Positions 1-64,000 of a DNA stretch of 64,000 nucleotides are shown piece after piece. A program made the translations under genes and the position numbers. The DNA is from Cytophagaceae bacterium (lineage in GTDB: Bacteria > Bacteroidota > Bacteroidia > Cytophagales > Spirosomataceae). The stretch is taken from assembly GCA_027491195.1 (NCBI GenBank), contig JAIXWQ010000012.1:248001-312000 (forward strand), given 5' to 3'. Position 1 is the stretch's first letter. Each line of letters starts with the position of its first letter. The notes beneath the pieces were generated by a model, which searched no databases, was not told the DNA's origin, and saw nothing but the letters and a program-made list of their open reading frames with translations.

Positions 1-695
1 GCTTTATGTGGGATGACTTAGCGAAAAGCTTAGAGGGTGAAGAGAAAAAAGAGGCTCAAATGATGCTTGACCTGATGACTACCGTAGCGAAAACCTATCC
101 AGCAGAGATGGGAACGCAGGCGGTGAATCAAGGCTTACAAGTATTAGGTGGTTATGGATACACCGAAGATTTCCCATTAGAGCAAATGGCACGTGACGTG
201 CGGATTATGTCGATCTATGAAGGAACGACCGGTATTCACGGCTTGACTTTATTAGGTCGCGGTATTCCAGCGAATAATGGAGCGGCTTTGCAGACTTTAG
301 GGAAATTAGTCTACGCAGACATTGCGGTGGCAAAAGGCCACGAAAGCATCGCGAAATACGCGGGAATGCTGGAGAAAGAATTAGAGAATTTGACTAAGGT
401 GACGATGCATAAATTAGGTTTCGCGATGAAAGGCGAAATCGAAGTTTTCTTGGCGGATTCTACGTTATATATGGAATTGTTCGGATTAATTACTGTCGCT
501 TGGCAGTGGTTAAAGCAAGGTCACGTGGCGGCGGCTGCCTTAGCAAAAGGTGGTTTGAGCTCAGAGGACGAAGCCTTCTACAAGGACAAGATTCATACGA
601 TGAAATTCTTCTACCACTATGAAGTGCCTAAGGCATTGGGCTTATCGACGCGTTTGATGGATGAAGAAGTTTTGACTATTTTTGATCACAAATAA
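1..695 (+). CDS. acyl-CoA dehydrogenase, C-terminal part (5' truncated by window)
   Basis: The gene is already open at the window edge; its true start lies upstream. The visible part is the C-terminal half of an acyl-CoA dehydrogenase, a flavoenzyme that makes the first alpha,beta double bond in fatty-acid beta-oxidation. The motif [19 protein letters not shown] is followed by [10 protein letters not shown], whose Glu (codon 219-221) aligns with the catalytic base of the family. After it comes about 150 residues of mostly helical sequence, as in the long, roughly 600-residue bacterial members with an extra C-terminal domain. The stop is 7 bases before the next gene's ATG. Family assignment is firm; chain-length preference cannot be read. 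Confidence 0.9.
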
Positions 696-702
696 GATTT
701 TT

Positions 703-2646
703 ATGTTTAAAAAACTGGTATTTATAGGGCTTACGGCCTTGATTTCGACAGCAGCGAATGCCCAAAGCAAGTATTCTGCTTACGAATTATTTCATCCCTT
801 ATGGAACTATGGACCTGTTTCCCCTGCGCGTTCAGCGGCGGGAGTTCCAGGACCTGGTTATTGGCAGAATTCGGCAGATTATAAGATTGCCGTTTCCTTA
901 GATGATGTAGCGAACAAAATCACAGGTGATGTGGAGATTACCTACAAGAATAATTCTCCAGACAAATTGCCTTTCTTATGGTTGCAATTAGACCAAAACA
1001 GCTTCAATACGCAATCTCGCGGAGGCAAGACGACGCCCATCAGTGGGGGACGTTTTGGGAATTTAGCTTTCGAGGGTGGCTATAAAATCGAGAGTGTAAC
1101 GATCGATGGCAAGCCGGCTAACTTCATTGTGGAGGATACGCGGATGCAGATTCGTTTAGCGTCTCCTTTAGCAGAAAAAGTAGGAACAGCTAAGATTAAA
1201 ATTGCCTATTCTTTCACTTCTCCAGAGAATGCTTCGGACAGAATGGGAATACAGCAAACGAAAAATGGTGCCATCTATACAGTGGCGCAGTGGTTTCCAC
1301 GCGTTTGCGTGTACGATGACATTGAAGGATGGAACGTATTGCCTTATTTAGGAGCAGGGGAGTTCTATTTAGAATATGGCAATTTCGAATATTCCATCAA
1401 TGCACCAGCGTCTCATATTGTCGTAGGTTCAGGGGAATTATTGAATCCAACAGAAGTATATACTGCTGATCAGGTGAAGAAATGGGCTGCTGCGGCGAAC
1501 TCAGAAACAACGGTCGTGATTCGTTCAGCGGCTGAGGTGACTGACCCGGCTTCTCGTCCGGCGAAAGATCGTTTAACTTGGAAATTTAAGTGCAACAATG
1601 CGCGTGACGTGGCTTTTGCTTCGTCTAAAGCTTTCATCTTAGATGCTTGCCGCATTAATTTGCCTAGTGGTAAAAAGTCATTGGCTGTTTCGGTTTATCC
1701 AGTTGAATCGGATGGCAAAGACGCTTGGGCTCGTTCTTCAGAATATGTAAAAGCATCGATTGAGCATTATTCGAATTGGTTGTACGAGTATTCGTATCCA
1801 GTAGCGACTAACGTAGCAGGTATCGTTTCTGGAATGGAATATCCAGGTATTATTTTCTGCGGTTACAAAGACAAGACGGCTTCTTTATGGGGTGTGACGG
1901 ATCATGAGTTTGGCCATAATTGGTTCCCAATGATTGTTGGTTCGAATGAGCGTAAGTTTGCTTGGATGGACGAAGGATTTAATACTTTCATCAACTTTTA
2001 TTCGACAGATGCCTTTAATAAGGGGGAATACAAGAACCAAAAATTTGACATGCACAAGCTTGCTCCTCGGATTTTTCGTGATAATGCAGACCCGATTATG
2101 TCGATTCCTGATGTCATCCAAACACGTAATTTAGGAATGGAAGCTTATGGAAAGCCGGGTTTTGGTTTACGTATCTTGCGTGAAAATATCCTAGGCGCGG
2201 ATCGTTTTGATTATGCATTTAAGAATTATATCGCCAAATGGGCCTTCAAACACCCAACCCCGATGGATTTCTTCCGCGCGATGGAAGATGGTGCAGGCGA
2301 GGATTTAGGCTGGTTCTGGAGAGCTTGGTTCTATGAGCTTTGGAGACTTGATCAATCCGTGAAAGATGTGGATTATGTAGAGCAAGATCCAGCTAAAGGA
2401 GCCGTGATCACAATCGAAAACTTAGACAAGATGGCGATGCCAGCAGTCGTGGAAGTTGAATTAACAAGTGGAGAAAAAGAGCGCTTCACGTTCCCAGTAG
2501 AAATCTGGCAGCGCGGTGCGACTTGGACATTCCGCACGTCAACCAAGCTTCCAATCAAGGCAGTGGTTATTGACCCAGATCATTCTTTCCCGGATATGGA
2601 TTCGAAGAATAATACATGGAAGCCGCTGAGTGTGCGGTCGAGATAA
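703..2646 (+). CDS. M1 family zinc aminopeptidase, secreted
   Basis: A 647-residue protein with an N-terminal signal peptide ([20 protein letters not shown]). It carries the gluzincin signature: HEFGH at about residues 401-405 and the third zinc ligand Glu 18 residues later (WMDEG, about E424). The GMEYPG motif near residue 377 corresponds to the GxMEN substrate-binding loop. It probably trims peptides in the periplasm or outside the cell. I chose ATG 703 over an in-frame TTG at 682, because 682 overlaps the upstream gene and would put seven polar residues before the signal peptide. A strong terminator follows. The substrate is unknown. Confidence 0.88.
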
Positions 2647-2647
2647 T

Positions 2648-2682
2648 AAAAAAGCCCTTGCGAACTGCAAGGGCTTTTTTTA
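2648..2682 (+). terminator. intrinsic terminator after M1 peptidase gene
   Basis: An 11-12 bp stem (AAAAGCCCTTGC with GCAAGGGCTTTT, loop about 5 bases) is followed by a T run right after the stop codon at 2646. A-runs on the other side mean it could also work in the opposite direction. Confidence 0.88.
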
Positions 2683-2745
2683 TAAGTTTATTTGTAGGAT
2701 GTGGAGAAGATTATCATCAACTTGGTGACAACTAATCCACTAATT

Positions 2746-2865
2746 ATGAAAATTCTATTCCTACAATCGCTTTGGTTTGGAGAATTGATCTCCATTCTTG
2801 TTTATGTTGTTATTATTCTACTTTTGTTTCAAGTTATTCGTTGGCTTTATAGAAGGCTGAAATAA
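2746..2865 (+). CDS. small single-helix membrane protein, 39 aa (candidate)
   Basis: A short open frame from ATG 2746 to TAA 2865. After a short N-terminal stretch (MKILFLQSLWFGE) it encodes one hydrophobic segment of about 18 residues (LISILVYVVIILLLFQVI), then a basic tail RWLYRRLK. This is a positive-inside, single-pass layout. The stop directly abuts the stop of convergent tyrA at 2866. There is no Shine-Dalgarno site, which is normal here, and I recognise no family. It could be a chance ORF in the gap after the terminator, but the hydrophobic block plus basic end is more protein-like than expected by chance. Confidence 0.4.
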   Translation: MKILFLQSLWFGELISILVYVVIILLLFQVIRWLYRRLK

Positions 2866-3723
2866 CTAACCTTTTAATATCCTTCCAATATCATTCGCCT
2901 TACCTAACTCCTCCTTCAGCTTTTCGTAGCTGCCGGAAAGCATCAGGCCTTTGTATTTCAAGAGGGTATTGATATACTCATCGAGAACATCCAAAAGATT
3001 CTCCTGGTTCTGGTGGAAAATCTGGCTCCAGGTTTCTGGGGATGATTTTGCTAAACGGACGGTCGACTCGAAACCGGTGGAGGCTAATTCGAAAATGCGG
3101 GCTTCGTTCTTCTCTTTCTCTAATACCGTGTTCGCTAAGGCGAAGGAACAGATATGGGAGATGTGCGAGATATAGGCCGTGTGCATATCGTGTTCGATGG
3201 AACCCATGTAAATGAGGTTCATTTCTAAGCCGCTTTGGTAAAGATCTTCGATCAGTGTAACCGCAGCAGGATCGCTTAATTCTTTGTCGCAAATCACGCC
3301 ACGCTTTCCCACGAACAGGCCTTGAACGGCTGCTTCTGGTCCGGAGAATTCGGTTCCCGCCATTGGGTGTGTGGAAACGAACTGGCTGCGCTTAGGGTGG
3401 TTTTTTAAGGCCTCGTAAACGGGGCTTTTGGTAGAACCTACTTCAATGATCACTTGCCCAGGTTTTAAAGCATCCAATACCGAAGGAATTAGCGCTACCA
3501 AAAGGTCTACTGGAATCGCGCAGACAAAAACTTCGACTTGGTCGATGGCCTCTTGCCAGGTGGCGATGCGGTCTACGAGTCCTAAGGCTATTGCCTTTTT
3601 CTGGTGCTCGGGATTCGTGTCGATACCTACGATTTCAGAGGCCCATCCAGACTTTCTTAATCCTAAGGCAATAGAGCCACCGATTAATCCGATACCGATA
3701 ATGCCTACTTTATGAGATGCCAT
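2866..3723 (-). CDS. tyrA: prephenate dehydrogenase
   Basis: Converts prephenate to 4-hydroxyphenylpyruvate with NAD(P)+, the committed step to tyrosine. The 285-residue protein opens with a Rossmann motif (GIGLIGGS, residues 10-17). It has the active-site block STHPMAGTEFSGPE with the family's catalytic His, and the dimer-domain motif AYISHISH. There is no chorismate mutase domain and no C-terminal ACT domain, so it is monofunctional. ATG 3723 (MASHKVGIIG) is preferred; longer starts run 43 residues into the preceding gene. The start overlaps the end of the upstream aminotransferase gene by 14 bases, so the two are translationally linked. I infer control by the Tyr attenuator at 4891-5047. 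Confidence 0.92.
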   Translation of the reverse strand: MASHKVGIIGIGLIGGSIALGLRKSGWASEIVGIDTNPEHQKKAIALGLVDRIATWQEAIDQVEVFVCAIPVDLLVALIPSVLDALKPGQVIIEVGSTKSPVYEALKNHPKRSQFVSTHPMAGTEFSGPEAAVQGLFVGKRGVICDKELSDPAAVTLIEDLYQSGLEMNLIYMGSIEHDMHTAYISHISHICSFALANTVLEKEKNEARIFELASTGFESTVRLAKSSPETWSQIFHQNQENLLDVLDEYINTLLKYKGLMLSGSYEKLKEELGKANDIGRILKG

Positions 3724-4888
3724 TGCTATGATTTTTAATGCGATCGATTGCTTGTGAGAAAACGGATTCTTGGGCACAAAGAGAGATGCGGACGTAGCCG
3801 TCTCCTTGCGTCCCAAAGATTCCCCCCGGCGTAATAAACACCGCGTTTTCATCTAATATTTTATCTGAAAGTGCGTAGCCGGAGTCGAATGTTGCAGGGA
3901 TTTTGGCCCAAACAAACATCCCCGATTGTGCCGGATCATACACGCAATCTAGTAAGTCTAAGAGTTCGAAAACTAGTTTTTGGCGCGAACGGTAAATGCG
4001 ATTCTGATTCGCAAACCAGTCCGCATCCGCAGAAAGGGCCTTCACCGCAGCTTGCTGAAGCGGTAAGAACATCCCCGAGTCCATATTCGATTTGAATTTC
4101 AACACAGGCGCTAGGAATTCAGCTTTCCCAAAAGCCGCCCCAATTCTCCATCCCGCCATATTGTGGGACTTCGAAAGGGAATTCAATTCGATCGCCACGT
4201 CTTGCATGCCCGGAATTGAAAGCATGCTCAATGGCTGCTCGTTCAAGATAAAACTGTAGGGATTGTCATTCACTAAAAGAATCGAATTTCGAACAGCAAA
4301 ATCGCGCAACTCCACGAAGAATTCTTTCGTTGCCTGTGCACCCGTGGGCATGTGCGGGTAGTTTACCCACATAATTTTCACTTTCGAAAGATCTCGCTTT
4401 TCTAAGGCTTTCAAGTCTGGTAACCAGCCATTCGAAGCCGATAATTCATAGCTTTCAACCGTAGCACCTGCTAAAGAACAGGCCGCAGAATAGGTTGGGT
4501 AGCCCGGATTAGGAATCAGAGTTAAATCGCCTTTTTCTAAATAGGCCATGGCGATGTGCATGATGCCTTCTTTAGAACCGATAAGTGGTAAAATCTCAGA
4601 AGCCGGATTCACTGTTACGCCGTAATTTCGAAGGTAAAAAGCAGCGAATGCCTCGCGCAATGCAGGAATACCTTGGTAGCCTTGGTAGGCATGATTCGAA
4701 GGATTTGCTGCACTTTCTGTGAGCGCCGCGATCGTTTCAGCGGAAGGAGCTAAGTCTGGGGAGCCGATACCTAAGTTAATGATAGGTACACCGGATTCCT
4801 TCAAAGCCGCTATCTGCTTCAATTTTTTGGAGAAATAGTATTCCTCCACGCTGTTTAAGCGGCTCGCCGCTGTGATTTGTAAGCTCAT
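3710..4888 (-). CDS. class I/II PLP-dependent aminotransferase (aromatic/tyrosine pathway)
   Basis: A 392-residue fold-type I aminotransferase. Visible PLP-binding features are NPGYPTY (about 127-133), NYPHMPTG, DNPYSF and the Schiff-base Lys in NSLSKSHNMAGWRIG (about K240). The family includes aspartate-, aromatic- and LL-diaminopimelate-type enzymes. Its position directly before tyrA in one operon suggests that it transaminates 4-hydroxyphenylpyruvate (and perhaps phenylpyruvate). ATG 4888 is chosen because the in-frame TTG at 4930 would place the terminator hairpin inside the coding sequence. The leader upstream carries a Tyr-rich peptide and terminator, which supports the tyrosine assignment. 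The exact substrate is inferred. Confidence 0.85.
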   Translation of the reverse strand: MSLQITAASRLNSVEEYYFSKKLKQIAALKESGVPIINLGIGSPDLAPSAETIAALTESAANPSNHAYQGYQGIPALREAFAAFYLRNYGVTVNPASEILPLIGSKEGIMHIAMAYLEKGDLTLIPNPGYPTYSAACSLAGATVESYELSASNGWLPDLKALEKRDLSKVKIMWVNYPHMPTGAQATKEFFVELRDFAVRNSILLVNDNPYSFILNEQPLSMLSIPGMQDVAIELNSLSKSHNMAGWRIGAAFGKAEFLAPVLKFKSNMDSGMFLPLQQAAVKALSADADWFANQNRIYRSRQKLVFELLDLLDCVYDPAQSGMFVWAKIPATFDSGYALSDKILDENAVFITPGGIFGTQGDGYVRISLCAQESVFSQAIDRIKNHSNGIS

Positions 4889-4890
4889 AA

Positions 4891-4916
4891 AACAAAAAAC
4901 CGACGTAAAGTCGGCT
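4891..4916 (-). terminator. attenuator terminator upstream of the aminotransferase-tyrA operon
   Basis: Read on the minus strand: GCCGAC, loop TTTAC or similar, GTCGGT, then TTTTTTG. The stem has 5 GC-rich pairs plus one G-U pair, with a run of six T. It ends 2-3 bases before the ATG of the aminotransferase gene, so it lies between promoter and coding region. That is the place for an attenuator and not for the end of an upstream gene. Its 5' arm can instead pair with the bases just after the leader-peptide stop. Confidence 0.75.
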
Positions 4917-4946
4917 GATATAATTGACAAAAAACTATATAACCGA
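4911..4946 (-). promoter_or_regulatory. putative antiterminator pairing in tyr leader
   Basis: On the minus strand UCGGUU (4946-4941) begins at the first base after the leader-peptide stop codon. It is complementary (5 Watson-Crick pairs and one G-U) to AGCCGA (4916-4911), which contains the 5' arm of the terminator. A ribosome stalled at the Tyr codons would leave UCGGUU free and favour antitermination. A ribosome reaching the stop codon would cover it and let the terminator form. The pairing is seen in the sequence; the mechanism is inferred by analogy with known amino-acid attenuators. Confidence 0.6.
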
Positions 4947-5012
4947 TTAGGCAGCGTTGTAATAACCTGCGTAATAATATGCTGTTAAATAGTTGATTGC
5001 GTGTGAATTCAT
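4947..5012 (-). CDS. tyrosine-rich leader peptide (21 aa)
   Basis: A short frame from ATG 5012 to TAA 4947 encodes 21 residues, six of them tyrosine: Y8, the run Y12-Y14, and Y17-Y18 (C-terminal part LTAYYYAGYYNAA). A Tyr content of nearly 30% directly upstream of a tyrosine-biosynthesis operon is the hallmark of a regulatory leader peptide. The ATG lies only 4 bases after a perfect TAnnTTTG promoter element, so the mRNA may be leaderless or nearly so. The stop codon is followed at once by the antiterminator strand. The peptide probably has no function beyond sensing Tyr-tRNA supply. Confidence 0.75.
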   Translation of the reverse strand: MNSHAINYLTAYYYAGYYNAA

Positions 5013-5016
5013 ATTC

Positions 5017-5047
5017 CAAAGGTAGGGAAAATTTGCTTTTATGCAAA
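5017..5047 (-). promoter_or_regulatory. promoter of tyr leader (TTTG-N19-TACCTTTG)
   Basis: On the minus strand TTTG (5047-5044) and TACCTTTG (5024-5017) are 19 bases apart. This matches the Bacteroidota sigma-A promoter at both elements. The -33 part lies in the last codons of recX. It also overlaps an inverted repeat, ATTTGC-N6-GCAAAT (5031-5048), which could be a chance palindrome or an operator. Confidence 0.75.
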
Positions 5048-5491
5048 TAGAGGCTTCAAAAGCTCACGAACTAACGAAGATTCGTAGCCTTTCGAGAGCC
5101 CGTAGTTATAGCATTTTTGGTAGCGCTGAGGCGAGGTACCAGTTTTGATCTCGTCATACTTTTTCTGTAACAAGGTGCGGGCCTTCTCGATATAATCTTG
5201 ATCGTCGATTCCATCCCAGGCACCGGCTAATAAAGAAGCTGAGATGCCGCGCTTTCGTAATTCGTAATTGATTTTAGTGCGTCCCCAGCCTTTTTGGTTG
5301 AATTTAGAACGTACGAAGATATCGACAAAACGGGCTTCGTTCAGGTAGTTGTTTTCGCGGAGCCAGTTTAAATACTCAGAATAATCGGCCGAAGAAACCT
5401 CGAAAGTCTTCATCTTTTGTTCCAGTTCCTGCACGCATCTTTCCTGATAGGCGCAGTAGCGGGCCAGCTTTTGAAGAATTTCGCTATTCAT
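5039..5491 (-). CDS. recX: regulatory protein RecX
   Basis: A 150-residue, all-helical, charged protein with the RecX repeats. Typical blocks are LNWLRENNYLNEARFVDIFVR, split by helix turns, then GWGRTKINYELRKRGIS and the later AWDGIDDQDYIEKARTLLQKK. RecX proteins bind and modulate RecA filaments in recombination and the SOS response. Length is usual for the family. It starts 9 bases after the stop of hemA and so is probably co-transcribed with it. Its 3' end contains the -33 element of the downstream tyr promoter. recA is not in this window. Confidence 0.87.
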   Translation of the reverse strand: MNSEILQKLARYCAYQERCVQELEQKMKTFEVSSADYSEYLNWLRENNYLNEARFVDIFVRSKFNQKGWGRTKINYELRKRGISASLLAGAWDGIDDQDYIEKARTLLQKKYDEIKTGTSPQRYQKCYNYGLSKGYESSLVRELLKPLFA

Positions 5492-5500
5492 CAGGATAAA

Positions 5501-6775
5501 TTAAGATTCGATTTCTTCGAAACTCTCTAGGTTGAACAGATCGTTCAATACATCGACCATTTTGTCGGAATCCCCTCGCTTGCAAGCAGCTTTTAGGTGG
5601 ATGATGGGTTGCTTGATGATTTTTTGGACTAAACCAGCGGTGATTTTCTCCAGTTTTTCCGTCTCCTCTTTCGTCAACCCCTTCATATGGCGATTCAACT
5701 CCTCCTTGCGGATTTGTTCTAACGCATTTTTCAATTTGTTGATGGTAGGTGAAACCTCCATCTCTTTTGACCAATCATTAAAGCTAATTATACTCTCTTC
5801 GATGATGGTGCGCACGTCAGGAATCGAAGCTAAGCGAGTGGCCAAAGCCTCATCTGCACGCTCCTTCAACGTATCGATATTGTATAAAAGGACGCCATTA
5901 ATCTTCTCGATACCGTCTTCGATGCTACGTGGCACAGAAAGGTCGATGAAGTATTTAAAGGACAATAATTGCAATTTCTTGATCTCCGCCTGCGTAATAA
6001 TCGGGCTATCCGTGCGAACGGACGAGATAATGATGTCAGCGGCAGCAACTTCCTTCCACAAATCGGCGATAGGAGCGACTCTGAATAATTCTTTTCCAGC
6101 CGCGATTTTCTCCGCTTTCTCGATCGTACGGTTCATAATCGTGAACTCCGCAAAATCCTTTTCCTCCATATTCTTGCACACATCTAAACCGATTTCGCCT
6201 AATCCTAGGATTAAAACTTTCGGGTTTGGAAGGGCTTGAGAAAGTTCTTCGGCTAAAGCGACCGTGGCATAAGAAACGGACGCTGCTCCATCGCGGAACG
6301 AAGTTTCTTGTGCTACACGCTTGTTAGAGTAGAAAATGGTATGCATCAAACGGTGCAAATAGGGACCTGCCATATTTAAATCTGCCGCTTGTTGGTAGGC
6401 TTTCTTGATTTGATTCGGGATCTGTAAATCACCCACTACCTTGGATTGCAAACCGGTCGCCACTTCGAATAAATGACGCAGAGAATGCTCTGTTTCGTTC
6501 ATTTGCTTGAAATAGCCTAAGTATTCCGCTGTGTTCGTCAGGCCTTTTTCGATTAAGAAGGCTTTCGTTAAATCCGTCGAGATGTCGCGATCAGAAGTAT
6601 AATAGAACTCGGTGCGGTTGCAGGTAGAAACGATTAATAATTCATTCAGGCCAAAAAGATCCTTACACTTCACATAAAACCCTTTGCTTTCTTCCTCGTT
6701 CAACGCTAACATCTCGCGAATGGCGAGCGGCGCTGTACGGTGTGAAAGGCTGACGGATTTAAAAGGTAAAATCAT
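5501..6775 (-). CDS. hemA: glutamyl-tRNA reductase
   Basis: Catalyses the first step of the C5 route to heme, reducing Glu-tRNA to glutamate-1-semialdehyde with NADPH. The 424-residue protein shows the conserved N-terminal SLSHRTAP block and the active-site Cys in VSTCNRTEF (about C52). The NADPH-binding Rossmann motif LILGLGEIGLDV follows in the middle, then a helical C-terminal dimerisation domain. ATG 6775 (MILPFKSVSLSH) fits the family start; an upstream in-frame start adds 13 unrelated residues. It heads a hemA-recX pair. Other heme genes are not adjacent. Confidence 0.93.
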   Translation of the reverse strand: MILPFKSVSLSHRTAPLAIREMLALNEEESKGFYVKCKDLFGLNELLIVSTCNRTEFYYTSDRDISTDLTKAFLIEKGLTNTAEYLGYFKQMNETEHSLRHLFEVATGLQSKVVGDLQIPNQIKKAYQQAADLNMAGPYLHRLMHTIFYSNKRVAQETSFRDGAASVSYATVALAEELSQALPNPKVLILGLGEIGLDVCKNMEEKDFAEFTIMNRTIEKAEKIAAGKELFRVAPIADLWKEVAAADIIISSVRTDSPIITQAEIKKLQLLSFKYFIDLSVPRSIEDGIEKINGVLLYNIDTLKERADEALATRLASIPDVRTIIEESIISFNDWSKEMEVSPTINKLKNALEQIRKEELNRHMKGLTKEETEKLEKITAGLVQKIIKQPIIHLKAACKRGDSDKMVDVLNDLFNLESFEEIES

Positions 6776-6803
6776 TTCTGTCTTAAGCGTGATTATTAAT
6801 TCA

Positions 6804-6811
6804 CAAAAGTA
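6804..6811 (-). promoter_or_regulatory. -7 element (TACTTTTG) upstream of hemA
   Basis: A perfect TAnnTTTG match on the minus strand, 29 bases before the hemA ATG. No TTG lies at the expected distance upstream, so this is only a candidate promoter. Confidence 0.4.
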
Positions 6812-6884
6812 CAATGCAAAAGTTTAAAATGTATCTGTCTTTGAAAGAAAATCGTAATTTAGATGAAGAAAAAATAGCAAAAAG

Positions 6885-7709
6885 ATGCACTTCAAAAACA
6901 AGACCGTTTTTATCACGGGTGGATCCCGTGGGATCGGATTAGAGATTGCGAAAAAATTGGCTTCAGAGGGCGCAAACATCGTTATTGCGGCAAAAACCTC
7001 AGAGCCACATCCTAAATTACCAGGTACGATTCACACGGCGGCGGCAGAAATTGAGGCGGCTGGCGGAAAGGCTTTGGCCTGCATGGTCGACATTCGTGAC
7101 GAAAATCAGGTTTTAGCGGCGGTACAATTAGCGGTGGATACCTTCGGTGGTATCGACATTTTAATTAATAATGCTTCGGCGATTCAGCTCACAGGGACTC
7201 TAAGTACGGAGATGAAGAAATACGATTTAATGAATCAAGTGAACACGCGTGGGACCTATTTGTGTGCGCAGGCTTGTTTGCCTCATTTATTAAAGTCAGA
7301 AAATCCCCACGTGTTAACGCTTTCGCCACCTTTGAATGTGGAGGCGCGCTGGTTTGAAAATCACGTGGCCTATTCGATTGCGAAATTCGGAATGTCTTTG
7401 TGTACCCTGGGGATGGCGTCGGAATTTAAAGGGAAAGTGGCGTTTAATTCACTTTGGCCTAAAACGATTATTGCCACTGCTGCCATCGAATTTGCTGTAG
7501 GAAATGCGCAAATGATGCAATTAGGGCGTAAGGCCACGATTATGGCGGACGCTGCTTCGGCGATCTTACAGAAAGACGCAAAGACGGTGAGTGGTCATTT
7601 CTATATTGACGAGGACGTATTGCGTGCAGAAGGGGTGACGGATTTTACGGAATACCGCGTAAACCCGAATACACCTGAAAATCAATTATTGCCTGATTTT
7701 TTCATTTAA
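6885..7709 (+). CDS. short-chain dehydrogenase/reductase, HSDL2-like
   Basis: A 274-residue NAD(P)-dependent oxidoreductase. The cofactor motif is TGGSRGIG (residues 11-18), and the catalytic pair is YSIAK (YxxxK). Blocks such as IVIAAKTSEPHPKLPGTI, VNTRGTYL, SPPLN and LWPKT are very close to the SDR domain of eukaryotic hydroxysteroid dehydrogenase-like protein 2, a peroxisomal or lipid-linked enzyme. The SCP2 domain of the eukaryotic protein is absent. The substrate is unknown; lipid or acyl metabolism is a guess from family. The stop overlaps the start of the next gene by one base (TAATG). Confidence 0.87.
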   Translation: MHFKNKTVFITGGSRGIGLEIAKKLASEGANIVIAAKTSEPHPKLPGTIHTAAAEIEAAGGKALACMVDIRDENQVLAAVQLAVDTFGGIDILINNASAIQLTGTLSTEMKKYDLMNQVNTRGTYLCAQACLPHLLKSENPHVLTLSPPLNVEARWFENHVAYSIAKFGMSLCTLGMASEFKGKVAFNSLWPKTIIATAAIEFAVGNAQMMQLGRKATIMADAASAILQKDAKTVSGHFYIDEDVLRAEGVTDFTEYRVNPNTPENQLLPDFFI

Positions 7710-8665
7710 TGCTAGAAAATTATACTCCGCCTCTTTGGTTACCGGACGGGCATACCCAGAGTATTTACCCTTCTTTATTTCGGAAAGTACTGCTGGCTGA
7801 GACACCCCGCCGGGAGCGAGTTACAACGCCGGATCAGGATTTCTTGGATATTGATTGGTATGGCGGTTCGCTTTCAGACAAACCTTTACTGATCGTTTCT
7901 CACGGTTTGGAAGGTTCGAGTGATCGCCAATATGTGACAGGATTGATTCACAAGATGAAGGGGATGAATGCGCTGGCTTGGAATTACCGGAGTTGTTCGG
8001 GAGAGCCAAATAAGAATTTGCGTTTTTACCACAGTGGGGCGACGGATGATTTGGACTTTATTATTAAGCTGGCTATCGAACGTGGGGCGAAAGATATCTA
8101 CCTGGCGGGATTTAGTTTAGGAGGTAACCTGACCCTAAAATGGTTAGGCGAACAGGGTAAAAATCCTCCCGAAATGATTCGAAAAGCTGTGGCATTTTCC
8201 GTACCTTTACACCTTTCATCGAGTAGCGAGCAATTAGCTAAACGGGAAAACAGACTCTACACTCATCGATTTCTACAAACTCTCATTAAAAAAGTCAAGG
8301 AAAAGTCCGCGCGCTATCCTCAGGATATTACCGCGGAGATGATTGATTCAGTGAAGAGTTTAGTGGATTTTGATAATGTGATCACAGGGCCTTTACACGG
8401 GTTTAAAGATGGGGAAGACTATTACGAGAAGAGTAGCTCCCTGTATTTTTTGGATCGGATTAACGTACCCACTTTAATCGTGAATGCAAAAAATGACCCT
8501 TTTTTATCGGCGGAATGCATTCCGGAAGACTATGTGAAAACCTTGGATTTTGTCCAATTAGACGCACAGGAAAAAGGAGGGCATTGTGGATTTTATCCGA
8601 AGAATTACCAAGGCTATACTTGGTCGGAGAATCGAGCCGAACTTTGGTTTAAAAAAAGCGTTTAG
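7709..8665 (+). CDS. YheT-family alpha/beta hydrolase
   Basis: A 318-residue alpha/beta hydrolase of the YheT/COG0429 group. It opens with the family start LWLPDGHTQSIYPSLFR. It has the nucleophile elbow AGFSLGGN, an acid site in NAKNDPFL and the late His in KGGHCGFYP, giving a Ser-Asp-His triad. These proteins are probable esterases acting on lipids or small esters. No signal peptide is seen, so it is cytoplasmic. It is translationally coupled to the SDR gene (one-base overlap) and followed after 11 bases by the serine-biosynthesis genes. Confidence 0.85.
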   Translation: MLENYTPPLWLPDGHTQSIYPSLFRKVLLAETPRRERVTTPDQDFLDIDWYGGSLSDKPLLIVSHGLEGSSDRQYVTGLIHKMKGMNALAWNYRSCSGEPNKNLRFYHSGATDDLDFIIKLAIERGAKDIYLAGFSLGGNLTLKWLGEQGKNPPEMIRKAVAFSVPLHLSSSSEQLAKRENRLYTHRFLQTLIKKVKEKSARYPQDITAEMIDSVKSLVDFDNVITGPLHGFKDGEDYYEKSSSLYFLDRINVPTLIVNAKNDPFLSAECIPEDYVKTLDFVQLDAQEKGGHCGFYPKNYQGYTWSENRAELWFKKSV

Positions 8666-8676
8666 AAAATAAAAAT

Positions 8677-10587
8677 ATGCCTACAGCTCAAGCAGAACCT
8701 TTAAAAATTGTCATTGATTTCGATAGTACGTTCACGAAAGTGGAGGGGCTCGATGAATTAGCGAGAATCGCGCTTCAGGGAAATCCGAAGCAAGCGGAGA
8801 TCGTGGGAAAGATTAAGGATATCACCGACCAAGGTATGGTAGGGGCCTATTCTTTCTCAGATTCCTTACGTGATCGCGTGGCTTTATTGCCAGCGAATCG
8901 TTCGCACGTGGATCAACTGATCGTCTTTTTAAAGGGTAAAATCTCTGAGTCATTTAAGCGCAACAAAGATTTTTTAGAGGAGAATGCGGCACAAATTTTA
9001 ATCGTATCCTCTGGATTCAAAGACTTCATCGTTCCAGTCGTGAACGAGATGGGTATCCCAGCAGAAAACGTGTATGCGAATACCTTCGTTTATGACGCGG
9101 AAGGAAATATCACAGGTTACGATGCGGACAATTTATTGTCTCAGGATAAAGGAAAAGTACGCTTATTGCAATCGCTGCAGTTAGAGGGCGAGGTATATGT
9201 GATAGGCGATGGCATCACGGATTACGAATTACGTGAGTCAGGTTTAGCGAATAAGTTCTTTGCATTTACGGAAAACGTATCGCGTAAGGCGGTGACAGAT
9301 AAGGCTGATTTCATTGTTCCTTCTTTAGATGAGTTCTTGTATATCAACGGCTTGAGCCGTGCACAATCGTATCCCAAATCACGCATTAAGGTTCTTTTAT
9401 TAGAAAACGTGCACCCAGGTGCCGTTAATGCGTTTAAGAAAGAAGGTTTCCAAGTGGAGCTTTTGAAAGGTGCTTTAGATGAGGACGAATTAATCGAGAA
9501 GATCAAGGATGTGTCTATCATCGGATTGCGTTCGAAGACGAATTTAACTAAGAAAGTATTAGAACACCCGAATGCCTCTCGTTTGATGTGTGTGGGCGCG
9601 TTCTGTATCGGTACGAATCAAATCGATTTAGTGGAATGTGAGAAGCGCGGGATCGCGGTGTTCAATGCGCCGTATTCGAATACGCGTTCGGTAGTGGAAT
9701 TGTCGATCGGTTTGATGGTGATGTTGACGCGTAATATCTTCGAGAAATCGACGAAAATGCACGCGGGAGTGTGGGATAAATCGGCGACGAATTCCTACGA
9801 GATTAGAGGGAAGAAAATTGGTTTAGTGGGTTATGGAAGTATCGGTACACAGATTTCCGTGATCGCGGAGGCGCTGGGTATGGAGGTGTACTTCTATGAC
9901 ATCGTAGACAAATTAGCTTTAGGTAATGCCAAAAAATGCAGCAGCCTGAAGGAATTATTATCACAAGTAGACTTCGTGAGTTTACACGTGGACGGACGTA
10001 AGTCGAATACGAATATCATCGGGAAAGAGCAGTTCTCTTGGATGAAAGACAATGTCATCTTCTTGAACTTGTCTCGTGGACACGTGGTCGAGATTTCGGC
10101 TTTAGTGGACGCAATCAAGTCAGGCAAGATGTGGGGAGCAGCGATCGATGTGTTCCCGTATGAGCCGAAGACGAATGACGAAGAGTTTATCAATGAGTTG
10201 CGAGGATTGCCTAACGTAATTTTGACACCGCATATAGGTGGAAGTACGGAGGAGGCGCAGGCGAATATCGGTGAATTTGTTCCAGCGAAATTATTGCAAT
10301 TCATGAACAACGGTAGCACCTATGGTTCTGTGAACTTCCCAGAATTGCAATTGCCGCCGTTAGAAAACGCCCACCGTTTATTGCATATTCACCACAATGT
10401 GCCGGGGATTTTGGCCCAAATCAACCAAATCTTTGCGAAATACCACGTAAATATCATCGGTCAATACTTGAAAACGACGGAGAATACGGGCTATGTGATT
10501 ACGGATGTGGCCAAAGAATACTCGGAAGAAATCGTCAGCGAATTGAAGCTGATCGATAACACCATCAAGTTTAGAATGTTATATTAA
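8677..10587 (+). CDS. fused phosphoserine phosphatase-like HAD + D-3-phosphoglycerate dehydrogenase
   Basis: A 636-residue two-enzyme protein. Residues 1-225 form a HAD phosphatase with the SerB signature: IDFDST (nucleophile D14, general acid D16), a mid Ser in VSSGFK and GDGITDYE. Residues from about 230 form an E. coli-type SerA: VLLLENVHPGA, GCIGTNQ-like FCIGTNQIDL, Rossmann GYGSIG (about 385-390), LSRGHVV, TPHIGGSTEEAQ and a C-terminal ACT domain with the HIHHNVPG serine-binding loop. It would catalyse the first and last steps of serine synthesis and be feedback-inhibited through ACT. With serC immediately downstream, the pair covers the pathway. The phosphatase role is inferred from fold, motifs and fusion. 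Confidence 0.9.
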   Translation: MPTAQAEPLKIVIDFDSTFTKVEGLDELARIALQGNPKQAEIVGKIKDITDQGMVGAYSFSDSLRDRVALLPANRSHVDQLIVFLKGKISESFKRNKDFLEENAAQILIVSSGFKDFIVPVVNEMGIPAENVYANTFVYDAEGNITGYDADNLLSQDKGKVRLLQSLQLEGEVYVIGDGITDYELRESGLANKFFAFTENVSRKAVTDKADFIVPSLDEFLYINGLSRAQSYPKSRIKVLLLENVHPGAVNAFKKEGFQVELLKGALDEDELIEKIKDVSIIGLRSKTNLTKKVLEHPNASRLMCVGAFCIGTNQIDLVECEKRGIAVFNAPYSNTRSVVELSIGLMVMLTRNIFEKSTKMHAGVWDKSATNSYEIRGKKIGLVGYGSIGTQISVIAEALGMEVYFYDIVDKLALGNAKKCSSLKELLSQVDFVSLHVDGRKSNTNIIGKEQFSWMKDNVIFLNLSRGHVVEISALVDAIKSGKMWGAAIDVFPYEPKTNDEEFINELRGLPNVILTPHIGGSTEEAQANIGEFVPAKLLQFMNNGSTYGSVNFPELQLPPLENAHRLLHIHHNVPGILAQINQIFAKYHVNIIGQYLKTTENTGYVITDVAKEYSEEIVSELKLIDNTIKFRMLY

Positions 10588-10588
10588 T

Positions 10589-11665
10589 ATGAGCACCTTT
10601 TTTACACCCGGCCCTGCGGCCTTGTTTCCTACGGTTCAGTCCCATTATATGGAGGCTTTTCGCTTAAACCTCGGTTCGATTTCCCATCGTTCCGCGGCTT
10701 TCCGTAAGATTTACCAGCACGCAGATGAGCAATTGCGCGAATTATTCGCCTTGCCTAAGAGTCACGCAGTCCTGTTTACGGGATCTGCGACGGAGGTGTG
10801 GGAGCGTATCATCATGAATACGGTGGAACACGAAAGCTTCCACTTAGTGAATGGATCCTTCTCGAAGAAGTTTTTTGACTTCGCGAAAGACCTGCACAAG
10901 TATGCAAATTCGATGCACAAGCCGTTTGGCGAGGGTTTCGATGCGGCAGAAGTCGAGGTTCCGGAATATGCAGAATTGATTTGCTGCACGGCGAATGAGA
11001 CGAGTTCTGGTGTTCAGATGCGCGCTTCGGAAATACACAAGATCAAGAAAGCGAACAAGGATAAGTTTGTGGCGGTGGACATGGTTTCGTCTGCGCCTTA
11101 CCCTAATTTAGATTTCGGCTTAGTCGATTCTGCATTTTTTAGCGTTCAGAAATCGTTCGGAATGCCGGCCGGTTTAGGCGTTTGGTTTGCGAATGAGGCG
11201 ATGCTAGAGAAGTCAGAGCGAATGAAGAAGCACGAGGGAATCGTGGGGACGTATCACTCGCTTCCGAGCCTTTGGGAAAATTACAAGAATTTCGAGACGC
11301 CAGAAACACCTAATGTGATGGCGATTTATGTGTTAGGCAAAGTGGCGGAGGATTTTAACCGAATCGGTGTGGACACCATGCGCAAGGAGACGGATAAAAA
11401 AGCGAAGGCCTTGTATGATTTTGCCAAAAAATCAGATAATTTCGAAATATTCGTAGAGAACGAAAATCACCGTTCAGCGACCGTGGTGGTGTTAAATTGC
11501 AAAGAAGGAAGCTCGAAAGTGATCTCTACGATCAAGGAAAGAAGTGATATGATTATCGGTTCAGGATACGGAAAGTTAAAAGAAACCCAAATCCGAATCG
11601 CAAATTTTCCAGCAGTAAATTTAGAGCAAGTTCAGTCTTTAATTGCTGAATTAGGCTCTTTATAA
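10589..11665 (+). CDS. serC: phosphoserine aminotransferase (class V)
   Basis: Converts 3-phosphohydroxypyruvate and glutamate to phosphoserine, the middle step of serine synthesis. The 358-residue fold-type I protein starts with FFTPGPAALFP, has SHRSAAF and GSATEVWE, and carries the PLP Lys in SVQKSFGMPAGLG. It belongs to the divergent class V group rather than the classic E. coli SerC, so family alone leaves some doubt. The gene begins one base after the stop of the SerB-SerA fusion, which makes the pathway assignment strong. Confidence 0.87.
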   Translation: MSTFFTPGPAALFPTVQSHYMEAFRLNLGSISHRSAAFRKIYQHADEQLRELFALPKSHAVLFTGSATEVWERIIMNTVEHESFHLVNGSFSKKFFDFAKDLHKYANSMHKPFGEGFDAAEVEVPEYAELICCTANETSSGVQMRASEIHKIKKANKDKFVAVDMVSSAPYPNLDFGLVDSAFFSVQKSFGMPAGLGVWFANEAMLEKSERMKKHEGIVGTYHSLPSLWENYKNFETPETPNVMAIYVLGKVAEDFNRIGVDTMRKETDKKAKALYDFAKKSDNFEIFVENENHRSATVVVLNCKEGSSKVISTIKERSDMIIGSGYGKLKETQIRIANFPAVNLEQVQSLIAELGSL

Positions 11666-11678
11666 TAAACCTAGAACT

Positions 11679-12674
11679 ATGAAAAATGGAGCACCCATTC
11701 GCTGGGGTATAGTAGCATGTGGCGGAATTGCCCGCAAATTTGCGGACGATTTAGCCTTCGTAAAAGACGGTTATTTAGCTGCCGTTTCATCCAGAGATAT
11801 TTCTCGTGCGCAAGAATTTGCGTCCCATTACGGACCAGATGTGAAATGCTTTGGTAGCTATGAAGCGATGCTTTCGAGTGGCGAAATTGATGTTGTTTAC
11901 ATCGCCTCTCCTCATGGTCTACATCACGAACATACCTTATTGTGCCTGAATGCAGGACTTCCGGTACTTTGCGAAAAAGCATTCGCGATTAATTCGAAGC
12001 AGGTAGCAGAGATGATCAAGACTGCACGTGATAAGAAAATATTCTTAATGGAAGCTTTGTGGACGCGTTTCCACCCATCGATTGTCAAGTTGCAAGAAAT
12101 TCTAGCTTCTGGCGTAATCGGTGATATTGTTCATCTAGCGGCGGATTTTGGCTTCCATGCGCCCTACGATCCAGAGGCACGTTGGTTTAATCCGGCTTTA
12201 ACTGGTGGCTCCCTATTAGATATCGGAATCTATCCTTTATTTATCTCCAAATTCGTTTTAGGAAATCCCCTCGAAATGAAAGCTACGGGTGTTATGGCGC
12301 CTACTGGTGTGGATATGAATACGTCGATTGCCCTGAAATACAGTTCTGGCGCGACGGCAACTCTATTCTCCACTTTTGCGACAAAGACCGACACGACCTG
12401 TGAAATTCACGGGACGAAAGGGAAAATACATATGCATTCACGCTTCCACGAAACAAAAGGGATCACGGTTACGATTCACGAAACGGAAGAGGAGACTTTC
12501 TACGAAACGGAGCGTCTAGGCTGGGGCTATAGTTACGAGGCGGAGGCGGTGCAAGCAGATTTGCGCGCTGGACGCACAGAAAATACCTTGATGTCGCATC
12601 AATTTAGTACGGAATTGATGGCTTTATTAGATGAAATTCGGGCTCAAATCGGTTTAACATATCCAAATGAATAA
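11679..12674 (+). CDS. Gfo/Idh/MocA family oxidoreductase
   Basis: A 331-residue NAD(P)-dependent dehydrogenase. The N-terminal Rossmann block is WGIVACGGIARKFADDL, followed by YIASPHGLHHEHTLLCL and the EKAFA segment that replaces the common EKP motif. The C-terminal sheet domain includes GGSLLDIGIYPL. Sequence style is close to the dihydrodiol dehydrogenase/xylose dehydrogenase branch. Sugar-type substrates are typical of the family, but none can be named. It starts 13 bases after serC, and its end overlaps the next gene by 8 bases. Confidence 0.85.
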   Translation: MKNGAPIRWGIVACGGIARKFADDLAFVKDGYLAAVSSRDISRAQEFASHYGPDVKCFGSYEAMLSSGEIDVVYIASPHGLHHEHTLLCLNAGLPVLCEKAFAINSKQVAEMIKTARDKKIFLMEALWTRFHPSIVKLQEILASGVIGDIVHLAADFGFHAPYDPEARWFNPALTGGSLLDIGIYPLFISKFVLGNPLEMKATGVMAPTGVDMNTSIALKYSSGATATLFSTFATKTDTTCEIHGTKGKIHMHSRFHETKGITVTIHETEEETFYETERLGWGYSYEAEAVQADLRAGRTENTLMSHQFSTELMALLDEIRAQIGLTYPNE

Positions 12675-13314
12675 GATTCTACTTTTCCTTTTATTGTCTT
12701 TCGGCGTATTCGCCCAAAATCGTTTCGAAAGAGAGATTGTGGCCTACGAAAAGCAAGATTCTGTCGCATTGCCTGCTAAAGGGATGAAACTTTTCATCGG
12801 CTCTTCGAGCTTCCGTTTATGGAAAAGTTTCGATACAGACACGAAGGGGATGAATGCCTTTAACCGCGGTTTTGGCGGGAGCACCTTTAAAGATGCCTTG
12901 TATTATTTCGATCGGATGGTGGTGAAATACCAACCCTCTTGGGTTTTTGTCTATGAAGGAGATAATGATTTAGCCAGTGGCCAAAGTCCCGAAGAAATCG
13001 CAGCTCAATTCGAAGAGTTCTCTAGTCGCCTGGCAAAACAGGTTCCAGGAGCTAAATTAGTGTTCGTATCTGCTCGTCCGAGTCTAGCACGCGAGGCAAT
13101 GAAAGCAAAGCAACAGGATTTAAACCAACGCATTGCGGCGATTTCGTCAAAGAAAAAAGGACATTTTGTGATTGATATGCATTCCCCTTTTTATAATGCA
13201 GACGGATCCTTGATGCAAGATATTTTCGTCGCTGATAAATTGCACCTAAATGAAAAGGGTTATGCGATTTTTGCGAAGCAGATTCAAAATTTTGTAGAGA
13301 AGCATGCCAAATAG
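12667..13314 (+). CDS. secreted SGNH/GDSL-family hydrolase
   Basis: A 215-residue protein with a signal peptide (MNKILLFLLLSFGVFAQ). SGNH blocks are visible: FIGSSSFRLW (block I Ser), GFGGS (block II Gly), YEGDNDLASG (block III Asn) and DKLHLNEKGY (block V Asp/His). Such enzymes are periplasmic or extracellular esterases acting on lipids, acetylated sugars or peptidoglycan; the substrate is not evident. It overlaps the oxidoreductase before it by 8 bases and the Nudix-like regulator after it by 11 bases, so all three are probably one unit. Confidence 0.82.
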   Translation: MNKILLFLLLSFGVFAQNRFEREIVAYEKQDSVALPAKGMKLFIGSSSFRLWKSFDTDTKGMNAFNRGFGGSTFKDALYYFDRMVVKYQPSWVFVYEGDNDLASGQSPEEIAAQFEEFSSRLAKQVPGAKLVFVSARPSLAREAMKAKQQDLNQRIAAISSKKKGHFVIDMHSPFYNADGSLMQDIFVADKLHLNEKGYAIFAKQIQNFVEKHAK

Positions 13315-14050
13315 AGATGTTTTAAAGGGCGATTGGTTGCCGAATATTTCGGTGGACTGTGTCATTTTTGGATTTCAAGAGAATCAATTAAAAGTGCTTC
13401 TGTTGAAATTTAGAAACAGTGATATTTGGTCCTTGCCAGGCGGTTTTATTGGAAGAGAAGAAGATGCGGATGACGCAGCAAAACGTATTTTGTGGCAGAG
13501 GACTGGTCTGGAGAATATTTATTTGCAGCAGTTTCACACCTTTGGTGATTTGAAACGAAATATTGGTGCTATCGCAAAGCACGAAGAGATTAACCTCGCG
13601 ATGGGTCGCTCGAAAGAAGATTTGAAGTGGTTATCCCATCGCTACATTACCTTAGGGTATTACGCCCTAGTGGAATACTCGAAAGTAAATGTAGAGTTAA
13701 ATGATGTATCCGATGATTCTGCCTGGATGGATCTAGATCAGATTCCAGCGTTGTTTTTAGATCACAATAAGATCATTAAGACGGGATTAGCGCATTTGCG
13801 TAGCTCGATTGATACGAAATTAGCGGCCTTTAATTTATTGCCAGAAACTTTTACGATGTCTGAATTGCAGCAAGTATACGAAACGATTTTAGGCAAGGAA
13901 TTAGTTCGGACAAACTTCCAGCGCAAGATGTTGAGCCTGGATATTTTGGAGCGCATCGAAAAGAAATATACCGGAGGAGCACACAAAGCACCTTATTTGT
14001 ATCGTTTGGACAGAAAAAAAGCGGAGGCTTTTTTGTCCTCCGCTTCTTAA
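13304..14050 (+). CDS. Nudix-like transcriptional regulator (NrtR/AraR-type architecture)
   Basis: A 248-residue protein with an N-terminal Nudix fold (about 10-150) and a C-terminal winged helix (about 160-245; FTMSELQQVYETILG, then NFQRKMLSLDILE). This is the layout of NrtR and the Bacteroidota AraR-type regulators that bind a nucleotide or sugar ligand. The Nudix box is degenerate. It reads GGFIGREED then KRILWQRTGL, so the catalytic REUxEExGU is RILWQRTGL and the metal-binding glutamates are lost. It is therefore likely a ligand sensor and not a hydrolase. The overlap with the SGNH and oxidoreductase genes hints that they are its targets, which is inference. Confidence 0.82.
   Translation: MPNRDVLKGDWLPNISVDCVIFGFQENQLKVLLLKFRNSDIWSLPGGFIGREEDADDAAKRILWQRTGLENIYLQQFHTFGDLKRNIGAIAKHEEINLAMGRSKEDLKWLSHRYITLGYYALVEYSKVNVELNDVSDDSAWMDLDQIPALFLDHNKIIKTGLAHLRSSIDTKLAAFNLLPETFTMSELQQVYETILGKELVRTNFQRKMLSLDILERIEKKYTGGAHKAPYLYRLDRKKAEAFLSSAS
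14014..14045 (-). terminator. yebC terminator located inside the convergent regulator gene
   Basis: On the minus strand AAGCGGAGG, a 9-base loop, CCTCCGCTT, then seven T: a perfect 9-bp stem with a T run. It lies downstream of the yebC stop, but within the last codons of the convergent Nudix-like gene. On the plus strand the hairpin is not followed by a comparable T run. Confidence 0.8.
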
Positions 14051-14052
14051 TT

Positions 14053-14769
14053 TTATCCCATGTTATGGTAGACGTTTTGCACATCGTCGTCCTCTTCTAG
14101 ACGCTCGATGAGTTTTTCCACGTCAGCCACTTGAGCATCTGTTAATTCTTTCGTTTCGTCTGGGATGCGCTCGAAATCGGCACCCATTAATTCGTATCCT
14201 TTTTCCTCTAGGAATTTTTGAATCGCACCGAAAGCGGTGAATTCTCCGTAGATATTAATTTGATTCGTTTCCTCATCTAAGAAAACCTCATCACCACCTA
14301 GGTCGATTAATTCAAATTCTAATTCTTCTAAATCGATCTCAGGCTTCGCTGCGATTTTAAATACTGATTTGCGAGTAAAGATGAAGTCTAACATCCCTGT
14401 TGTTCCTAAGCTTCCACCACACTTCGTGAAAGAAGAACGGATGTTTGCTACGGTACGGTTGATGTTATCTGTCGTGGTTTCTACTAGGATGGCGATACCA
14501 TGTTGTGCGTATCCCTCATATACAATCTCTTTGTAATCTTCTTGGTCTTTCGAAGTGGCACGCTTAATCGCACGTTCTACGTTTTCCTTCGGCATGTTGA
14601 CTGCCTTCGCGTTCTGGATGATGGCACGTAAGCGGGAGTTAGAGGAGGGGTCCCCACCGCCAGATTTTACGGCAATCACGATATCTTTACCGATTTTAGT
14701 AAAGGTTTTGGCCATCTGGCCCCAACGTTTAAATTTTCTTGCTTTTCTAAATTCGAAGGCTCTTCCCAT
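14053..14769 (-). CDS. YebC/PmpR family protein
   Basis: A 238-residue protein with the YebC/TACO1 pattern: a basic start MGRAFEFRKARKFKRWG, MAKTFTKIGKDI, SRLRAIIQNAKAVNMPKENVERAI (interrupted here only for space), then EIVYEGYAQHGIAI and the family block LVETTTDNINRT. Members bind DNA or ribosomes; recent family knowledge links them to translation of difficult (for example proline-rich) stretches, and older work to transcription. ATG 14769 fits the family start. It converges with the Nudix-like regulator, leaving two bases between the stops. Confidence 0.93.
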   Translation of the reverse strand: MGRAFEFRKARKFKRWGQMAKTFTKIGKDIVIAVKSGGGDPSSNSRLRAIIQNAKAVNMPKENVERAIKRATSKDQEDYKEIVYEGYAQHGIAILVETTTDNINRTVANIRSSFTKCGGSLGTTGMLDFIFTRKSVFKIAAKPEIDLEELEFELIDLGGDEVFLDEETNQINIYGEFTAFGAIQKFLEEKGYELMGADFERIPDETKELTDAQVADVEKLIERLEEDDDVQNVYHNMG

Positions 14770-14788
14770 AGTTCTGTATTTTGAATTG

Positions 14789-14796
14789 CAAAAATA
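14789..14796 (-). promoter_or_regulatory. -7 element (TATTTTTG) upstream of yebC
   Basis: A perfect TAnnTTTG match on the minus strand, 19 bases before the yebC ATG. No clear -33 TTG is visible. Confidence 0.45.
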
Positions 14797-14888
14797 AAAC
14801 ATGCTGATGGAATTCCGCTATTAGAGCTAAAAAAAATCGCCCCACAGAACCGGGTTTAATAGCTAAGAAATTTGGCTAAATTGCGAAG

Positions 14889-17117
14889 ATGAAAAAATTC
14901 CTCCTCCTGTTTTTATTGATTAGTACCTCGACTCTTTTTGCCCAAAAGAAGAATGAGAACTTCAAAATGCATATTAAGCAAAGTACAGGTGCCATTAAGA
15001 TTGACGGAGTGTTGGATGAAAATGCTTGGTTTCAGGCGGCGGCTGTCAGCGATTTCATGATGTGCAATCCCTTCGATTCCCTTTGTGCTCAGGTGCGAAC
15101 GGATGTGAAGATGACCTACGACGATAAGTATATCTATATTTCTGCGGAGTGTTTCTTGAAGGAGCCTGGCGCCTTTGTGGTGGAATCGATGAAGCGGGAC
15201 TTTAGTTTTGGGGTGAATGATAATTTTTTAGTCTTTATCGATACGTTTGAGGATAAGACGACAGGTTTTGCGTTTGGGGCGAATGCGGCCGGAGCGCAGT
15301 GGGATGGCCAAATGTCCGAAGGCGCAAAAGTGAATCTGAATTGGGATAATAAATGGGAATCGGCTACAACCTACAAGCGGGATTCCTGGATTTTCGAAGC
15401 GGCGATTCCGTTTAAATCTATTCGCTACAAGGGGAATGTGAATCGTTGGGGGATTAACTTTTCCCGTTATGATTTGAAGGCCAAAGAAAAGTCAGCTTGG
15501 GCCCCTGTTCCTCGCCAATTTCCAACCGCTTCATTAGCTTATGCTGGCGTCTTGGTTTGGGATACTCCTCCCCCTACGCCTAAAAAGAATATCTCCTTAA
15601 TTCCCTATGTGCTTTCGGGGGTAACAGCGAATTACGAAGTGAAAGATCCGGCAACGATGCGCAATCAAATTGGCGGCGATATCAAGGTAGCTATCAATTC
15701 AGGTTTAAACCTGGACATGACTTTGAATCCAGACTTTTCGCAGGTGGATGTAGATAGGCAACAAACAAACCTGGATCGATTTGAGTTATTTTATCCAGAA
15801 AAACGCCAGTTTTTTATTGAGAACTCTGATCTATTTGATGGATTCGGTACAGAAAGTATTCGACCGTTTTTCTCCAGAAGAATTGGTTTAGCCTTGAACC
15901 CGAAGACAGGTATTTATGAGCAGACGCCCATTACCTATGGGGCGCGTTTGAGTGGAAAATTAAACCAAGATTGGCGGATAGGTGCCTTGAATGTGCAGTC
16001 TGAGCGCATTGATGCAAAAGGTGTTCCTACCCAAAACTATTCGATGGTGGCTTTGCAAAGAAAGCTCTTTGCCCGCTCGAATTTTGGGGCTTATATGGTG
16101 AACAAGCAATCCTTCATTGATACGGATTTACAGCGCACAAATGGATTTCAATCCTATAACCGGGATCTAGGATTTGAATACAATCTGGCCTCGGCGGATA
16201 ATTTTTGGACAGGATCTATGTTCTATGCGAACACGATTAGTCCTTTGCAAAAAGACCGCAGTTTTTCCCAAGCTGCTTCTTTGGCTTACAAAGACAATGA
16301 TTGGTCCTTTAGCTTCAAAGAGTCGTGGGTGGGAGAGAATTACAATCCTGAAACGGGTTATGTTCCGCGTGTGAATTATTTCCAGACTCAAGTAGATGCT
16401 GGGAAGAATTTCTATCCGAAAAACAAGTCAACGAACGTGTTTTACACAACACTTTCTGCGATGACAATGAGTTATTGGAATAACCAAGGCACTTTTACAG
16501 ACAACACATCGTATGTGGCCTATGAAGGGACGATGAAAGATCGGTCTACTTTTGGAGCTTATTTGTCCTACGATTACGTAAAATTACTGTATGATTTCGA
16601 TGCGACTCGAATGGGAAATACGGCCTTGAAAAAAGGGACGGAGCATGATTGGTATGCGCTAAACATGCGCTACATGTCGTCGCCTATTAAGTTGTTCACT
16701 TATTCATTGACGTCTCGTTTTGGTGGATATTATGGTCAAGGCTGGCGTACCGGAATTACTGCTGATATCGGCTATCGCTTCCAACCTTACGGTAGTTTGT
16801 CTGTCGCAGTAGATTATAACGATATCGTGGATGTGGCTATTCCGGGAACTGAATTAAGTGCTGCGAAAAAGGTGTCGTCTAATTTTTGGATTATTCGTCC
16901 TAAAATTGACATCACTTTCTCGAATAAATTATTCTTTGCCACCTTCTTTCAGCTGAACCAGCAAACGAAAAATATCAACCTAAATGCACGTCTGCAATGG
17001 CGTTATAAACCCGCATCGGATCTGTTTTTAGTCTACACGGATAATTATTTTCCGGAGATCATGCAAATTCGTAACCGCGCTTTGGTGTTGAAATTGAATT
17101 ATTGGCTTAATTTGTAA
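14889..17117 (+). CDS. DUF5916 outer-membrane protein with CBM9-like domain
   Basis: A 742-residue protein with a signal peptide (ending near LFAQ). Residues about 30-210 resemble a family 9 carbohydrate-binding fold (IKIDGVLDENAWFQAA, then YDDKYIYISAEC). The rest is a long beta-rich region with alternating aromatic residues (NPDFSQVDVDRQQTNL, FELFYPEKRQFFIEN) ending in LVLKLNYWLNL, as expected of an outer-membrane barrel. This is the DUF5916 architecture common in Bacteroidota. The function is not established; binding or transport of a surface ligand is possible. It is followed after 21 bases by the DUF2911 gene. Confidence 0.83.
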   Translation: MKKFLLLFLLISTSTLFAQKKNENFKMHIKQSTGAIKIDGVLDENAWFQAAAVSDFMMCNPFDSLCAQVRTDVKMTYDDKYIYISAECFLKEPGAFVVESMKRDFSFGVNDNFLVFIDTFEDKTTGFAFGANAAGAQWDGQMSEGAKVNLNWDNKWESATTYKRDSWIFEAAIPFKSIRYKGNVNRWGINFSRYDLKAKEKSAWAPVPRQFPTASLAYAGVLVWDTPPPTPKKNISLIPYVLSGVTANYEVKDPATMRNQIGGDIKVAINSGLNLDMTLNPDFSQVDVDRQQTNLDRFELFYPEKRQFFIENSDLFDGFGTESIRPFFSRRIGLALNPKTGIYEQTPITYGARLSGKLNQDWRIGALNVQSERIDAKGVPTQNYSMVALQRKLFARSNFGAYMVNKQSFIDTDLQRTNGFQSYNRDLGFEYNLASADNFWTGSMFYANTISPLQKDRSFSQAASLAYKDNDWSFSFKESWVGENYNPETGYVPRVNYFQTQVDAGKNFYPKNKSTNVFYTTLSAMTMSYWNNQGTFTDNTSYVAYEGTMKDRSTFGAYLSYDYVKLLYDFDATRMGNTALKKGTEHDWYALNMRYMSSPIKLFTYSLTSRFGGYYGQGWRTGITADIGYRFQPYGSLSVAVDYNDIVDVAIPGTELSAAKKVSSNFWIIRPKIDITFSNKLFFATFFQLNQQTKNINLNARLQWRYKPASDLFLVYTDNYFPEIMQIRNRALVLKLNYWLNL

Positions 17118-17138
17118 TCAAAATAAAAAAACATCTCT

Positions 17139-17648
17139 ATGAAAAAGTATTTATTGCTATTAATTAGCTTCATCTCATTCAGCGTATTAGCGCAAAAACC
17201 AGCTCCTTCACCAGCTGCAGTAGCCTCTCAAAAAGTAGGTAACACGGAAGTAATGATCAAGTATGCACAACCTTCAGTTAAAGGTCGTTTGGTATTTGGT
17301 ACAAAAGAAGCGAAAGCTTTAGTTCCTTACGGAGAAGTATGGAGAACAGGTGCAAACGAAGCGACGATGATTGAAATTTCAAATGACATCACAGTTCAAG
17401 GCAAGACTTTAGCGAAGGGCGTTTATTCTTTATTCACTATTCCAGGTGAAACAGAATGGACGATTATCTTCAACAAAGACGCTAAAATGTGGGGTGCTTA
17501 TACCTACAAAGAGGCGAATGATGTATTACGTGTGAAGGCACGCGTTAGCGAGCACGCACACACAGAGCAATTCACAATTGGAATCACGGCAGCAGGCCAA
17601 GTGACTTTAGATTGGGATAAAGCATCCGTATCTTTTTACTTGAAATAA
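17139..17648 (+). CDS. DUF2911 family exported protein
   Basis: A 169-residue protein with a signal peptide (MKKYLLLLISFISFSVLAQ). The core shows the DUF2911 pattern: VKGRLVFG, LVPYGEVWRTGANEAT, LAKGVYSLFTIPGETEWT and a final WDKASVSFYLK. The family is widespread in Bacteroidota and has no established function; a periplasmic beta-sandwich is likely. It follows the DUF5916 gene closely and ends at a terminator, so the two may share a transcript. Confidence 0.85.
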   Translation: MKKYLLLLISFISFSVLAQKPAPSPAAVASQKVGNTEVMIKYAQPSVKGRLVFGTKEAKALVPYGEVWRTGANEATMIEISNDITVQGKTLAKGVYSLFTIPGETEWTIIFNKDAKMWGAYTYKEANDVLRVKARVSEHAHTEQFTIGITAAGQVTLDWDKASVSFYLK

Positions 17649-17663
17649 AATCAAGTACTTGAT

Positions 17664-17697
17664 AAAAAAGCGACTCAGTGATGGGTCGCTTTTTTTA
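17664..17697 (+). terminator. intrinsic terminator after DUF2911 gene
   Basis: AAAAAGCGAC and GTCGCTTTTT form a 10-bp stem around a 10-base loop, followed by further T. It lies 16 bases after the stop at 17648. Confidence 0.87.
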
Positions 17698-17710
17698 TTG
17701 CCAAAATTCG

Positions 17711-17741
17711 TTTGAATTCCACATTCCTTTGGCTATTTTTA
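17711..17741 (+). promoter_or_regulatory. candidate promoter of response-regulator gene (TTTG-N19-TATTTTTA)
   Basis: TTTG at 17711-17714 and TATTTTTA at 17734-17741 are 19 bases apart. The -7 element differs from TAnnTTTG at the last base only. It lies between the preceding terminator and ATG 17770. Confidence 0.5.
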
Positions 17742-17769
17742 CTCGCAATTGACGATAAATAAAGAATAT

Positions 17770-18138
17770 ATGAAAAAGGTATTGATAGCGGAAGATAGCT
17801 CAGTAATCCAAAATCTAGCGAAGAAGATTTTAGAATTTCAAAATTTTGAGATCCATGCCGTAAAAAACGGACAACAAGTTTTAGACGAATTAGCGAAGGC
17901 TGAGTTCGATATTATCTTGTTAGATATCAATATGCCTGTCATGGATGGTATGGATTGCGCTCGTGCGGTTCGTGCGTTAGCGGATGCTAAAAAGGCGGCA
18001 ATTCCGATGATTGCGATCACAGGAAATGCACGTAACTATTCAATGGACGATTTCAAGGCGGCTGGATTCAATGATTTCTTAGCTAAGCCTTTGAACTTTG
18101 ATTCCTTAGTTTCTCAGGTGAAAGCCTTAACAGAATAA
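17770..18138 (+). CDS. single-domain response regulator (receiver)
   Basis: A 122-residue stand-alone receiver domain. Visible residues are the acidic pocket (E8-D9), phospho-acceptor Asp in LLDINMPVMDG (D52), the switch Thr in AITGNA and the conserved Lys in FLAKPLNF. There is no output domain, so it would pass on or buffer a phosphoryl signal or bind a partner protein. No histidine kinase is nearby. ATG 17770 is preferred to an in-frame TTG seven codons earlier. The MBL-fold gene follows after 4 bases. Confidence 0.9.
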   Translation: MKKVLIAEDSSVIQNLAKKILEFQNFEIHAVKNGQQVLDELAKAEFDIILLDINMPVMDGMDCARAVRALADAKKAAIPMIAITGNARNYSMDDFKAAGFNDFLAKPLNFDSLVSQVKALTE

Positions 18139-18142
18139 TCCC

Positions 18143-18913
18143 ATGTCCCCTACCAAGGTAACGTTTTTAGGAACGGGAACTTCGCAGGGGATTCCGATGA
18201 TTGCTTGTGGATGTGCGGTATGTAAATCCACAGACGAGCGCGATAAGCGGCTCCGGGTTTCGATGCATATCGAAATAGGAGGGAAGAGTTTCATCATTGA
18301 TACAGGTCCAGATTTTCGTCAGCAAGTGCTACGTGCTGGAATTACTCGTTTGGATGCTGTTTTATATACCCACGAACACAAAGACCATACGGCAGGTATG
18401 GATGATGTGAGAGGGTTTAATTTCCACCAGCAGTCTTCTATCCCGCTATACGCGAGGGCACAAGTCATTGAGCAGTTGAAACGGGAGTTTTCGTATGCTT
18501 TTGGCGATAATAAATACCCCGGAGTTCCTGAAATTGATGTGTATGAGATCGATGGCCAGCCCTTTACCGTTCAAGGAATCGACGTTCAGCCCATTTTCGT
18601 AAAACACTATTACCTGGATGTGTTGGGATTCCGTTTTGGCAAGTTTGCCTATGTTACGGATGCGAATTTTATAGCCCCAGAGGAACAAGATAAACTACGA
18701 GATTTAGATGTGTTGGTGATTAATGCCTTGCGAAAAACATCTCATGTTTCTCATTTTACACTAGCCGAAGCACTCGAATTAATTGCAGATTTAAAGCCTA
18801 AAAAGGCCTACATCACCCACATTAGTCATCAAATGGGCTTACATGCGGATGTAATCTCCGAATTGCCCCCGAACGTTTCATTAGCCTACGATGGGCTTAC
18901 CTTAGACTTTTAA
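18143..18913 (+). CDS. MBL-fold metallohydrolase, PhnP-like
   Basis: A 256-residue metallo-beta-lactamase-fold hydrolase. The start VTFLGTGTSQGIPMIACGC and CAVCKS match the PhnP-like group, which includes cyclic phosphodiesterases. Metal ligands are seen in THEHKDHTAG (HxHxDH) and in later blocks FVKHYYLD, YVTDANF and ITHISHQ. There is no signal peptide. Substrate is not evident, and no phosphonate genes are nearby, so the phn role should not be assumed. It is packed between the receiver gene and a HAD phosphatase gene (1-base gap). Confidence 0.85.
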   Translation: MSPTKVTFLGTGTSQGIPMIACGCAVCKSTDERDKRLRVSMHIEIGGKSFIIDTGPDFRQQVLRAGITRLDAVLYTHEHKDHTAGMDDVRGFNFHQQSSIPLYARAQVIEQLKREFSYAFGDNKYPGVPEIDVYEIDGQPFTVQGIDVQPIFVKHYYLDVLGFRFGKFAYVTDANFIAPEEQDKLRDLDVLVINALRKTSHVSHFTLAEALELIADLKPKKAYITHISHQMGLHADVISELPPNVSLAYDGLTLDF

Positions 18914-18914
18914 T

Positions 18915-19562
18915 ATGTCCTATAAAGCTGTTTTATTCGATATGGATGGCGTGATTGTAGATAATCTACCGTATCACGTGGAGGCTTGGTTGCTGTTTTG
19001 CGAGCGAAATTCCATCCCCCTAACGAAAGAGGTGTTTTACAAGGAACTGAATGGGATGAATTCGAAGGACACCTTCGAGTGGTTTTATAAAAAAGAGATG
19101 ACGCGTGCTGAGGTAGAGGTGTTAGAAGAGGAGAAGGAATTGTTGTACCGGGAATTTTATGCGGCGCACAGAAAACCAGCGGAAGGGCTTTTAGAATTTT
19201 TACAAGAATTGCGATCAAGAGGAATAAAAACGGCCTTAGCTACTTCAGCAGGGCCTGGAAATATTGATTTTATAGTGGATGGCTTAGGAATTCGGGATCA
19301 ATTTGATGCCATCATTGGTGGTGCTGAGGTGACGAAAGGAAAGCCTGATCCAGAAATTTATATAAAAGCAGCAGCCCTCGTGGGTGTTGCGCCTAGCGAT
19401 TGTTGGGTGATCGAAGATTCCTTACAAGGAATTGCTTCAGGGCTCGCAGCTGGTGCTCGGGTGGTGGGGATTACAACGTCTCACACCGCAGAAGAATTAG
19501 CAAATACCCAGGTGATTGCCCCTAATTTTGTTGACTTATTTGCTAAAATAGCTGACCTATGA
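18915..19562 (+). CDS. HAD-family hydrolase, beta-phosphoglucomutase-like
   Basis: A 215-residue HAD subfamily IA protein. It has motif I FDMDGVIVDN, motif II ATSAG, the GKPDPEIY Lys block and motif IV VIEDSLQGI. The inserted helical cap (about 17-85) matches the beta-phosphoglucomutase/sugar phosphatase group. It is likely to act on a small sugar phosphate, but the substrate is unknown. Its stop overlaps the start of the next gene (ATGA), which suggests translational coupling. Confidence 0.87.
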   Translation: MSYKAVLFDMDGVIVDNLPYHVEAWLLFCERNSIPLTKEVFYKELNGMNSKDTFEWFYKKEMTRAEVEVLEEEKELLYREFYAAHRKPAEGLLEFLQELRSRGIKTALATSAGPGNIDFIVDGLGIRDQFDAIIGGAEVTKGKPDPEIYIKAAALVGVAPSDCWVIEDSLQGIASGLAAGARVVGITTSHTAEELANTQVIAPNFVDLFAKIADL

Positions 19563-22162
19563 AAAAATTACTACTGTTGCTTTTGTTGATTTGTTCGGCA
19601 ACCTATGCTCAGAAAGGTCGCTATAAAATGGAGATGGTGCCGGGTAAAATGATCGAGGAATACACGCCGGAATACCTAGGATTGAAACGAGATTTACCGG
19701 TAGGGTATACCGAATCGATGCGGGCTATTTTAGCAGAAGCAGCCGCCATCAAAGTACAATCTAGTACCCAAACCAAAGCATCCGCAAACATCGTAGTGAC
19801 CTACGAAACAGTTCCTCCTGCAGATGTAAAAGCAGTTTTTGAGAAGGCAGCAGCGACCTGGTCTACCGTTTTTTCTTCGGATGTTCCCATTCATGTGAAT
19901 GTAAAATGGGCTTCTTTGTCTGCGAACGTATTAGGAAGTGCGGGAGCCTCCGTGAATGTCCGAAATTTCGTAGGAGCGAACCGATTGAATACCTTTTATC
20001 CGATTGCTTTGGCAGAGAAAATGGCCCACAAAAATTTGAATGGAACGAATCCAGATATTGTGGCCACATTTAATTCAGACTTTACCGCTTGGTACATCGG
20101 AACAGATGGCGTGCCGACCATTAATCAAATAGACCTTTATTCTGTTGTTTTGCACGAAATGGGGCATGGTTTAGGTTTCATTGGTCAAGTGAGTGTAGAC
20201 AATGGTGAGGCGGGTTACAGTTACCCAGGGATATTTGATCAATCCATGGTGAACGCCGCGAACGTTGCCTTGATGGATACGAATAGCTTCAAGAATCCTT
20301 CTGCGGCACTTTATACGCAGGTGACTTCGGGTAAAATCAATCTGTCTTCACCCTCGATTTTACGAAATAACGGGAGTGCAGGTAAATTGTACACCCCATC
20401 CACTTACTCAGCTGGATCAAGTATCTACCACGTTGATCAGGTGAAATACAAGGTAGGCGATGAGAATGCCTTGATGACTCCCCAAATCGCTCGCGGAGAG
20501 ATTACCCGGAGCATTGGCCCGATTGTGACTTCCGCCTTTAATGATTTTGGTTGGTATTCATCAAATTTAATTGGAGAGGAATATATCGATACGGAAGATC
20601 AGGCGAACGATAAAGTTTTTTCGGTGAAGGTGTATTCGGATACGCTTTGGGAAGAATCATCTCTGAAACTCTATTTAGCCATTAATTCAAACACCTTTAA
20701 CCCGGTGTCTGCTTTTACGAAAACAGGGAATACCTATTCTTATACTTTACCAAAGAATGCCATCGCAAGAAATATAAAGTATTACTGGTATGCAGAGGAG
20801 AAATCGGGTAAGAAATTTGTGACGCCGGCGGAGGCCCCAGTGATCTCTGGGACGCGTTTTGGCAGCTTTTTTGAGTTTAATATTGCGCCTGATACCACGA
20901 AGCCAGAGGTCGTTTATTCGAATCCGCTGAAGTATATTTTCAGTTCTCAAACCTCGGTCCCATTACCCACTTTATTAGCGGCGGATAATATTGGAATCGA
21001 CACGGTCTATATGGAATATTCCATCAATAGTGGTGCTGCGGTGCGTAAAGGATTTACTAAGGTGCCAGGATTATCCTTCAGTTATACGAATAGTTTTGAG
21101 TTTGCTTCTGGTTTATTGAAAGCGGGTGATGTGGTGAAATACCGCATTATTGTAAAGGATAAGGCCAAAACAACAAATACCGTCACCCTCCCAGCCACAG
21201 GCACGTATGATTTTACGGTCATAGGTTTACAATCTGTCGCGGCGAATTACAAACAGAATTTCGATACGCCTCCTACTGCAGATTTTTATTTAAAAGGGTT
21301 CTCATTTGCTCAACCGTCTGGATTTAGTTCCTCCGGTTTACATAGTGCACATCCTTATGCAGATGGCTCGGAGGAGTCCTACAATGGGGCAGGAGGCTCT
21401 GACAAGTTCACGAATAGTGACGCGATTCTTTTAAAACCTATCACTGTTCGAGCGGACACAGCGAGAATATATTTCGATGAGGTGGTGTTAGTGGAACCTG
21501 GTGAAGCTGGGGCATCTTTCTTAAATCAAGATGGTTCAGTAAACCGTAGTTTCTATGATTACGTAATCGTTCAGGCTTCGAATGATAATGGCAAAAATTG
21601 GTATAATTTAATCAATGGCTGGGATTCGAATTTCTCTACGACTTGGTTGAATGCCTATAATACAGGTTTTGATGCCGCAGGGAATTCCTCCGGTGTAGGA
21701 ACCTCTACCTTATTCAAAAAACGCGAAATCGATATTCTTTCCTCAGGTAAGTTTAAGGCTGGAGATCAACTCGTTTTCCGATTCCGTTTACATGCAGACG
21801 TAGGTGCGCATGGCTGGGGCTGGGCCATTGATAATTTAAATATCCAAGGCTCGGTGGCTCCACCACCTCCCCCTTTAGTACTTGCGACTGAACCGATGTC
21901 TTTAGTGCCGGAATTACAAGTATCCCCTAATCCCACTTCTCGCGTAGTTCGCGTGCAATTAGGACTAGCTTCACCGAACGAAGAGGTGCGTTTGGGAATT
22001 CTAGGTTCGCAAGGTCAATGGGTGCAGCAGGAAACGTTACAGGTGAAAGGCAGCTTTTTAGATAAGCAAATGGATATTTCTTCTTTGCCAGCTGGAACGT
22101 ATTTTGTTCAAGTGATGACGAATAGAAATGTATATAATAAGCGAATTATTGTGGTTCGCTAA
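19559..22162 (+). CDS. T9SS-secreted metalloprotease-like protein
   Basis: An 867-residue protein with a signal peptide (ending near ATYAQ). It has a zinc-protease motif, HEMGHGLGFIG at H199-H203, and a C-terminal type IX secretion sorting domain (VSPNPTSR, DISSLPAGTYFVQV, final KRIIVVR). In a metzincin the third ligand would follow as HExxHxxGxxH, but here that position is Gly. A later block, SIYHVDQ (H291) before NALMTP, resembles the alternate ligand region of bacterial HExGHGLGF proteins. The middle (about 340-560) looks like beta-sandwich modules, and 580-760 like a lectin or jelly-roll module. It is likely a surface or secreted protease, with substrate unknown. Confidence 0.82.
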   Translation: MKKLLLLLLLICSATYAQKGRYKMEMVPGKMIEEYTPEYLGLKRDLPVGYTESMRAILAEAAAIKVQSSTQTKASANIVVTYETVPPADVKAVFEKAAATWSTVFSSDVPIHVNVKWASLSANVLGSAGASVNVRNFVGANRLNTFYPIALAEKMAHKNLNGTNPDIVATFNSDFTAWYIGTDGVPTINQIDLYSVVLHEMGHGLGFIGQVSVDNGEAGYSYPGIFDQSMVNAANVALMDTNSFKNPSAALYTQVTSGKINLSSPSILRNNGSAGKLYTPSTYSAGSSIYHVDQVKYKVGDENALMTPQIARGEITRSIGPIVTSAFNDFGWYSSNLIGEEYIDTEDQANDKVFSVKVYSDTLWEESSLKLYLAINSNTFNPVSAFTKTGNTYSYTLPKNAIARNIKYYWYAEEKSGKKFVTPAEAPVISGTRFGSFFEFNIAPDTTKPEVVYSNPLKYIFSSQTSVPLPTLLAADNIGIDTVYMEYSINSGAAVRKGFTKVPGLSFSYTNSFEFASGLLKAGDVVKYRIIVKDKAKTTNTVTLPATGTYDFTVIGLQSVAANYKQNFDTPPTADFYLKGFSFAQPSGFSSSGLHSAHPYADGSEESYNGAGGSDKFTNSDAILLKPITVRADTARIYFDEVVLVEPGEAGASFLNQDGSVNRSFYDYVIVQASNDNGKNWYNLINGWDSNFSTTWLNAYNTGFDAAGNSSGVGTSTLFKKREIDILSSGKFKAGDQLVFRFRLHADVGAHGWGWAIDNLNIQGSVAPPPPPLVLATEPMSLVPELQVSPNPTSRVVRVQLGLASPNEEVRLGILGSQGQWVQQETLQVKGSFLDKQMDISSLPAGTYFVQVMTNRNVYNKRIIVVR

Positions 22163-22183
22163 GGCCTAGCAAAGCTTTTTACG

Positions 22184-22191
22184 TATCTTTG
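22184..22191 (+). promoter_or_regulatory. -7 element (TATCTTTG) upstream of accD
   Basis: A perfect TAnnTTTG match 26 bases before the accD ATG. No convincing -33 TTG lies at the usual distance, so it is a candidate only. Confidence 0.45.
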
Positions 22192-22217
22192 CAGTCTGAA
22201 TCATTAAATGTAGCATT

Positions 22218-23060
22218 ATGTCTTGGTTTTCAAGAAAAGAAAAAGGAATTGTAACCCCCACAGCTTCTAAATTAGATGCTCCGGATGGATTGTGGTACCA
22301 ATGTCCTTCTTGTAAAAAAGCGATTCATACGCGCGAACACCGCTTGTTTGCCTATACGTGTTCGAGTTGCAACTACCACGAAAAAATAGGTTCACAAGAT
22401 TATTTCGAGTTATTGTTCGATAATTCTCTTTACACGGAATTAGACCCAATGATGGGTTCTGGTGATCCATTGGAGTTTACAGATACGAAAAAATATACGG
22501 ATCGCATCAAAGCGACGGAATATAACACGGGCCTAAAGGATGCCGTTAGAACCGCTTACGGTGAAATCAATGGTTTGCCTATTTGTATTTCAGCGATGGA
22601 CTTTAATTTCATCGGTGGATCGATGGGGTCTGTGGTAGGAGAGAAGATTACTCGCGGTATGCGTCACTCTTTAGAGACTGGCAAGCCTTTCTTGATGATC
22701 TCTCGCTCCGGTGGTGCTCGTATGATGGAGGCTGGTTTTTCTTTAATGCAGATGGCCAAAACCTCTTCCTTAATCGCCCTCCTCGCTGAAGCAAAAATTC
22801 CTTATATCTCTTTAATGACGAACCCTACGACGGGTGGTGTGACGGCTTCTTTCGCGATGCTTGGCGACTTCAATATCGCAGAGCCAGGTGCCCTAATCGG
22901 TTTTGCTGGTCCTCGTGTGATTAAAGAAACCATCGGTAAAGATTTGCCTAAAGGATTCCAAAGCGCCGAATTCGTCGAAGAACACGGCTTCCTAGATTTC
23001 ATCGTAGATCGCAAAGATTTAAAAGACAAATTGAGTTCCTTGTTAGGGATGTTGAAATAG
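22218..23060 (+). CDS. accD: acetyl-CoA carboxylase carboxyltransferase subunit beta
   Basis: Transfers the carboxyl group from biotin to acetyl-CoA to make malonyl-CoA, together with AccA. The 280-residue protein has the N-terminal zinc ribbon (CPSCKK, then CSSCNY), followed by the crotonase-like core. Signature blocks are AMDFNFIGGSMGSVVGEK, SRSGGARMMEAG, MTNPTTGGVTASFAMLGD and GFAGPRVI. Length is normal. It stands alone; accB and accC are at 48.6-50.4 kb in this window and accA is not seen. Two terminators follow. Confidence 0.96.
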   Translation: MSWFSRKEKGIVTPTASKLDAPDGLWYQCPSCKKAIHTREHRLFAYTCSSCNYHEKIGSQDYFELLFDNSLYTELDPMMGSGDPLEFTDTKKYTDRIKATEYNTGLKDAVRTAYGEINGLPICISAMDFNFIGGSMGSVVGEKITRGMRHSLETGKPFLMISRSGGARMMEAGFSLMQMAKTSSLIALLAEAKIPYISLMTNPTTGGVTASFAMLGDFNIAEPGALIGFAGPRVIKETIGKDLPKGFQSAEFVEEHGFLDFIVDRKDLKDKLSSLLGMLK

Positions 23061-23093
23061 AAAAAAGCCAGCTGATGAAGCTGGCTTTTTTAT
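23061..23093 (+). terminator. intrinsic terminator after accD
   Basis: AAAAAAGCCAGC, loop TGATGAA or similar, GCTGGCTTTTTT, directly after the stop at 23060. The stem is about 12 bp with a T run. Confidence 0.88.
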
Positions 23094-23103
23094 TTATAAT
23101 CTC

Positions 23104-23137
23104 AAAAAAAAGCCCACTATCTCTAGCGGGCTTTTTT
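23104..23137 (-). terminator. terminator shared by convergent genes, serving the zinc-ribbon gene
   Basis: A stem AAAAAAGCCC with GGGCTTTTTT around a loop of about 12 bases, flanked by A and T runs. It is usable on both strands. It lies 20 bases past the stop of the minus-strand zinc-ribbon gene and is a second barrier for accD transcripts. Confidence 0.8.
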
Positions 23138-23156
23138 ATTCTATTTTCTATTGAAA

Positions 23157-23963
23157 TTACTCAGCGGCCACAACTTCTTTCGTAGCTGCTTTAGCGCGAG
23201 ATTTCTTTTCTTTTTCTGGAGCTGGAATTACATCTTCCACACCTGCAAATACACGTCCGCAATGCTCGCAAACTAAGATTTTCTTCTTGTCTTTGATATC
23301 AGTTTGACGTTGTGGAGGTACTGAGCTGAAACATCCGCCACAAGCACCACGCTTTACAAGAACAACTGCTAAGCCGTTGCGTGCGTTATCGCGTAATTTT
23401 GTGTATGATTTGAAAAGACGCTCATCTACAGATTTAACTGCTTTCTCGCGGTCTTTTAATGATTTTTGCTCGTCTTCCTCGCTTTCAGCGATGATTACTT
23501 GTAATTCGTTTTGTTTGATCTCAAGATCTTTCTTGCGCTCAAATAAGTTTGATTCAACTGAAGCGATTTCGTCGTTTTTGTTCAAAACTTTGAAGTCGAT
23601 TTCTTTGATACGCTTGTCCGCAATCTCCATTTCGATTCCTTGCAATTCAATTTCCTTAGAAATTGCATCGAATTCGCGGTTATTACGCACATTCATTTGT
23701 TGTTCCTTGTACTTAATAATTAAGTTATCGGAATTTTTCTTTGCGATTCTGTAGTTAGCGATTTGCTCTTCAAAATCAGCCACATCTTGCTGGAATTTAG
23801 CCAAACGAGTCTCTAAACCCATGATCTCATCTTCAAGATCACGAACTTCTTCCGGTAAATCACCGCGTACTTTACGAATGCTATCTAGATTAGTATCGAT
23901 TGTTTGAAGCTTTAAAAGGGCCTCTAACTTTTGGGCAATTGTTGTTTCGGTAACTGTAGCCAT
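23157..23963 (-). CDS. coiled-coil protein with C4 zinc ribbon
   Basis: A 268-residue protein. Residues about 10-185 are a long, highly charged coiled coil. Then comes a zinc ribbon with two CxxC pairs (CGGCFSS and CEHCGRVF, about 207-243), then a Lys/Ala-rich tail. This is the DUF164/CT398-like zinc-ribbon family, predicted to bind nucleic acid or protein; no precise role is established. It is 37 bases downstream of the Nif3-like gene, a pairing often seen in Bacteroidota, so they are probably co-transcribed. Confidence 0.85.
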   Translation of the reverse strand: MATVTETTIAQKLEALLKLQTIDTNLDSIRKVRGDLPEEVRDLEDEIMGLETRLAKFQQDVADFEEQIANYRIAKKNSDNLIIKYKEQQMNVRNNREFDAISKEIELQGIEMEIADKRIKEIDFKVLNKNDEIASVESNLFERKKDLEIKQNELQVIIAESEEDEQKSLKDREKAVKSVDERLFKSYTKLRDNARNGLAVVLVKRGACGGCFSSVPPQRQTDIKDKKKILVCEHCGRVFAGVEDVIPAPEKEKKSRAKAATKEVVAAE

Positions 23964-24000
23964 TATTCTAATTTATTTGAATTGTCTAACCTCTCTCATG

Positions 24001-25092
24001 TTAAGCGAAACGGACCGGATTGGTATTGGTCTCACTTTTCAGAACGGCAAAATTACTAATTTTTTTTGATAAATAGTCATGTACTGCATCAATAATCATG
24101 ACTTCTGATTCGTAATGCCCTACATCGATTAATAGACATTGATTTTCCGCATCAAAAAACTCGTGGTACTTGATATCTGACGTGATATAGGCATCTGCTT
24201 TTTGCCTTGTTGCCTCTTTAATTAAGAAACTGCCGGCCCCACCGCAGACCGCTACTTTGGAAATAGGCCCTTCAGGTAAAGCCGTATGTTTTAAGGCGTG
24301 TAAGCCTAAACGTTCTTTGACAAAATGTAGAAAGGCTTCAGGAGCCAGAGGCTTCTCCAATAAACCGATGTATCCTGCACCTACGTCTTGCCAAGAATTA
24401 TCTAAGGAAGTGATAGAATAAGCGACTTCCTCGTAGGGATGTGCGGATTTTAAAGCCGCTAAAATCTCATTTGAAAGATAAGAGGGAAATACCATCTCCA
24501 CTTTGACCTCGTTCACTTCGGAAAGTTCGTTAGCTACTCCAGTATGTGGATTGGCGTCAACGGACGGTTGAAAACGACCTATGCCCTCCGAAGTAAAACT
24601 GCAGGAAGAATATTCGCCTATATTTCCGGCACCAGCCGCGTGCAAGGCCTCGCGAACAGCCTGCTCATGAGACGCTGGCACGTAATATTGAAGCGCTTTT
24701 AAGGCCTCCTGCATGGGTTTCATCACTTGGCCTTGAATGCCCAGTTTTGAGGCTAAATGATAGCTAACGCCCTTGGGAGCATGATCTAGATTCGTGTGTG
24801 AAGCGTACAGCGCAATATTATTTTGAATGGCTTTGATGACCGTTCTTTCGACATACGAGGCGCCAGTGAATCGTTTTAATCCAGAGAAAACGATGGGATG
24901 ATGCGAAATAATCAAGTTGCAGCCCTTATTGATAGCCTCTTCCACAACCTCTTCCGTGCAATCGAGACTGATTAATATCCCTTTTGCGGTTGCATTTGCG
25001 TCTCCTACCAGTAAACCCGCGTTATCATAGGATTCTTGCCAGGCTAAGGGTGCCCAAGCTTCCATTTGCTGACAAATTTCTCTTATTTGCAT
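24001..25092 (-). CDS. Nif3-like dinuclear metal-centre protein
   Basis: A 363-residue protein of the Nif3/YqfO family, which forms toroidal hexamers with two metals per subunit. Metal-ligand blocks are visible: LIISHHPIVFSGLKRF, YASHTNLDHAP, then near the C-terminus SDIKYHEFFDA and LIDVGHYESE. A PII-like insert domain lies at about 135-235, as in the longer YqfO type. GTP cyclohydrolase I-type labels in databases are not supported by function, so the role is best left open. The downstream zinc-ribbon gene is probably in the same operon. Confidence 0.9.
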   Translation of the reverse strand: MQIREICQQMEAWAPLAWQESYDNAGLLVGDANATAKGILISLDCTEEVVEEAINKGCNLIISHHPIVFSGLKRFTGASYVERTVIKAIQNNIALYASHTNLDHAPKGVSYHLASKLGIQGQVMKPMQEALKALQYYVPASHEQAVREALHAAGAGNIGEYSSCSFTSEGIGRFQPSVDANPHTGVANELSEVNEVKVEMVFPSYLSNEILAALKSAHPYEEVAYSITSLDNSWQDVGAGYIGLLEKPLAPEAFLHFVKERLGLHALKHTALPEGPISKVAVCGGAGSFLIKEATRQKADAYITSDIKYHEFFDAENQCLLIDVGHYESEVMIIDAVHDYLSKKISNFAVLKSETNTNPVRFA

Positions 25093-25164
25093 GCTATACG
25101 TTCATTTTGACTGCAATTTAGGAAATCTAATGGTATATTTATCCTTTCAAATTTTTCAAACCCC

Positions 25165-25602
25165 ATGCGAATTAGACCAGCTGCCCTCATCATCGAAAAT
25201 AATCACGTGCTTTTCTTGCGCTACGATTATCCGGGAGGTAGCAAGTTTGCTTTACCAGGCGGAAATGTGGATGCTGGCGAAACCTTTCCTGTAACCATTG
25301 CCCGTGAATGTGAGGAAGAATTAGGGATTGAAGTGGAGGTGCATGATTTATTGTTTACAGGTCAGGTGCACGCAACGGACGATTTTTCTGCCTGTGTGCA
25401 CGTGGTTTTCGAAGGTGATATCGTAGGAGGAATTCCACAATTGCATCCAGGTGAAACGACAGCAGACGATTTAGTGTGGGTGCCAGTTGATAAAATTTCG
25501 GAATTACATATCTACCCTGCCATGAATGACGCGATTCTTGATTTTGTGCATACCGGGAAGAAAGGGCAATACGTAGGGACGCTTAAGCAGATTTGGCTTT
25601 AA
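25165..25602 (+). CDS. Nudix hydrolase
   Basis: A 145-residue single-domain Nudix hydrolase. The Nudix box is intact: GGNVDAGE, then ARECEEELGI, matching Gx5Ex7REUxEExGU. The substrate is probably a nucleoside diphosphate derivative; family members vary and no specificity residue is decisive. ATG 25165 gives the normal start MRIRPAALII. The 3' end overlaps the convergent symporter gene by 20 bases. Contrast it with the degenerate Nudix box of the regulator at 13304. Confidence 0.88.
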   Translation: MRIRPAALIIENNHVLFLRYDYPGGSKFALPGGNVDAGETFPVTIARECEEELGIEVEVHDLLFTGQVHATDDFSACVHVVFEGDIVGGIPQLHPGETTADDLVWVPVDKISELHIYPAMNDAILDFVHTGKKGQYVGTLKQIWL

Positions 25603-26959
25603 TTTGATTTCCCACGAGTAAGCCGATTAATCCGGCTACTAGTCCATACCAAACTGCTGGAATTTCGGATGGACTAATGAAATGAAAGTATCCCCAGAAA
25701 ACTAATCCCAAGACCATACTTAAGTGACTTCCCCAAGGAGTCGTTTTCTTCCACCAAAGTCCTGCATTTAGCGGAATGAAGAGGGAAACGAGGCTGAAGG
25801 CGGAGGCTTCGCCTACGAGTTCGAAGATGTTTTGGCGTTCAATAGCCATAATAATACAGGCCAAAGTCACTAAAACCACCGATATCCGTATAAATAACAA
25901 AACGATTTTATCCGAAGGCTGGCGCATCAAAGGTTTCAACAAATTTTCCCCTAACACAGATGCCGGTGCTAAAATCGCCCCAGAAGTTGTACTCAACAAA
26001 GCAGAAAGCAGGGCTCCTAAAAACAAGACCTGCATCGCCCGCGGCGTGAATTTCATCACCAAAGTGGGGATGAGTAAATCGTCTTCAGCCAGTAGCGAAG
26101 GGTATAAACGAACGGCGATGAAGGCAATTAAAAGAGGCAATAGCGCCACCGTCAAGTACATGGCACCCGCTGCAATACTCGCTTTTGCGGCAATCTTTTC
26201 ATTCTTTGCTGACATAACCCGCTGAAAAATGTCTTGCTGTGGAATCGAACCGAAGCCGATGGTAATCCAAGCAGCACCATAAACGAGCCAATCTTTCCAG
26301 GTATTTTCTTTCGGTGTGGCTCGAAAGAAATCGGCTGGTTGCGAAGAGATGAGTTGATTGAAATCCGGGACTTTGGCCCATAATAAATAGGCTAAAAACA
26401 ACAGCCCTGCAATCAAGATGATGTTATGAAAAAAGTCCGTCACCGAGATCGACCACATTCCACCCAATAGGGTATAGGCCATCACTAATAGCGCGCCAAT
26501 GATGATTCCCATCTCCACAGAAATAGGTAATAAAAGGTGCATGGTAAGCCCTAAAGCCACTAATTGTGCCGAAATCCAACCGAAATAGGAGGGAATCATG
26601 ATGACTGCCGAAAGCTTTTCGGAAAAGGCGCCAAACCGCAGCCTAAAATAATCACTAAAGGTCAATACGGGTAAGGGATACAGTTTTCGGGCATAAATAG
26701 CGCCCACGAGAAATAAACCCAGCGCAGCCCCAAACGGCTCCTCAATAATCGCTAAAACACCACCATGTACAAATTCTTTAGGGGCACCGAGTATAGTCTC
26801 TGATCCAAACCAGGTCGCAAAAGTCACCATGGTCGCTAAAGCAAAAGGCAAAGAGCGCCCCGCTAATACGAAATCCTGCGTAGAATGCACCTTTTTGCTA
26901 GCCCACCAGCCCACGCCCAGGTTTAAAGCAAGATAGAAAATGACGAAAGCTACCAGCAT
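25583..26959 (-). CDS. sodium:solute symporter family transporter
   Basis: A 458-residue, very hydrophobic protein with about 13 transmembrane helices. It starts LVAFVIFYLALNLGVGWWA, and the SSS family block HSTQDFVLAGRSLPF follows. Other typical elements are GSETILGAPKEF, LLSALLSTTSGAILAPAS and a terminal helix near LVAGLIGLLVG. It imports a small solute with Na+; the solute cannot be named from sequence. It converges with the Nudix gene, with a 20-base overlap of coding ends, and is divergent from the PBP4-type gene. Confidence 0.88.
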   Translation of the reverse strand: MLVAFVIFYLALNLGVGWWASKKVHSTQDFVLAGRSLPFALATMVTFATWFGSETILGAPKEFVHGGVLAIIEEPFGAALGLFLVGAIYARKLYPLPVLTFSDYFRLRFGAFSEKLSAVIMIPSYFGWISAQLVALGLTMHLLLPISVEMGIIIGALLVMAYTLLGGMWSISVTDFFHNIILIAGLLFLAYLLWAKVPDFNQLISSQPADFFRATPKENTWKDWLVYGAAWITIGFGSIPQQDIFQRVMSAKNEKIAAKASIAAGAMYLTVALLPLLIAFIAVRLYPSLLAEDDLLIPTLVMKFTPRAMQVLFLGALLSALLSTTSGAILAPASVLGENLLKPLMRQPSDKIVLLFIRISVVLVTLACIIMAIERQNIFELVGEASAFSLVSLFIPLNAGLWWKKTTPWGSHLSMVLGLVFWGYFHFISPSEIPAVWYGLVAGLIGLLVGNQIKAKSA

Positions 26960-26979
26960 TCTTTTCGGTAAAATGAGCC

Positions 26980-26987
26980 CAAAAATA
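26980..26987 (-). promoter_or_regulatory. -7 element (TATTTTTG) upstream of the symporter gene
   Basis: A perfect TAnnTTTG match on the minus strand, 20 bases before the ATG at 26959, in a 51-base divergent gap. No -33 TTG is visible. Confidence 0.4.
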
Positions 26988-27010
26988 CGAAAACCTTTTA
27001 CCTTTATTGT

Positions 27011-28258
27011 ATGAAAAATCTAGCCTTTTTATTTCTGCTAGCTTTAGCCAGTTGCCAAAGCTCCCACTTGCAAATCGCTTTCAACGAATCAAGCCTTGCT
27101 CAGCGGGCTAGCGGCGTGATGATTAAGGATCTTTCGACGGGCAAAGTGCTCTTTGAAAAAAATGCCGACCAGTACTTCATGCCGGCTTCGAACATGAAGC
27201 TGTTGACATTCTTGCAAGCAAACCGAATTTTAGGCAACCAAATCCCTTCTTTCAAATACCGCGAAACAAAAGACACCCTCTTTTTCTGGGGAACCGGGGA
27301 TATCTCCAATTTACATCCTGGTACCAAAAACACGGCGCTACGCGATTTTTTAGCCGCTTCATCGAAAGTGCTGGTTTATGGAGCGCCTTTGAAACCGCTA
27401 CCTATCATGGGATCTGGCTGGGCCTGGGATGATTATAATGACCATTATTCGGCGGATATTTCGGACATGCCCTTGTACGGTAATTTAGTGAGCTTCTCCG
27501 CTGCTCAGCGTCGTTGGAACATTATGCCAGATGCCTTTGCATCAGTGGCGAAAACGGGTTCCACGCTAGAAGTCAGAAGAAACCGATTGAAAAATGAATT
27601 CACTTTGCCTGAATTAAAGACGGAAAAATACGGTGAGCAACAGGTTCCTTTCATGACTTCTCCCGATATGACGGCCTTTTTATTAAGCGATACGCTGCAT
27701 AAATCGGTTGAAACCATGCCTTTAGCGGTTCACCCGGACGCCCGCATTTTCTATGCTGGCAAGATGGATAGCTTGTATGTTCCCATGTTGCACGAAAGTG
27801 ATAATGCGGTGGCGGAGCAATTACTCGTGATGATCGCTGCGGAGAAAGGTTGGGATCCGACTCAGGTGATTGATAATTTGAAGAAGGAACCCGGCAACGA
27901 ATTCATGAAGGATATTCGCTGGATCGATGGCTCAGGTTTATCTCGTTATAATTTAATTAGGCCAAAAGATTTCATCTACATCCTCGAATTGTTATCGAAA
28001 GAAGTGGCTCCGGAACGCCTGCATGCCCTTTTGCCGGAAGCCAATAAAACCGGAACGATGCGAAATGTACAGGACATTAACCCAGGCGTGCGTATTTGGG
28101 CGAAGTCGGGCTCATTCGGTAATACCTATGATCTTTCAGGTTATTATCAGACCAAAGACGGTAAGACGCTTGCCTTCTCTGTTTTATCTAATTTAGGCAA
28201 CACGTCGGTGAGGGAAATCAAGAAGTCGGTGGTGGAGTTTTTGAAAGCGATTCACTAA
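27011..28258 (+). CDS. D-Ala-D-Ala carboxypeptidase/endopeptidase, PBP4-type lipoprotein
   Basis: A peptidase S13 (PBP4/DacB) family protein that trims or cleaves peptidoglycan cross-links. The 415-residue protein begins with a lipoprotein signal (MKNLAFLFLLALASC, Cys15). It has the three penicillin-binding motifs: SNMK (S60-K63), SDN in LHESDNAVAEQ and KSG in WAKSGSF (KTG variant). It is somewhat shorter than E. coli PBP4 (about 477), with a reduced insert region. The start lies 51 bases from the divergent symporter gene. No terminator is seen after it; a palindromic repeat region follows. Confidence 0.9.
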   Translation: MKNLAFLFLLALASCQSSHLQIAFNESSLAQRASGVMIKDLSTGKVLFEKNADQYFMPASNMKLLTFLQANRILGNQIPSFKYRETKDTLFFWGTGDISNLHPGTKNTALRDFLAASSKVLVYGAPLKPLPIMGSGWAWDDYNDHYSADISDMPLYGNLVSFSAAQRRWNIMPDAFASVAKTGSTLEVRRNRLKNEFTLPELKTEKYGEQQVPFMTSPDMTAFLLSDTLHKSVETMPLAVHPDARIFYAGKMDSLYVPMLHESDNAVAEQLLVMIAAEKGWDPTQVIDNLKKEPGNEFMKDIRWIDGSGLSRYNLIRPKDFIYILELLSKEVAPERLHALLPEANKTGTMRNVQDINPGVRIWAKSGSFGNTYDLSGYYQTKDGKTLAFSVLSNLGNTSVREIKKSVVEFLKAIH

Positions 28259-28272
28259 TATTAAAGCATAGA

Positions 28273-28386
28273 GCATAAAGAATAAATAATAAAGCAAAAA
28301 GTATAAAGCAGGAATCGCCTTCGGCGATGAATTCGGATATGTTTTTTCCCTTCGGACTCACTTCCTTCGGACTTTATTCTTTATGC
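28273..28386. repeat. palindromic AT-rich intergenic element
   Basis: The gap after the PBP4-type gene is filled with repeats. GCATAAAGAATAAA (28273-28286) recurs inverted as TTTATTCTTTATGC (28373-28386), a perfect 14-base match. Inside is a hairpin ATCGCC-TTC-GGCGAT (28314-28328) and a direct repeat CCTTCGGACT (28349-28358, 28364-28373). The right arm covers the stop codon of the convergent APC gene. It looks like a small dispersed repeat, but copy number cannot be judged from one window. Confidence 0.6.
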
Positions 28387-29703
28387 TTTATTCTTTTTTT
28401 GATTTTCAAGACCGGAGGTCTTGAAAATCAAAAAGCTAGCTAGGATAAACCCCACCACGTAAACCACACTCCCCAGATTAGTCACCAAGGTTCCCACTAA
28501 GAATAGGGTGGAGATAATTAATAATGTCCAAGGTAAAAAAGGATATCCCCATACGAGGTAAGGTCGCTTTAAGTTAGGTTCTGTGACGCGCAGACGCAAA
28601 AGAGAGGCGAAGCCGGCTAGGTAACTTGCCACAAAAAAGAAAGTCGCGATGTCGGATAAACGCTCATTAATCTCTTTACCCGCTAATAGAAAAAGGCAGG
28701 CGGAAAAGATGGTTAAATGAGTGGCGGTGGTGGGAGAACCGGCGCTGTTCACTTTTTCAGCGGCTTTGAAAAATAAGCCATCGCGGCTCATGGAATAAAT
28801 GACGCGAGGGGCAAACATCACTTGGGTGTTCAAGATCCCTAAGATGCTAAGCATTAAAAAGACCGTGATCCAACGGCCCATATCCGCGCCAAACAAGGCT
28901 CTCATGGCATCTGCTGCCGCTAATTTGCTGGTGGATAGGGTTTCCAAAGGCAGGCTGTACAGAATTCCCACGTTTATCAATAAGTAGATAAAGGCGACGA
29001 TGATGACGCCGATGAACATGGATTTTGGCATGGATTTTACGGGATCCTTGTTTTCTTCTGTGAAATAACTCGCCGTGTGCCAGCCATCATAGGCATAAAA
29101 AATGGACAAAAGGGCGGTCATGATACCGGTAGCGAGGGGGAGGCCTGTAGGGGCTTTGGCCTGCTCATTAAAAACGCCACCACCTCCATAAAGGAAACAG
29201 ATGCCAATGAAAATCAACAGGGCAACGGCCTTAATGCCGCTGAGCCATTCCTGGGATTTGCCTGCCATCACCACGCCTAATTGATGGAAAAACCACAAAA
29301 TCGCTAGGATTCCGATGGCGCAGTAGACTAAATAGGGGCTTAGGGAGGGAAATACGATAATGAGGTATTCGCTGAAGGTGTATGATCCAAAACCGAGAGC
29401 GGTCACGGTACCTAACCAGCTGGTGAGGCCTACGAGGAATCCGATGTAGCGGCCAAAAGCACGTTCGGCATAACCGTACCAAGAACCTGCTTTGGGGATG
29501 GAAAGACTTAATTCTAGTAAGCAGCTTACGCCTAGTAGGGCATAGATGGCCACTAAAACCCACAGACTAAGGATTAATCCGGGGTCTTGAAGGGAGGCTG
29601 CAATGGGGCCCGGTTTACGTAAAATACCTGTACCAACGGTTCCGCCTAGCGTGACAGCCACGCCAAAAGTTGTCCCCAGGACCTTCCAGAGCTTATTTTC
29701 CAT
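28381..29703 (-). CDS. APC-family amino-acid permease
   Basis: A 440-residue, 12-helix transporter of the amino acid-polyamine-organocation superfamily. It has the helix 1 motif GVAVTLGGTVGTGILRKPG, and IYALLGVSCLLELSLSIP, SWYGYAERAFG and the FFVASYLAGFASLLRLR region. The substrate is probably an amino acid; no closer call is possible. Its start overlaps the end of the upstream exo/endonuclease-family gene by 11 bases. Its last codons (SGLENQKKNKA) are made of a palindromic repeat, so the C-terminal tail may be recent. Confidence 0.87.
   Translation of the reverse strand: MENKLWKVLGTTFGVAVTLGGTVGTGILRKPGPIAASLQDPGLILSLWVLVAIYALLGVSCLLELSLSIPKAGSWYGYAERAFGRYIGFLVGLTSWLGTVTALGFGSYTFSEYLIIVFPSLSPYLVYCAIGILAILWFFHQLGVVMAGKSQEWLSGIKAVALLIFIGICFLYGGGGVFNEQAKAPTGLPLATGIMTALLSIFYAYDGWHTASYFTEENKDPVKSMPKSMFIGVIIVAFIYLLINVGILYSLPLETLSTSKLAAADAMRALFGADMGRWITVFLMLSILGILNTQVMFAPRVIYSMSRDGLFFKAAEKVNSAGSPTTATHLTIFSACLFLLAGKEINERLSDIATFFFVASYLAGFASLLRLRVTEPNLKRPYLVWGYPFLPWTLLIISTLFLVGTLVTNLGSVVYVVGFILASFLIFKTSGLENQKKNKA
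28396..28434. repeat. perfect 18-bp palindrome in the 3' end of the APC gene
   Basis: The arms 28396-28413 and 28417-28434 (TTTTTGATTTTCAAGACC and its exact reverse complement) surround a 3-base spacer. It lies within the coding sequence for the permease tail. It is not followed by a T run on either strand, so it is not a standard terminator. Confidence 0.75.
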
Positions 29704-30811
29704 GTAAAATGTATTGGCCTACCGTAGGGAAGTGATCCGAGTATTTGATGTTTCGTAGGGTTTGGAAGTTCGTCGCTTTCCATTCTTTCGAAAAGAATTG
29801 GTCATCGATGCGCACTAAATAAGGGCTGCGATTTAGGGTAAAACCAAAGCCAGATCCTGCTTCTTCGAAGGAATTTTGTAGACGTTCACGGATGGTTCCA
29901 TAGGCCCATCCAGAAGGAGTTTCGTTCAAATCCCCTACCACTAGGATGGGATAAGGGCTTTTTTGGATGAGGCGATTAATCTTATCCATCTCCTTTTTGT
30001 GCTCAATAAAGCCCTTCCTAAGTGAGGAAATGATGCCGCGTCCTTCTTTCTTCGCGTCAGTATAATCTTGCAAACGAATTTTAGAGGTCATCTTGTTCAC
30101 TCGAATACCCATCGACCAAAGCTGCAGGTTGATCACCCGAATCGTATCTTGATCCTTCACAATATCAGTTAGTAGATATCCATTCGCTGAATTTTCGAAT
30201 TGTTCCCCTTCTTCGTGAATGATGGGGTATTTCGAAAATACGACTAAGCCCATCTTTTCGTGTGAATCGAACAATTGCTTTTTTAGTGGAATGAAGGCGT
30301 AATGGGGGTACTTTTCTTTTAAAAAGGAGACTGTATGATAGGCTTTGCGATCTGAATGGGAATAAAATTCTTGGAAGCATTTGATGTCCGCATCGTAATC
30401 GCGAATGAATTTTTTTAGGTCCTCTAATTGCTCTTTTTTGGCCTCATACTCGTTTGAATACATACCAAACACATTATAACTCATCACCGTCAGCGGTTTT
30501 TCTAAGGTCGCTACCGGCTGATTGAAACTAATCGTTCTCCCGATAAATCCATATCCCAACGCTAGCACGATGAAGGGCAAAAGCGCTCGCTTCGCTCGCT
30601 GAAAAGTCCAGTAAATCAAAGAAAAAAAGCACAACAACTGCGCATAGGGCATGGTCATCATGATGAACCCCGCGAACCAATGCTCAACGATGAGCGAATA
30701 ACTTAAAAGATAGGTCAGTAGGGTATAGAGGCACAATGGCAAGGTTCCTAACCAGATCAGGGAAGAGATGATTTTTTTCTTTAGGGGTGCCTTCGAATTG
30801 CGCTTTGCCAT
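29693..30811 (-). CDS. endonuclease/exonuclease/phosphatase family membrane protein
   Basis: A 372-residue protein with two to three N-terminal transmembrane helices (about 12-100). A DNase I-like EEP domain follows: MSYNVFGMYS, CFQEFYSH, a middle His/Asn region, VVGDLNETPSG and the terminal KYSDHFPTV. The catalytic Asn, Glu, Asp and His positions look intact. Bacteroidota have many such membrane-anchored members with unknown substrates (nucleic acid, phospholipid or phosphate ester). ATG 30811 is chosen over an in-frame TTG two codons earlier. The gene overlaps the APC permease gene, so the two are likely one operon. Confidence 0.83.
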   Translation of the reverse strand: MAKRNSKAPLKKKIISSLIWLGTLPLCLYTLLTYLLSYSLIVEHWFAGFIMMTMPYAQLLCFFSLIYWTFQRAKRALLPFIVLALGYGFIGRTISFNQPVATLEKPLTVMSYNVFGMYSNEYEAKKEQLEDLKKFIRDYDADIKCFQEFYSHSDRKAYHTVSFLKEKYPHYAFIPLKKQLFDSHEKMGLVVFSKYPIIHEEGEQFENSANGYLLTDIVKDQDTIRVINLQLWSMGIRVNKMTSKIRLQDYTDAKKEGRGIISSLRKGFIEHKKEMDKINRLIQKSPYPILVVGDLNETPSGWAYGTIRERLQNSFEEAGSGFGFTLNRSPYLVRIDDQFFSKEWKATNFQTLRNIKYSDHFPTVGQYILHGK

Positions 30812-30858
30812 GCTCAAAGATACACATTGTCAACCATTTTATAAATTTTCGAATGAGG

Positions 30859-30890
30859 TTTGGGTTATTTCAAATTATTTTCTAATTTTG
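30859..30890 (+). promoter_or_regulatory. promoter of rpmB (TTTG-N20-TAATTTTG)
   Basis: TTTG (30859-30862) and TAATTTTG (30883-30890) are separated by 20 bases, a full match to the Bacteroidota consensus. The transcript start would be near 30895, giving a leader of about 35 bases before ATG 30931. Confidence 0.78.
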
Positions 30891-30930
30891 CAATCCCTTT
30901 AGGAAAGAACAATATTAAATAAAAGATACT

Positions 30931-31170
30931 ATGGCAAAGGTTTGTCAAATTACAGGACGCAAAACTCAAGTAGGAAACAACGTTTCTCACGCTAATAACA
31001 AGACTAAGCGTAAGTTCTACCCGAACTTACAAACGAAGAAATTCTTCTTAGAGTCTGAAGGTGTTTGGGTTCGTATGAAGGTTTCAGCGAAAGCAATTCG
31101 CACAATCAACAAGAACGGTTTCGAAAAAACTTTAATTGCTGCTGCTCGTAAGGGTACATTAAGCGTTTAG
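30931..31170 (+). CDS. rpmB: 50S ribosomal protein L28
   Basis: A 79-residue, basic ribosomal protein. It starts MAKVCQITGRKTQVGNNVSH and contains NKTKRKFYPNLQTKKF and the later VSAKAIRTINKNG, the standard L28 pattern. Bacteroidota commonly have rpmB-rpmG together, but rpmG (L33) is absent here. The gene is single, with a strong own promoter and a terminator. Confidence 0.97.
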   Translation: MAKVCQITGRKTQVGNNVSHANNKTKRKFYPNLQTKKFFLESEGVWVRMKVSAKAIRTINKNGFEKTLIAAARKGTLSV

Positions 31171-31193
31171 TTTTCAAAATAATTATCGAAATT

Positions 31194-31225
31194 AGCCTTC
31201 CTGAAATTCAGGAAGGCTTTTTTTA
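31194..31225 (+). terminator. intrinsic terminator after rpmB
   Basis: AGCCTTCCTGAA and its exact complement TTCAGGAAGGCT are one base apart, giving a stem of 10 or more pairs, then a T run. It lies 23 bases after the stop at 31170. Confidence 0.9.
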
Positions 31226-31237
31226 TTTGTACCTACC

Positions 31238-31948
31238 ATGTTAAGCGATTTAGAATTCGAACGTTACCGCAAGCAGCTTAATCTGCCGGAATGGCGCAAA
31301 GCCCAGCAGATGGCTTTGAAGAACGCGTCTATTCTAGTAGTAGGGGCAGGAGGCTTAGGTTGCGGGGCATTACCTTTTCTGGCTGCAGCGGGGGTAGGGA
31401 CAATAACAATTCTGGATGGGGACGTCATCGAATTATCAAATCTAGCACGCCAAGTGCTCTATCGCACGGAGGATGTGGGCGTTTCGAAAGCTCAGAAAGC
31501 GGCGGAGGCTTTGCAAGCATTGAATCCCACCATTGCCATCCAGGGAATCGCGGAGAATTTGACCTCCATAAATTCGAAGGCATATATCGCGCAACACGAT
31601 TTAATCATCGATTGCACCGATAATTTCAAAACGCGTTACTTGATAAATGATACCTGTGTGGAATGGAGGAAGCCTTTTATCTACGGCGCGATTCACGCTT
31701 GGGAAGGTCAGTTTGCGGTGTTTCATCCGTCAGGTCCATCCTATAGAAAGTTATTCCCGGTCGAACCGAGCCCACAAGAAATTCCTGCTTGCGATGAAGT
31801 AGGTGTGTTAGGTGTATTACCCGGAATCATCGGATTGTTGCAGGCAAAAGAGGCGATCTTCTACCTGGCGGGTTTTGAATCCCCCGCCCAAAAAAGTTTA
31901 ATGACCTTCGATCTACGCGATATGCGTCTCAGCTCGTTTACGCTATAA
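31238..31948 (+). CDS. ThiF/MoeB/HesA-family adenylyltransferase
   Basis: A 236-residue E1-like enzyme that would adenylate the C-terminus of a ubiquitin-like sulfur carrier (ThiS or MoaD type). Visible parts are the nucleotide-binding GAGGLG (36-41), D60 in LDGDVIELSNLARQ, and IIDCTDNFKTRYLIND with the catalytic Asp region. The two CxxC zinc pairs of E. coli MoeB are not present, and there is no C-terminal rhodanese domain. No ThiS or MoaD gene is adjacent, so thiamine and molybdopterin roles cannot be separated. The coding end overlaps rimO by 11 bases in convergent orientation. Confidence 0.85.
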   Translation: MLSDLEFERYRKQLNLPEWRKAQQMALKNASILVVGAGGLGCGALPFLAAAGVGTITILDGDVIELSNLARQVLYRTEDVGVSKAQKAAEALQALNPTIAIQGIAENLTSINSKAYIAQHDLIIDCTDNFKTRYLINDTCVEWRKPFIYGAIHAWEGQFAVFHPSGPSYRKLFPVEPSPQEIPACDEVGVLGVLPGIIGLLQAKEAIFYLAGFESPAQKSLMTFDLRDMRLSSFTL

Positions 31949-33260
31949 TATCGCCGTATAAGTCGAATTCTTCGGCTTTATTGATCTTCACATTCACGAA
32001 ATCTCCCAAACGAGCGTATTGCTCAGCCGGAATCAACACCTCATTATCTACCTCTGGAGAATCAAATTCGGTACGCCCCACGAAGTAGCCGCTCTCTTTG
32101 CGGTCGACCATCACTTTTAGGGTTTGGCCTACTTTTTCTTGGTTTAACTCCTCCGAAATACCTTGTTGCAACGCCATGATCTCGTCAGAACGGAATTGCT
32201 TCACGTCTTCTGGCACGTCGTCATTCACTAGATAAGCGTGGGTATTTTCCTCGTGGCTATAATTAAAGATACCTAAACGATCGAAACGCATACGTTCTAC
32301 GAAAGAGTAGGTCTCTTCGAAGTCTTCTTCCGTTTCGCCTGGGTAACCGGAAATAAGTGTGGTACGTAACGCGATTCCTGGCACTTTCTCGCGAATCGTG
32401 TGGATTAATTCCTCTGTCTTTTCGCGGGTGATACCACGGCGCATGTGCTTCAACATAGCGTCTGAACCACTTTGGAGTGGCATATCGAGGTATTTACAGA
32501 TATTATCTCGCTCTGCCATTGTCTCTAAAATCTCCACTGGGAATCCAGCGGGGTAGGCATATTGCAAGCGGATCCATTCGATGCCGTTGACATCTGAAAG
32601 GCGCTCTAAAAGTTCTTTTAATTTTCTGCCTGATTTGCCTTCGCCTTTCAAGTCTAAACCGTAGAAGGTTAGGTCTTGAGCGATTAAGATCAATTCTTTA
32701 GTACCTTTTTTCGCAAGTGACGAAGCCTCCTTTACTAATTCCTCCATCGGAGTAGAAACGTGTTTTCCACGCATTAAGGGAATGGCACAGAAACTACATG
32801 GGCGATCACAACCTTCCGCAATCTTCAAATAAGCATAATGTGCGGGAGTCGTTAATAGGCGCTCGCCCACTAATTCATGCTTGTAATCTGCCTTTAAGGC
32901 TTTCAGTAAACGAGGTAATTCATTGGTTCCAAAGAACGAGTCCACCATCGGAATTTCTCTTTCTAAATCATCCTTGTAGCGATGAGATAGGCATCCGGTA
33001 ACGTATAATTTGTCGATTTTGCCAGCCTCTTTAGCGTCTGCATAGCGGAGGATGGTGTCGATCGATTCTTGTTTGGCATTATCAATAAACCCACAGGTGT
33101 TGATCACCACGATGTTCGCCTTGTCCTTTTTCGCCTCGTGCGTCACCTCTAATCCGTTCCCCTTTAATTGGGTGTAGAGTACTTCAGAATCGACTAGATT
33201 CTTCGAACATCCGAGGGTGATGATGTTGATGGAGGGCTTTGGGGCTACTTTGGTCTTCAT
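31938..33260 (-). CDS. rimO: ribosomal protein S12 methylthiotransferase
   Basis: Adds a methylthio group to an Asp of ribosomal protein S12 using two 4Fe-4S clusters. The 440-residue protein has all three N-terminal cluster cysteines (C18 in LGCSKN, C56 in NTCGF, C90 in VTGCLS). It has the radical-SAM motif CDRPCSFC (C151, C155, C158) and a C-terminal TRAM domain of about 65 residues. The LGCSKNLVDSE start separates RimO from MiaB. Length is normal. It converges with the ThiF-like gene, overlapping by 11 bases. Confidence 0.95.
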   Translation of the reverse strand: MKTKVAPKPSINIITLGCSKNLVDSEVLYTQLKGNGLEVTHEAKKDKANIVVINTCGFIDNAKQESIDTILRYADAKEAGKIDKLYVTGCLSHRYKDDLEREIPMVDSFFGTNELPRLLKALKADYKHELVGERLLTTPAHYAYLKIAEGCDRPCSFCAIPLMRGKHVSTPMEELVKEASSLAKKGTKELILIAQDLTFYGLDLKGEGKSGRKLKELLERLSDVNGIEWIRLQYAYPAGFPVEILETMAERDNICKYLDMPLQSGSDAMLKHMRRGITREKTEELIHTIREKVPGIALRTTLISGYPGETEEDFEETYSFVERMRFDRLGIFNYSHEENTHAYLVNDDVPEDVKQFRSDEIMALQQGISEELNQEKVGQTLKVMVDRKESGYFVGRTEFDSPEVDNEVLIPAEQYARLGDFVNVKINKAEEFDLYGDIIA

Positions 33261-33372
33261 GGATTTTTATATCAGCCTGCAATTTACGAAGTTTTAATGC
33301 CAAAATTGCCCGCAGCAGATACAATTGTTGGAGACTTTTAGTAGTATTGCAAAAATCATAAACCTAATAAAC

Positions 33373-34080
33373 ATGAACAAAATACTATTAAGTTGTGCAG
33401 CCATCTGCTTCGCAATGACTTCATTTGGTCAAGGAATCAACGAATTGACTAAGGCAGAGAAGAAAAATGGCACCCAATTATTATTTGATGGAAAAACGTT
33501 CACAGGCTGGCATAGTTACGGCAAAGGGGATAAAGTAGGAGCTTCTTGGACGATTGAGAACGGTGTGATCGGTTTTGACGCAGCGAAGAAAGACGGTGGC
33601 GACTTAATTACGAATGAGTCTTTTGAGAATTATGATTTCTCAGTGGATTGGAAGATTTCTCCGAATGGAAATTCGGGTATCATTTTCAATGTGACGGATG
33701 ATCCGAAGAAATATTACGCGACTTACGTAACGGGTCCTGAATTTCAAGTATTAGATAACGATGGCCATGCAGATGGTAAAATCACGAAACATCGTGCGGG
33801 TGATTTATACGACTTAATAAAGTCATACAAAGAAACGGTAAAGCCGGTGGGCGAGTGGAATACAGGCCGTATTGTGAATAACAAAGGTTTATTGCAGTTG
33901 TATTTGAACGGAACTTTGGTGGTTGAAACACGCACCGATGACCAAAACTGGAAAGATTTGATCGCTGGTTCGAAGTTCAAAGGAATGCCTGATTTCGGTA
34001 AAGTAATGTCAGGACACATCGCTTTGCAGGATCACGGAAACCAAGTTTGGTTTAGAAATATTAAGATTCGGAAATTATAA
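33373..34080 (+). CDS. DUF1080 (3-keto-disaccharide hydrolase-type) secreted protein
   Basis: A 235-residue protein with a signal peptide (MNKILLSCAAICFAMTSFGQ). The DUF1080 pattern is clear: LFDGKTFTGWHSYG, SWTIENGVIGF, FENYDFSVDWKISPNGNSG, and a closing IALQDHGNQVWFRNIKIRKL. The fold is a concanavalin-like beta sandwich. Some members hydrolyse 3-keto-glycosides, but many are uncharacterised. ATG 33373 is chosen because a longer start adds 16 residues before the signal peptide. A terminator follows. Confidence 0.88.
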   Translation: MNKILLSCAAICFAMTSFGQGINELTKAEKKNGTQLLFDGKTFTGWHSYGKGDKVGASWTIENGVIGFDAAKKDGGDLITNESFENYDFSVDWKISPNGNSGIIFNVTDDPKKYYATYVTGPEFQVLDNDGHADGKITKHRAGDLYDLIKSYKETVKPVGEWNTGRIVNNKGLLQLYLNGTLVVETRTDDQNWKDLIAGSKFKGMPDFGKVMSGHIALQDHGNQVWFRNIKIRKL

Positions 34081-34087
34081 GAAAATG

Positions 34088-34121
34088 AAAAGGCCTCCTT
34101 CAAGCGAAAGAGGCCTTTTTT
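34088..34121 (+). terminator. intrinsic terminator after DUF1080 gene
   Basis: AAAAGGCCTC, a 12-base loop, GAGGCCTTTT, then more T, seven bases after the stop at 34080. Confidence 0.88.
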
Positions 34122-34124
34122 ATT

Positions 34125-34166
34125 GCTATCGCGCGTTGTCGCGGGATAGCGCGCGTTATCGCGCTA
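34125..34166. repeat. GC-rich REP-like double hairpin
   Basis: Two tandem 20-base units, starting at 34127 (TATCGCGCGTTGTCGCGGGA) and 34147 (TAGCGCGCGTTATCGCGCTA), differ at only a few positions. The first region folds as GCTATC-CGCG-TTGT-CGCG-GATAGC with one G-G mismatch. The second folds as AGCGCG with CGCGCT. It sits between convergent genes, right after a terminator, and is much richer in GC than its surroundings. This is the placement of REP/BIME-type repeats; copies elsewhere cannot be seen here. Confidence 0.6.
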
Positions 34167-34176
34167 AACTCCCCGG

Positions 34177-35184
34177 CTATTTCAGCCCTTTCGTCTTCGT
34201 CTTCACGCGCAATAGATTCATTTTCGAAGTGATAAAAAGCGTAGAACCATCCTCACCAAAACCCACATTTGAGTTTGGGTTCCCCGTTTCAATACGTCCT
34301 AATAATTTACCGGCTGGACTAATAACTAAAATTCCACCCGGTCCAGTCGTCCAGATGTTCCCTTGCTGATCTAGTTTCATGCCATCATAACCTCCGCGAA
34401 TTCCTTGTTTGGCTAATTCTGAAGCATCGAAAAAGACTTTCGGCTCGCCTAGATTCCCGTCTTTTCCCACCGGGAAAGCTAAGATATGTGACTCTTGTGG
34501 TTCCGAAGAGCCTACATACAAAATGCTTTCATCTAAGTTCATCGCTAAACCGTTAGGTCTAGCCATCTTGTTGTATTGCAAAGTCATTTCGCCCTTCTTG
34601 CTGATGCGGTAGACCCCTTGAAACGCTAGTTCCTTAGCTGGTTCTTCCTTGCCGCGACCGGGTAAACCGTAGGGAGGGTCTGTGAAATAATAGTCGCCGT
34701 TTTTCGCTTGGATCACGTCGTTCGGGCTATTCAATTTTTTGCCTTCCCATAATCCGCTGAGGGATTTTTTTAATTCGGGTTTTCCCAAAGGCATTTCCGC
34801 TATACGTCTATTCCCATGTTCGGCAGAAACCAAGTTGCCTTTTTGGTTAATAATCAACCCATTCGCACCGGGTTCATAGGAATAATAAGTGGAGCCCGTA
34901 TAACCCGATGGTGTTAAATAAAGCTCAGCTCCTTTTTCTGCAGTCCATTTGTATATTTTGTTCTCCGGCACATCTGAAAACAATAAATAGCCCCCTTTCT
35001 TCACCCAAACCGGACCTTCTGACCAGGTATAGCCTTCCGCTACAATCTCAATGGGAGTCGATGGGTCGATGAGTGTTTTCACGGATTCATCATAGACGTG
35101 AATCTTGCCTATCGTTTTGTTTTGTGCCTGCACCGAAGCCTGTAAGCCCAGGATTGTGATGAGTGGCAGTATAAATTTTTTCAT
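34177..35184 (-). CDS. SMP-30/gluconolactonase-family secreted protein
   Basis: A 335-residue protein with a signal peptide (MKKFILPLITILGLQASVQA). It is a six-bladed beta-propeller of the SMP-30/gluconolactonase/LRE family: EGYTWSEGPVWVKKGGYLLF, KLNSPNDVIQAKNGDYYFTD, RPNGLAMNLDESILYVGSSE and DGMKLDQQGNIWTTGPGG. The metal-binding Glu (EGP), Asn (NDV) and Asp (near the DGMKLD block) are present. It probably hydrolyses a sugar lactone in the periplasm. Its neighbour across the terminator, the DUF1080 protein, is also often tied to sugar breakdown, but the two are transcribed convergently. Confidence 0.87.
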   Translation of the reverse strand: MKKFILPLITILGLQASVQAQNKTIGKIHVYDESVKTLIDPSTPIEIVAEGYTWSEGPVWVKKGGYLLFSDVPENKIYKWTAEKGAELYLTPSGYTGSTYYSYEPGANGLIINQKGNLVSAEHGNRRIAEMPLGKPELKKSLSGLWEGKKLNSPNDVIQAKNGDYYFTDPPYGLPGRGKEEPAKELAFQGVYRISKKGEMTLQYNKMARPNGLAMNLDESILYVGSSEPQESHILAFPVGKDGNLGEPKVFFDASELAKQGIRGGYDGMKLDQQGNIWTTGPGGILVISPAGKLLGRIETGNPNSNVGFGEDGSTLFITSKMNLLRVKTKTKGLK

Positions 35185-35233
35185 AGCGTTATCTGAGGTT
35201 TATAATTCGTAAATTTACCCAAATTCTCCACAA

Positions 35234-36079
35234 ATGAAATTGATTTCAAGTCCAATTCTCATCCAGCAAATCACCGACGCCATTTCGACACATTACGATG
35301 CCACCGAGGCGCGTGCGATTGCTTTTCGCTGTTTGGACGTAGGTTGGAATTTGAGTTCAATGGACATTATCCTGAAAAAGGAGGTGGAATTACCTGATGA
35401 TTGGCCCAGCCGTTTAGCGCGTCTTGCTAGTGGCGAACCCCTGCAATATGTGATGGGGAAGACCTATTTCCGCGATCATTTATTCGAAGTTAATGCAGAT
35501 ACCTTGATTCCCAGGCCGGAGACGGAGGAGTTAGTGGAGTTGGTACTCGAGAAAGCCTCGAAAAATGCATCGGTTTTAGATGTAGGTACAGGATCTGGTT
35601 GCATTCCTATTTCATTGAAATTAGAGCGACCCTCTTTACAGGTAGAAGCTTGGGATATTTCCAAAGGGGCACTAGAGATGGCTCGTCAGAATGCCGAGAC
35701 CCTGCAAGCAGCAGTTAGTTTCCTACAGCAAGACATTTTCGCTTGGCCTAGCTCGAATGGTCATTGGGATATCATCGTTTCGAATCCGCCCTATGTGACG
35801 GAAGAGGAGAAAAAGGAGATGGCGAACCATGTGCTGGATTTCGAACCTCATTTGGCCTTATTCGTGCCTAATGACGATGCCTTAAAATATTATGAAGCCT
35901 TAGCTGATTTTGCTATTGAGCGTTTATCGTATGGAGGATACCTGTGTTTAGAAATTAATCAATACTTTGGAACTCAAACCATGGAGCTCTTGTTTAGCAA
36001 GGGTTTCCAAGAGGTGCAATTGAAAAAAGACTTCAAAGGAAATGACCGGATGATTGTCGCACAAAAATCAGGTCTTTAA
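35234..36079 (+). CDS. prmC: peptide chain release factor N5-glutamine methyltransferase
   Basis: Methylates the GGQ glutamine of release factors RF1 and RF2. The 281-residue protein has an N-terminal helical domain (about 1-80). The SAM domain shows YFRDHLFEVNADTLIPRPET, the motif I VLDVGTGSGCIPISL and the catalytic NPPYV motif. These are the standard PrmC/HemK features. The release factor gene (prfA), often adjacent in other bacteria, is not here. It is divergent from the SMP-30 gene across a 49-base gap. Confidence 0.94.
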   Translation: MKLISSPILIQQITDAISTHYDATEARAIAFRCLDVGWNLSSMDIILKKEVELPDDWPSRLARLASGEPLQYVMGKTYFRDHLFEVNADTLIPRPETEELVELVLEKASKNASVLDVGTGSGCIPISLKLERPSLQVEAWDISKGALEMARQNAETLQAAVSFLQQDIFAWPSSNGHWDIIVSNPPYVTEEEKKEMANHVLDFEPHLALFVPNDDALKYYEALADFAIERLSYGGYLCLEINQYFGTQTMELLFSKGFQEVQLKKDFKGNDRMIVAQKSGL

Positions 36080-36090
36080 AATTTAACTCG

Positions 36091-36098
36091 TATTTTTG
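36091..36098 (+). promoter_or_regulatory. -7 element (TATTTTTG) upstream of lemA
   Basis: A perfect TAnnTTTG match 32 bases before the lemA ATG and just after the prmC stop. A -33 TTG is not evident. Confidence 0.45.
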
Positions 36099-36130
36099 TT
36101 TCAACTAATAACCAATTAAAAATTAACAAG

Positions 36131-36724
36131 ATGAATAAGACGGTATGGATTGTTTTGGGAGTGATTGCTCTCGTAATTTTTTGGGGAATTGGCTCACGTA
36201 ATAGCATGGCTACCTCAGATCAAGATGTAAAAGCGAAGTGGGCGAATGTTCAAAGTGCTTACCAGCGTCGTGCAGACTTAATCCCGAACTTAGTGAAGAC
36301 AGTTCAAGGCGTGGCAAATTTCGAGAAATCGACATTAACTGCAGTGATTGAAGCGCGTGCTTCTGCTACACAAATGAAATTAGATTCGAAGGATTTAAGC
36401 CCGGAGAATTTGCAAAAATACCAAGCGGCTCAGTCCTCTTTAGGCGGTGCCTTATCTCGTTTGATGGTGGTGGCTGAAAATTACCCACAATTGAAAGCAA
36501 CCGAGAACTTCTCTGAGTTACAAGCACAATTAGAAGGTACTGAGAACCGCATCAAAGAAGAGCGTGATAATTTCAACACGGCTGTTCAGGCTTATAATAC
36601 CTTGATCGTTACCTTCCCAAATAGCTTAATCGCGTCATTCTCTGGATTTGCGGAGAAAGGTTTCTTCCAAGCGGAAGCTGGTTCTGAGAAAGCGCCGGAA
36701 GTAAATTTTGACGAGAAGAAATAA
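36131..36724 (+). CDS. LemA family protein
   Basis: A 197-residue protein with one N-terminal membrane helix (VWIVLGVIALVIFWGIG) and a helical-bundle body. The LemA signature is visible: VKAKWANVQSAYQRRADLIP NLVKTV (shown in two parts), FEKSTLTAVIEARASAT and a central NRIKEERDNFNTAVQAYN. The role is unknown; LemA genes are typically beside TPM-domain genes, as here (two follow with gaps of 2 and 9 bases). The trio is probably one membrane-associated module, perhaps linked to envelope quality control, which is an inference. Confidence 0.9.
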   Translation: MNKTVWIVLGVIALVIFWGIGSRNSMATSDQDVKAKWANVQSAYQRRADLIPNLVKTVQGVANFEKSTLTAVIEARASATQMKLDSKDLSPENLQKYQAAQSSLGGALSRLMVVAENYPQLKATENFSELQAQLEGTENRIKEERDNFNTAVQAYNTLIVTFPNSLIASFSGFAEKGFFQAEAGSEKAPEVNFDEKK

Positions 36725-36726
36725 GC

Positions 36727-37149
36727 ATGTTGTCAGAAGAACACCAAAACCTGATTTTGCAAGCCATCCAAGACGCTGAACTAAAGACGTCTGGAGAGAT
36801 TCGTGTGCACGTGGAGAGTCATTGTGCTGGACACCCGATCGATCGGGCGAAGGAACTTTTCTTTCAATTAGGCATGCAGAAAACGGATTTGCAGAATGGG
36901 GTTTTGGTGTATCTGGCGATAAAAGACCGCAAGTTTAGTATCATCGGGGACAAAGGAATCGACGCGAAAGTGCCGGCCGAATTTTGGGAAACCATCCGCG
37001 ATGAGATGCGGCCCCACTTAGCAAAAAATGAGTTTGGTGCCGGTTTAGCGCATGGAGTAAAGCGCACAGGCGAAGTCTTAGCGGGCTTTTTTCCTTACCA
37101 GGCGGGAGATGTAAATGAATTGTCGAACGAGATCTCCTTTGGCCTCTAA
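36727..37149 (+). CDS. TPM-domain protein, cytosolic type
   Basis: A 140-residue TPM-domain protein (COG3762-like) without a signal peptide. Blocks include AIQDAELKTSGEIRVHVESH, the region NGVLVYLAIKDRKFSIIGD and GIDAKVPAEFWETI. It starts 2 bases after lemA and precedes a longer TPM gene with a signal peptide. The function of the domain is not firmly known; some members are proposed to have phosphatase activity. Confidence 0.85.
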   Translation: MLSEEHQNLILQAIQDAELKTSGEIRVHVESHCAGHPIDRAKELFFQLGMQKTDLQNGVLVYLAIKDRKFSIIGDKGIDAKVPAEFWETIRDEMRPHLAKNEFGAGLAHGVKRTGEVLAGFFPYQAGDVNELSNEISFGL

Positions 37150-37158
37150 TTAGTTTCT

Positions 37159-37902
37159 ATGCGCAAGCTTCTATTTCTATTTCTTTTTAGTGCGCGACTT
37201 TTCGCTCAAGAGGGTATTCCAGCAAAACCAGCTGGCTATATTCTCGATGAGGCTGGACTTTTAAATCCAGAGGAAGAGAATGCACTCGAGCAGAAAATGC
37301 GGGGCTATGCGGATTCTACTTCTACCCAGTTTGCCATAGTTCTCGTGAATTCGACGAACGGCCGTGATCCTTACGATTACGCGATTGATATCGGTAAAAC
37401 ATGGGGAGTAGGCCAAAAAGGCAAAAACAACGGCGTTGTCATTCTCGTAGCCATGCAAGATCGCAAGCTGCGTATTGTAACAGGTCGAGGAATCGAAGAC
37501 GTCTTACCTGACGCCATCTGTAAACGTATTATCACTAGAACGCTAAAGCCTACTTTCAAAGCAGGCGCCTATTACCAAGGTTTAGATCAAGCAACTTCTG
37601 AAATGATGCGTCGCGCCAGTGGCGAATTCAAGAATGAAGACAGTGGCGAGGAGCCTCAAGGCATCCCTCCCTTTATCATCATCTTTCTTATACTAGTCAT
37701 AATCTCTATCATCAAAGCGGTACGTAATCGCGGCGGAGGTGGAGGACCAGGTTCTCGTGGCGGCGGTATGTTCTTTCCTCCGATCTTTTTAGGCGGTGGG
37801 GAATATGGTCGTGGAGGTTCCGGTGGAGGCGGAGGCGGTTTTGATTTCGGTGGCTTCGGTGGAGGAGACTTTGGCGGAGGCGGTGCCGGAGGCGATTTTT
37901 AA
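37159..37902 (+). CDS. TPM-domain protein with Gly-rich tail (YgcG-like)
   Basis: A 247-residue protein with a signal peptide ([17 protein letters not shown]), a TPM domain (about 20-150; [47 protein letters not shown]) and one transmembrane helix (about 172-188, [18 protein letters not shown]). A low-complexity Gly/Phe-rich C-terminus follows, rich in GGGG and DFGG units. This is the YgcG architecture seen together with LemA. The Gly-rich DNA is a low-complexity stretch, not a CRISPR or minisatellite. Confidence 0.87.
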
Positions 37903-37903
37903 T

Positions 37904-37911
37904 TATCTTTG
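37904..37911 (+). promoter_or_regulatory. -7 element (TATCTTTG) directly upstream of gmhA
   Basis: A perfect TAnnTTTG match that ends 4 bases before the gmhA ATG, the same spacing as in the tyr leader. No TTG lies at the -33 position, so the promoter is uncertain. If it is used, the mRNA would be leaderless. Confidence 0.35.
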
Positions 37912-37915
37912 TCCT

Positions 37916-38488
37916 ATGAATAAGCTCATTACCCAATCCCTTCAAGAATCACAGCAAGTATTAGCAGATTTTTTAGGCAATCCTGCGAAGATAGAAGCTA
38001 TCGAAAAGGCGGCTGACGTATTAGTGGATGCCTTGAAAAAGGGAAACAAGATTTTGTCTTGTGGCAATGGGGGTAGTCATTGCGATGCCATGCACTTTGC
38101 GGAGGAATTGTCGGGTCGTTACCGCGAGAATCGTCCAGCCTTAGCTGCGATGGCAATTTCTGATCCCTCACATATCTCCTGTGTGAGTAATGACTTTGGG
38201 TATAATTACATCTTTTCTCGTTTCATCGAGGGCTTAGGAAACAAAGGCGACGTGCTAGTGGGTATTTCTACCTCTGGGAATTCAGCGAATATCATCGAGG
38301 CAGTGAAAGCTGCGCAGTTAAAAGGGATGGAAGTTATTCTTTTAACGGGTAAAGATGGCGGTCAATTAGCGGGCTATGGTTGCCATGAAATAAGAGTGGA
38401 CCACTTTGGTTACGCAGATCGCATTCAAGAAATCCACATCAAAGTGATCCACATTTTGATTCAGTTGATTGAATCTAAGTTGTTCTAA
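37916..38488 (+). CDS. gmhA: sedoheptulose 7-phosphate isomerase (SIS domain)
   Basis: Makes D-glycero-D-manno-heptose 7-phosphate, the first step to the heptose of lipopolysaccharide. The 190-residue SIS-domain protein has [20 protein letters not shown] with the substrate loop and the catalytic Glu region, GISTSGNS and a C-terminal [15 protein letters not shown]. The real start is ATG 37916. A longer frame would read 40 residues out of the Gly-rich tail of the preceding gene in another frame. No other heptose genes are nearby. Its stop overlaps that of convergent ftsA by 4 bases. Confidence 0.9.
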
Positions 38489-39831
38489 TAAGAGGCATCT
38501 CCGCCATCATCATCACCCATTACGACATCCACCATTTTGCGGAATAAATCGCCAATGCGAGGAGCTGGTTTCGAAGGTTTTGAATCAGTATAGCCAGTTT
38601 CTTTCGCCATTTCTTTTACTGGTGCCGCAGCCATCGTAGATTCTTCCGCCTCTGCTGTTTCTTGCTGATCGTAATACACCTGAACTAATCCAATAACCGT
38701 TGCAAAAGAAGGGTCTTTAATTTCAGTTGCGATGGCTGGATTTGCCGAAGTGGCATTCGGATCACCGATGCGCGCATCAAGGCCGGTGTATTTTTGGAAT
38801 AACTCATCAATATACGGCAATTGAGCTCCACCACCCGTTAGGACAAGACCCGCTTTCAATTGTTTGATGTCTGTCTGCTTCGAAATCTCCGCCACGATAA
38901 TTGCGGCTAATTCCTTCAAACGCTCTTCAATGATGATCGCTAAATTCTTTACAGAAACTGGAGTAGCCTTGCGGCCTGCGATCCCCGGAATCATAACCAC
39001 CTCACTAACTGGGATATCTTTTTGAATCGCTGATCCAAAACGTACCTTCAATGTCTCGGCATGGTCACGCGAAATCTCTAATCCAGATTGAATATCTTCC
39101 GTCACTAAATCACCACCCCAATTTAATACGGTAGCATGCTTTAAACGGTTGTTTTGGAAGATACTGATTTCTGTCGTTCCACTTCCTAGGTCGACAAGAA
39201 CCACACCTTCTTGCTTCTCTTCTTTATTCAAAACAGAGCTAGCGGTCGCTAAAGAACTGAAATAGACATTTCCTTTCTTTAAGTGTTTCGTCTCCGCAGA
39301 TTTCAAACATTGGGTTAATAACTCATTCTTGCTTGGATTCGCTGAAATGAAAACGAAATCGGCTTGAATCTTTTGGCCTATTTGACCTATAGGATCTAAG
39401 GTGTCAGGTAAGTTACCTACTTTAAAACCGATGGGTAAGGTATGTAAAACGCAAGGATTTTTGTCTGCAAAGGTGCGTTTCGCTTCTTCAAAAAGGCTCA
39501 TTACCTCGTTGTTTGAAACGGGATCTCTCTCGTTCTTGCGTAGTTTAGAAAGGCTAAACGGTTGCACTTTAATGTGCGAGCCAGATAGGTTAGAGGCGAA
39601 GAAGTGCTCTGAATTTTTCCCGTCTAGGACGTGAGAAATTTGATTCATAGCCTCTGAAATCGCTGCCGTCGTCTTGTTAATATTGACAATCTCTCCGTTT
39701 AAAACGTTATTCGTATTAACGGACGAACCTGTCGCTAAAATTTCTAATCTGCCTCGGTCATTCTGCTTGCCTGCAATCGCTCTCACATGTGAGCTACCAA
39801 TATCTAAACCGATAATTAAGTCGTTACGCAT
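38485..39831 (-). CDS. ftsA: cell division protein FtsA
   Basis: The actin-like protein that anchors FtsZ to the membrane. The 448-residue protein has the ATPase motifs [14 protein letters not shown] at the start, [13 protein letters not shown] in the middle and [11 protein letters not shown] late. A SHS2-type 1C domain lies at about 85-160. The C-terminus ends in an amphipathic segment ([15 protein letters not shown]) before an acidic tail, consistent with the membrane-targeting helix. It is the last gene of the murD-ftsA block. ftsZ does not follow; convergent gmhA does. Confidence 0.95.
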
Positions 39832-39876
39832 TATATGTTGTTTGTAGAACGGATATTAAATTAAAAAATTTGGCTA

Positions 39877-40650
39877 TTATTCGCAAATAAGCTGATTCTT
39901 ATATTTCAGCTGCACCCAGCTGTATTTATTCCAGCCTTTATTCGGTATTACTTTTTGATAGAATATGAATAATTTCTTGAATTTGTTTTCAATATTGATT
40001 GGTAGGCCAAAGTCAATCCGGGTCGTCCCTATCGTCGGAATTAACACGATTCCTCCGTCTTTCGCGACGATGATTTGGGAGATTTGGGCTTTCCAAAACT
40101 CATTATTTTCAATAAACTGAAAGAACGGAATCAAGGTCTTCCCTCTTTTATCCTGCAAATCTCTTTTACCATCGAAATAAGGTCCTCCCGTCACGATAAT
40201 CCGAGGAGTGAACAAAGGACTCGTCCCGATGAATTTCCCATCCTCAGAAATGTATTGATCAGGGAAAGGGGAGGTGCCGATGGTTGAACGAACGATACGC
40301 GCAATAGGCTTGTATTCCTTCACCGAAACCGAGATAACACCGCTGAAATCATGGTGAGCCTCACAAGATTTTACCAATGGAATGCGCTTAATACGCTCCT
40401 CTATTTTACGAAGTGAAATCTGGGTGATGGGTTTGTCTAGGAAATAATCAGTTCCCTGCTCAGAAACCATCAATTTGATGTCTTTCTTGCTTAATAGGGC
40501 CTTCTCATTCTCAGAGTCTAAGGTGATTTCCACTCCTTTACATACCACCTCATTAAAGCTAATCTCGGCAAAAATGACCGCAACAAGGACGAGGGCGAAT
40601 AGAATCACCATCCCGATTACTTGCTTGATTAACGTCGCGTTTGCCTTCAT
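39877..40650 (-). CDS. ftsQ: cell division protein FtsQ/DivIB
   Basis: A 257-residue bitopic protein: a short cytoplasmic N-terminus, one membrane helix (about 10-30, IGMVILFALVLVAVIFA), then a POTRA-like domain (about 40-110; SLRKIEERIKRIPLVKSCEA) and a beta domain. It links division proteins at the septum. Sequence identity to well-studied FtsQ proteins is weak, as is usual in Bacteroidota, but position between murC and ftsA and topology are decisive. Gaps are 14 bases to murC and 45 to ftsA. Confidence 0.9.
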   Translation of the reverse strand: MKANATLIKQVIGMVILFALVLVAVIFAEISFNEVVCKGVEITLDSENEKALLSKKDIKLMVSEQGTDYFLDKPITQISLRKIEERIKRIPLVKSCEAHHDFSGVISVSVKEYKPIARIVRSTIGTSPFPDQYISEDGKFIGTSPLFTPRIIVTGGPYFDGKRDLQDKRGKTLIPFFQFIENNEFWKAQISQIIVAKDGGIVLIPTIGTTRIDFGLPINIENKFKKLFIFYQKVIPNKGWNKYSWVQLKYKNQLICE

Positions 40651-40664
40651 TTTGAAAAATTATA

Positions 40665-42041
40665 CTAAGATAAGCTCAATTTTAAATCATTCAAAAGAAG
40701 ATCGATATCTCCAGCTCCCATCGTCACTAATAAGGCAGGTTTTTTATCCTCAATTACGTTAAGCAGGTCTGCCTTTGAGATCACCTGCTTGTTCTCCAGA
40801 TCGATTTTGCTCAATAACCAATCGGAAGTAACTCCCTCCATCGGAAGTTCGCGAGCCGGATAAATATCCAATAAATATAATTCGTCCGCAATCGCTAAGC
40901 TTTTTGCGAAGTCATCGATAAAATCTCTTGTTCTAGAGAATAAATGCGGTTGAAAAACGGCGGTAATTTTCACGCCCGGATAGAGCGCTCTCACTGAGTT
41001 TAAGCAAGCGGCGATTTCCGTCGGATGGTGTGCATAATCATCGATCATGACATGATCTGCTGATTCCACGTGGTATTCAAAGCGACGTTTTACTCCTAGG
41101 AAGGAGGAAATACCCAGCTTGATTTCTTCCCCTGTCACCCCCACCTGCATCGCTAAGGCAGCCGCAGCTAAGGCATTTTCAATGTTGTGAAAGCCTGGAA
41201 TACGCATCGGGATATCCTTCACCTCACCACCTGGGTATTTCATATCAAAAATCATTCGGTGGTCTTCAATGCGGATGTTGTGCGCTTGGAAATCTCCTTT
41301 GTCAATACCAAAAGTAGCATCGCCTATTTCAGAATGCAGGGTTAAGCCCTTTTTCTGGATAAAGAATCCATCTGCTTTGATTTGGTTGACGAATAATTGA
41401 AAACTTTCTAACACCGAATCTCCATCCCCATAAATGTCCAAGTGGTCTGCGTCTGTGGAAGTGACTACCGCAGCTTGCGGGTGAAGTGTTAAGAAGGAAC
41501 GATCGTATTCATCGGCCTCGACCACGCAGACGATATTTTCTTTCGACTGATTTGGGATAAAATTCGTGCCATAATTCACCGTGATGCCGCCTAGGAAGGC
41601 CGTCACGTTTTTACCTGCACTAATCAATAAATGGGTTAATAAAGACGAGGTTGTTGTTTTTCCATGCGTCCCTGCCACGGCTAGGGTAGGAATTTGTTGG
41701 GTAATCCAACCTAGGATTTCAGATCGTTTGTATAGTCGAATGCCTTTGCCTACCAAGTGATTCATTTCTACATGATCCTTCGGAATGGCAGGTGTGTAAA
41801 TAAATAAGCTGTGTTCAACGTCTTCTAGGCAGGCTTTCGGGATTAAATCAATGGAATCTTCATAGTGAATCTCCATTCCTTCTTCGGCTAATTTTTTTGT
41901 TAGCGGGCTCTCTGTCTTGTCGTATCCGGCCACGGGAAACCCGTTATGCAGAAACCAACGAGCGATGGCAGACATTCCGATTCCCCCAATTCCTAAGAAA
42001 TAGACTTGTTTTAAATCACTAAGGCTTAACTCTTTTTTCAT
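40665..42041 (-). CDS. murC: UDP-N-acetylmuramate--L-alanine ligase
   Basis: Adds L-Ala to UDP-MurNAc, the first peptide-forming step of peptidoglycan. The 458-residue protein has the N-terminal UDP-binding FLGIGGIGMSAIARW, the ATP loop AVAGTHGKTTTSSLL near residue 120, and conserved VVEADEYDRSFL, FQPHLFSRT and a late MGAGDID. It overlaps murG by 4 bases (ATGA) and is followed by ftsQ. Confidence 0.97.
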   Translation of the reverse strand: MKKELSLSDLKQVYFLGIGGIGMSAIARWFLHNGFPVAGYDKTESPLTKKLAEEGMEIHYEDSIDLIPKACLEDVEHSLFIYTPAIPKDHVEMNHLVGKGIRLYKRSEILGWITQQIPTLAVAGTHGKTTTSSLLTHLLISAGKNVTAFLGGITVNYGTNFIPNQSKENIVCVVEADEYDRSFLTLHPQAAVVTSTDADHLDIYGDGDSVLESFQLFVNQIKADGFFIQKKGLTLHSEIGDATFGIDKGDFQAHNIRIEDHRMIFDMKYPGGEVKDIPMRIPGFHNIENALAAAALAMQVGVTGEEIKLGISSFLGVKRRFEYHVESADHVMIDDYAHHPTEIAACLNSVRALYPGVKITAVFQPHLFSRTRDFIDDFAKSLAIADELYLLDIYPARELPMEGVTSDWLLSKIDLENKQVISKADLLNVIEDKKPALLVTMGAGDIDLLLNDLKLSLS

Positions 42042-43120
42042 GCGTGTAGAATGGATTGGGCTATTTCGTGTGCTGCGTTTGGCTTGGCTAAACGAAGACT
42101 GTTTTTTTCTAGGGTACTTACATCCGATTGTATGGCTTTCAGGGCCTCCGAAATCAATTGTTCTTTCACTTCTTCATCGCGAACGAGGATGGCGGCGTTT
42201 TGGGAAACGAGGCTTTTCGCATTTTCAGTTTGGTGATCCTCAGCTGCGCTAGGTAGAGGCACTAAAATACTTGCTTTGCCTAATAGGCATATTTCCGAAA
42301 CGGAAGAGGCGCCAGCTCTCGAGATAACTAGATCGGCCATCGCGTAGGCTAAGTCCATTTCGTAGATGAAAGCGGAAACGTAAGCGCTTGAAAATCCTTC
42401 AGTTGCCTTTTTTGCTGTCGATTCGAAGGCAATACCGGTCTGCCAAATCACCTGAACACCTGCCTCCCGTAAACGATCTAATCCGGCCAATATTCCCTGA
42501 TTGATGGTTCTGGCCCCTTGGCTTCCACCAATAATTAAAATCGTTTTAACGGCTGGATCTAAGTGAAAGTGAGCCGCAGCCTGTTCTCTCTTTCCAACTG
42601 ATTCAAGTAAATCTTTTCGTACCGGATTACCGCTTAAGGTAATTTTCTGTGCGGGGAAGAATCTTTCCATGCCTGGGTAGGCCACGAAAATGTGCTCCGC
42701 TTTGCTGGCTAGCGCTTTATTGGTAATTCCAGCAAAGGAATTTTGTTCTTGTATAAAATAGGGGATACCTAAGAAACGGGCAGCCAACAGAAGTGGTCCT
42801 GAAGCATATCCTCCCACTCCCACGGCCACATCGGGTTTAAAATCTTTCAGGATTTTGGCAGACAAAAATAGACTCTTAGCTAGTTTGAAAGGGAAGAAAA
42901 TATTCTTCCAAACTTGGGTTCTCTGAATTCCCACGATAGGTAAGCCAATGATTTTGAATCCGGCTTTCGGTACTTTTTCCATCTCCATCTTTCCCTCTGC
43001 ACCAACGAATAAAAATTCGAGGCTAGGATCGATTTCCTTCATGGCATTCGCGATAGAAATGGCAGGGTAAATATGTCCACCTGTTCCTCCTCCAGAAATA
43101 ATGACACGTTTAATCGACAT
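42038..43120 (-). CDS. murG: UDP-GlcNAc:undecaprenyl-PP-MurNAc-pentapeptide GlcNAc transferase
   Basis: Makes lipid II from lipid I at the inner face of the membrane. The 360-residue GT28 protein has the first Gly loop (ISGGGTGGHIYPAISIA), the second loop (GVGGYASGP), and the donor-domain block IGGSQGARTIN. The UDP-GlcNAc site ISRAGASSVSE and a final PSAAEDHQTENAKSL follow. The start overlaps the ftsW stop by one base. Confidence 0.97.
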   Translation of the reverse strand: MSIKRVIISGGGTGGHIYPAISIANAMKEIDPSLEFLFVGAEGKMEMEKVPKAGFKIIGLPIVGIQRTQVWKNIFFPFKLAKSLFLSAKILKDFKPDVAVGVGGYASGPLLLAARFLGIPYFIQEQNSFAGITNKALASKAEHIFVAYPGMERFFPAQKITLSGNPVRKDLLESVGKREQAAAHFHLDPAVKTILIIGGSQGARTINQGILAGLDRLREAGVQVIWQTGIAFESTAKKATEGFSSAYVSAFIYEMDLAYAMADLVISRAGASSVSEICLLGKASILVPLPSAAEDHQTENAKSLVSQNAAILVRDEEVKEQLISEALKAIQSDVSTLEKNSLRLAKPNAAHEIAQSILHA

Positions 43121-44292
43121 TAGGCTACAAAAGGTTGTGCAGGTTCAGGATCTTTATCTTTACTCACGGCTAAAATCAGACCTATACTAATGGCGGTAAA
43201 AATCAGGGAAGTACCTCCGGCAGAAATCATCGGCATCGGTTGTCCCGTTACCGGACCCGCATCGACTGCTACGAGCATGTTAATAAAAGCCTGGAAGACA
43301 ATCGAGAAAGTTAAGCCGGCAGATAATAATCCCCCAAAAGGCTTGTTACTGTATTGTATGGCCTTCGCCCCTCGGTACATGAAAATCAGAAACAGCAGCG
43401 GAATGGCAAGGCCACCTACGATGCCATATTCTTCAATAATAATGGCATATACGAAATCGGATTCCGCTTGAGAAAGGATGTAGCGTTGTTGACTTTTTCC
43501 GGGACCTTTCGGGTGAATGGCTCCTGTGGCAATGGCATATAAACTTCGCGTGATTTGGTAATCCTCGTTCTTCGCTTTGTTTACTTTCGTTTCATTCTTG
43601 CCAATACGCTGGATGTAGTTTTCGATACGGGTTTTTACGGTTTGGGCTCTTTGACCAATTCCTAAACCTACAACACTCACCCCTAATAGGGCGACTACAA
43701 TAATAATAAGATAGATTTTACTCGCTGGAACTCGTCCAAAAAACATCAGAATAATACTCGTCAAGAAAATTAGAATACTCGTCGAAAAGTTCGAGAGCAT
43801 GATCAAGAAACAGGAGATACCTATTTTAAACAAAATTCTGAAAAAGGAAACCCAAGTATACGCTTCAGGATCTGCCTGTTTTGAGGAAAAATCCTTCGCT
43901 AGACTCGTAATAAGGCATAATTTCACCATATCAGAAGGCATAAAAGAGATAGGCCCTAGATTTACCCAGCGATTTGCACCCCCCTTAGTCGCCCCAAAAA
44001 CATAGGCCACCATCACTAATCCCCAAGACAAAAACAGCGCTAAATCACTAAACTTCGCCACTCGGCTATAATTCGATTTAGAGAAATAGGACATCAAATA
44101 AAAGGAGATTCCTAGGATTACCAAGGTCTTAATGAAACTCGAAAGTGGCTCGAAAGGGCCATCCATCGTCAACTTCGCTTTAGCGGAGAACTGAATCAAT
44201 AAACCAAACGCGTTCAAAATAAACACGATCAACCAAATCTTATAATCCCCTTTCAGGTGCTCTTGAAAAAAGGCTCTGATTTTACTATCCAT
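43120..44292 (-). CDS. ftsW: SEDS-family septal peptidoglycan polymerase FtsW
   Basis: A 390-residue protein with about ten membrane helices. SEDS features include GGANRWVNLGP after helix 3-4, PSDMVKLCLI, the large periplasmic loop containing KGPGKSQQRYILSQAESDFVY with the catalytic-type Asp, and the C-terminal GQPMPMISAGGTSL. Within a division cluster it is FtsW and not RodA. It polymerises glycan strands at the septum with a partner PBP, which is not in this window. It overlaps murD by 8 bases. Confidence 0.94.
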   Translation of the reverse strand: MDSKIRAFFQEHLKGDYKIWLIVFILNAFGLLIQFSAKAKLTMDGPFEPLSSFIKTLVILGISFYLMSYFSKSNYSRVAKFSDLALFLSWGLVMVAYVFGATKGGANRWVNLGPISFMPSDMVKLCLITSLAKDFSSKQADPEAYTWVSFFRILFKIGISCFLIMLSNFSTSILIFLTSIILMFFGRVPASKIYLIIIVVALLGVSVVGLGIGQRAQTVKTRIENYIQRIGKNETKVNKAKNEDYQITRSLYAIATGAIHPKGPGKSQQRYILSQAESDFVYAIIIEEYGIVGGLAIPLLFLIFMYRGAKAIQYSNKPFGGLLSAGLTFSIVFQAFINMLVAVDAGPVTGQPMPMISAGGTSLIFTAISIGLILAVSKDKDPEPAQPFVA

Positions 44293-45610
44293 GGATTAAG
44301 CGCTTAACGGTGTTTTTAAATTGATCTCCTCGATCCTCGTAGTTCTTAAATAAATCAAAACTTGCACAGGCAGGGGAAAGTAAAACCACATCTCCATTTG
44401 TGGCCCATTCTTTTGCCTTAATCACCGCATCCTCTAACGAATCAGTGGCAAAAAGCTGAGGAACGCTGGATCCGAAATGATGCTTCAATTTTTCGTTATC
44501 CGTGCCTAGGCAAATTAATCCTTTCACCTTTTCTTTCACTAATGGGTCTAAGACTTCGTATTCATTGCCTTTATCCACACCCCCCATGATTAAAATTAAG
44601 GGTTGCTGATAGCTATTAAGAGCATAAAATACGGCATCTACATTCGTTGCCTTGGAATCATTGATAAACTCCACTCCATTCCAGTTGCCACAGGACTCTA
44701 ATCGGTGCGGAGCATTTTCAAAGAAGGGAAGAGACGCTAAAATTTGGGCATAAGAAACACCAGCCTCATGTGCCGCTAACATAGCCACAGACATGTTGAT
44801 GGCATTATGCGGTCCTTTTAGTGGCGCATCCGTTAAAAGTAGTTCCGCCCCATCAAACTGAATCTTATCGGATGTAATGTAGGCATCAGCTGGCCCGTTG
44901 AAACTAACTCGTTTTATGGCAGCTGAAGAAGGTATTTGGTTAAGATTAGCTGTAATAACTTCATCATCTGTCCAAAAAATGCAAGACGTGTGAGCGTCTG
45001 CGTTTTGGAAGATTCTAAACTTCGAAGCGATGTAATTCTCAAATTTATATTCGTAGCGATCTAAATGATCGGGTGTGATATTCAATAAAACAGCCACATC
45101 TGGCTTGAATTCAAAGCAGCGGTCTAATTGGAAGCTGGAAATCTCTAGAACGTAGATATCGTGCTTGTTTTCCATCACTTGCTTTGCAAAACTTTGGCCT
45201 ATATTTCCGGCTAAGCCTACCTTTAATCCAGCTGATTTCAAGAAATGATACGTTAACAGGGTAGTGGTCGTTTTTCCATTCGATCCGGTGATGGCCACTA
45301 ATTTCGCTTTTGTATAGCGCGAGGCAAATTCAATTTCAGAAACAAGTGAGATTCCTTTAGCTTTGATGGCCTTAACGATATCGGTTTTCTCTGGAATTCC
45401 AGGGCTGATGATGATTTCTTGAGAGCCTAAGATGCGGTCCATGGTATGACCTCCAGTCTCGAATTCAATCTGATTTTCGCGTAGCGTATCTTGATAGGTC
45501 GGCTTCAGTATTCCTGCATCAGACAAAAACACTTCAAATCCCTTTGATTTAGCTAATAAGGCGGCTCCTACGCCACTTTCTCCTCCACCTAAGATGCTGA
45601 TTAATGCCAT
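44285..45610 (-). CDS. murD: UDP-N-acetylmuramoyl-L-alanine--D-glutamate ligase
   Basis: Adds D-Glu to UDP-MurNAc-L-Ala. The 441-residue protein starts MALISILGGGESGVGAALLA. It has the ATP loop AITGSNGKTTTTLLTY (about 107-122), LNITPDHLDRY, NDSKATNVDA and SPACASFDLFKNYEDRG, all typical MurD. ATG 45610 is preferred to an in-frame TTG 11 codons upstream. It is the first gene of the block here; mraY and murE, which usually precede it, are absent, and the ribosomal/tsf operon with its terminator lies upstream. Confidence 0.96.
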   Translation of the reverse strand: MALISILGGGESGVGAALLAKSKGFEVFLSDAGILKPTYQDTLRENQIEFETGGHTMDRILGSQEIIISPGIPEKTDIVKAIKAKGISLVSEIEFASRYTKAKLVAITGSNGKTTTTLLTYHFLKSAGLKVGLAGNIGQSFAKQVMENKHDIYVLEISSFQLDRCFEFKPDVAVLLNITPDHLDRYEYKFENYIASKFRIFQNADAHTSCIFWTDDEVITANLNQIPSSAAIKRVSFNGPADAYITSDKIQFDGAELLLTDAPLKGPHNAINMSVAMLAAHEAGVSYAQILASLPFFENAPHRLESCGNWNGVEFINDSKATNVDAVFYALNSYQQPLILIMGGVDKGNEYEVLDPLVKEKVKGLICLGTDNEKLKHHFGSSVPQLFATDSLEDAVIKAKEWATNGDVVLLSPACASFDLFKNYEDRGDQFKNTVKRLIHG

Positions 45611-45710
45611 TCGTGCGTTGAAATTTTCGGAAATTGAATTCAACTACAAGTTAGAAAATGTCCCGCATTCTATCAACTCAAAATGAGCAACTGGCTAGAA
45701 TTTTAATGAC

Positions 45711-45741
45711 AAAAAAAAGACCCACCGTTTCGGGTGGGTCT
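45711..45741 (-). terminator. intrinsic terminator after tsf
   Basis: On the minus strand AGACCCACC, loop CGAAAC, GGTGGGTCT, then T8: a 9-bp GC-rich stem followed by a long T run. It lies 22 bases after the tsf stop and separates the ribosomal operon from murD. Confidence 0.9.
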
Positions 45742-45762
45742 TTCTTGAAAATTCGAGTCGAA

Positions 45763-46596
45763 TTAAACCAAAGCAATACGCTTGAACGATGAAATCGTTA
45801 AGCCTTTTTGCGTTTGCTCTAATAATTGACGAATCGTGATCGATGAGTCTTTTACGAATTGTTGGTTCAATAAAGTAGATTCTTTGTAGAACTTCTCTAA
45901 TTTACCTACCGCAATTTTCTCTAACATCGCCTCAGGCTTACCTTCTTGACGTGCTTGATCTTTCCCGATTTCGATTTCTCTTTCGATTGTCTCCGCATCT
46001 ACGCCATCCTTGTCTAAAGCGACAGGCTTCATAGCTGTGATTTGCATCGCGATATCTTTACCTACTTCAGATACGTCTACTCCTTGAACGTTTTCGAATG
46101 CTACTAAAACACCGATTTTGTTGTTAGAGTGAATGTAAGAAACCACTTTCTCAGCTGATACGTTTTCGTAAGCTGCTAACGTGATTTTCTCTCCAATTTT
46201 ACCAGTAAGCTCGATGATGTGACCTTCTACTGAACGTCCATCTGCTAATGGCTCAGCTAATAAATCATGCGCTGAAGGAGCGTGAGACGCTGCTGCTTTG
46301 TCAATGATTGTTTTCGCTAAGTTATTGAAGTCAGCTACTTTAGAAACTGGCTCAGTTTCACAAGCTAAAGCGATTAATTTACCGTTTGAGTGATCCGCAT
46401 TAAGTGCTACTAAAACAACACCTTCATTTGTTTCATTGTCCGCGCGTTTTGCTGCCACTTTTTGACCTGCTTTGCGAAGGATATCTACTGCTGCTTCGAA
46501 GTCACCATTGGCTTCAGTCAAAGCTTTCTTGCAATCCATCATTCCCGCGCCAGTCATTTGGCGTAACTTATTAACGTCTGCTGCTGTAATTGACAT
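45763..46596 (-). CDS. tsf: elongation factor Ts
   Basis: The nucleotide exchange factor for EF-Tu. The 277-residue protein has the N-terminal UBA-like MTGAGMMDCKKALTEANGDF and the second signature EGVVLVALNADHSNGKLIAL. The core ends in VLLNQQFV-like TLLNQQFVKDSSIT. It is the last gene of rplM-rpsI-rpsB-tsf, 11 bases after rpsB. It is followed by a strong terminator. Confidence 0.97.
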   Translation of the reverse strand: MSITAADVNKLRQMTGAGMMDCKKALTEANGDFEAAVDILRKAGQKVAAKRADNETNEGVVLVALNADHSNGKLIALACETEPVSKVADFNNLAKTIIDKAAASHAPSAHDLLAEPLADGRSVEGHIIELTGKIGEKITLAAYENVSAEKVVSYIHSNNKIGVLVAFENVQGVDVSEVGKDIAMQITAMKPVALDKDGVDAETIEREIEIGKDQARQEGKPEAMLEKIAVGKLEKFYKESTLLNQQFVKDSSITIRQLLEQTQKGLTISSFKRIALV

Positions 46597-46607
46597 GTTA
46601 TGAATAT

Positions 46608-47417
46608 TTATTCTTGTTCTGCTTCTTTTTCGTATTTAGCCGCTACCTTAGCTGCCTCTTGTGAATCGTCATCCGCTGCTTTTTTAGCTTCCACTTCTTC
46701 CGCCTCACGAGCATCATCCTTATCTTGCTTTCTTTCAGCTAAACCTTCTTCGATCGCTTTAGAAATAGCTGTGATGATGATAGATATAGACTTGTAAGCA
46801 TCATCATTCGCTGGGATTGGGTAGTCAACTAAGTCTGGGTTAGAGTTTGTATCACACATAGCGAAAACTGGGATACCTAATTTCTTAGCCTCAGAAACCG
46901 CGATGTGCTCACGCTTCACGTCTACTACGAATAAAGCCGCAGGAAGACGAGTTAAGTCAGTGATACCACCTAACACACGCTTTAATTTTTCTTCTTCACG
47001 AGTTAACATTAAACGCTCACGCTTAGCGATTGTCTTCACGATAACTTCGTCTTTTAACATTTTATCAATGCTAGACATCTTCTTGATAGACTTACGTACA
47101 GTCGCGAAGTTTGTCAACATACCACCTAACCAACGGTCAGTTACGTACGGCATTTTTAATTTATCTGCTTCTGTAGTCACAATTTCTTGTGCTTGCTTTT
47201 TCGTTGCAACGAACATTACCTTACGGCCTGAACGTACAATCGAGCGAAGAGCTGCTGAAGCTTCTTCTAAAGAAGAGATAGTTTTATTTAGATCAATGAT
47301 GTGGATACCATTTTTCTCCATAAAGATGTATGGAGCCATTTTAGGATCCCACTTACGAGTCAAGTGACCGAAGTGAACGCCTGCGTCAAGCAAGTCGTTG
47401 TAGCTTAATTGTGCCAT
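46608..47417 (-). CDS. rpsB: 30S ribosomal protein S2
   Basis: A 269-residue S2 protein: [19 protein letters not shown] at the N-terminus, then [28 protein letters not shown] and the [20 protein letters not shown] block. The C-terminus is an acidic/Ala/Lys-rich extension of about 45 residues beyond the conserved core, common in Bacteroidota. It is co-transcribed with rpsI (78-base gap) and tsf. Confidence 0.97.
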
Positions 47418-47495
47418 TTTGGTTGTTTAAAAATGTGAATAATAAAAAGGTGGAAAAGGCATCGGCAACAGACAAGCCTTTTCCACGAACAAATC

Positions 47496-47885
47496 TTAAC
47501 GCTTGGAGAACTGGAATCTCTTACGAGCTTTCGCACGTCCTGGTTTCTTACGCTCCACCATACGTGGGTCACGAGTTAAGAAGCCTTCTTTTTTCAAAGG
47601 AGAACGTAATTCTGCATCTTGCGTTTGAAGTGCACGTGAAATCGCCATACGAAGCGCTTCAGCTTGCCCTTTGATACCACCGCCATCTACGTTAGCTGTT
47701 ACATCAAATGAACCTACTGTGTTCGTTAAAGCGAAAGGTTGATTAACAACAATCTGAAGAATTTCAGATGGGAAGTAATCAGCTAATACACGGCCGTTGA
47801 TTTTAATCTGGCCTTTACCTGGTGTCATAGAAATACGAGCTACTGCCGTCTTTCTTCTACCGATTTTACTTGTTATTTCTGCCAT
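47496..47885 (-). CDS. rpsI: 30S ribosomal protein S9
   Basis: A 129-residue S9 protein. It has the N-terminal [18 protein letters not shown], the middle [19 protein letters not shown] and the terminal [17 protein letters not shown], whose final basic residues contact P-site tRNA. It follows rplM after 14 bases. Confidence 0.98.
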
Positions 47886-47899
47886 TTTCTTAGTGTCCG

Positions 47900-48343
47900 T
47901 TAAAACTTAATTTCTTTTGGTTGTTGAGCTGCGTGTGGATGTTCAGATCCTGCATAAACGAATAGGTTGTTGAATAATTCACGACCTAAACGATTTTTAG
48001 GTAACATACCTTTCACCGCTGATTCTACAACACCTCTTGGGTTCTTAATTAAAACCTCACGTGGAGTTGCGAAACGTTGACCACCTGGGTAACCCGTGTG
48101 ACGGATATACACCTTGTCTGTCATTTTCTTACCAGTTAAGCGAATTTTGTCCGCGTTGATAACGATAACTTGATCGCCACAATCAACGTGTGGAGTGTAA
48201 GAAGGCTTGTGCTTTCCACGAATAATTTTCGCAATTTCAGAACAAACACGTCCCAAAACTTGATTTTCAGCATCTACAACAAACCAAGCTTTCTGTACAG
48301 TAGCTTTGTTTGCGGAGATGGTTTTGTAACTTAAAGTATCCAC
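47900..48343 (-). CDS. rplM: 50S ribosomal protein L13
   Basis: A 147-residue L13 protein: [36 protein letters not shown] and [21 protein letters not shown] are diagnostic. The start codon appears to be GTG at 48343, since no ATG occurs upstream in frame or in the first codons. It heads the rplM-rpsI-rpsB-tsf operon and has a leader of about 110 bases after a full-consensus promoter. Confidence 0.96.
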
Positions 48344-48459
48344 TTGTTTATAATTTAACTGTTTGAATCGTTTCCACCTAGACCACGGAATTTGTCTAAA
48401 GGAATTGATTATGACCTATTTTATCTTTCAAACGGGCATTCAATCGAAAAATGGGAGTG

Positions 48460-48490
48460 CAAATTTATAAAATCTTGATTTGATATGCAA
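48460..48490 (-). promoter_or_regulatory. promoter of rplM operon (TTG-N20-TAAATTTG)
   Basis: On the minus strand TTG (48490-48488) and TAAATTTG (48467-48460) are separated by 20 bases, a full consensus match. Transcription would start near 48455, leaving a leader of roughly 110 bases before the GTG of rplM. Confidence 0.78.
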
Positions 48491-48516
48491 GTGCTTAATT
48501 GAAAATGTTTTAGAAC

Positions 48517-48546
48517 AAAAAAAGGAGACCAGCTGGCCTCCTTTTT
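48517..48546 (-). terminator. intrinsic terminator after accC
   Basis: On the minus strand AAAAAGGAGGCC, loop AGCT, GGTCTCCTTTTT with one mismatch in the stem, then further T. It lies about 20 bases after the accC stop and marks the end of the DUF177-to-accC operon. Confidence 0.8.
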
Positions 48547-48566
48547 CTATCCCTAAAACAGGAAAA

Positions 48567-49910
48567 TTATAAGTCACTCAAATCGAAACTTTCCATGAAA
48601 GCTGTTGTGAATTGACCCGACTTGAACGTAGGATCATCCATCAACTTAATGTGGAATGGAATCGTTGTTTTGATACCCTCGATCACGAACTCTTGTAAGG
48701 CACGCTTCATGCGAAGTAAAACTTCTTCGCGGCTTTGGCCTGAAACGATTACTTTCGCAATCATCGAATCGTAATTCGGTGGAATCGTGTAGCCAGAATA
48801 GACGTGTGAGTCAATACGAACCCCGTGACCGCCGGGAAGGTGAAGATTCGTGATCTTACCCGGAGATGGACGGAAACCGTTCGCTGGATCTTCCGCGTTA
48901 ATACGGCACTCTAAAGCGAATAATTTAGGGAAGTAGTTTTGGCCTGAGATAGGAATCCCTGCTGCCACTTTGATTTGCTCCTTAATGAGGTCAAAATCAG
49001 TTACTTCTTCCGTAATCGGGTGCTCTACTTGGATACGGGTATTCATCTCCATAAAGTAGAAATCCCCGTTTTTATCTACTAAAAACTCGATTGTACCCGC
49101 GCCTTCGTAACCGATGGCTGTAGCACCTGCGATTGCCGCTTCTCCCATTTTCTTGCGCAATTCTTCCGAAAGGGCAGGGGAAGGAGTTTCTTCACATAGT
49201 TTTTGGTGACGACGTTGGATTGAGCAATCGCGTTCTGATAAGTGACAAGCTTTGCCAAACTTATCGCCCACGATTTGGATCTCAATGTGACGAGGCTCTT
49301 CCACGAATTTCTCCATGTACATCGCATCGTTTCCAAAAGCCGCCGCAGATTCCATCTTCGCATCTTCCCATAATTTGTCGAATTCCGACTCCTCACGGAT
49401 GATACGCATCCCACGTCCACCACCACCAGCCGTAGCTTTGATGATCACCGGGTATTTAATGGCTTTCGCTAATTCTTTCGCTTCCTCTACGGTGTCGATT
49501 AAGCCGTCTGAACCCGGAATAACGGGTACACCTGCACGCTTCATCGTCTCTTTCGCTGTCGCTTTGTCCCCCATCGAATTAATCATATCCGCCGAAGCCC
49601 CAATGAATTTAATCCCGTGTTCAGAACAAATACGCGAGAATTCTGCATTCTCAGAAAGGAAACCGTATCCTGGGTGAATCGCATCCGCACCAGTAACTTC
49701 TGCTGCCGAAATAATCGCCGGAATACTCAAATAGGATTGTCTGCTGGGCGGAGGTCCGATACAAACGGCCTCATCCGCAAAGCGAACGTGTAAACTATCG
49801 CGATCGGCGGTAGAGAAAACGGCCACCGTTTTGATGCCCATCTCCTTGCAAGTCCGAATAATACGCAAGGCAATTTCCCCGCGATTCGCTATTAATATCT
49901 TTTTAAACAT
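48567..49910 (-). CDS. accC: acetyl-CoA carboxylase, biotin carboxylase subunit
   Basis: ATP-dependent carboxylation of biotin on AccB. The 447-residue ATP-grasp protein has [19 protein letters not shown], the Gly-rich ATP loop [12 protein letters not shown], the EEPRHIEIQ block, [11 protein letters not shown] and the catalytic [15 protein letters not shown] with its active Arg. Length and domains are standard. It follows accB after 3 bases and ends the operon. Confidence 0.97.
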
Positions 49911-49913
49911 AGA

Positions 49914-50378
49914 TTACGCTTTTTCAACCAAGAATAAGGGTTGATCAAATTCTACTGGACTAGCATTATCAACTAAGATTTTAACGATCTTTCCAGAGAT
50001 TTCTGAATCGATTTCGTTAAACAATTTCATCGCTTCGATCACACAAACCGTTTTACCTGGAGCGATTTCTGTTCCTACTTCTACGAAGTTATCCTTATCT
50101 GGACCTGGCGCACGGTAGAACGTACCGATCATAGGTGACTTAACGGTATATAAGTTATCAGCTACCGGTGCAGGTGCTGCTGGAGCTGCTGGCGCCGCTG
50201 CTGCCGGAGCTGCTGCTACTGGAGCCGCCGCTGGTGCTGCAGAAACGACACTTACTACGGGTGCTGCTTCCCCGTGTTTCTTAACAGAAACTTTTAAACC
50301 TTCTGTTTCGATGCTAACCTCTGCTAGTGGAGATTTCGCGATATAATCGAGTAATCGTTGAATTTCTTTAGTATCCAT
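49914..50378 (-). CDS. accB: acetyl-CoA carboxylase biotin carboxyl carrier protein
   Basis: A 154-residue carrier with a helical N-terminus, a long Ala/Pro-rich flexible linker (about 45-72) and a biotinyl domain. The biotin attachment site is EAMKLFNEI (K118), and SPMIGTFYRAPGP is the thumb region typical of acetyl-CoA carboxylase. It follows efp after 35 bases and precedes accC. Confidence 0.96.
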   Translation of the reverse strand: MDTKEIQRLLDYIAKSPLAEVSIETEGLKVSVKKHGEAAPVVSVVSAAPAAAPVAAAPAAAAPAAPAAPAPVADNLYTVKSPMIGTFYRAPGPDKDNFVEVGTEIAPGKTVCVIEAMKLFNEIDSEISGKIVKILVDNASPVEFDQPLFLVEKA

Positions 50379-50413
50379 TCTTTTTGTTAATTAAGCGCTA
50401 CAAAGGTAGCTAA

Positions 50414-50977
50414 TTATTTTACACGCTCAGCGTATGAATAGGTTCTTGTATCTACTTTAATCACTTCATCTTGTTCGATGAAAATAGGTACTGTAATCGT
50501 TGCACCCGTTTCTACCGTTGCTGGTTTCTTAGGTGAGTTCGCTGTATCGCCACGAACACCTGGTTCCGTGTAAGTTACCTTCAATTCAACGAATGGAGGC
50601 AATTCGCAAGATAAAGCAGCATCATTTTCTGTATTGATCAAAATCTCTACTTCCTGGCCTTCTTTCATCAAATCAGCCATCACACATAGGTTATCGCCTA
50701 ATAGGATTTGCTCGAATGATTCTTGGTCCATGAAGTTATAGCCAAACTCATCTTTATAAATGAACTGGTATTTTCTACGCTCCACACGAACAGGATAAAT
50801 GTTTACGCCTGAGTTGAAGGTATTATCGATTACTTTACCCGAAGTTAAAGAACGCAATTTAGTCCGAACGAAAGCCGGTCCTTTTCCTGGTTTTACGTGA
50901 AGGAATTCAATGATCGAATATAAATCGTCATTGTATTTAATCACCATACCGTTTTTAATGTCTGCTGTAGTTGCCAT
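50414..50977 (-). CDS. efp: elongation factor P
   Basis: Relieves ribosome stalling at polyproline. The 187-residue protein has the three-beta-domain layout. The tip loop of domain I is KPGKGPAFVR, with Lys32 at the position modified in other bacteria. The C-terminal block includes EPGVRGDTANSPKKPATVETG and IFIEQDEVIKVDTRT. It lies between fabH (6-base gap) and accB. Confidence 0.97.
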   Translation of the reverse strand: MATTADIKNGMVIKYNDDLYSIIEFLHVKPGKGPAFVRTKLRSLTSGKVIDNTFNSGVNIYPVRVERRKYQFIYKDEFGYNFMDQESFEQILLGDNLCVMADLMKEGQEVEILINTENDAALSCELPPFVELKVTYTEPGVRGDTANSPKKPATVETGATITVPIFIEQDEVIKVDTRTYSYAERVK

Positions 50978-50983
50978 TTCTGA

Positions 50984-51985
50984 TTATTTTGGGTCGTATG
51001 CCCATTTAACGTAAGCTGATCCCCACGTGAAACCTCCACCGAAGGCCGCTAAGATCAAGTTATCTCCTTTTTTTAGTTTGTTTTCGTAATCCCAAAGACA
51101 AAGCGGAATCGTTGCCGCCGTCGTATTTCCGTATTTCTGGATGTTCAACATCACCTTGTCATCACTCACACCCATGCGGTTTGCAGTCGCATCAATGATA
51201 CGCTTGTTCGCTTGGTGAGGCACTAAGTACTTAATGTCATCCCCCGTCAAGTGATTGCGCTCCATGATTTCTGCCGAAACATCCGCCATACGTGTCACCG
51301 CAAATTTAAATACCGATTGACCTTCTTGGCGAATGTAATGCCATTTAGCTTCCACCGATTCCACGGTAGGAGGGTAAGCGCTACCGCCCCCTTTTTGCAT
51401 TAAGGACTCACATCCTTCGCCATCTGATTTCAAGATAAAGTCTTGCACACCTAGACCTTCGAAGTTAGGCTCTAACATCACCGCCGCAGCGCCATCCCCA
51501 AAAAGAATGCACGTCGTACGATCCGTATAGTCCACAATCGAAGACATTTTATCAGCTCCCACTACCACGATTTTCTTGTAACGACCTGATTCGATGAAGG
51601 CAGTACCTGCACCTAAAGCGTTTAAGAAACCAGAACATGCCGCTGCTAAGTCAAAGGAAGCCGTTTCACGGATGCCTACTGCTTTGCAGATTAAGTTCGA
51701 AGCGGATGGGAAAAAGTAATCAGGAGTCACCGTCGCGCAGATTAACATATCTACTTCCTCCGGTTTCGTATTGGTTTTCTTCAAGAGATCCTCCACCGCT
51801 TTCGCGCCCATGAATGACGTTCCTAGGCCTTCACCTTTCAAAATACGTCTCTCCTTGATGCCGGTGCGGGTGGTGATCCACTCGTCATTTGTGTCAATGA
51901 TTTTTTCTAATTCTTGATTTGTCAGCACATAATCCGGTACATATCCTGCGACTCCGGTGATGGCTGCACTTATTTTTTGGCTCAT
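50984..51985 (-). CDS. fabH: beta-ketoacyl-ACP synthase III
   Basis: Condenses an acyl-CoA primer with malonyl-ACP to start fatty-acid synthesis. The 333-residue thiolase-fold enzyme has the catalytic triad: Cys117 in [11 protein letters not shown], His in [10 protein letters not shown] and Asn in [10 protein letters not shown]. The start block [14 protein letters not shown] is typical. It follows plsX after 5 bases. Confidence 0.96.
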
Positions 51986-51990
51986 AATGA

Positions 51991-52935
51991 TTATTGGTTC
52001 TCGATGGCGGCCTTAATTTTTCCGCAAACATCTGATTCTACGACGGATCTACACAATTTGATCATGTTTTGTATTGCCAAAGGACTCGATGCCCCATGTG
52101 CAATAATCACATTCCCATTAATTCCGATGATCGGGCTACCGCCGTATTTTTCGTAATTCGTATTCTCGACAAAGTCATTCGTGATTCCTTGGTCCTTCAT
52201 AATCTTGTAGATAGATTCCCCCATCTTCAAAATAATGTTTCCCGTAAATCCATCCGTTACAATCACGTCTGCTTTATTCTTAAAGAAGTCTTTACCTTCT
52301 AAGTTTCCAATGAAGTTAATCTTCTTGTTCTCTTTCAAAAGGGCATGGGTCGCAAGCGAAAGGATATTTCCTTTTTGCTCTTCCTCACCGATATTCATCA
52401 AACCAACACGGGGAGATTTCTTTCCCGTAGTGGCCTCAAAATACACCGAACCTAACACCGCAAATTGATCTAACATCTCCGGCTTGCAATCTGCATTCGC
52501 GCCAATATCCAACATCAACGCGTAGGTGCCATCCTCTTGAGGAACGAATCCGGCGATTGCTGGGCGAGAAATACCTTCGATGGTTTTGACAGAAAATAAA
52601 GAACCGACCATCATGGCGCCGGTATTTCCTGCAGAAGCAAAGACGTCTGCTTTGCTTTCTTTTAAAAGATGAAACCCAACTCCGATGCTGGAATTGGGTT
52701 TTTGAGATAATGCCTTGGTCGGATGTTCCCCCATCTCAATTACTTGATCCGCGTGAATGATCGCAATTTGCTTGCCAGCATACCCGTGTTTCGATAATAA
52801 TTGCTCGATGGTGTCCTTAGGACCTACGGCTAATATAGTGTCGTCGTTTGAAAGACTTGGTAACGATAAAAGTATTCCTTCAATTACAGCTTCCGGGGCA
52901 TAATCCCCACCCATCACATCAACGGCTATTTTCAT
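51991..52935 (-). CDS. plsX: phosphate acyltransferase
   Basis: Converts acyl-ACP to acyl-phosphate, the donor for PlsY in phospholipid synthesis. The 314-residue protein starts [19 protein letters not shown] and contains [41 protein letters not shown] and [14 protein letters not shown]. It is between rpmF (126-base gap with its own promoter signals) and fabH. The partner plsY is at the end of this window. Confidence 0.96.
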
Positions 52936-52965
52936 TTAATTATGTTTAATTACTAAAGCTTTTGG

Positions 52966-52973
52966 CAAAAATA
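52966..52973 (-). promoter_or_regulatory. candidate internal promoter of plsX (TATTTTTG)
   Basis: A perfect TAnnTTTG on the minus strand, 31 bases before the plsX ATG. The surrounding word AATGCTATTTTTG is repeated once more (on the plus strand 52988-53001) with one extra T. Its -33 element is at a shorter distance (14 bases) than usual. Confidence 0.4.
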
Positions 52974-53061
52974 GCATTAAATTTAGTCAAAAAATAGCAT
53001 TTTAACGGGATTTTTTCAGTTTTCCTGAAAAAATAGAGTAAAGCTGCAGTCTACCAGGGAA

Positions 53062-53253
53062 TTACTTAACCGTGAATCCTTCTACGATCATTTTTCCTTT
53101 GTAGAACAAGTTACCTTCGTGTACGTGAGCACGGTGATAAAGGTGAGTTTCGCCTGTTTGTCCGTCTACTGCTAATTGCTTAGGAGTTCCGAAATCATGC
53201 GCTCTTCTAGTATCACGACGAGTAGTTGAGTGTCTTCTTTTAGGATGTGCCAT
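53062..53253 (-). CDS. rpmF: 50S ribosomal protein L32
   Basis: A 63-residue protein starting MAHPKRRHSTTRRDTRRAHD, the L32 signature, with a short C-terminal part. No zinc CxxC pairs are visible, so it is the Cys-free form. It follows the DUF177 gene after 11 bases, as in many bacteria, and precedes plsX. Confidence 0.96.
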   Translation of the reverse strand: MAHPKRRHSTTRRDTRRAHDFGTPKQLAVDGQTGETHLYHRAHVHEGNLFYKGKMIVEGFTVK

Positions 53254-53264
53254 TGTATTGTTAT

Positions 53265-53804
53265 TTAATTATTGTCTGTTAATTTTTTTAATGCTGCCCA
53301 TCTAGGATCCATTTCTGGCTCCTGATCGGCGTTTTTATCATCTTCTGGGTCTGTTGTATAAATCAACTCGCCATCTACATGCTCTTCAAGTGGTTTCACA
53401 AACCGAGGGTGCAACTTCTTCATAGGCACCTGCAAGGCAATGAAATCGAATAAATCTTGCGATAAATCTAATTTAGGCGACTTTCTGTCCAACAAGAACA
53501 AATTGTCTCCCATGTCTTCATTGTGATCCGAATATTTATAAATAATCTTCTCATCTAGGTGAATAGGGAATTCAAATTCCTCATTCGACCGATCGCAAAT
53601 TAATTTCAAATGGCCGTCGATTACCAGTCTAACCTGAATCATCGTTGCCGATTTATCTAACGTCGCGTTTGCGTTAAATTCGCCCTTTTGAACCCATTCC
53701 TGCTCGAAAGCAGCGAAAAATTCCTCGTTCCCGGTGAAGGAATACTGGTATACTTTATCCTCTAAAGAAAGTATCGGTATCTGGTATGCTTCTAGGACGT
53801 TCAT
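53265..53804 (-). CDS. DUF177 (YceD-like) protein
   Basis: A 179-residue acidic protein of the DUF177/YceD family. These proteins nearly always precede rpmF and are implicated in 23S rRNA levels or ribosome assembly in other bacteria. The core KLICDRSNEEFEFPIHLDEK replaces the usual zinc CxxC pairs, with only one Cys visible. The C-terminus has DPRWAALKKL, the common end block. ATG 53804 is preferred to an in-frame GTG two codons earlier. It starts the long operon through accC. Confidence 0.85.
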   Translation of the reverse strand: MNVLEAYQIPILSLEDKVYQYSFTGNEEFFAAFEQEWVQKGEFNANATLDKSATMIQVRLVIDGHLKLICDRSNEEFEFPIHLDEKIIYKYSDHNEDMGDNLFLLDRKSPKLDLSQDLFDFIALQVPMKKLHPRFVKPLEEHVDGELIYTTDPEDDKNADQEPEMDPRWAALKKLTDNN

Positions 53805-53892
53805 TTTCACTCTTGGGTAAAAAAGAATGCGAAATTACGAAAATATTCGAAAACAGCAATAGTTGCGCTGAACAAATTCGTAATTTCGACCC

Positions 53893-54510
53893 ATGAAGCA
53901 TTGGAGTCCGGCCCTAAAGGCTTTTTTGGGGATCTTTATTTTATTCGAAGTGGTGGGTTGGTTTTTTGTGGGCTCCACTGAGCGCCTAGATCAGCTGCTT
54001 TTGATCAATGGGGCGAACAATCCTTTTACTGACATCCTTTTTCAAGGCTTGACAGCCATCGCAGAAGTTGTTTTGCCCGTTTTGTTTCTGATTTATCTAT
54101 TCCGATTTCGGAAGGAATTTGCGCTTCCTTATGCTTATTCGTATGCTTTGTCTACCGGTTTGATTCAATTTTTGAAGCATTTTGTTTTTTCGGGAGCATT
54201 ACGCCCGTTAGCTTATTTTGCTCATGCAGGCATAAAATGGCACCTCGTTCCTGGGTTAATGATCAGTGAATATAATTCGATGCCTTCTGGGCACACGGGG
54301 GCAGCCTTTTTTATGTTCTTTTGGGTGGCGGTGCTTTTAAAGCGTTTTCACTGGGGTTTTATCGCGGGAATTTTAGCCGTGGGAGTGGCCTATTCGAGAG
54401 TCTATTTATTTCAACATTTTCCAGTGGATACGCTGGTGGGAGCTTTTCTAGGAACTAGCTCCTCTTATCTTTTTTATTACATAAACGATGCTAAAAGCAG
54501 TTCAAAGTAA
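53893..54510 (+). CDS. PAP2-family membrane phosphatase
   Basis: A 205-residue membrane protein with about six helices. It carries the three PAP2 motifs: KHFVFSGALRP (motif I, K...RP), MPSGHTGA (motif II, PSGH) and SRVYLFQHFPVDTLVG (motif III, SRx5Hx3D). It probably dephosphorylates a lipid phosphate, such as undecaprenyl pyrophosphate or lipid A. Its end overlaps the next gene, a membrane glycosyltransferase of lipid-linked type, by 23 bases, so the two may act on the same lipid carrier. Confidence 0.88.
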   Translation: MKHWSPALKAFLGIFILFEVVGWFFVGSTERLDQLLLINGANNPFTDILFQGLTAIAEVVLPVLFLIYLFRFRKEFALPYAYSYALSTGLIQFLKHFVFSGALRPLAYFAHAGIKWHLVPGLMISEYNSMPSGHTGAAFFMFFWVAVLLKRFHWGFIAGILAVGVAYSRVYLFQHFPVDTLVGAFLGTSSSYLFYYINDAKSSSK

Positions 54511-56101
54511 ACCATACCTTTTCTGGGCTATCATCGGAGCGGCGGTATACATTCCGTTTTTAAGTTCTACGCATTTATTCGATTGGGATGAGGTGAACTT
54601 TGCGGAATCGGCGCGGGAGATGATTGTAACGGGGGATTTTTTAAGCGTCCAAATCAATTTCCAACCCTTTTGGGAGAAACCTCCTTTGTTTTTGTGGTTG
54701 CAGGCCTTGAGTTTCATGGCCTTCGATTCGTTTTCGGGGCAATCCGATATTTCGATGGAGTTTGCGGCTCGTTTTCCGAACGCGATTATTGGGATTTTGA
54801 CGTTGTGGACATTGTATGCGATCGGGAAAAAGCAATGGAGTGCAAACTTCGGCAACCTCTGGGCCTTCTCGTATTTAGTCGCAATTACTCCCCATGTGTA
54901 TGCGAGTTCAGGGATCATTGATCCCCTTTTTAATCTGTTGATTTTTCTGGGAGTCTATTTCTTTTCGGAGTTTTTTCAAGATGATAGCCGTTTCCGAAAT
55001 GTTATTTTTGCCGGAATCGCCATTGGTTTAGCCTTGTTGACAAAGGGGCCGGCGGCGCTTTTACTGTGGGCGCTGACTTTATTAGTTGTAGGAATTTTGT
55101 ACCGTTCCAGAGTGACTGGCCGTTTGTTTACAGGCGCCATCGTCGCAGGTTTGCTCTCCGTTTTATTCTTCGTTGCTTGGTATGGTTTGATTGCCTACAA
55201 GTTTGGTTGGCAGATTATCGAAGACTTCTTTACCTACCAGGTGCGCTTGATGACGACGGGTGATGCTGGACACGGTCAGCCTTTTTATTACCATTTTGTT
55301 GTCTTGTTGATCGGCTGTTTTCCGGTGTCGATTTGGGCGGGGGCAAGATTATTTAGGCCTAAAAAAGAAGAGCATGATTTCTCGAACTGGATGAAGGTCT
55401 TGTTTTGGGTGGTCTTGATTCTATTTAGTATTGTGAAGACGAAAATCGTACATTATTCATCGATGTGCTGGATACCATTGACCTATTTCTCGGCGGTCGT
55501 TTTGCAAGAATGGCAGTGCGGCGAATTTCGGTTTAATTGGAAATATGTAACGGGTATCGGTTTTGTGGGATTGCTTCTGGCCACCGTTTTAACGGCGGTT
55601 CCGTTGATAGGCCAAAACGTGGGCATCATTGCTCCTTATATCAAAGACGTATTCGTTCAGGGAAATTTACAAGCTCCGGTGTATTGGGCTGGATGGGAAT
55701 TTTTGATCGGAGTGGCTTTTGCCCTGGCCGTGATTTATTTCTTATTTACGAAGAGGTTGCACACCTTGTTTGCCGCTACGCTGATTACCATTATGGCTTA
55801 TATGGCGATTGTGGTGCCTAAAATCGAGGGATATACGCAAGCGACGGTGATTGATTTCTATATCGCGAAAGTAGGCCAAAAAGTTTACATCGAACCGGTC
55901 GGATTCAAATCCTATGCGCAGCTCTTGTATTTTCAAAAGCCCGCAGGAAGTCCCGCGGGCGATGTATTGTTAGAGGCTAAAAAGCTGGATAGGCCTGCCT
56001 ATTTTATCATGAAAGCGGATGCGGAGGACAAGTTCAAATACCATCCGAACTTGATTTTCCAAAAAGAAGAGAATGGATTCCTCTTCTACAAGCACCGTTA
56101 A
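54488..56101 (+). CDS. ArnT/PMT-like lipid-linked glycosyltransferase
   Basis: A 537-residue membrane protein with about 12 helices in the PMT_2/ArnT (GT83) pattern. The first periplasmic loop carries the Asp/Glu motif [13 protein letters not shown] and the family block [11 protein letters not shown]. The helix region [12 protein letters not shown] is also typical. Such enzymes move a sugar from a polyprenyl phosphate donor to lipid A, protein or glycan. Its acceptor is unknown. The overlap with the PAP2 gene supports an envelope glycolipid role. It converges with ndk, overlapping by 4 bases. Confidence 0.86.
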
Positions 56102-56508
56102 ACTCCTGGGAAGAAGAAAGCGCCTTCAATAGCGGCATTCTCATCTGAATCAGATCCGTGAATCGCGTTTGCCTCTAACGATTTAGCAAACTGCTTACGA
56201 ATTGTACCTTCTGCTGCTTCAGCTGGATTCGTGGAACCGATGAATGTACGGAAATCAGCGACCGCATTTTCTTTTTCCAAAATCATTGGAATAATTTCGC
56301 TCTTCGACATGTAGTCGCACAAACTTTGGAAGAAAGGACGCTCGCTGTGTACTGCGTAAAACTGACCTGCCATTTCTGGGCTCATTTTTAGTTTAGTGAT
56401 GGCGATGATTTTATATCCGGCTTTTTCAATTTGTTGAATGATGGGACCTGTGTGACCGTCTGCGACTGCATCCGGCTTAATCATAGTGAAAGTTCTATTT
56501 GTTGACAT
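56098..56508 (-). CDS. ndk: nucleoside diphosphate kinase
   Basis: Balances NTP pools through a phospho-His intermediate. The 136-residue protein has [17 protein letters not shown], then [10 protein letters not shown], and the active His in [12 protein letters not shown] (H117). ATG 56508 is chosen; an upstream in-frame start adds six residues. It has its own full-consensus promoter at 56524-56555, shared in region with the divergent nrnA-type gene. Confidence 0.97.
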
Positions 56509-56523
56509 GGGTATAATTTTCAA

Positions 56524-56555
56524 CAAATTTATCTCTAACTTTGCGTTTGCCCAAA
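56524..56555 (-). promoter_or_regulatory. promoter of ndk (TTTG-N20-TAAATTTG)
   Basis: On the minus strand TTTG (56555-56552) and TAAATTTG (56531-56524) are 20 bases apart, a full match to the Bacteroidota consensus. It overlaps the divergent -7 candidate at 56536-56543. Confidence 0.75.
56536..56543 (+). promoter_or_regulatory. -7 element (TAACTTTG) upstream of nrnA-type gene
   Basis: A perfect TAnnTTTG match 36 bases before ATG 56580, lying between the -33 and -7 elements of the ndk promoter on the other strand. No TTG lies at its own -33 position. If used, the two promoters would compete for the same DNA. Confidence 0.45.
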
Positions 56556-56579
56556 TTTATTTCCGGCACCTCCCTTTTT

Positions 56580-57608
56580 ATGACCTCCATCTCAGCGCTA
56601 AAATCACTCCTTATTCCCGGTACGAAAGTCGTCATTACCGCTCATTATAATCCGGATTCGGATGCGATCGGTTCGACGCTTGCTTTTCAAGGGTATTTAT
56701 CGAAAAAGGGGATTCATGCCACCGTGGCAGTTCCTTCTGCAGTAGCGGGGAATTTGAAATGGATGCCAGGTGCAGGGGATATTTTAGCCTACGATGAGCT
56801 CGTTCACAAGCTGCAAATCGATGCCCTGGTGGAGGAAGCTGATTTTATTTTCTGTTTGGACTTTTCAGGCATCCAGCGTTTGCACAATATGGCGCCACTG
56901 GTGCGCAAGTCGCGGGCAAAAAAGGTGGTGATTGATCACCATTTAGATCCGGAGGACTTTGGCGATTATTATTACCACCGGACCATAGCGGCTTCTACCT
57001 GTGAATTAATCTACGATTTAATTCTAGAATGGGAGGATCAGGATTTGTTAGATGCGTCGATCGGTTCTTGTCTGTATTCTGGTATTATGACCGATACCGG
57101 TTCTTTTCGCCATCCGAATACGACAGCCCATGTGCATACGGTCGTAGCGGCTTTGATTGATTTGGGTGTAAATACAAATGAGGTGCATCGCAAAGTATTT
57201 GATTCTTCGAGCATTGATCGATTGAAGTTTATCGGACATGTGTTAGGCCAAAGAATGGAATACCTACCCGAATACCATTTAGCCTTTATGTGGATCACCG
57301 CTGAGGATTTAACAAAATTTAATTCGCAAGCGGGAGACACGGAAGGTATCGTCAATTATGGTTTGCAAATAACGGGATGTGTCTGGTCTATCTTGATGAT
57401 AGAGCGTCCTGATGGCGTGAAGCTATCTTTTAGATCTATCGAGCCTTTTGCAGTCAATACCTTCGCAGCTACTTATTTCGAAGGTGGCGGGCATAAAAAT
57501 GCGTCGGGTGGACGTTTTTCTAGTGGAAGTTTAGTGGAGGCGAAGAAAAAACTAATGGAAGTGTTACCTTTGTATCTTTCTGAAATAAATCGAGTTAAAA
57601 ATTTATAA
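56580..57608 (+). CDS. DHH/DHHA1 phosphoesterase, NrnA-like
   Basis: A 342-residue DHH-DHHA1 protein of the oligoribonuclease/pAp phosphatase group. It has VITAHYNPDSDAIGS (DxD metal site), FCLDFSG, the DHH motif VIDHHLDPEDFG, the GIMTDTGSFRH block and a C-terminal DHHA1 GGGHKNASGGRFSSG. It likely degrades very short RNA and pAp. ATG 56580 gives the family start MTSISALKSLLIPG. It leads a run of closely spaced genes (10-base gap to the first FKBP gene). Confidence 0.9.
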   Translation: MTSISALKSLLIPGTKVVITAHYNPDSDAIGSTLAFQGYLSKKGIHATVAVPSAVAGNLKWMPGAGDILAYDELVHKLQIDALVEEADFIFCLDFSGIQRLHNMAPLVRKSRAKKVVIDHHLDPEDFGDYYYHRTIAASTCELIYDLILEWEDQDLLDASIGSCLYSGIMTDTGSFRHPNTTAHVHTVVAALIDLGVNTNEVHRKVFDSSSIDRLKFIGHVLGQRMEYLPEYHLAFMWITAEDLTKFNSQAGDTEGIVNYGLQITGCVWSILMIERPDGVKLSFRSIEPFAVNTFAATYFEGGGHKNASGGRFSSGSLVEAKKKLMEVLPLYLSEINRVKNL

Positions 57609-57618
57609 AATAAAAATC

Positions 57619-58458
57619 ATGCGTAAACAACTAGCAGTAATTTTAGTAGCGGCAATGGCACTAGCATCGTGTAACAATGTCGAAGTAGTAGACGGAGTTA
57701 AAATCCAAAAACACGAACACGATGACGCGGCTCCTAAATTAAAAGAAGGCGATATCATTACGTTTGATTTAGTGATTAAAAATGATGCGGATTCAACGAT
57801 TAAGGATTCTCGCAAAGAAGGTAAGCCTTTACAAGATTTAGTTCCTCCAGCGGCAGCTCCAGGAGCTTTCAAAGGTTCTTTTGAAAATGGTCTTCGTTTA
57901 TTATCCGTAGGTGATAGTGCAACCATCTTCGTTCCAGTAGATAGCTTATTTAAGGATGCGAATCAACAAGTTCCTCCTTTCTTGAAGCGTGGTACAGATG
58001 TTCGTTTCATCGTTAAAATCAAGAAATCTCAATCTCGTGCCGAATTCGAAAAAGAGATGACGAAATTATCTGCGGAGCAAACAGGTAAAGACGCAAAATT
58101 AATCGAAGCTTACGTGGCTAACTCAGGTAAGAAGTTTACAAAAACTTCAACGGGTCTTTACGCTTCTATCTCGAATCCAGGTGCTGGCGAAGGTCCACAA
58201 ATGGGCGAGTCATGGGAAGTGAACTACATCGGAACTTTCCTAGATGGAAAAGAATTCGATAAAGGTGCTGGTGTTGCTTTGCCTCCAGTAGGTCAATTAG
58301 TTCCAGGTTTCAACGAAGCATTAATGTTATTAAAAAAAGGAGGTAAAGGTACTTTTGTGATCCCATCAGCGTTAGGCTATGGTGCACAAGGAGCTGCTCC
58401 TCGTATCCCTTCAAATGCTATTTTAGTATTTGAATTAGAAGTATTGTCTAAGAAATAA
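57619..58458 (+). CDS. FKBP-type peptidyl-prolyl isomerase lipoprotein (first of three)
   Basis: A 279-residue lipoprotein (lipobox ALASC, Cys18). It contains an N-terminal FKBP-like region (about 40-135; EGDIITFDLVIKND, LLSVGDSATIFVPV) and a typical C-terminal FKBP domain (about 180-279). The latter has GESWEVNYIGTFLDGKEFD, VPGFNEALMLLKKGGKGTFV and the final PSALGYGAQGAAPRIPSNA. The second domain is the complete FKBP. It should act in the periplasm or at the outer membrane as a folding catalyst. Gliding-related GldI proteins are of this type, but no gld genes are here. Confidence 0.9.
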   Translation: MRKQLAVILVAAMALASCNNVEVVDGVKIQKHEHDDAAPKLKEGDIITFDLVIKNDADSTIKDSRKEGKPLQDLVPPAAAPGAFKGSFENGLRLLSVGDSATIFVPVDSLFKDANQQVPPFLKRGTDVRFIVKIKKSQSRAEFEKEMTKLSAEQTGKDAKLIEAYVANSGKKFTKTSTGLYASISNPGAGEGPQMGESWEVNYIGTFLDGKEFDKGAGVALPPVGQLVPGFNEALMLLKKGGKGTFVIPSALGYGAQGAAPRIPSNAILVFELEVLSKK

Positions 58459-58462
58459 TTGA

Positions 58463-59308
58463 ATGAAAGTTTTCGGATTCCTATTTATTGCCTTTTTTAC
58501 GTTTTCATGCCTGTCTGATATCGCTTTAGAGGACGATGTGAAAGCGAAAGAAAATGAAACACAGATTTTAGCCTACTTTGCTAGTCAAAATCAAAGTCCA
58601 TCTGCTTTAACAGATGGTAGCTATTATTTCGTGACTAAATCGAATCCATCGGGAGAATTAGCGACGAAAGGCGATTCGCTGTATGTACACTATGAGTTTT
58701 CTAATCTGGCAACAGGTAAGGTGCTTGATAGTACAAACCGAGCGACTAATTCTCCTTATTTTTTACGTTATGGTTTTGGAAACCCAGTGTTTGCTACCTT
58801 GATGACCGCTTTGCGGGAAGGGGAGCAGGCCACTATGGTGATCCCAGGTACCGCTCAGACGTTCCCTGATTTGCCAGCCTATACGCCTATGAAAGTGAAG
58901 ATTAAGTCTTATGTGGTCCGCACGCAAGACGATATGATTCGCGAGTTCATTACGCGTAATGGGTATACAGTGACAGAATCCCAAGCCGATGGACTTCGCT
59001 ACATTCGTTTGCAAGCCGGTACAGGAGATATCCCTGCACAAGGTAAAGTTGTTAAAATTAAATACACAGGCCGTTTTTTAAGTTCCAAAGCCTTTGATGG
59101 CAACATGGCTCGTACGGACAGTTTAAGTGTGACAGTGGGTGGAACGCAAACCGTTCCTGGCTTCCAAATGGGTATCGAAAAAATGCGTTTAGGTGAGAAG
59201 GCAGTCATTGTTTTCCCTTCAGCCTTAGGTTATGGAGTCAATGGTAACTCCAGTATTCCAGGTTATACACCCTTAAGTTTTGAGATTTACGTTGCAAAAA
59301 TTGAATAG
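58463..59308 (+). CDS. FKBP-type peptidyl-prolyl isomerase lipoprotein (second of three)
   Basis: A 281-residue lipoprotein (FTFSC, Cys16) with the same two-domain plan as its neighbours. The N-terminal half shows GDSLYVHYEFSNLATGKVLDS and LREGEQATMVIPGTAQTFPD. The C-terminal FKBP has KVVKIKYTGRFLSSKAFDG, VPGFQMGIEKMRLGEKAVIV and FPSALGYGVNG. It starts 4 bases after the first FKBP gene. It is likely a diverged duplicate; a few aromatic active-site positions differ, so its isomerase activity is uncertain. Confidence 0.87.
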   Translation: MKVFGFLFIAFFTFSCLSDIALEDDVKAKENETQILAYFASQNQSPSALTDGSYYFVTKSNPSGELATKGDSLYVHYEFSNLATGKVLDSTNRATNSPYFLRYGFGNPVFATLMTALREGEQATMVIPGTAQTFPDLPAYTPMKVKIKSYVVRTQDDMIREFITRNGYTVTESQADGLRYIRLQAGTGDIPAQGKVVKIKYTGRFLSSKAFDGNMARTDSLSVTVGGTQTVPGFQMGIEKMRLGEKAVIVFPSALGYGVNGNSSIPGYTPLSFEIYVAKIE

Positions 59309-59309
59309 T

Positions 59310-60188
59310 ATGTTGAAGTATGTGGTTTTATTCTTCGCTTTGGCGATCGGTATCACAAGTTGTTCTGTAGATAATCCTGTAGAACAGGAGGTTGCCAAGA
59401 ATGATACGGATATTCAAAATTACCTGAAGCAACGGAACTTATCTTACTCGAAAACGGCCGATGGAATGTATTATTCTATCACCCCTTCCGGCGCAACTAA
59501 AGCTCCCACAGCCACCGATTTAGTGACTTTGCACTACAAGCTAAGTCTGTTAGATGGGACTTTCGTGGATTCTACTTCTCGAACAGCTAGTCAATCGAGA
59601 TCGATTATTTTCGGAGTATCTCAAAGCATGTTTACTTTACCTGTTTCGCTCATGAAAGCAGGGGATAAAGGTACTTTTTTACTTCCCTCTTCTTTAGCTT
59701 TTGGTGGTAATACCTTTGGGAATGTTCCTGCTTTCGCTGTCATCAAAGCGGAGGTAGAAGTGCTTTCGATCAAGAACCAAGAAGATCAAATTACGGCCAT
59801 GCAAAGCACGTATGGATTTACAAGTCCCGAGAAAACCTCTTCAGGTTTAGTTTTCCAAAAAACGCTAGAGAATCCAACGGGTGCTGCGGTTGTTAATGGA
59901 CAATTGGTGAAGCTTAACTACCTAGGTCGTCTAGGCTATGGTTATATCCAAACAGATGCAACCAATAAGGTGATTTACGATTCTAAATTCGGTTCTGGTA
60001 CCTTGACCTTCACGGCAGGCGCTGGTCAATTAATCCCTGGTTTCGAGGAGACCGTGCTAAAAATGAAAGTGGGTGAGAAAGCGAAAGCGATTTTGCCTTA
60101 TACCATCGCATATGGTACCGCAGGTAATTCCACCATTCCGGGTTATTCGCCATTGTACTTCGAAATCGAGGTAGTTTCAGCTCAATAA
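59310..60188 (+). CDS. FKBP-type peptidyl-prolyl isomerase lipoprotein (third of three)
   Basis: A 292-residue lipoprotein (GITSC, Cys18). The N-terminal FKBP-like half (DLVTLHYKLSLLDGTFVDS, MKAGDKGTFLLPSSLAFGG) is unusually complete. The C-terminal half (GQLVKLNYLGRLGYGYIQ, LIPGFEETVLKMKVGEKAKA, LPYTIAYGTAG) is more diverged, with an insert after the first strand. ATG 59310 lies one base after the stop of the second gene; a longer in-frame start would run back into it. The stop overlaps the start of rdgB by one base. Confidence 0.86.
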   Translation: MLKYVVLFFALAIGITSCSVDNPVEQEVAKNDTDIQNYLKQRNLSYSKTADGMYYSITPSGATKAPTATDLVTLHYKLSLLDGTFVDSTSRTASQSRSIIFGVSQSMFTLPVSLMKAGDKGTFLLPSSLAFGGNTFGNVPAFAVIKAEVEVLSIKNQEDQITAMQSTYGFTSPEKTSSGLVFQKTLENPTGAAVVNGQLVKLNYLGRLGYGYIQTDATNKVIYDSKFGSGTLTFTAGAGQLIPGFEETVLKMKVGEKAKAILPYTIAYGTAGNSTIPGYSPLYFEIEVVSAQ

Positions 60189-60787
60189 TGCATCCAGTTC
60201 TTTATTTAGCGACCCAAAACAAGCACAAAGTCGAGGAGCTTAGCTCTTTACTTCAAAATCACTTTACGGTTCGCGATTTAAGCACACTTAAACTCACCGA
60301 GGAGATTCCGGAGACGGGATCCACCTTAGCTGAAAACTCCCTACAAAAAGCGCAATATATCGCCGAAAAATATCAGGTCACTTGCTTAGCTGATGACTCT
60401 GGATTAGAGGTAGATAGCTTAGGCGGTGCTCCCGGTGTGTATTCAGCTCGCTACGCGGGAGAGCCTAAAAACGATCAAGCTAATCTGAAATTGCTGTTGC
60501 AAAATCTACAAGGAAAGGATGCTCGAAATGCGCGTTTTGTGACCGTTTTAACCTACCACCATCAGGGAGTTTACCATCAATTTGAGGGTGAGATAAAAGG
60601 AGAAATCGTAGAGGCCCCAAGGGGTAATCAAGGTTTTGGATATGATCCTGTTTTTCAGCCTGAAAAGGAAAACAGAACCTTCGCTGAAATGTCCTTGTCA
60701 GAAAAGAATCAAATCGCCCACCGGGCGCGTGCTTTGGAGAAATTCAAAATCTTCTTAGACGAAATACAGAAATGTGCCGACGAATAG
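60188..60787 (+). CDS. rdgB: non-canonical purine NTP pyrophosphatase (RdgB/HAM1)
   Basis: Cleans dITP, XTP and similar bad nucleotides from the pool. The 199-residue protein has YLATQNKHKVEELSS, the substrate block CLADDSGLEVDSLGGAPGVY SARYAGE (shown in two parts), the Lys-rich active region and GFGYDPVFQPE. Length is standard. It is translationally coupled to the third FKBP gene (one-base overlap). ndk, another nucleotide-pool gene, lies on the other side of the FKBP block but in the opposite direction. Confidence 0.95.
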   Translation: MHPVLYLATQNKHKVEELSSLLQNHFTVRDLSTLKLTEEIPETGSTLAENSLQKAQYIAEKYQVTCLADDSGLEVDSLGGAPGVYSARYAGEPKNDQANLKLLLQNLQGKDARNARFVTVLTYHHQGVYHQFEGEIKGEIVEAPRGNQGFGYDPVFQPEKENRTFAEMSLSEKNQIAHRARALEKFKIFLDEIQKCADE

Positions 60788-60808
60788 CATAAAATTCGTT
60801 TAGCTTGC

Positions 60809-60816
60809 TATTTTTG
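60809..60816 (+). promoter_or_regulatory. -7 element (TATTTTTG) upstream of the DUF5686 gene
   Basis: A perfect TAnnTTTG match 28 bases before ATG 60844, in the 56-base gap after rdgB. No clear -33 TTG. Confidence 0.42.
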
Positions 60817-60843
60817 TAACGTTTGCACAATAATAACCCTTAG

Positions 60844-63363
60844 ATGAAATTCAAATTCAGCATTTTGCTGGCTTTATTCTTGTCGTTCGCTGTATTACCG
60901 GTTTTTGGTCAATATGTGATCAAAGGTCGCATTACTGATGCGAAAAATGGGGACCCTATTCCTTTTGCCTCTGTGGGATTCGTGGGAGTGAGTCAAGGTA
61001 CTACGACTAATTTTCAAGGGGAATTTACCTTAAACTCGAAGTTTACAGCCGATAGTCTATTTGCTTCTTTTGTCGGTTATAAGAAACGTGTGAAGAAAAT
61101 TACTAGAGCGGCTAAGTGGCAAGAGGTTGATTTTCAATTAGAGCCCACGGGTCGCGAAATGGCCGAAGTAAAAGTTTATTCAGGCGAAAATCCAGCTTTT
61201 AAAATACTTCGAGGAGTCATTAAAAATAGAGAAAAGAACGATCGTTCGAAATTAACCGCCTACGAATATGATTCCTACGCTAAGATGGAATTAGATGTGG
61301 ACAATATATCCGAGAAATTCAAGGAGAGAAAGGTAATGAAGGATATCGCTCAGGCGATTAAGAAGTTTGAGAAAATAGCAGGGGAGGATGGCAAATTAAT
61401 TATACCTACTTACATATCAGAATCGGTTGGGAAGTTCTATTACCTAGAAAGTCCACAGAGAAAAAAGGAGACGATTTTTAAAACGAATATTAAAGGGGTA
61501 GGTGTAAAAGATGGCTCCTTGATTTCACAATTAGTAGGGGGTAATTTAGTCGCTAATTATAATTTCTACCAAAACTATGTTGGCTTTTTCGGTAAGGATT
61601 TTGTTAGTCCAATCGGGGAAAATTGGAAAGGGAGTTATAGCTACTTTCTCGGGGATACCGTCAATGTGGATGGCCACATATGTTATCAGCTAGATTTTGA
61701 CCCTAAAAATCCGATGGATTTAGTCTTCAAAGGCCAAATGTGGGTGGATACCACTTCCTTTGCCTTAGTTCAAATTGATGCGTCGGTAGATAAGGGAGCG
61801 AATTTGAATTTTATCGATAAGATTAAAATCTCACAAGAATTAGAACAAACGAGTTCTGGAGCCTGGTTACCAGCACGCACGCGATTTCTGATCGATTTGG
61901 AAGAAATCACGAAAGGTAGTGCGGGGATGTTATTAAAGATGTACATCTCTAATAAGGATTTTGTGGTGAATAAACCTCACGAGCTGGGATTCTATGATTT
62001 AGTGACCGAAGTGGCAGAGAATGCGATGCAGCCTAATCCGGAGTTTTGGAAAAATGCGCGACACGAGCCACTAAGCACGCAAGATCTGATGGCGTCTGCG
62101 TTAATTGATTCCGTCCAAAACCTTCCCGTAGTTCGCACTTACGTCGAGATTGCAGAGATTATTTTGAGTGGTTACAAGAAGTTTAATGACATTGAAGTCG
62201 GTCCTTATGTTTCTAGTTTTGCCATCAATAAAATTGAAGGAGCTCGCTTTAGACTAGGCTTTAGAACCAATGCGAATTTCGATAAGCATTGGATTTTGCG
62301 CGGGAATGTGGGATTCGGGACAAAAGATTTAATTCCCAAATATGCCGTTGAAGTAAACTATCTTTTCTCTAGAAAGAAGTGGACCGTTGCAGGTTTAAAA
62401 CATTCCTATGATATCGAGCGGGTAGGTTTAACACCAGAGCTCATCGGGGATAATAAATTGTTTTATTCCTTCACCCGTTGGGGAGCGTTTTCTGGTGCAT
62501 TTTTCAGACGAGAATCTGAAGCCTTTTTCTCCTCAGAAATCACGAAAGGCCTTCGAGTTACGACCTCACTGAATACCCGGTCCTTTGATCCTTTATTCCG
62601 TTTTCAGTTTCGTTTGAATCCGGAATTAGGCCGCGCATCTGCCGTTCAAGACTATTACCAGGAAACGTTTGCGACGGTAGAGTTGCGTTTTGCGAAAAAC
62701 GAGACTTTTATCATGAATGGAAATGAGCGGATTACCTTAGCAACGAAGCGTATTCCGGTGGTTACTTTTAAATACCAACACGGCTTCAAAGGATTTTTAG
62801 GAGGTGATTTTAACTACGATCGCTTCACCTTGAAAGCGTATCAAACCTTTCGTGTAGGATCCTTAGGTCGTTCCGATTATACCTTTACAGCGGGTTATAC
62901 ACCTTCGAATTTACCAGCTCCTTTGTTGTTTCCACATTTAGGTAACGAAACTTTCTTTTTCGTACGCTCTGCGTATTCCACGATGAGCTATTTTGAATTT
63001 GTGAGTGATCGCTATGCCTCTATTCAATACAATCATAACTTCGATGGATTGCTCTTTAATCGCATCCCACTTATCAAGAAATTGAAGTGGAGGTTAATTG
63101 CTTCAGGTAATATTTTGATGGGAAGTCAACGGGCAGCGAATCATGAGATTATGCGGGATGTAAATAGCCCATTGCGCTCTAAATTCCTAGATCAATATGC
63201 CTTTGATTCCTTAGATCCGAATAAGCCTTTTGCAGAGGTAGGTTATGGTATTGATAATATTTTCAAGATTTTACGGGTTCAGGCCTTTCATCGTTTGACC
63301 TATTTAGATCACGGTAATCCCCAAAAATTCAGGCTAATGGCCTCCGTTAATTTCTCTTTTTAG
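60844..63363 (+). CDS. DUF5686 outer-membrane protein with carboxypeptidase-regulatory-like domain
   Basis: An 839-residue protein with a signal peptide (ending near LPVFGQ) and a short N-terminal Ig-like module of the CarboxypepD_reg-like type (YVIKGRITDAKNGDPIPFAS, then TTTNFQGEFTL). The DUF5686 body follows, with a long beta-rich C-terminus ending in a terminal strand and final Phe (LMASVNFSF), as expected of an outer-membrane barrel. Members are common in Bacteroidota, and their role is not known. It lacks a TonB plug, so it is not a SusC-type receptor. It is probably transcribed from its own promoter. Confidence 0.85.
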   Translation: MKFKFSILLALFLSFAVLPVFGQYVIKGRITDAKNGDPIPFASVGFVGVSQGTTTNFQGEFTLNSKFTADSLFASFVGYKKRVKKITRAAKWQEVDFQLEPTGREMAEVKVYSGENPAFKILRGVIKNREKNDRSKLTAYEYDSYAKMELDVDNISEKFKERKVMKDIAQAIKKFEKIAGEDGKLIIPTYISESVGKFYYLESPQRKKETIFKTNIKGVGVKDGSLISQLVGGNLVANYNFYQNYVGFFGKDFVSPIGENWKGSYSYFLGDTVNVDGHICYQLDFDPKNPMDLVFKGQMWVDTTSFALVQIDASVDKGANLNFIDKIKISQELEQTSSGAWLPARTRFLIDLEEITKGSAGMLLKMYISNKDFVVNKPHELGFYDLVTEVAENAMQPNPEFWKNARHEPLSTQDLMASALIDSVQNLPVVRTYVEIAEIILSGYKKFNDIEVGPYVSSFAINKIEGARFRLGFRTNANFDKHWILRGNVGFGTKDLIPKYAVEVNYLFSRKKWTVAGLKHSYDIERVGLTPELIGDNKLFYSFTRWGAFSGAFFRRESEAFFSSEITKGLRVTTSLNTRSFDPLFRFQFRLNPELGRASAVQDYYQETFATVELRFAKNETFIMNGNERITLATKRIPVVTFKYQHGFKGFLGGDFNYDRFTLKAYQTFRVGSLGRSDYTFTAGYTPSNLPAPLLFPHLGNETFFFVRSAYSTMSYFEFVSDRYASIQYNHNFDGLLFNRIPLIKKLKWRLIASGNILMGSQRAANHEIMRDVNSPLRSKFLDQYAFDSLDPNKPFAEVGYGIDNIFKILRVQAFHRLTYLDHGNPQKFRLMASVNFSF

Positions 63364-63412
63364 AACATTATAAAGACGAAAATTTAAACATTTCAAGAAT
63401 ATTTTTAATGTG

Positions 63413-63444
63413 TTTGATTTCGTAAACTCAGCGACCTATATTTA
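63413..63444 (+). promoter_or_regulatory. candidate promoter of plsY (TTTG-N20-TATATTTA)
   Basis: TTTG (63413-63416) and TATATTTA (63437-63444) are 20 bases apart. The -7 element misses the consensus only at its last base. ATG 63466 follows 21 bases later. Confidence 0.55.
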
Positions 63445-63465
63445 CAAGGTTCCAATCCAAAATAT

Positions 63466-64000
63466 ATGCTTTTAATACTTGTAGGGCTCAGTTTATTAAG
63501 TTACCTGTTAGGATCAATTCCGACGGCAATTTGGTATGGAGACCGTTACCATGGTATCGACATTCGTCAGCACGGTAGTGGAAATGCAGGTGCGACGAAC
63601 ACCTTCCGGGTGCTAGGTAAAAAAGCGGGTAGCATTGTGTTATTTGTGGATGCCTTGAAAGGATTTGCGGCAGCAAGCTTAGCGACGGTTTTATATACTT
63701 TCAATTTAGTGGACTGGCAAACCTGCGTAACACTGAAGATTTTATTCGGCTTCTTAGCCATTATTGGACATTTACTTCCCGTTTTTTGTGATTTTAAAGG
63801 AGGAAAAGGCGTAGCTACCACCTTAGGAATGGTCATTGCGCTTCATCCCCAGGCCGCTTTAGTTAGTAGTTTGGTCTTCTTGCTCGTCTTTGGGTTTTCA
63901 CATTACGTCTCTTTAGGATCGATGGTAACTTCGTTGGTATTTCCACTATTACTTCAGTTTGGGGTATTTGGGAAGGAATTACCTATTTTGATTTATTTCG
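63466..64000 (+). CDS. plsY: glycerol-3-phosphate acyltransferase PlsY (3' truncated by window)
   Basis: The first 178 codons are visible and the frame is still open at the window end. PlsY transfers the acyl group from acyl-phosphate (made by PlsX) to glycerol-3-phosphate. It is a membrane protein of about 200 residues. The three family motifs can be seen: GSIPTAIWYG near the start, then HGSGNAGATNTFRVLG and FKGGKGVATTLG. The start ATG 63466 places the first helix (LLILVGLSLLSYLLGSIP) at the N-terminus. Confidence 0.95.
   Translation, partial: MLLILVGLSLLSYLLGSIPTAIWYGDRYHGIDIRQHGSGNAGATNTFRVLGKKAGSIVLFVDALKGFAAASLATVLYTFNLVDWQTCVTLKILFGFLAIIGHLLPVFCDFKGGKGVATTLGMVIALHPQAALVSSLVFLLVFGFSHYVSLGSMVTSLVFPLLLQFGVFGKELPILIYF

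Follow-up and report, generated by a model that had tools for sequence, protein, structure and literature searches.

A probable tyrosine-specific leader-peptide attenuator ahead of an aminotransferase-tyrA operon and its relation to aromatic leaders of Bacteroidota

The element described here lies upstream of an aminotransferase-tyrA operon and in all likelihood regulates it by ribosome-mediated transcription attenuation, with charged tRNA-Tyr as the signal. It was found in a window of 64 kb, by which we mean the whole stretch of DNA that was analysed, from a genome of the genus of Aquirufa (Cytophagales), in which Aquirufa antheringensis is a named relative. Judged from sequence comparison, it is the tyrosine-only branch of widespread Bacteroidota aromatic leaders on pheA-aat operons. 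In the proposed mechanism, transcription would begin at the leader AUG or within a few bases of it, and a ribosome would trail the RNA polymerase along a Tyr-rich ORF. With ample Tyr-tRNA, the ribosome would arrive at the stop codon and cover the first bases beyond it; because these covered bases are the 5' strand of the antiterminator, the terminator would form and transcription would end. With scarce Tyr-tRNA, the ribosome would stall at a Tyr codon, the antiterminator would form first and capture the 5' arm of the terminator, and the antiterminated transcription would continue into the genes of tyrosine biosynthesis. A first-pass annotation had already read the site as a ribosome-mediated tyrosine attenuator, and the conserved codons, pairing and spacing presented below support this reading.

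All features are on the minus strand, in the order recX end, promoter, leader ORF, antiterminator strand, terminator, aat, tyrA. The promoter, TTTG-N19-TACCTTTG, agreed base for base with the first description. Its -33 element TTTG (5044..5047) is inside the 3' end of recX, and its -7 element TACCTTTG (5017..5024), of the Bacteroidota form TAnnTTTG, follows after 19 nt. Bacteroidota-type promoters usually start transcription a few bases after the -7 box. The leader ATG (5012-5010) is located only 4 nt downstream of this box, so that the leader mRNA would be almost devoid of a 5' untranslated part if the start position is the usual one. At 5039-5047 of the window, the -33 element falls within the last recX codons (LFA stop). 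Inspection by eye indicated that several relatives keep the recX end and that the upstream sequence differs from it in other relatives.

The leader ORF (4947..5012) encodes MNSHAINYLTAYYYAGYYNAA and ends with the stop codon TAA at 4949-4947. As claimed before, it counts 21 codons, six of which are Tyr (codons 8, 12, 13, 14, 17 and 18). A hairpin within the ORF, GCAGGUU...AAC-G-CUGC (4951..4970), is a candidate pause hairpin. The 5' strand of the antiterminator, UCGGUU followed by AUAUAGUU, occupies 4933..4946, its first base coming directly after the leader stop, and the corresponding 3' strand occupies 4911..4925. UCGGUU (4946-4941) is complementary to AGCCGA (4916-4911) in the 5' arm of the terminator, a segment that terminator and antiterminator have in common. 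The two folds are mutually exclusive, as had been proposed, and the pairing is conserved in relatives. The last Tyr codon ends at 4959 and the gap to the antiterminator is 12 nt, exactly the distance noted at first sight; a spacing of 6-20 nt turned out to be general in relatives. The intrinsic terminator hairpin with its T6 is likewise present where it had been seen, AGCCGAC-UUUAC-GUCGGUU (4916-4898), with 7 pairs and the loop UUUAC. The T tail behind the stem covers 4894..4897, the six T in a row running from the 3' arm into the tail. Among ten terminator-like sites in 2500-5500 (3.3 expected), this terminator ranked first.

The terminator is followed after 9 nt by aat (3710..4888, ATG at 4888), a class I/II aminotransferase of 392 aa plus stop (PF00155), whose start is 58 nt from the leader stop. 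The best NCBIfam match of aat was LL-diaminopimelate aminotransferase, under the cut-off, and because the best NCBIfam models stayed below their cut-offs, its substrate was deduced from the neighbour genes. The next gene, tyrA (2866..3723), is a prephenate dehydrogenase with NF006307 above cut-off, and its likely ATG overlaps the 3' end of aat. The site thus unites a short ORF rich in codons for the pathway product, an intrinsic terminator before the first structural gene and a competing antiterminator. By its geometry, a stalled ribosome would leave the antiterminator free and a ribosome at the stop would cover it; equilibrium folds of the stalled state agree with this in part.

A scan for TAnnTTTG followed, no more than 40 nt on, by a first ATG that begins an ORF of 6-40 codons, with a perfect-stem terminator within about 120 nt of that ORF, returned a single occurrence on both strands of the 64 kb, which is this site. 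The leader detector responded to 0 of 955 dinucleotide shuffles and to 6 of 191 reverse complements of homologous regions. A plain recX terminator and a constitutive promoter, with a Tyr-rich ORF that arose by chance or encodes a free-standing small protein, would be a simpler explanation, and recX is indeed just upstream, with its 3' end overlapping the promoter. The terminator, however, sits beyond promoter and ORF and not at the end of recX, and in several relatives, L018, L027 and L120 among them, the leader is kept although the upstream sequence, by eye, is unlike a recX end. The absence of hits in shuffled sequences speaks against a chance ORF. We therefore find this explanation barely credible and retain the attenuator.

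Conservation was complete wherever the aminotransferase was found in the family. Among 38 genus genomes, the full aat was present in 36, G025 contributed a fragment with its upstream region, and no orthologue was found in G027; all 37 upstream regions carried a Tyr-rich leader. A family sample of 200 genomes contained aat at E <= 1e-130 in 59, of which 25 were outside the genus, and no such aminotransferase at this threshold in 141. The 25 upstream regions from other family genera had a Tyr leader without exception, which brings the total to 62 of 62 family loci (37 from the genus and 25 from other genera). The terminator had a perfect stem in 59 of these 62 loci and was found in all of them when one mismatch was allowed. 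For the weaker homologues L206 and L208 no leader was detected. Duplicate genus genomes (L032-L036) were dropped, and contigs repeated from family genomes (L037-L044, L047 and L049) were left out of the counts; L121 duplicates L112, and the proteins of L083 and L150 are identical. In the 15 named family loci, no pheA was found near aat on the same strand within flanks of up to 3 kb.

The promoter was conserved together with the leader. Of the 62 family loci, 61 had TTG at the -33 position, and the -7 box preceded the leader ATG by 4 nt in 46 loci and by 5 nt in 8 (54/62). It stood 18-24 nt before the ATG in 7 loci and was not found in one, L143. As a control, none of 386 other ATGs of these regions had a -7 box 3-6 nt upstream. 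The near-leaderless start raises the question of how ribosome loading at the extreme 5' end would be fast enough to follow the polymerase.

The leader peptides diverge strongly and have little in common beyond Tyr, as illustrated by MNSHAINYLTAYYYAGYYNAA, MQNANNTYPNYYYYYGQ, MATILYTASYYYYYANA and MHSFSTYRYYSYYAESA; over the family, their codons add up to 376 Tyr versus 42 Phe. For a codon table we collapsed 35 loci of the genus and the sister L120 to 25 distinct 66-nt ORFs, leaving out the 63-nt ORFs of L018-L020. Codons 8, 12, 13 and 14 were Tyr in 25/25, codons 15-16 were always Ala-Gly, codon 17 was Tyr in 22/25, and codons 2-7 were variable. The Tyr-codon conservation that the first-pass annotation had named as a check was thus borne out. 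The invariant YYYAG at codons 12-16 (25/25, genus and sister) and the five-Tyr runs that recur in other genera could also point to nascent-peptide arrest, where a Tyr-rich peptide would stall in the tunnel in response to free tyrosine or some other ligand, in the way TnaC responds to tryptophan. Against this, the peptides diverge widely between genera outside their Tyr codons, and YYYAG coincides with the fixed arm of the ORF hairpin. Relatives with pheA, described below, use Phe and Tyr codons in varied order, which fits codon sensing, and induction by an excess of tyrosine would make little sense for a biosynthetic operon. We consider arrest very unlikely, and sensing of Tyr-tRNA through the codons remains our preferred reading.

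The competing folds were examined in 40 unique stop-to-terminator regions, 39 from the family and one from L099, a Lentimicrobium locus. In all 39 family regions, the best pairing strand started between the last base of the stop and 4 nt beyond it. Compared with 1000 dinucleotide shuffles of the linker, the pairing reached p <= 0.05 in 25/40 and p <= 0.01 in 12/40, and 15/40 exceeded p = 0.05. At L099 the best pairing after the stop was no better than chance (p = 0.44), the automatic choice of the arm being wrong. For the window alone, the pairing of antiterminator and terminator arm did not stand out significantly from shuffles of the short linker (p = 0.11); it is conservation, rather than the single sequence, that establishes the predicted pairing there.

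Further evidence came from 23 distinct triples, each combining an antiterminator strand with the shared arm and the 3' arm of the terminator; the anchors of this alignment were partly set by hand. Positions y1 and y2 were invariant. At y4 the antiterminator pair was U-A in 14, C-G in 6 and U-G in 3 triples. Both partner strands change in step where L136 carries T instead of C at y5 and where L144 carries T instead of G at y3; these are among the compensatory changes that the first annotation had suggested looking for. Antiterminator pairing was low at y0 (61% of triples), y5 (74%) and y6 (65%). In permutations, which ignore relatedness, the observed antiterminator pairing was reached in 30/5000 for all eight positions, in 0/5000 for y4 and y5 together and in 1/5000 for y4 (Watson-Crick). 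The same permutations, again ignoring relatedness, gave 0, 92 and 2000 of 5000 for the terminator at all positions, at y4 and y5 and at y4. The terminator's own y4 pair accordingly showed no covariation (2000/5000 permutations equally good).

We then modelled folds for 53 perfect-stem sequences including L099, with L125, L128 and L138 left out. When the ribosome was placed at the stop codon, the terminator had a probability of 1.00 in 53/53. When it was placed at the last Tyr codon of the window leader, the terminator reached 0.70 and the antiterminator 0.32. Stalled-state antiterminator probabilities were 0.86-1.00 in the seven sequences of the type MNFENK.../MHFENK...YFHC (L022-L026, L112 and L113) and 0.94-0.95 in L018-L020. 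Of the 19 sequences that represent more distant genera, 13 stayed below 0.1, and values of 0.00 were obtained for L007 and L118 of the genus itself. Since the terminator is often the stronger fold at equilibrium, the switch would need co-transcriptional kinetics; in classical attenuators, the antiterminator forms before the 3' arm of the terminator is made. RNA free of ribosomes favoured the terminator, with at least 0.93 in 46/53. In the free fold of the window, the antiterminator strand is masked by pairing with bases from codons 7-11, and an untranslated leader is therefore predicted to terminate. Start of transcription, leader translation, stalling and the response to Tyr-tRNA charging are what we infer from these features.

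The hairpin within the ORF reached 7 pairs or more in 12 of the 15 distinct tails examined (genus and L120), in more than one register. It was weak or different in L018, L020 and L118, and it does not overlap the antiterminator strand. Its 5' arm was fixed (ACGCAGG in nearly all, genus) and its 3' arm variable. A role in pausing is conceivable for it.

The distance that a stalled ribosome would gauge was followed across the leaders. To cover it, we took up to two detected ORFs per locus, counted identical ones once and excluded L201, which left 104 leaders of loci with pheA next to aat (pheA-type, see below) and 55 of the family. The antiterminator began 6-20 nt past the last aromatic codon in 100 of the 104 pheA-type leaders, with a median of 12 nt, and in 46 of the 55 family leaders, with a median of 13 nt; shuffles gave 33% and 34%, respectively. 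Pairing energy counted from the last aromatic codon was at p <= 0.05 in 66/104 and 9/55, respectively. In many pheA-type leaders the antiterminator strand is inside the ORF, and in the family of the window it is behind the stop; a pairing test anchored at the stop gave p <= 0.05 for only 10 of 84 mixed leaders. On this sequence evidence, it is the spacing between control codons and antiterminator that is conserved, the quantity that matters to a stalled ribosome. At L099, a fit by hand had 7 pairs starting 13 nt past the cluster YYYAYYY. At L196 the distance was 14 nt by hand (18 automatically) and at L194 23 nt (27 automatically), with automatic p > 0.7. These three hand fits postdate the failed automatic result and count for less.

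The same spacing, together with the conserved codons, would go unexplained if the leader RNA itself bound a metabolite or tRNA, as a riboswitch or T-box, and the ORF were incidental. A terminator/antiterminator pair would by itself fit such an RNA, and T-boxes govern tyrosine genes in other bacteria (PMC1262725, as far as its accessible text goes). No Rfam family, however, reached its gathering score in the window, and the 30-53 nt between leader stop and terminator across the family leave no room for a T-box. In 4600-5500, the sole Rfam match at E <= 5 was a viral frameshift element with E 1.9, which is no credible hit. In 28 further loci only Flavo-1 (L090) and a SAM riboswitch (L099) were found, both at other places of their loci and on the opposite strand; the latter, RF00162, is at 1723-1822 on the minus strand of the Lentimicrobium locus. 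For lack of an Rfam match at gathering score and for too little room, we rejected a riboswitch or T-box, which seems hardly tenable here.

Control by the leader over translation of aat or stability of its mRNA, for instance by reinitiation, and not over transcription, was also weighed. The leader stop of the window is 58 nt from the aat start, which might allow it; the reinitiation at leader genes that appears in the available part of PMC4833913 operates over far shorter distances (11-14 nt in Bacteroidetes). The distance from terminator to aat, moreover, ranges from 9 to 106 nt in the 59 family loci with a perfect stem while hairpin and T-run are kept, and a T-run behind the stem marks an intrinsic terminator. 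We hold translational control to be extremely unlikely and the operon to be regulated, most probably, by transcription attenuation.

In Bacteroidota, pheA is frequently found directly upstream of aat. Our wider sample consisted of the 80 best named loci out of 585, together with the 65 genomes, of 296 searched across the class, that had aat at E <= 1e-100. Leaders ahead of pheA mix Phe and Tyr codons and sometimes contain Trp, as in MKNFFWNSFYFYFYFFSRGMRLL and MFTNAYNWNFYFFFFYFFKRGTGLL; shortage of either Phe or Tyr would therefore switch the operon on. Among the best 80 of 585 named loci and the 65 class-wide genomes, 85 of 102 pheA-type loci had a leader with terminator, L201, which pheA adjoins, being counted as pheA-type. 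Duplicates had been taken out before this count, in which named and sampled loci may still have species in common. At least two Phe and at least two Tyr were present in 84 of these 85 leaders, which together hold 305 Tyr versus 438 Phe codons, and Tyr outnumbered Phe in 7. Of the other loci without adjacent pheA, 3 of 27 had a leader (L099, L194 and L196), and in all three Tyr exceeded Phe. The same was true of 65 out of 65 leaders without pheA ahead (62 from the family and the 3 others). The share of Phe differed between pheA-type and family leaders with p = 3e-25 in a rank test that ignores descent and does not have L201 among the pheA-type.

The detector found no leader in 17 of the 102 pheA-type loci, many of which come from two families (f14 and f2). 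These loci are L158, L166, L170, L176-L180, L185, L186, L188-L190, L195, L199, L203 and L205, and either loss or detector failure would account for them. A leader could be missed where the upstream sequence was short (about 180-220 nt, e.g. L079, L086 and L096). At the Sphingobacteriaceae loci, which are without adjacent pheA, no leader was detected.

The history of the tyrosine form was followed on a midpoint-rooted tree of 111 aminotransferase proteins, built by a quick method and with SH-aLRT values as branch support. The 17 family rows were on a single branch with support 100. L099, from a Lentimicrobium MAG, was placed beside a Bacteroidales row with a mixed leader (support 94), within a well supported group of 27 rows. 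On this gene tree the Tyr label required two changes, both forced by well supported branches. Because mixed leaders are spread over the tree, two gains of Tyr from mixed ancestors are the simplest reading. The L099 operon comprises aminotransferase, tyrA and DAHP synthase/chorismate mutase (proteins named by reading) behind the leader MASASNNMYYYAYYYLNGNKGSYVLL, and no pheA was present in the flanks examined. L194 and L196 (family f24) have aat with no detected adjacent pheA; their leaders, MNNWSTYYYSCDSGY and MNNWATYFFSYYARR, are short, and the Tyr bias may have arisen there a third time.

Up to 20 of the 102 pheA-type loci carried tandem aromatic leaders, each with its own terminator. In this count the second ORFs of L071 and L089 are doubtful, and of two ORFs at L062 one passed the detector. 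Examples are L054, L065, L070 and L076, and Chitinophaga, Hymenobacter and Saprospiraceae are among the organisms concerned. A serial arrangement of this kind might make the response sharper. Of the 85 mixed leaders (L045-L111, L146-L209), 34 contain Trp codons, and some of these may therefore also sense tryptophan. The element of the window fits the group as we delimit it, namely an aromatic-codon leader, a terminator, an antiterminator about 12 nt past the last aromatic codon and an aat operon. We think it likely that Bacteroidota share this unclassified group of aromatic leaders and that control codons are rewritten as the gene content of the operon changes: mixed Phe/Tyr with pheA and aat-tyrA, and a pure Tyr sensor where pheA no longer heads the operon, which would have arisen at least twice independently, with tandem leaders at up to 20 of 102 pheA-type loci. 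The comparison across operons would then be a natural experiment, in which a handful of codons sets the specificity and changes as one gene leaves the operon.

The genome of the window has a single pheA elsewhere, behind tRNA genes. Reading of the sequence by eye revealed no Phe leader upstream of it, and the detector no His leader upstream of hisG. Upstream of trpE (L210 719-861, contig C10 of the same genome), the box TACATTTG at 719-726 is followed by an ATG at 744, the leader MTKATYNKNWWQG with tandem Trp codons and the terminator AAGGCTTGCTGTTCGACAGTAAGCCTT with a T tail. From its sequence, this leader before a trpE-like gene is probably a Trp attenuator. It has two Trp codons and was found by reading; the detector, which required three, missed it. 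It had no Bacteroid-trp match at the Rfam gathering score.

To our knowledge, tyrosine is absent among the amino acids that are sensed by leader-peptide attenuation. For tyrosine, Escherichia coli uses TyrR. A tyrosine member would fill that gap, and in a phylum where less is known about the control of genes. Lopatovskaya 2010, to go by the title, is reportedly about attenuation of amino acid operons in bacteria. In the excerpts returned by a full-text literature search on tyrosine leaders, Cytophagales and Bacteroidetes attenuation, no tyrosine-specific leader attenuator was found. The initial statement that a leader of this kind is undescribed therefore stands for the tyrosine form, with the qualification that related elements exist, among them a pheA element (PMC9723704) and aroR (PMC11802643), both known to us from parts of these papers.

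T-boxes sense tRNA directly, without translation. The tyrosine T-box resembles what is proposed for the window element in tRNA-Tyr sensing and in control of tyrosine genes, and the accessible text of PMC1262725 lists histidine, threonine and phenylalanine as amino acids with attenuators and assigns T-boxes to tyrosine; the T-box model had no Rfam match in the window. In Corynebacterium glutamicum, the aroR leader contains Phe-Tyr-Phe and precedes an operon that includes aroF; it responds to Phe and is reportedly unaffected by the availability of Tyr (PMC11802643, citing Neshat 2014, in the portion available); phylum and gene are other than in the window. In Acholeplasma, the uORFC-13-1 motif has an upstream ORF with Phe coding beside a terminator before aroF (PMC8632094, in part). 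It shares ORF and terminator with the window element and differs in its Phe codon(s), phylum and gene.

Other comparable elements come from Bacteroidota. Bacteroid-trp (RF01692), which appears among Bacteroidetes cis-regulatory RNAs in the part of PMC2864571 at hand, carries a name that points to trp genes; neither the window nor 28 further loci matched it at gathering score. For Bacteroides thetaiotaomicron, the accessible text of PMC7366714 mentions short ORFs reminiscent of leader peptides. For Flavobacterium psychrophilum, the available portion of PMC9723704 gives strong indications that leader peptides attenuate amino acid operons, with structured 5' elements before pheA, hisG and others that are common to other Flavobacteriaceae and without Rfam hits. 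This pheA element probably belongs to the same group as our mixed Phe/Tyr leaders; that portion describes it without codons, a Tyr-only form or a link to operon content. The mechanism is known; what appears to be new is a tyrosine-specific form of it and the coupling of control codons to operon content.

The closest analogues in logic are the trp, phe (pheL) and his attenuators of Proteobacteria. Like these, the element of the window has a leader peptide with control codons, mutually exclusive terminator and antiterminator, a U-run and a biosynthetic operon behind them. A candidate strand-1 pairing that would mask the antiterminator is seen in the free-RNA fold predicted for the window sequence. 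The element differs from these attenuators in its control codon, Tyr, in its Bacteroidota promoter and in an ORF that begins almost at the expected start of the transcript.
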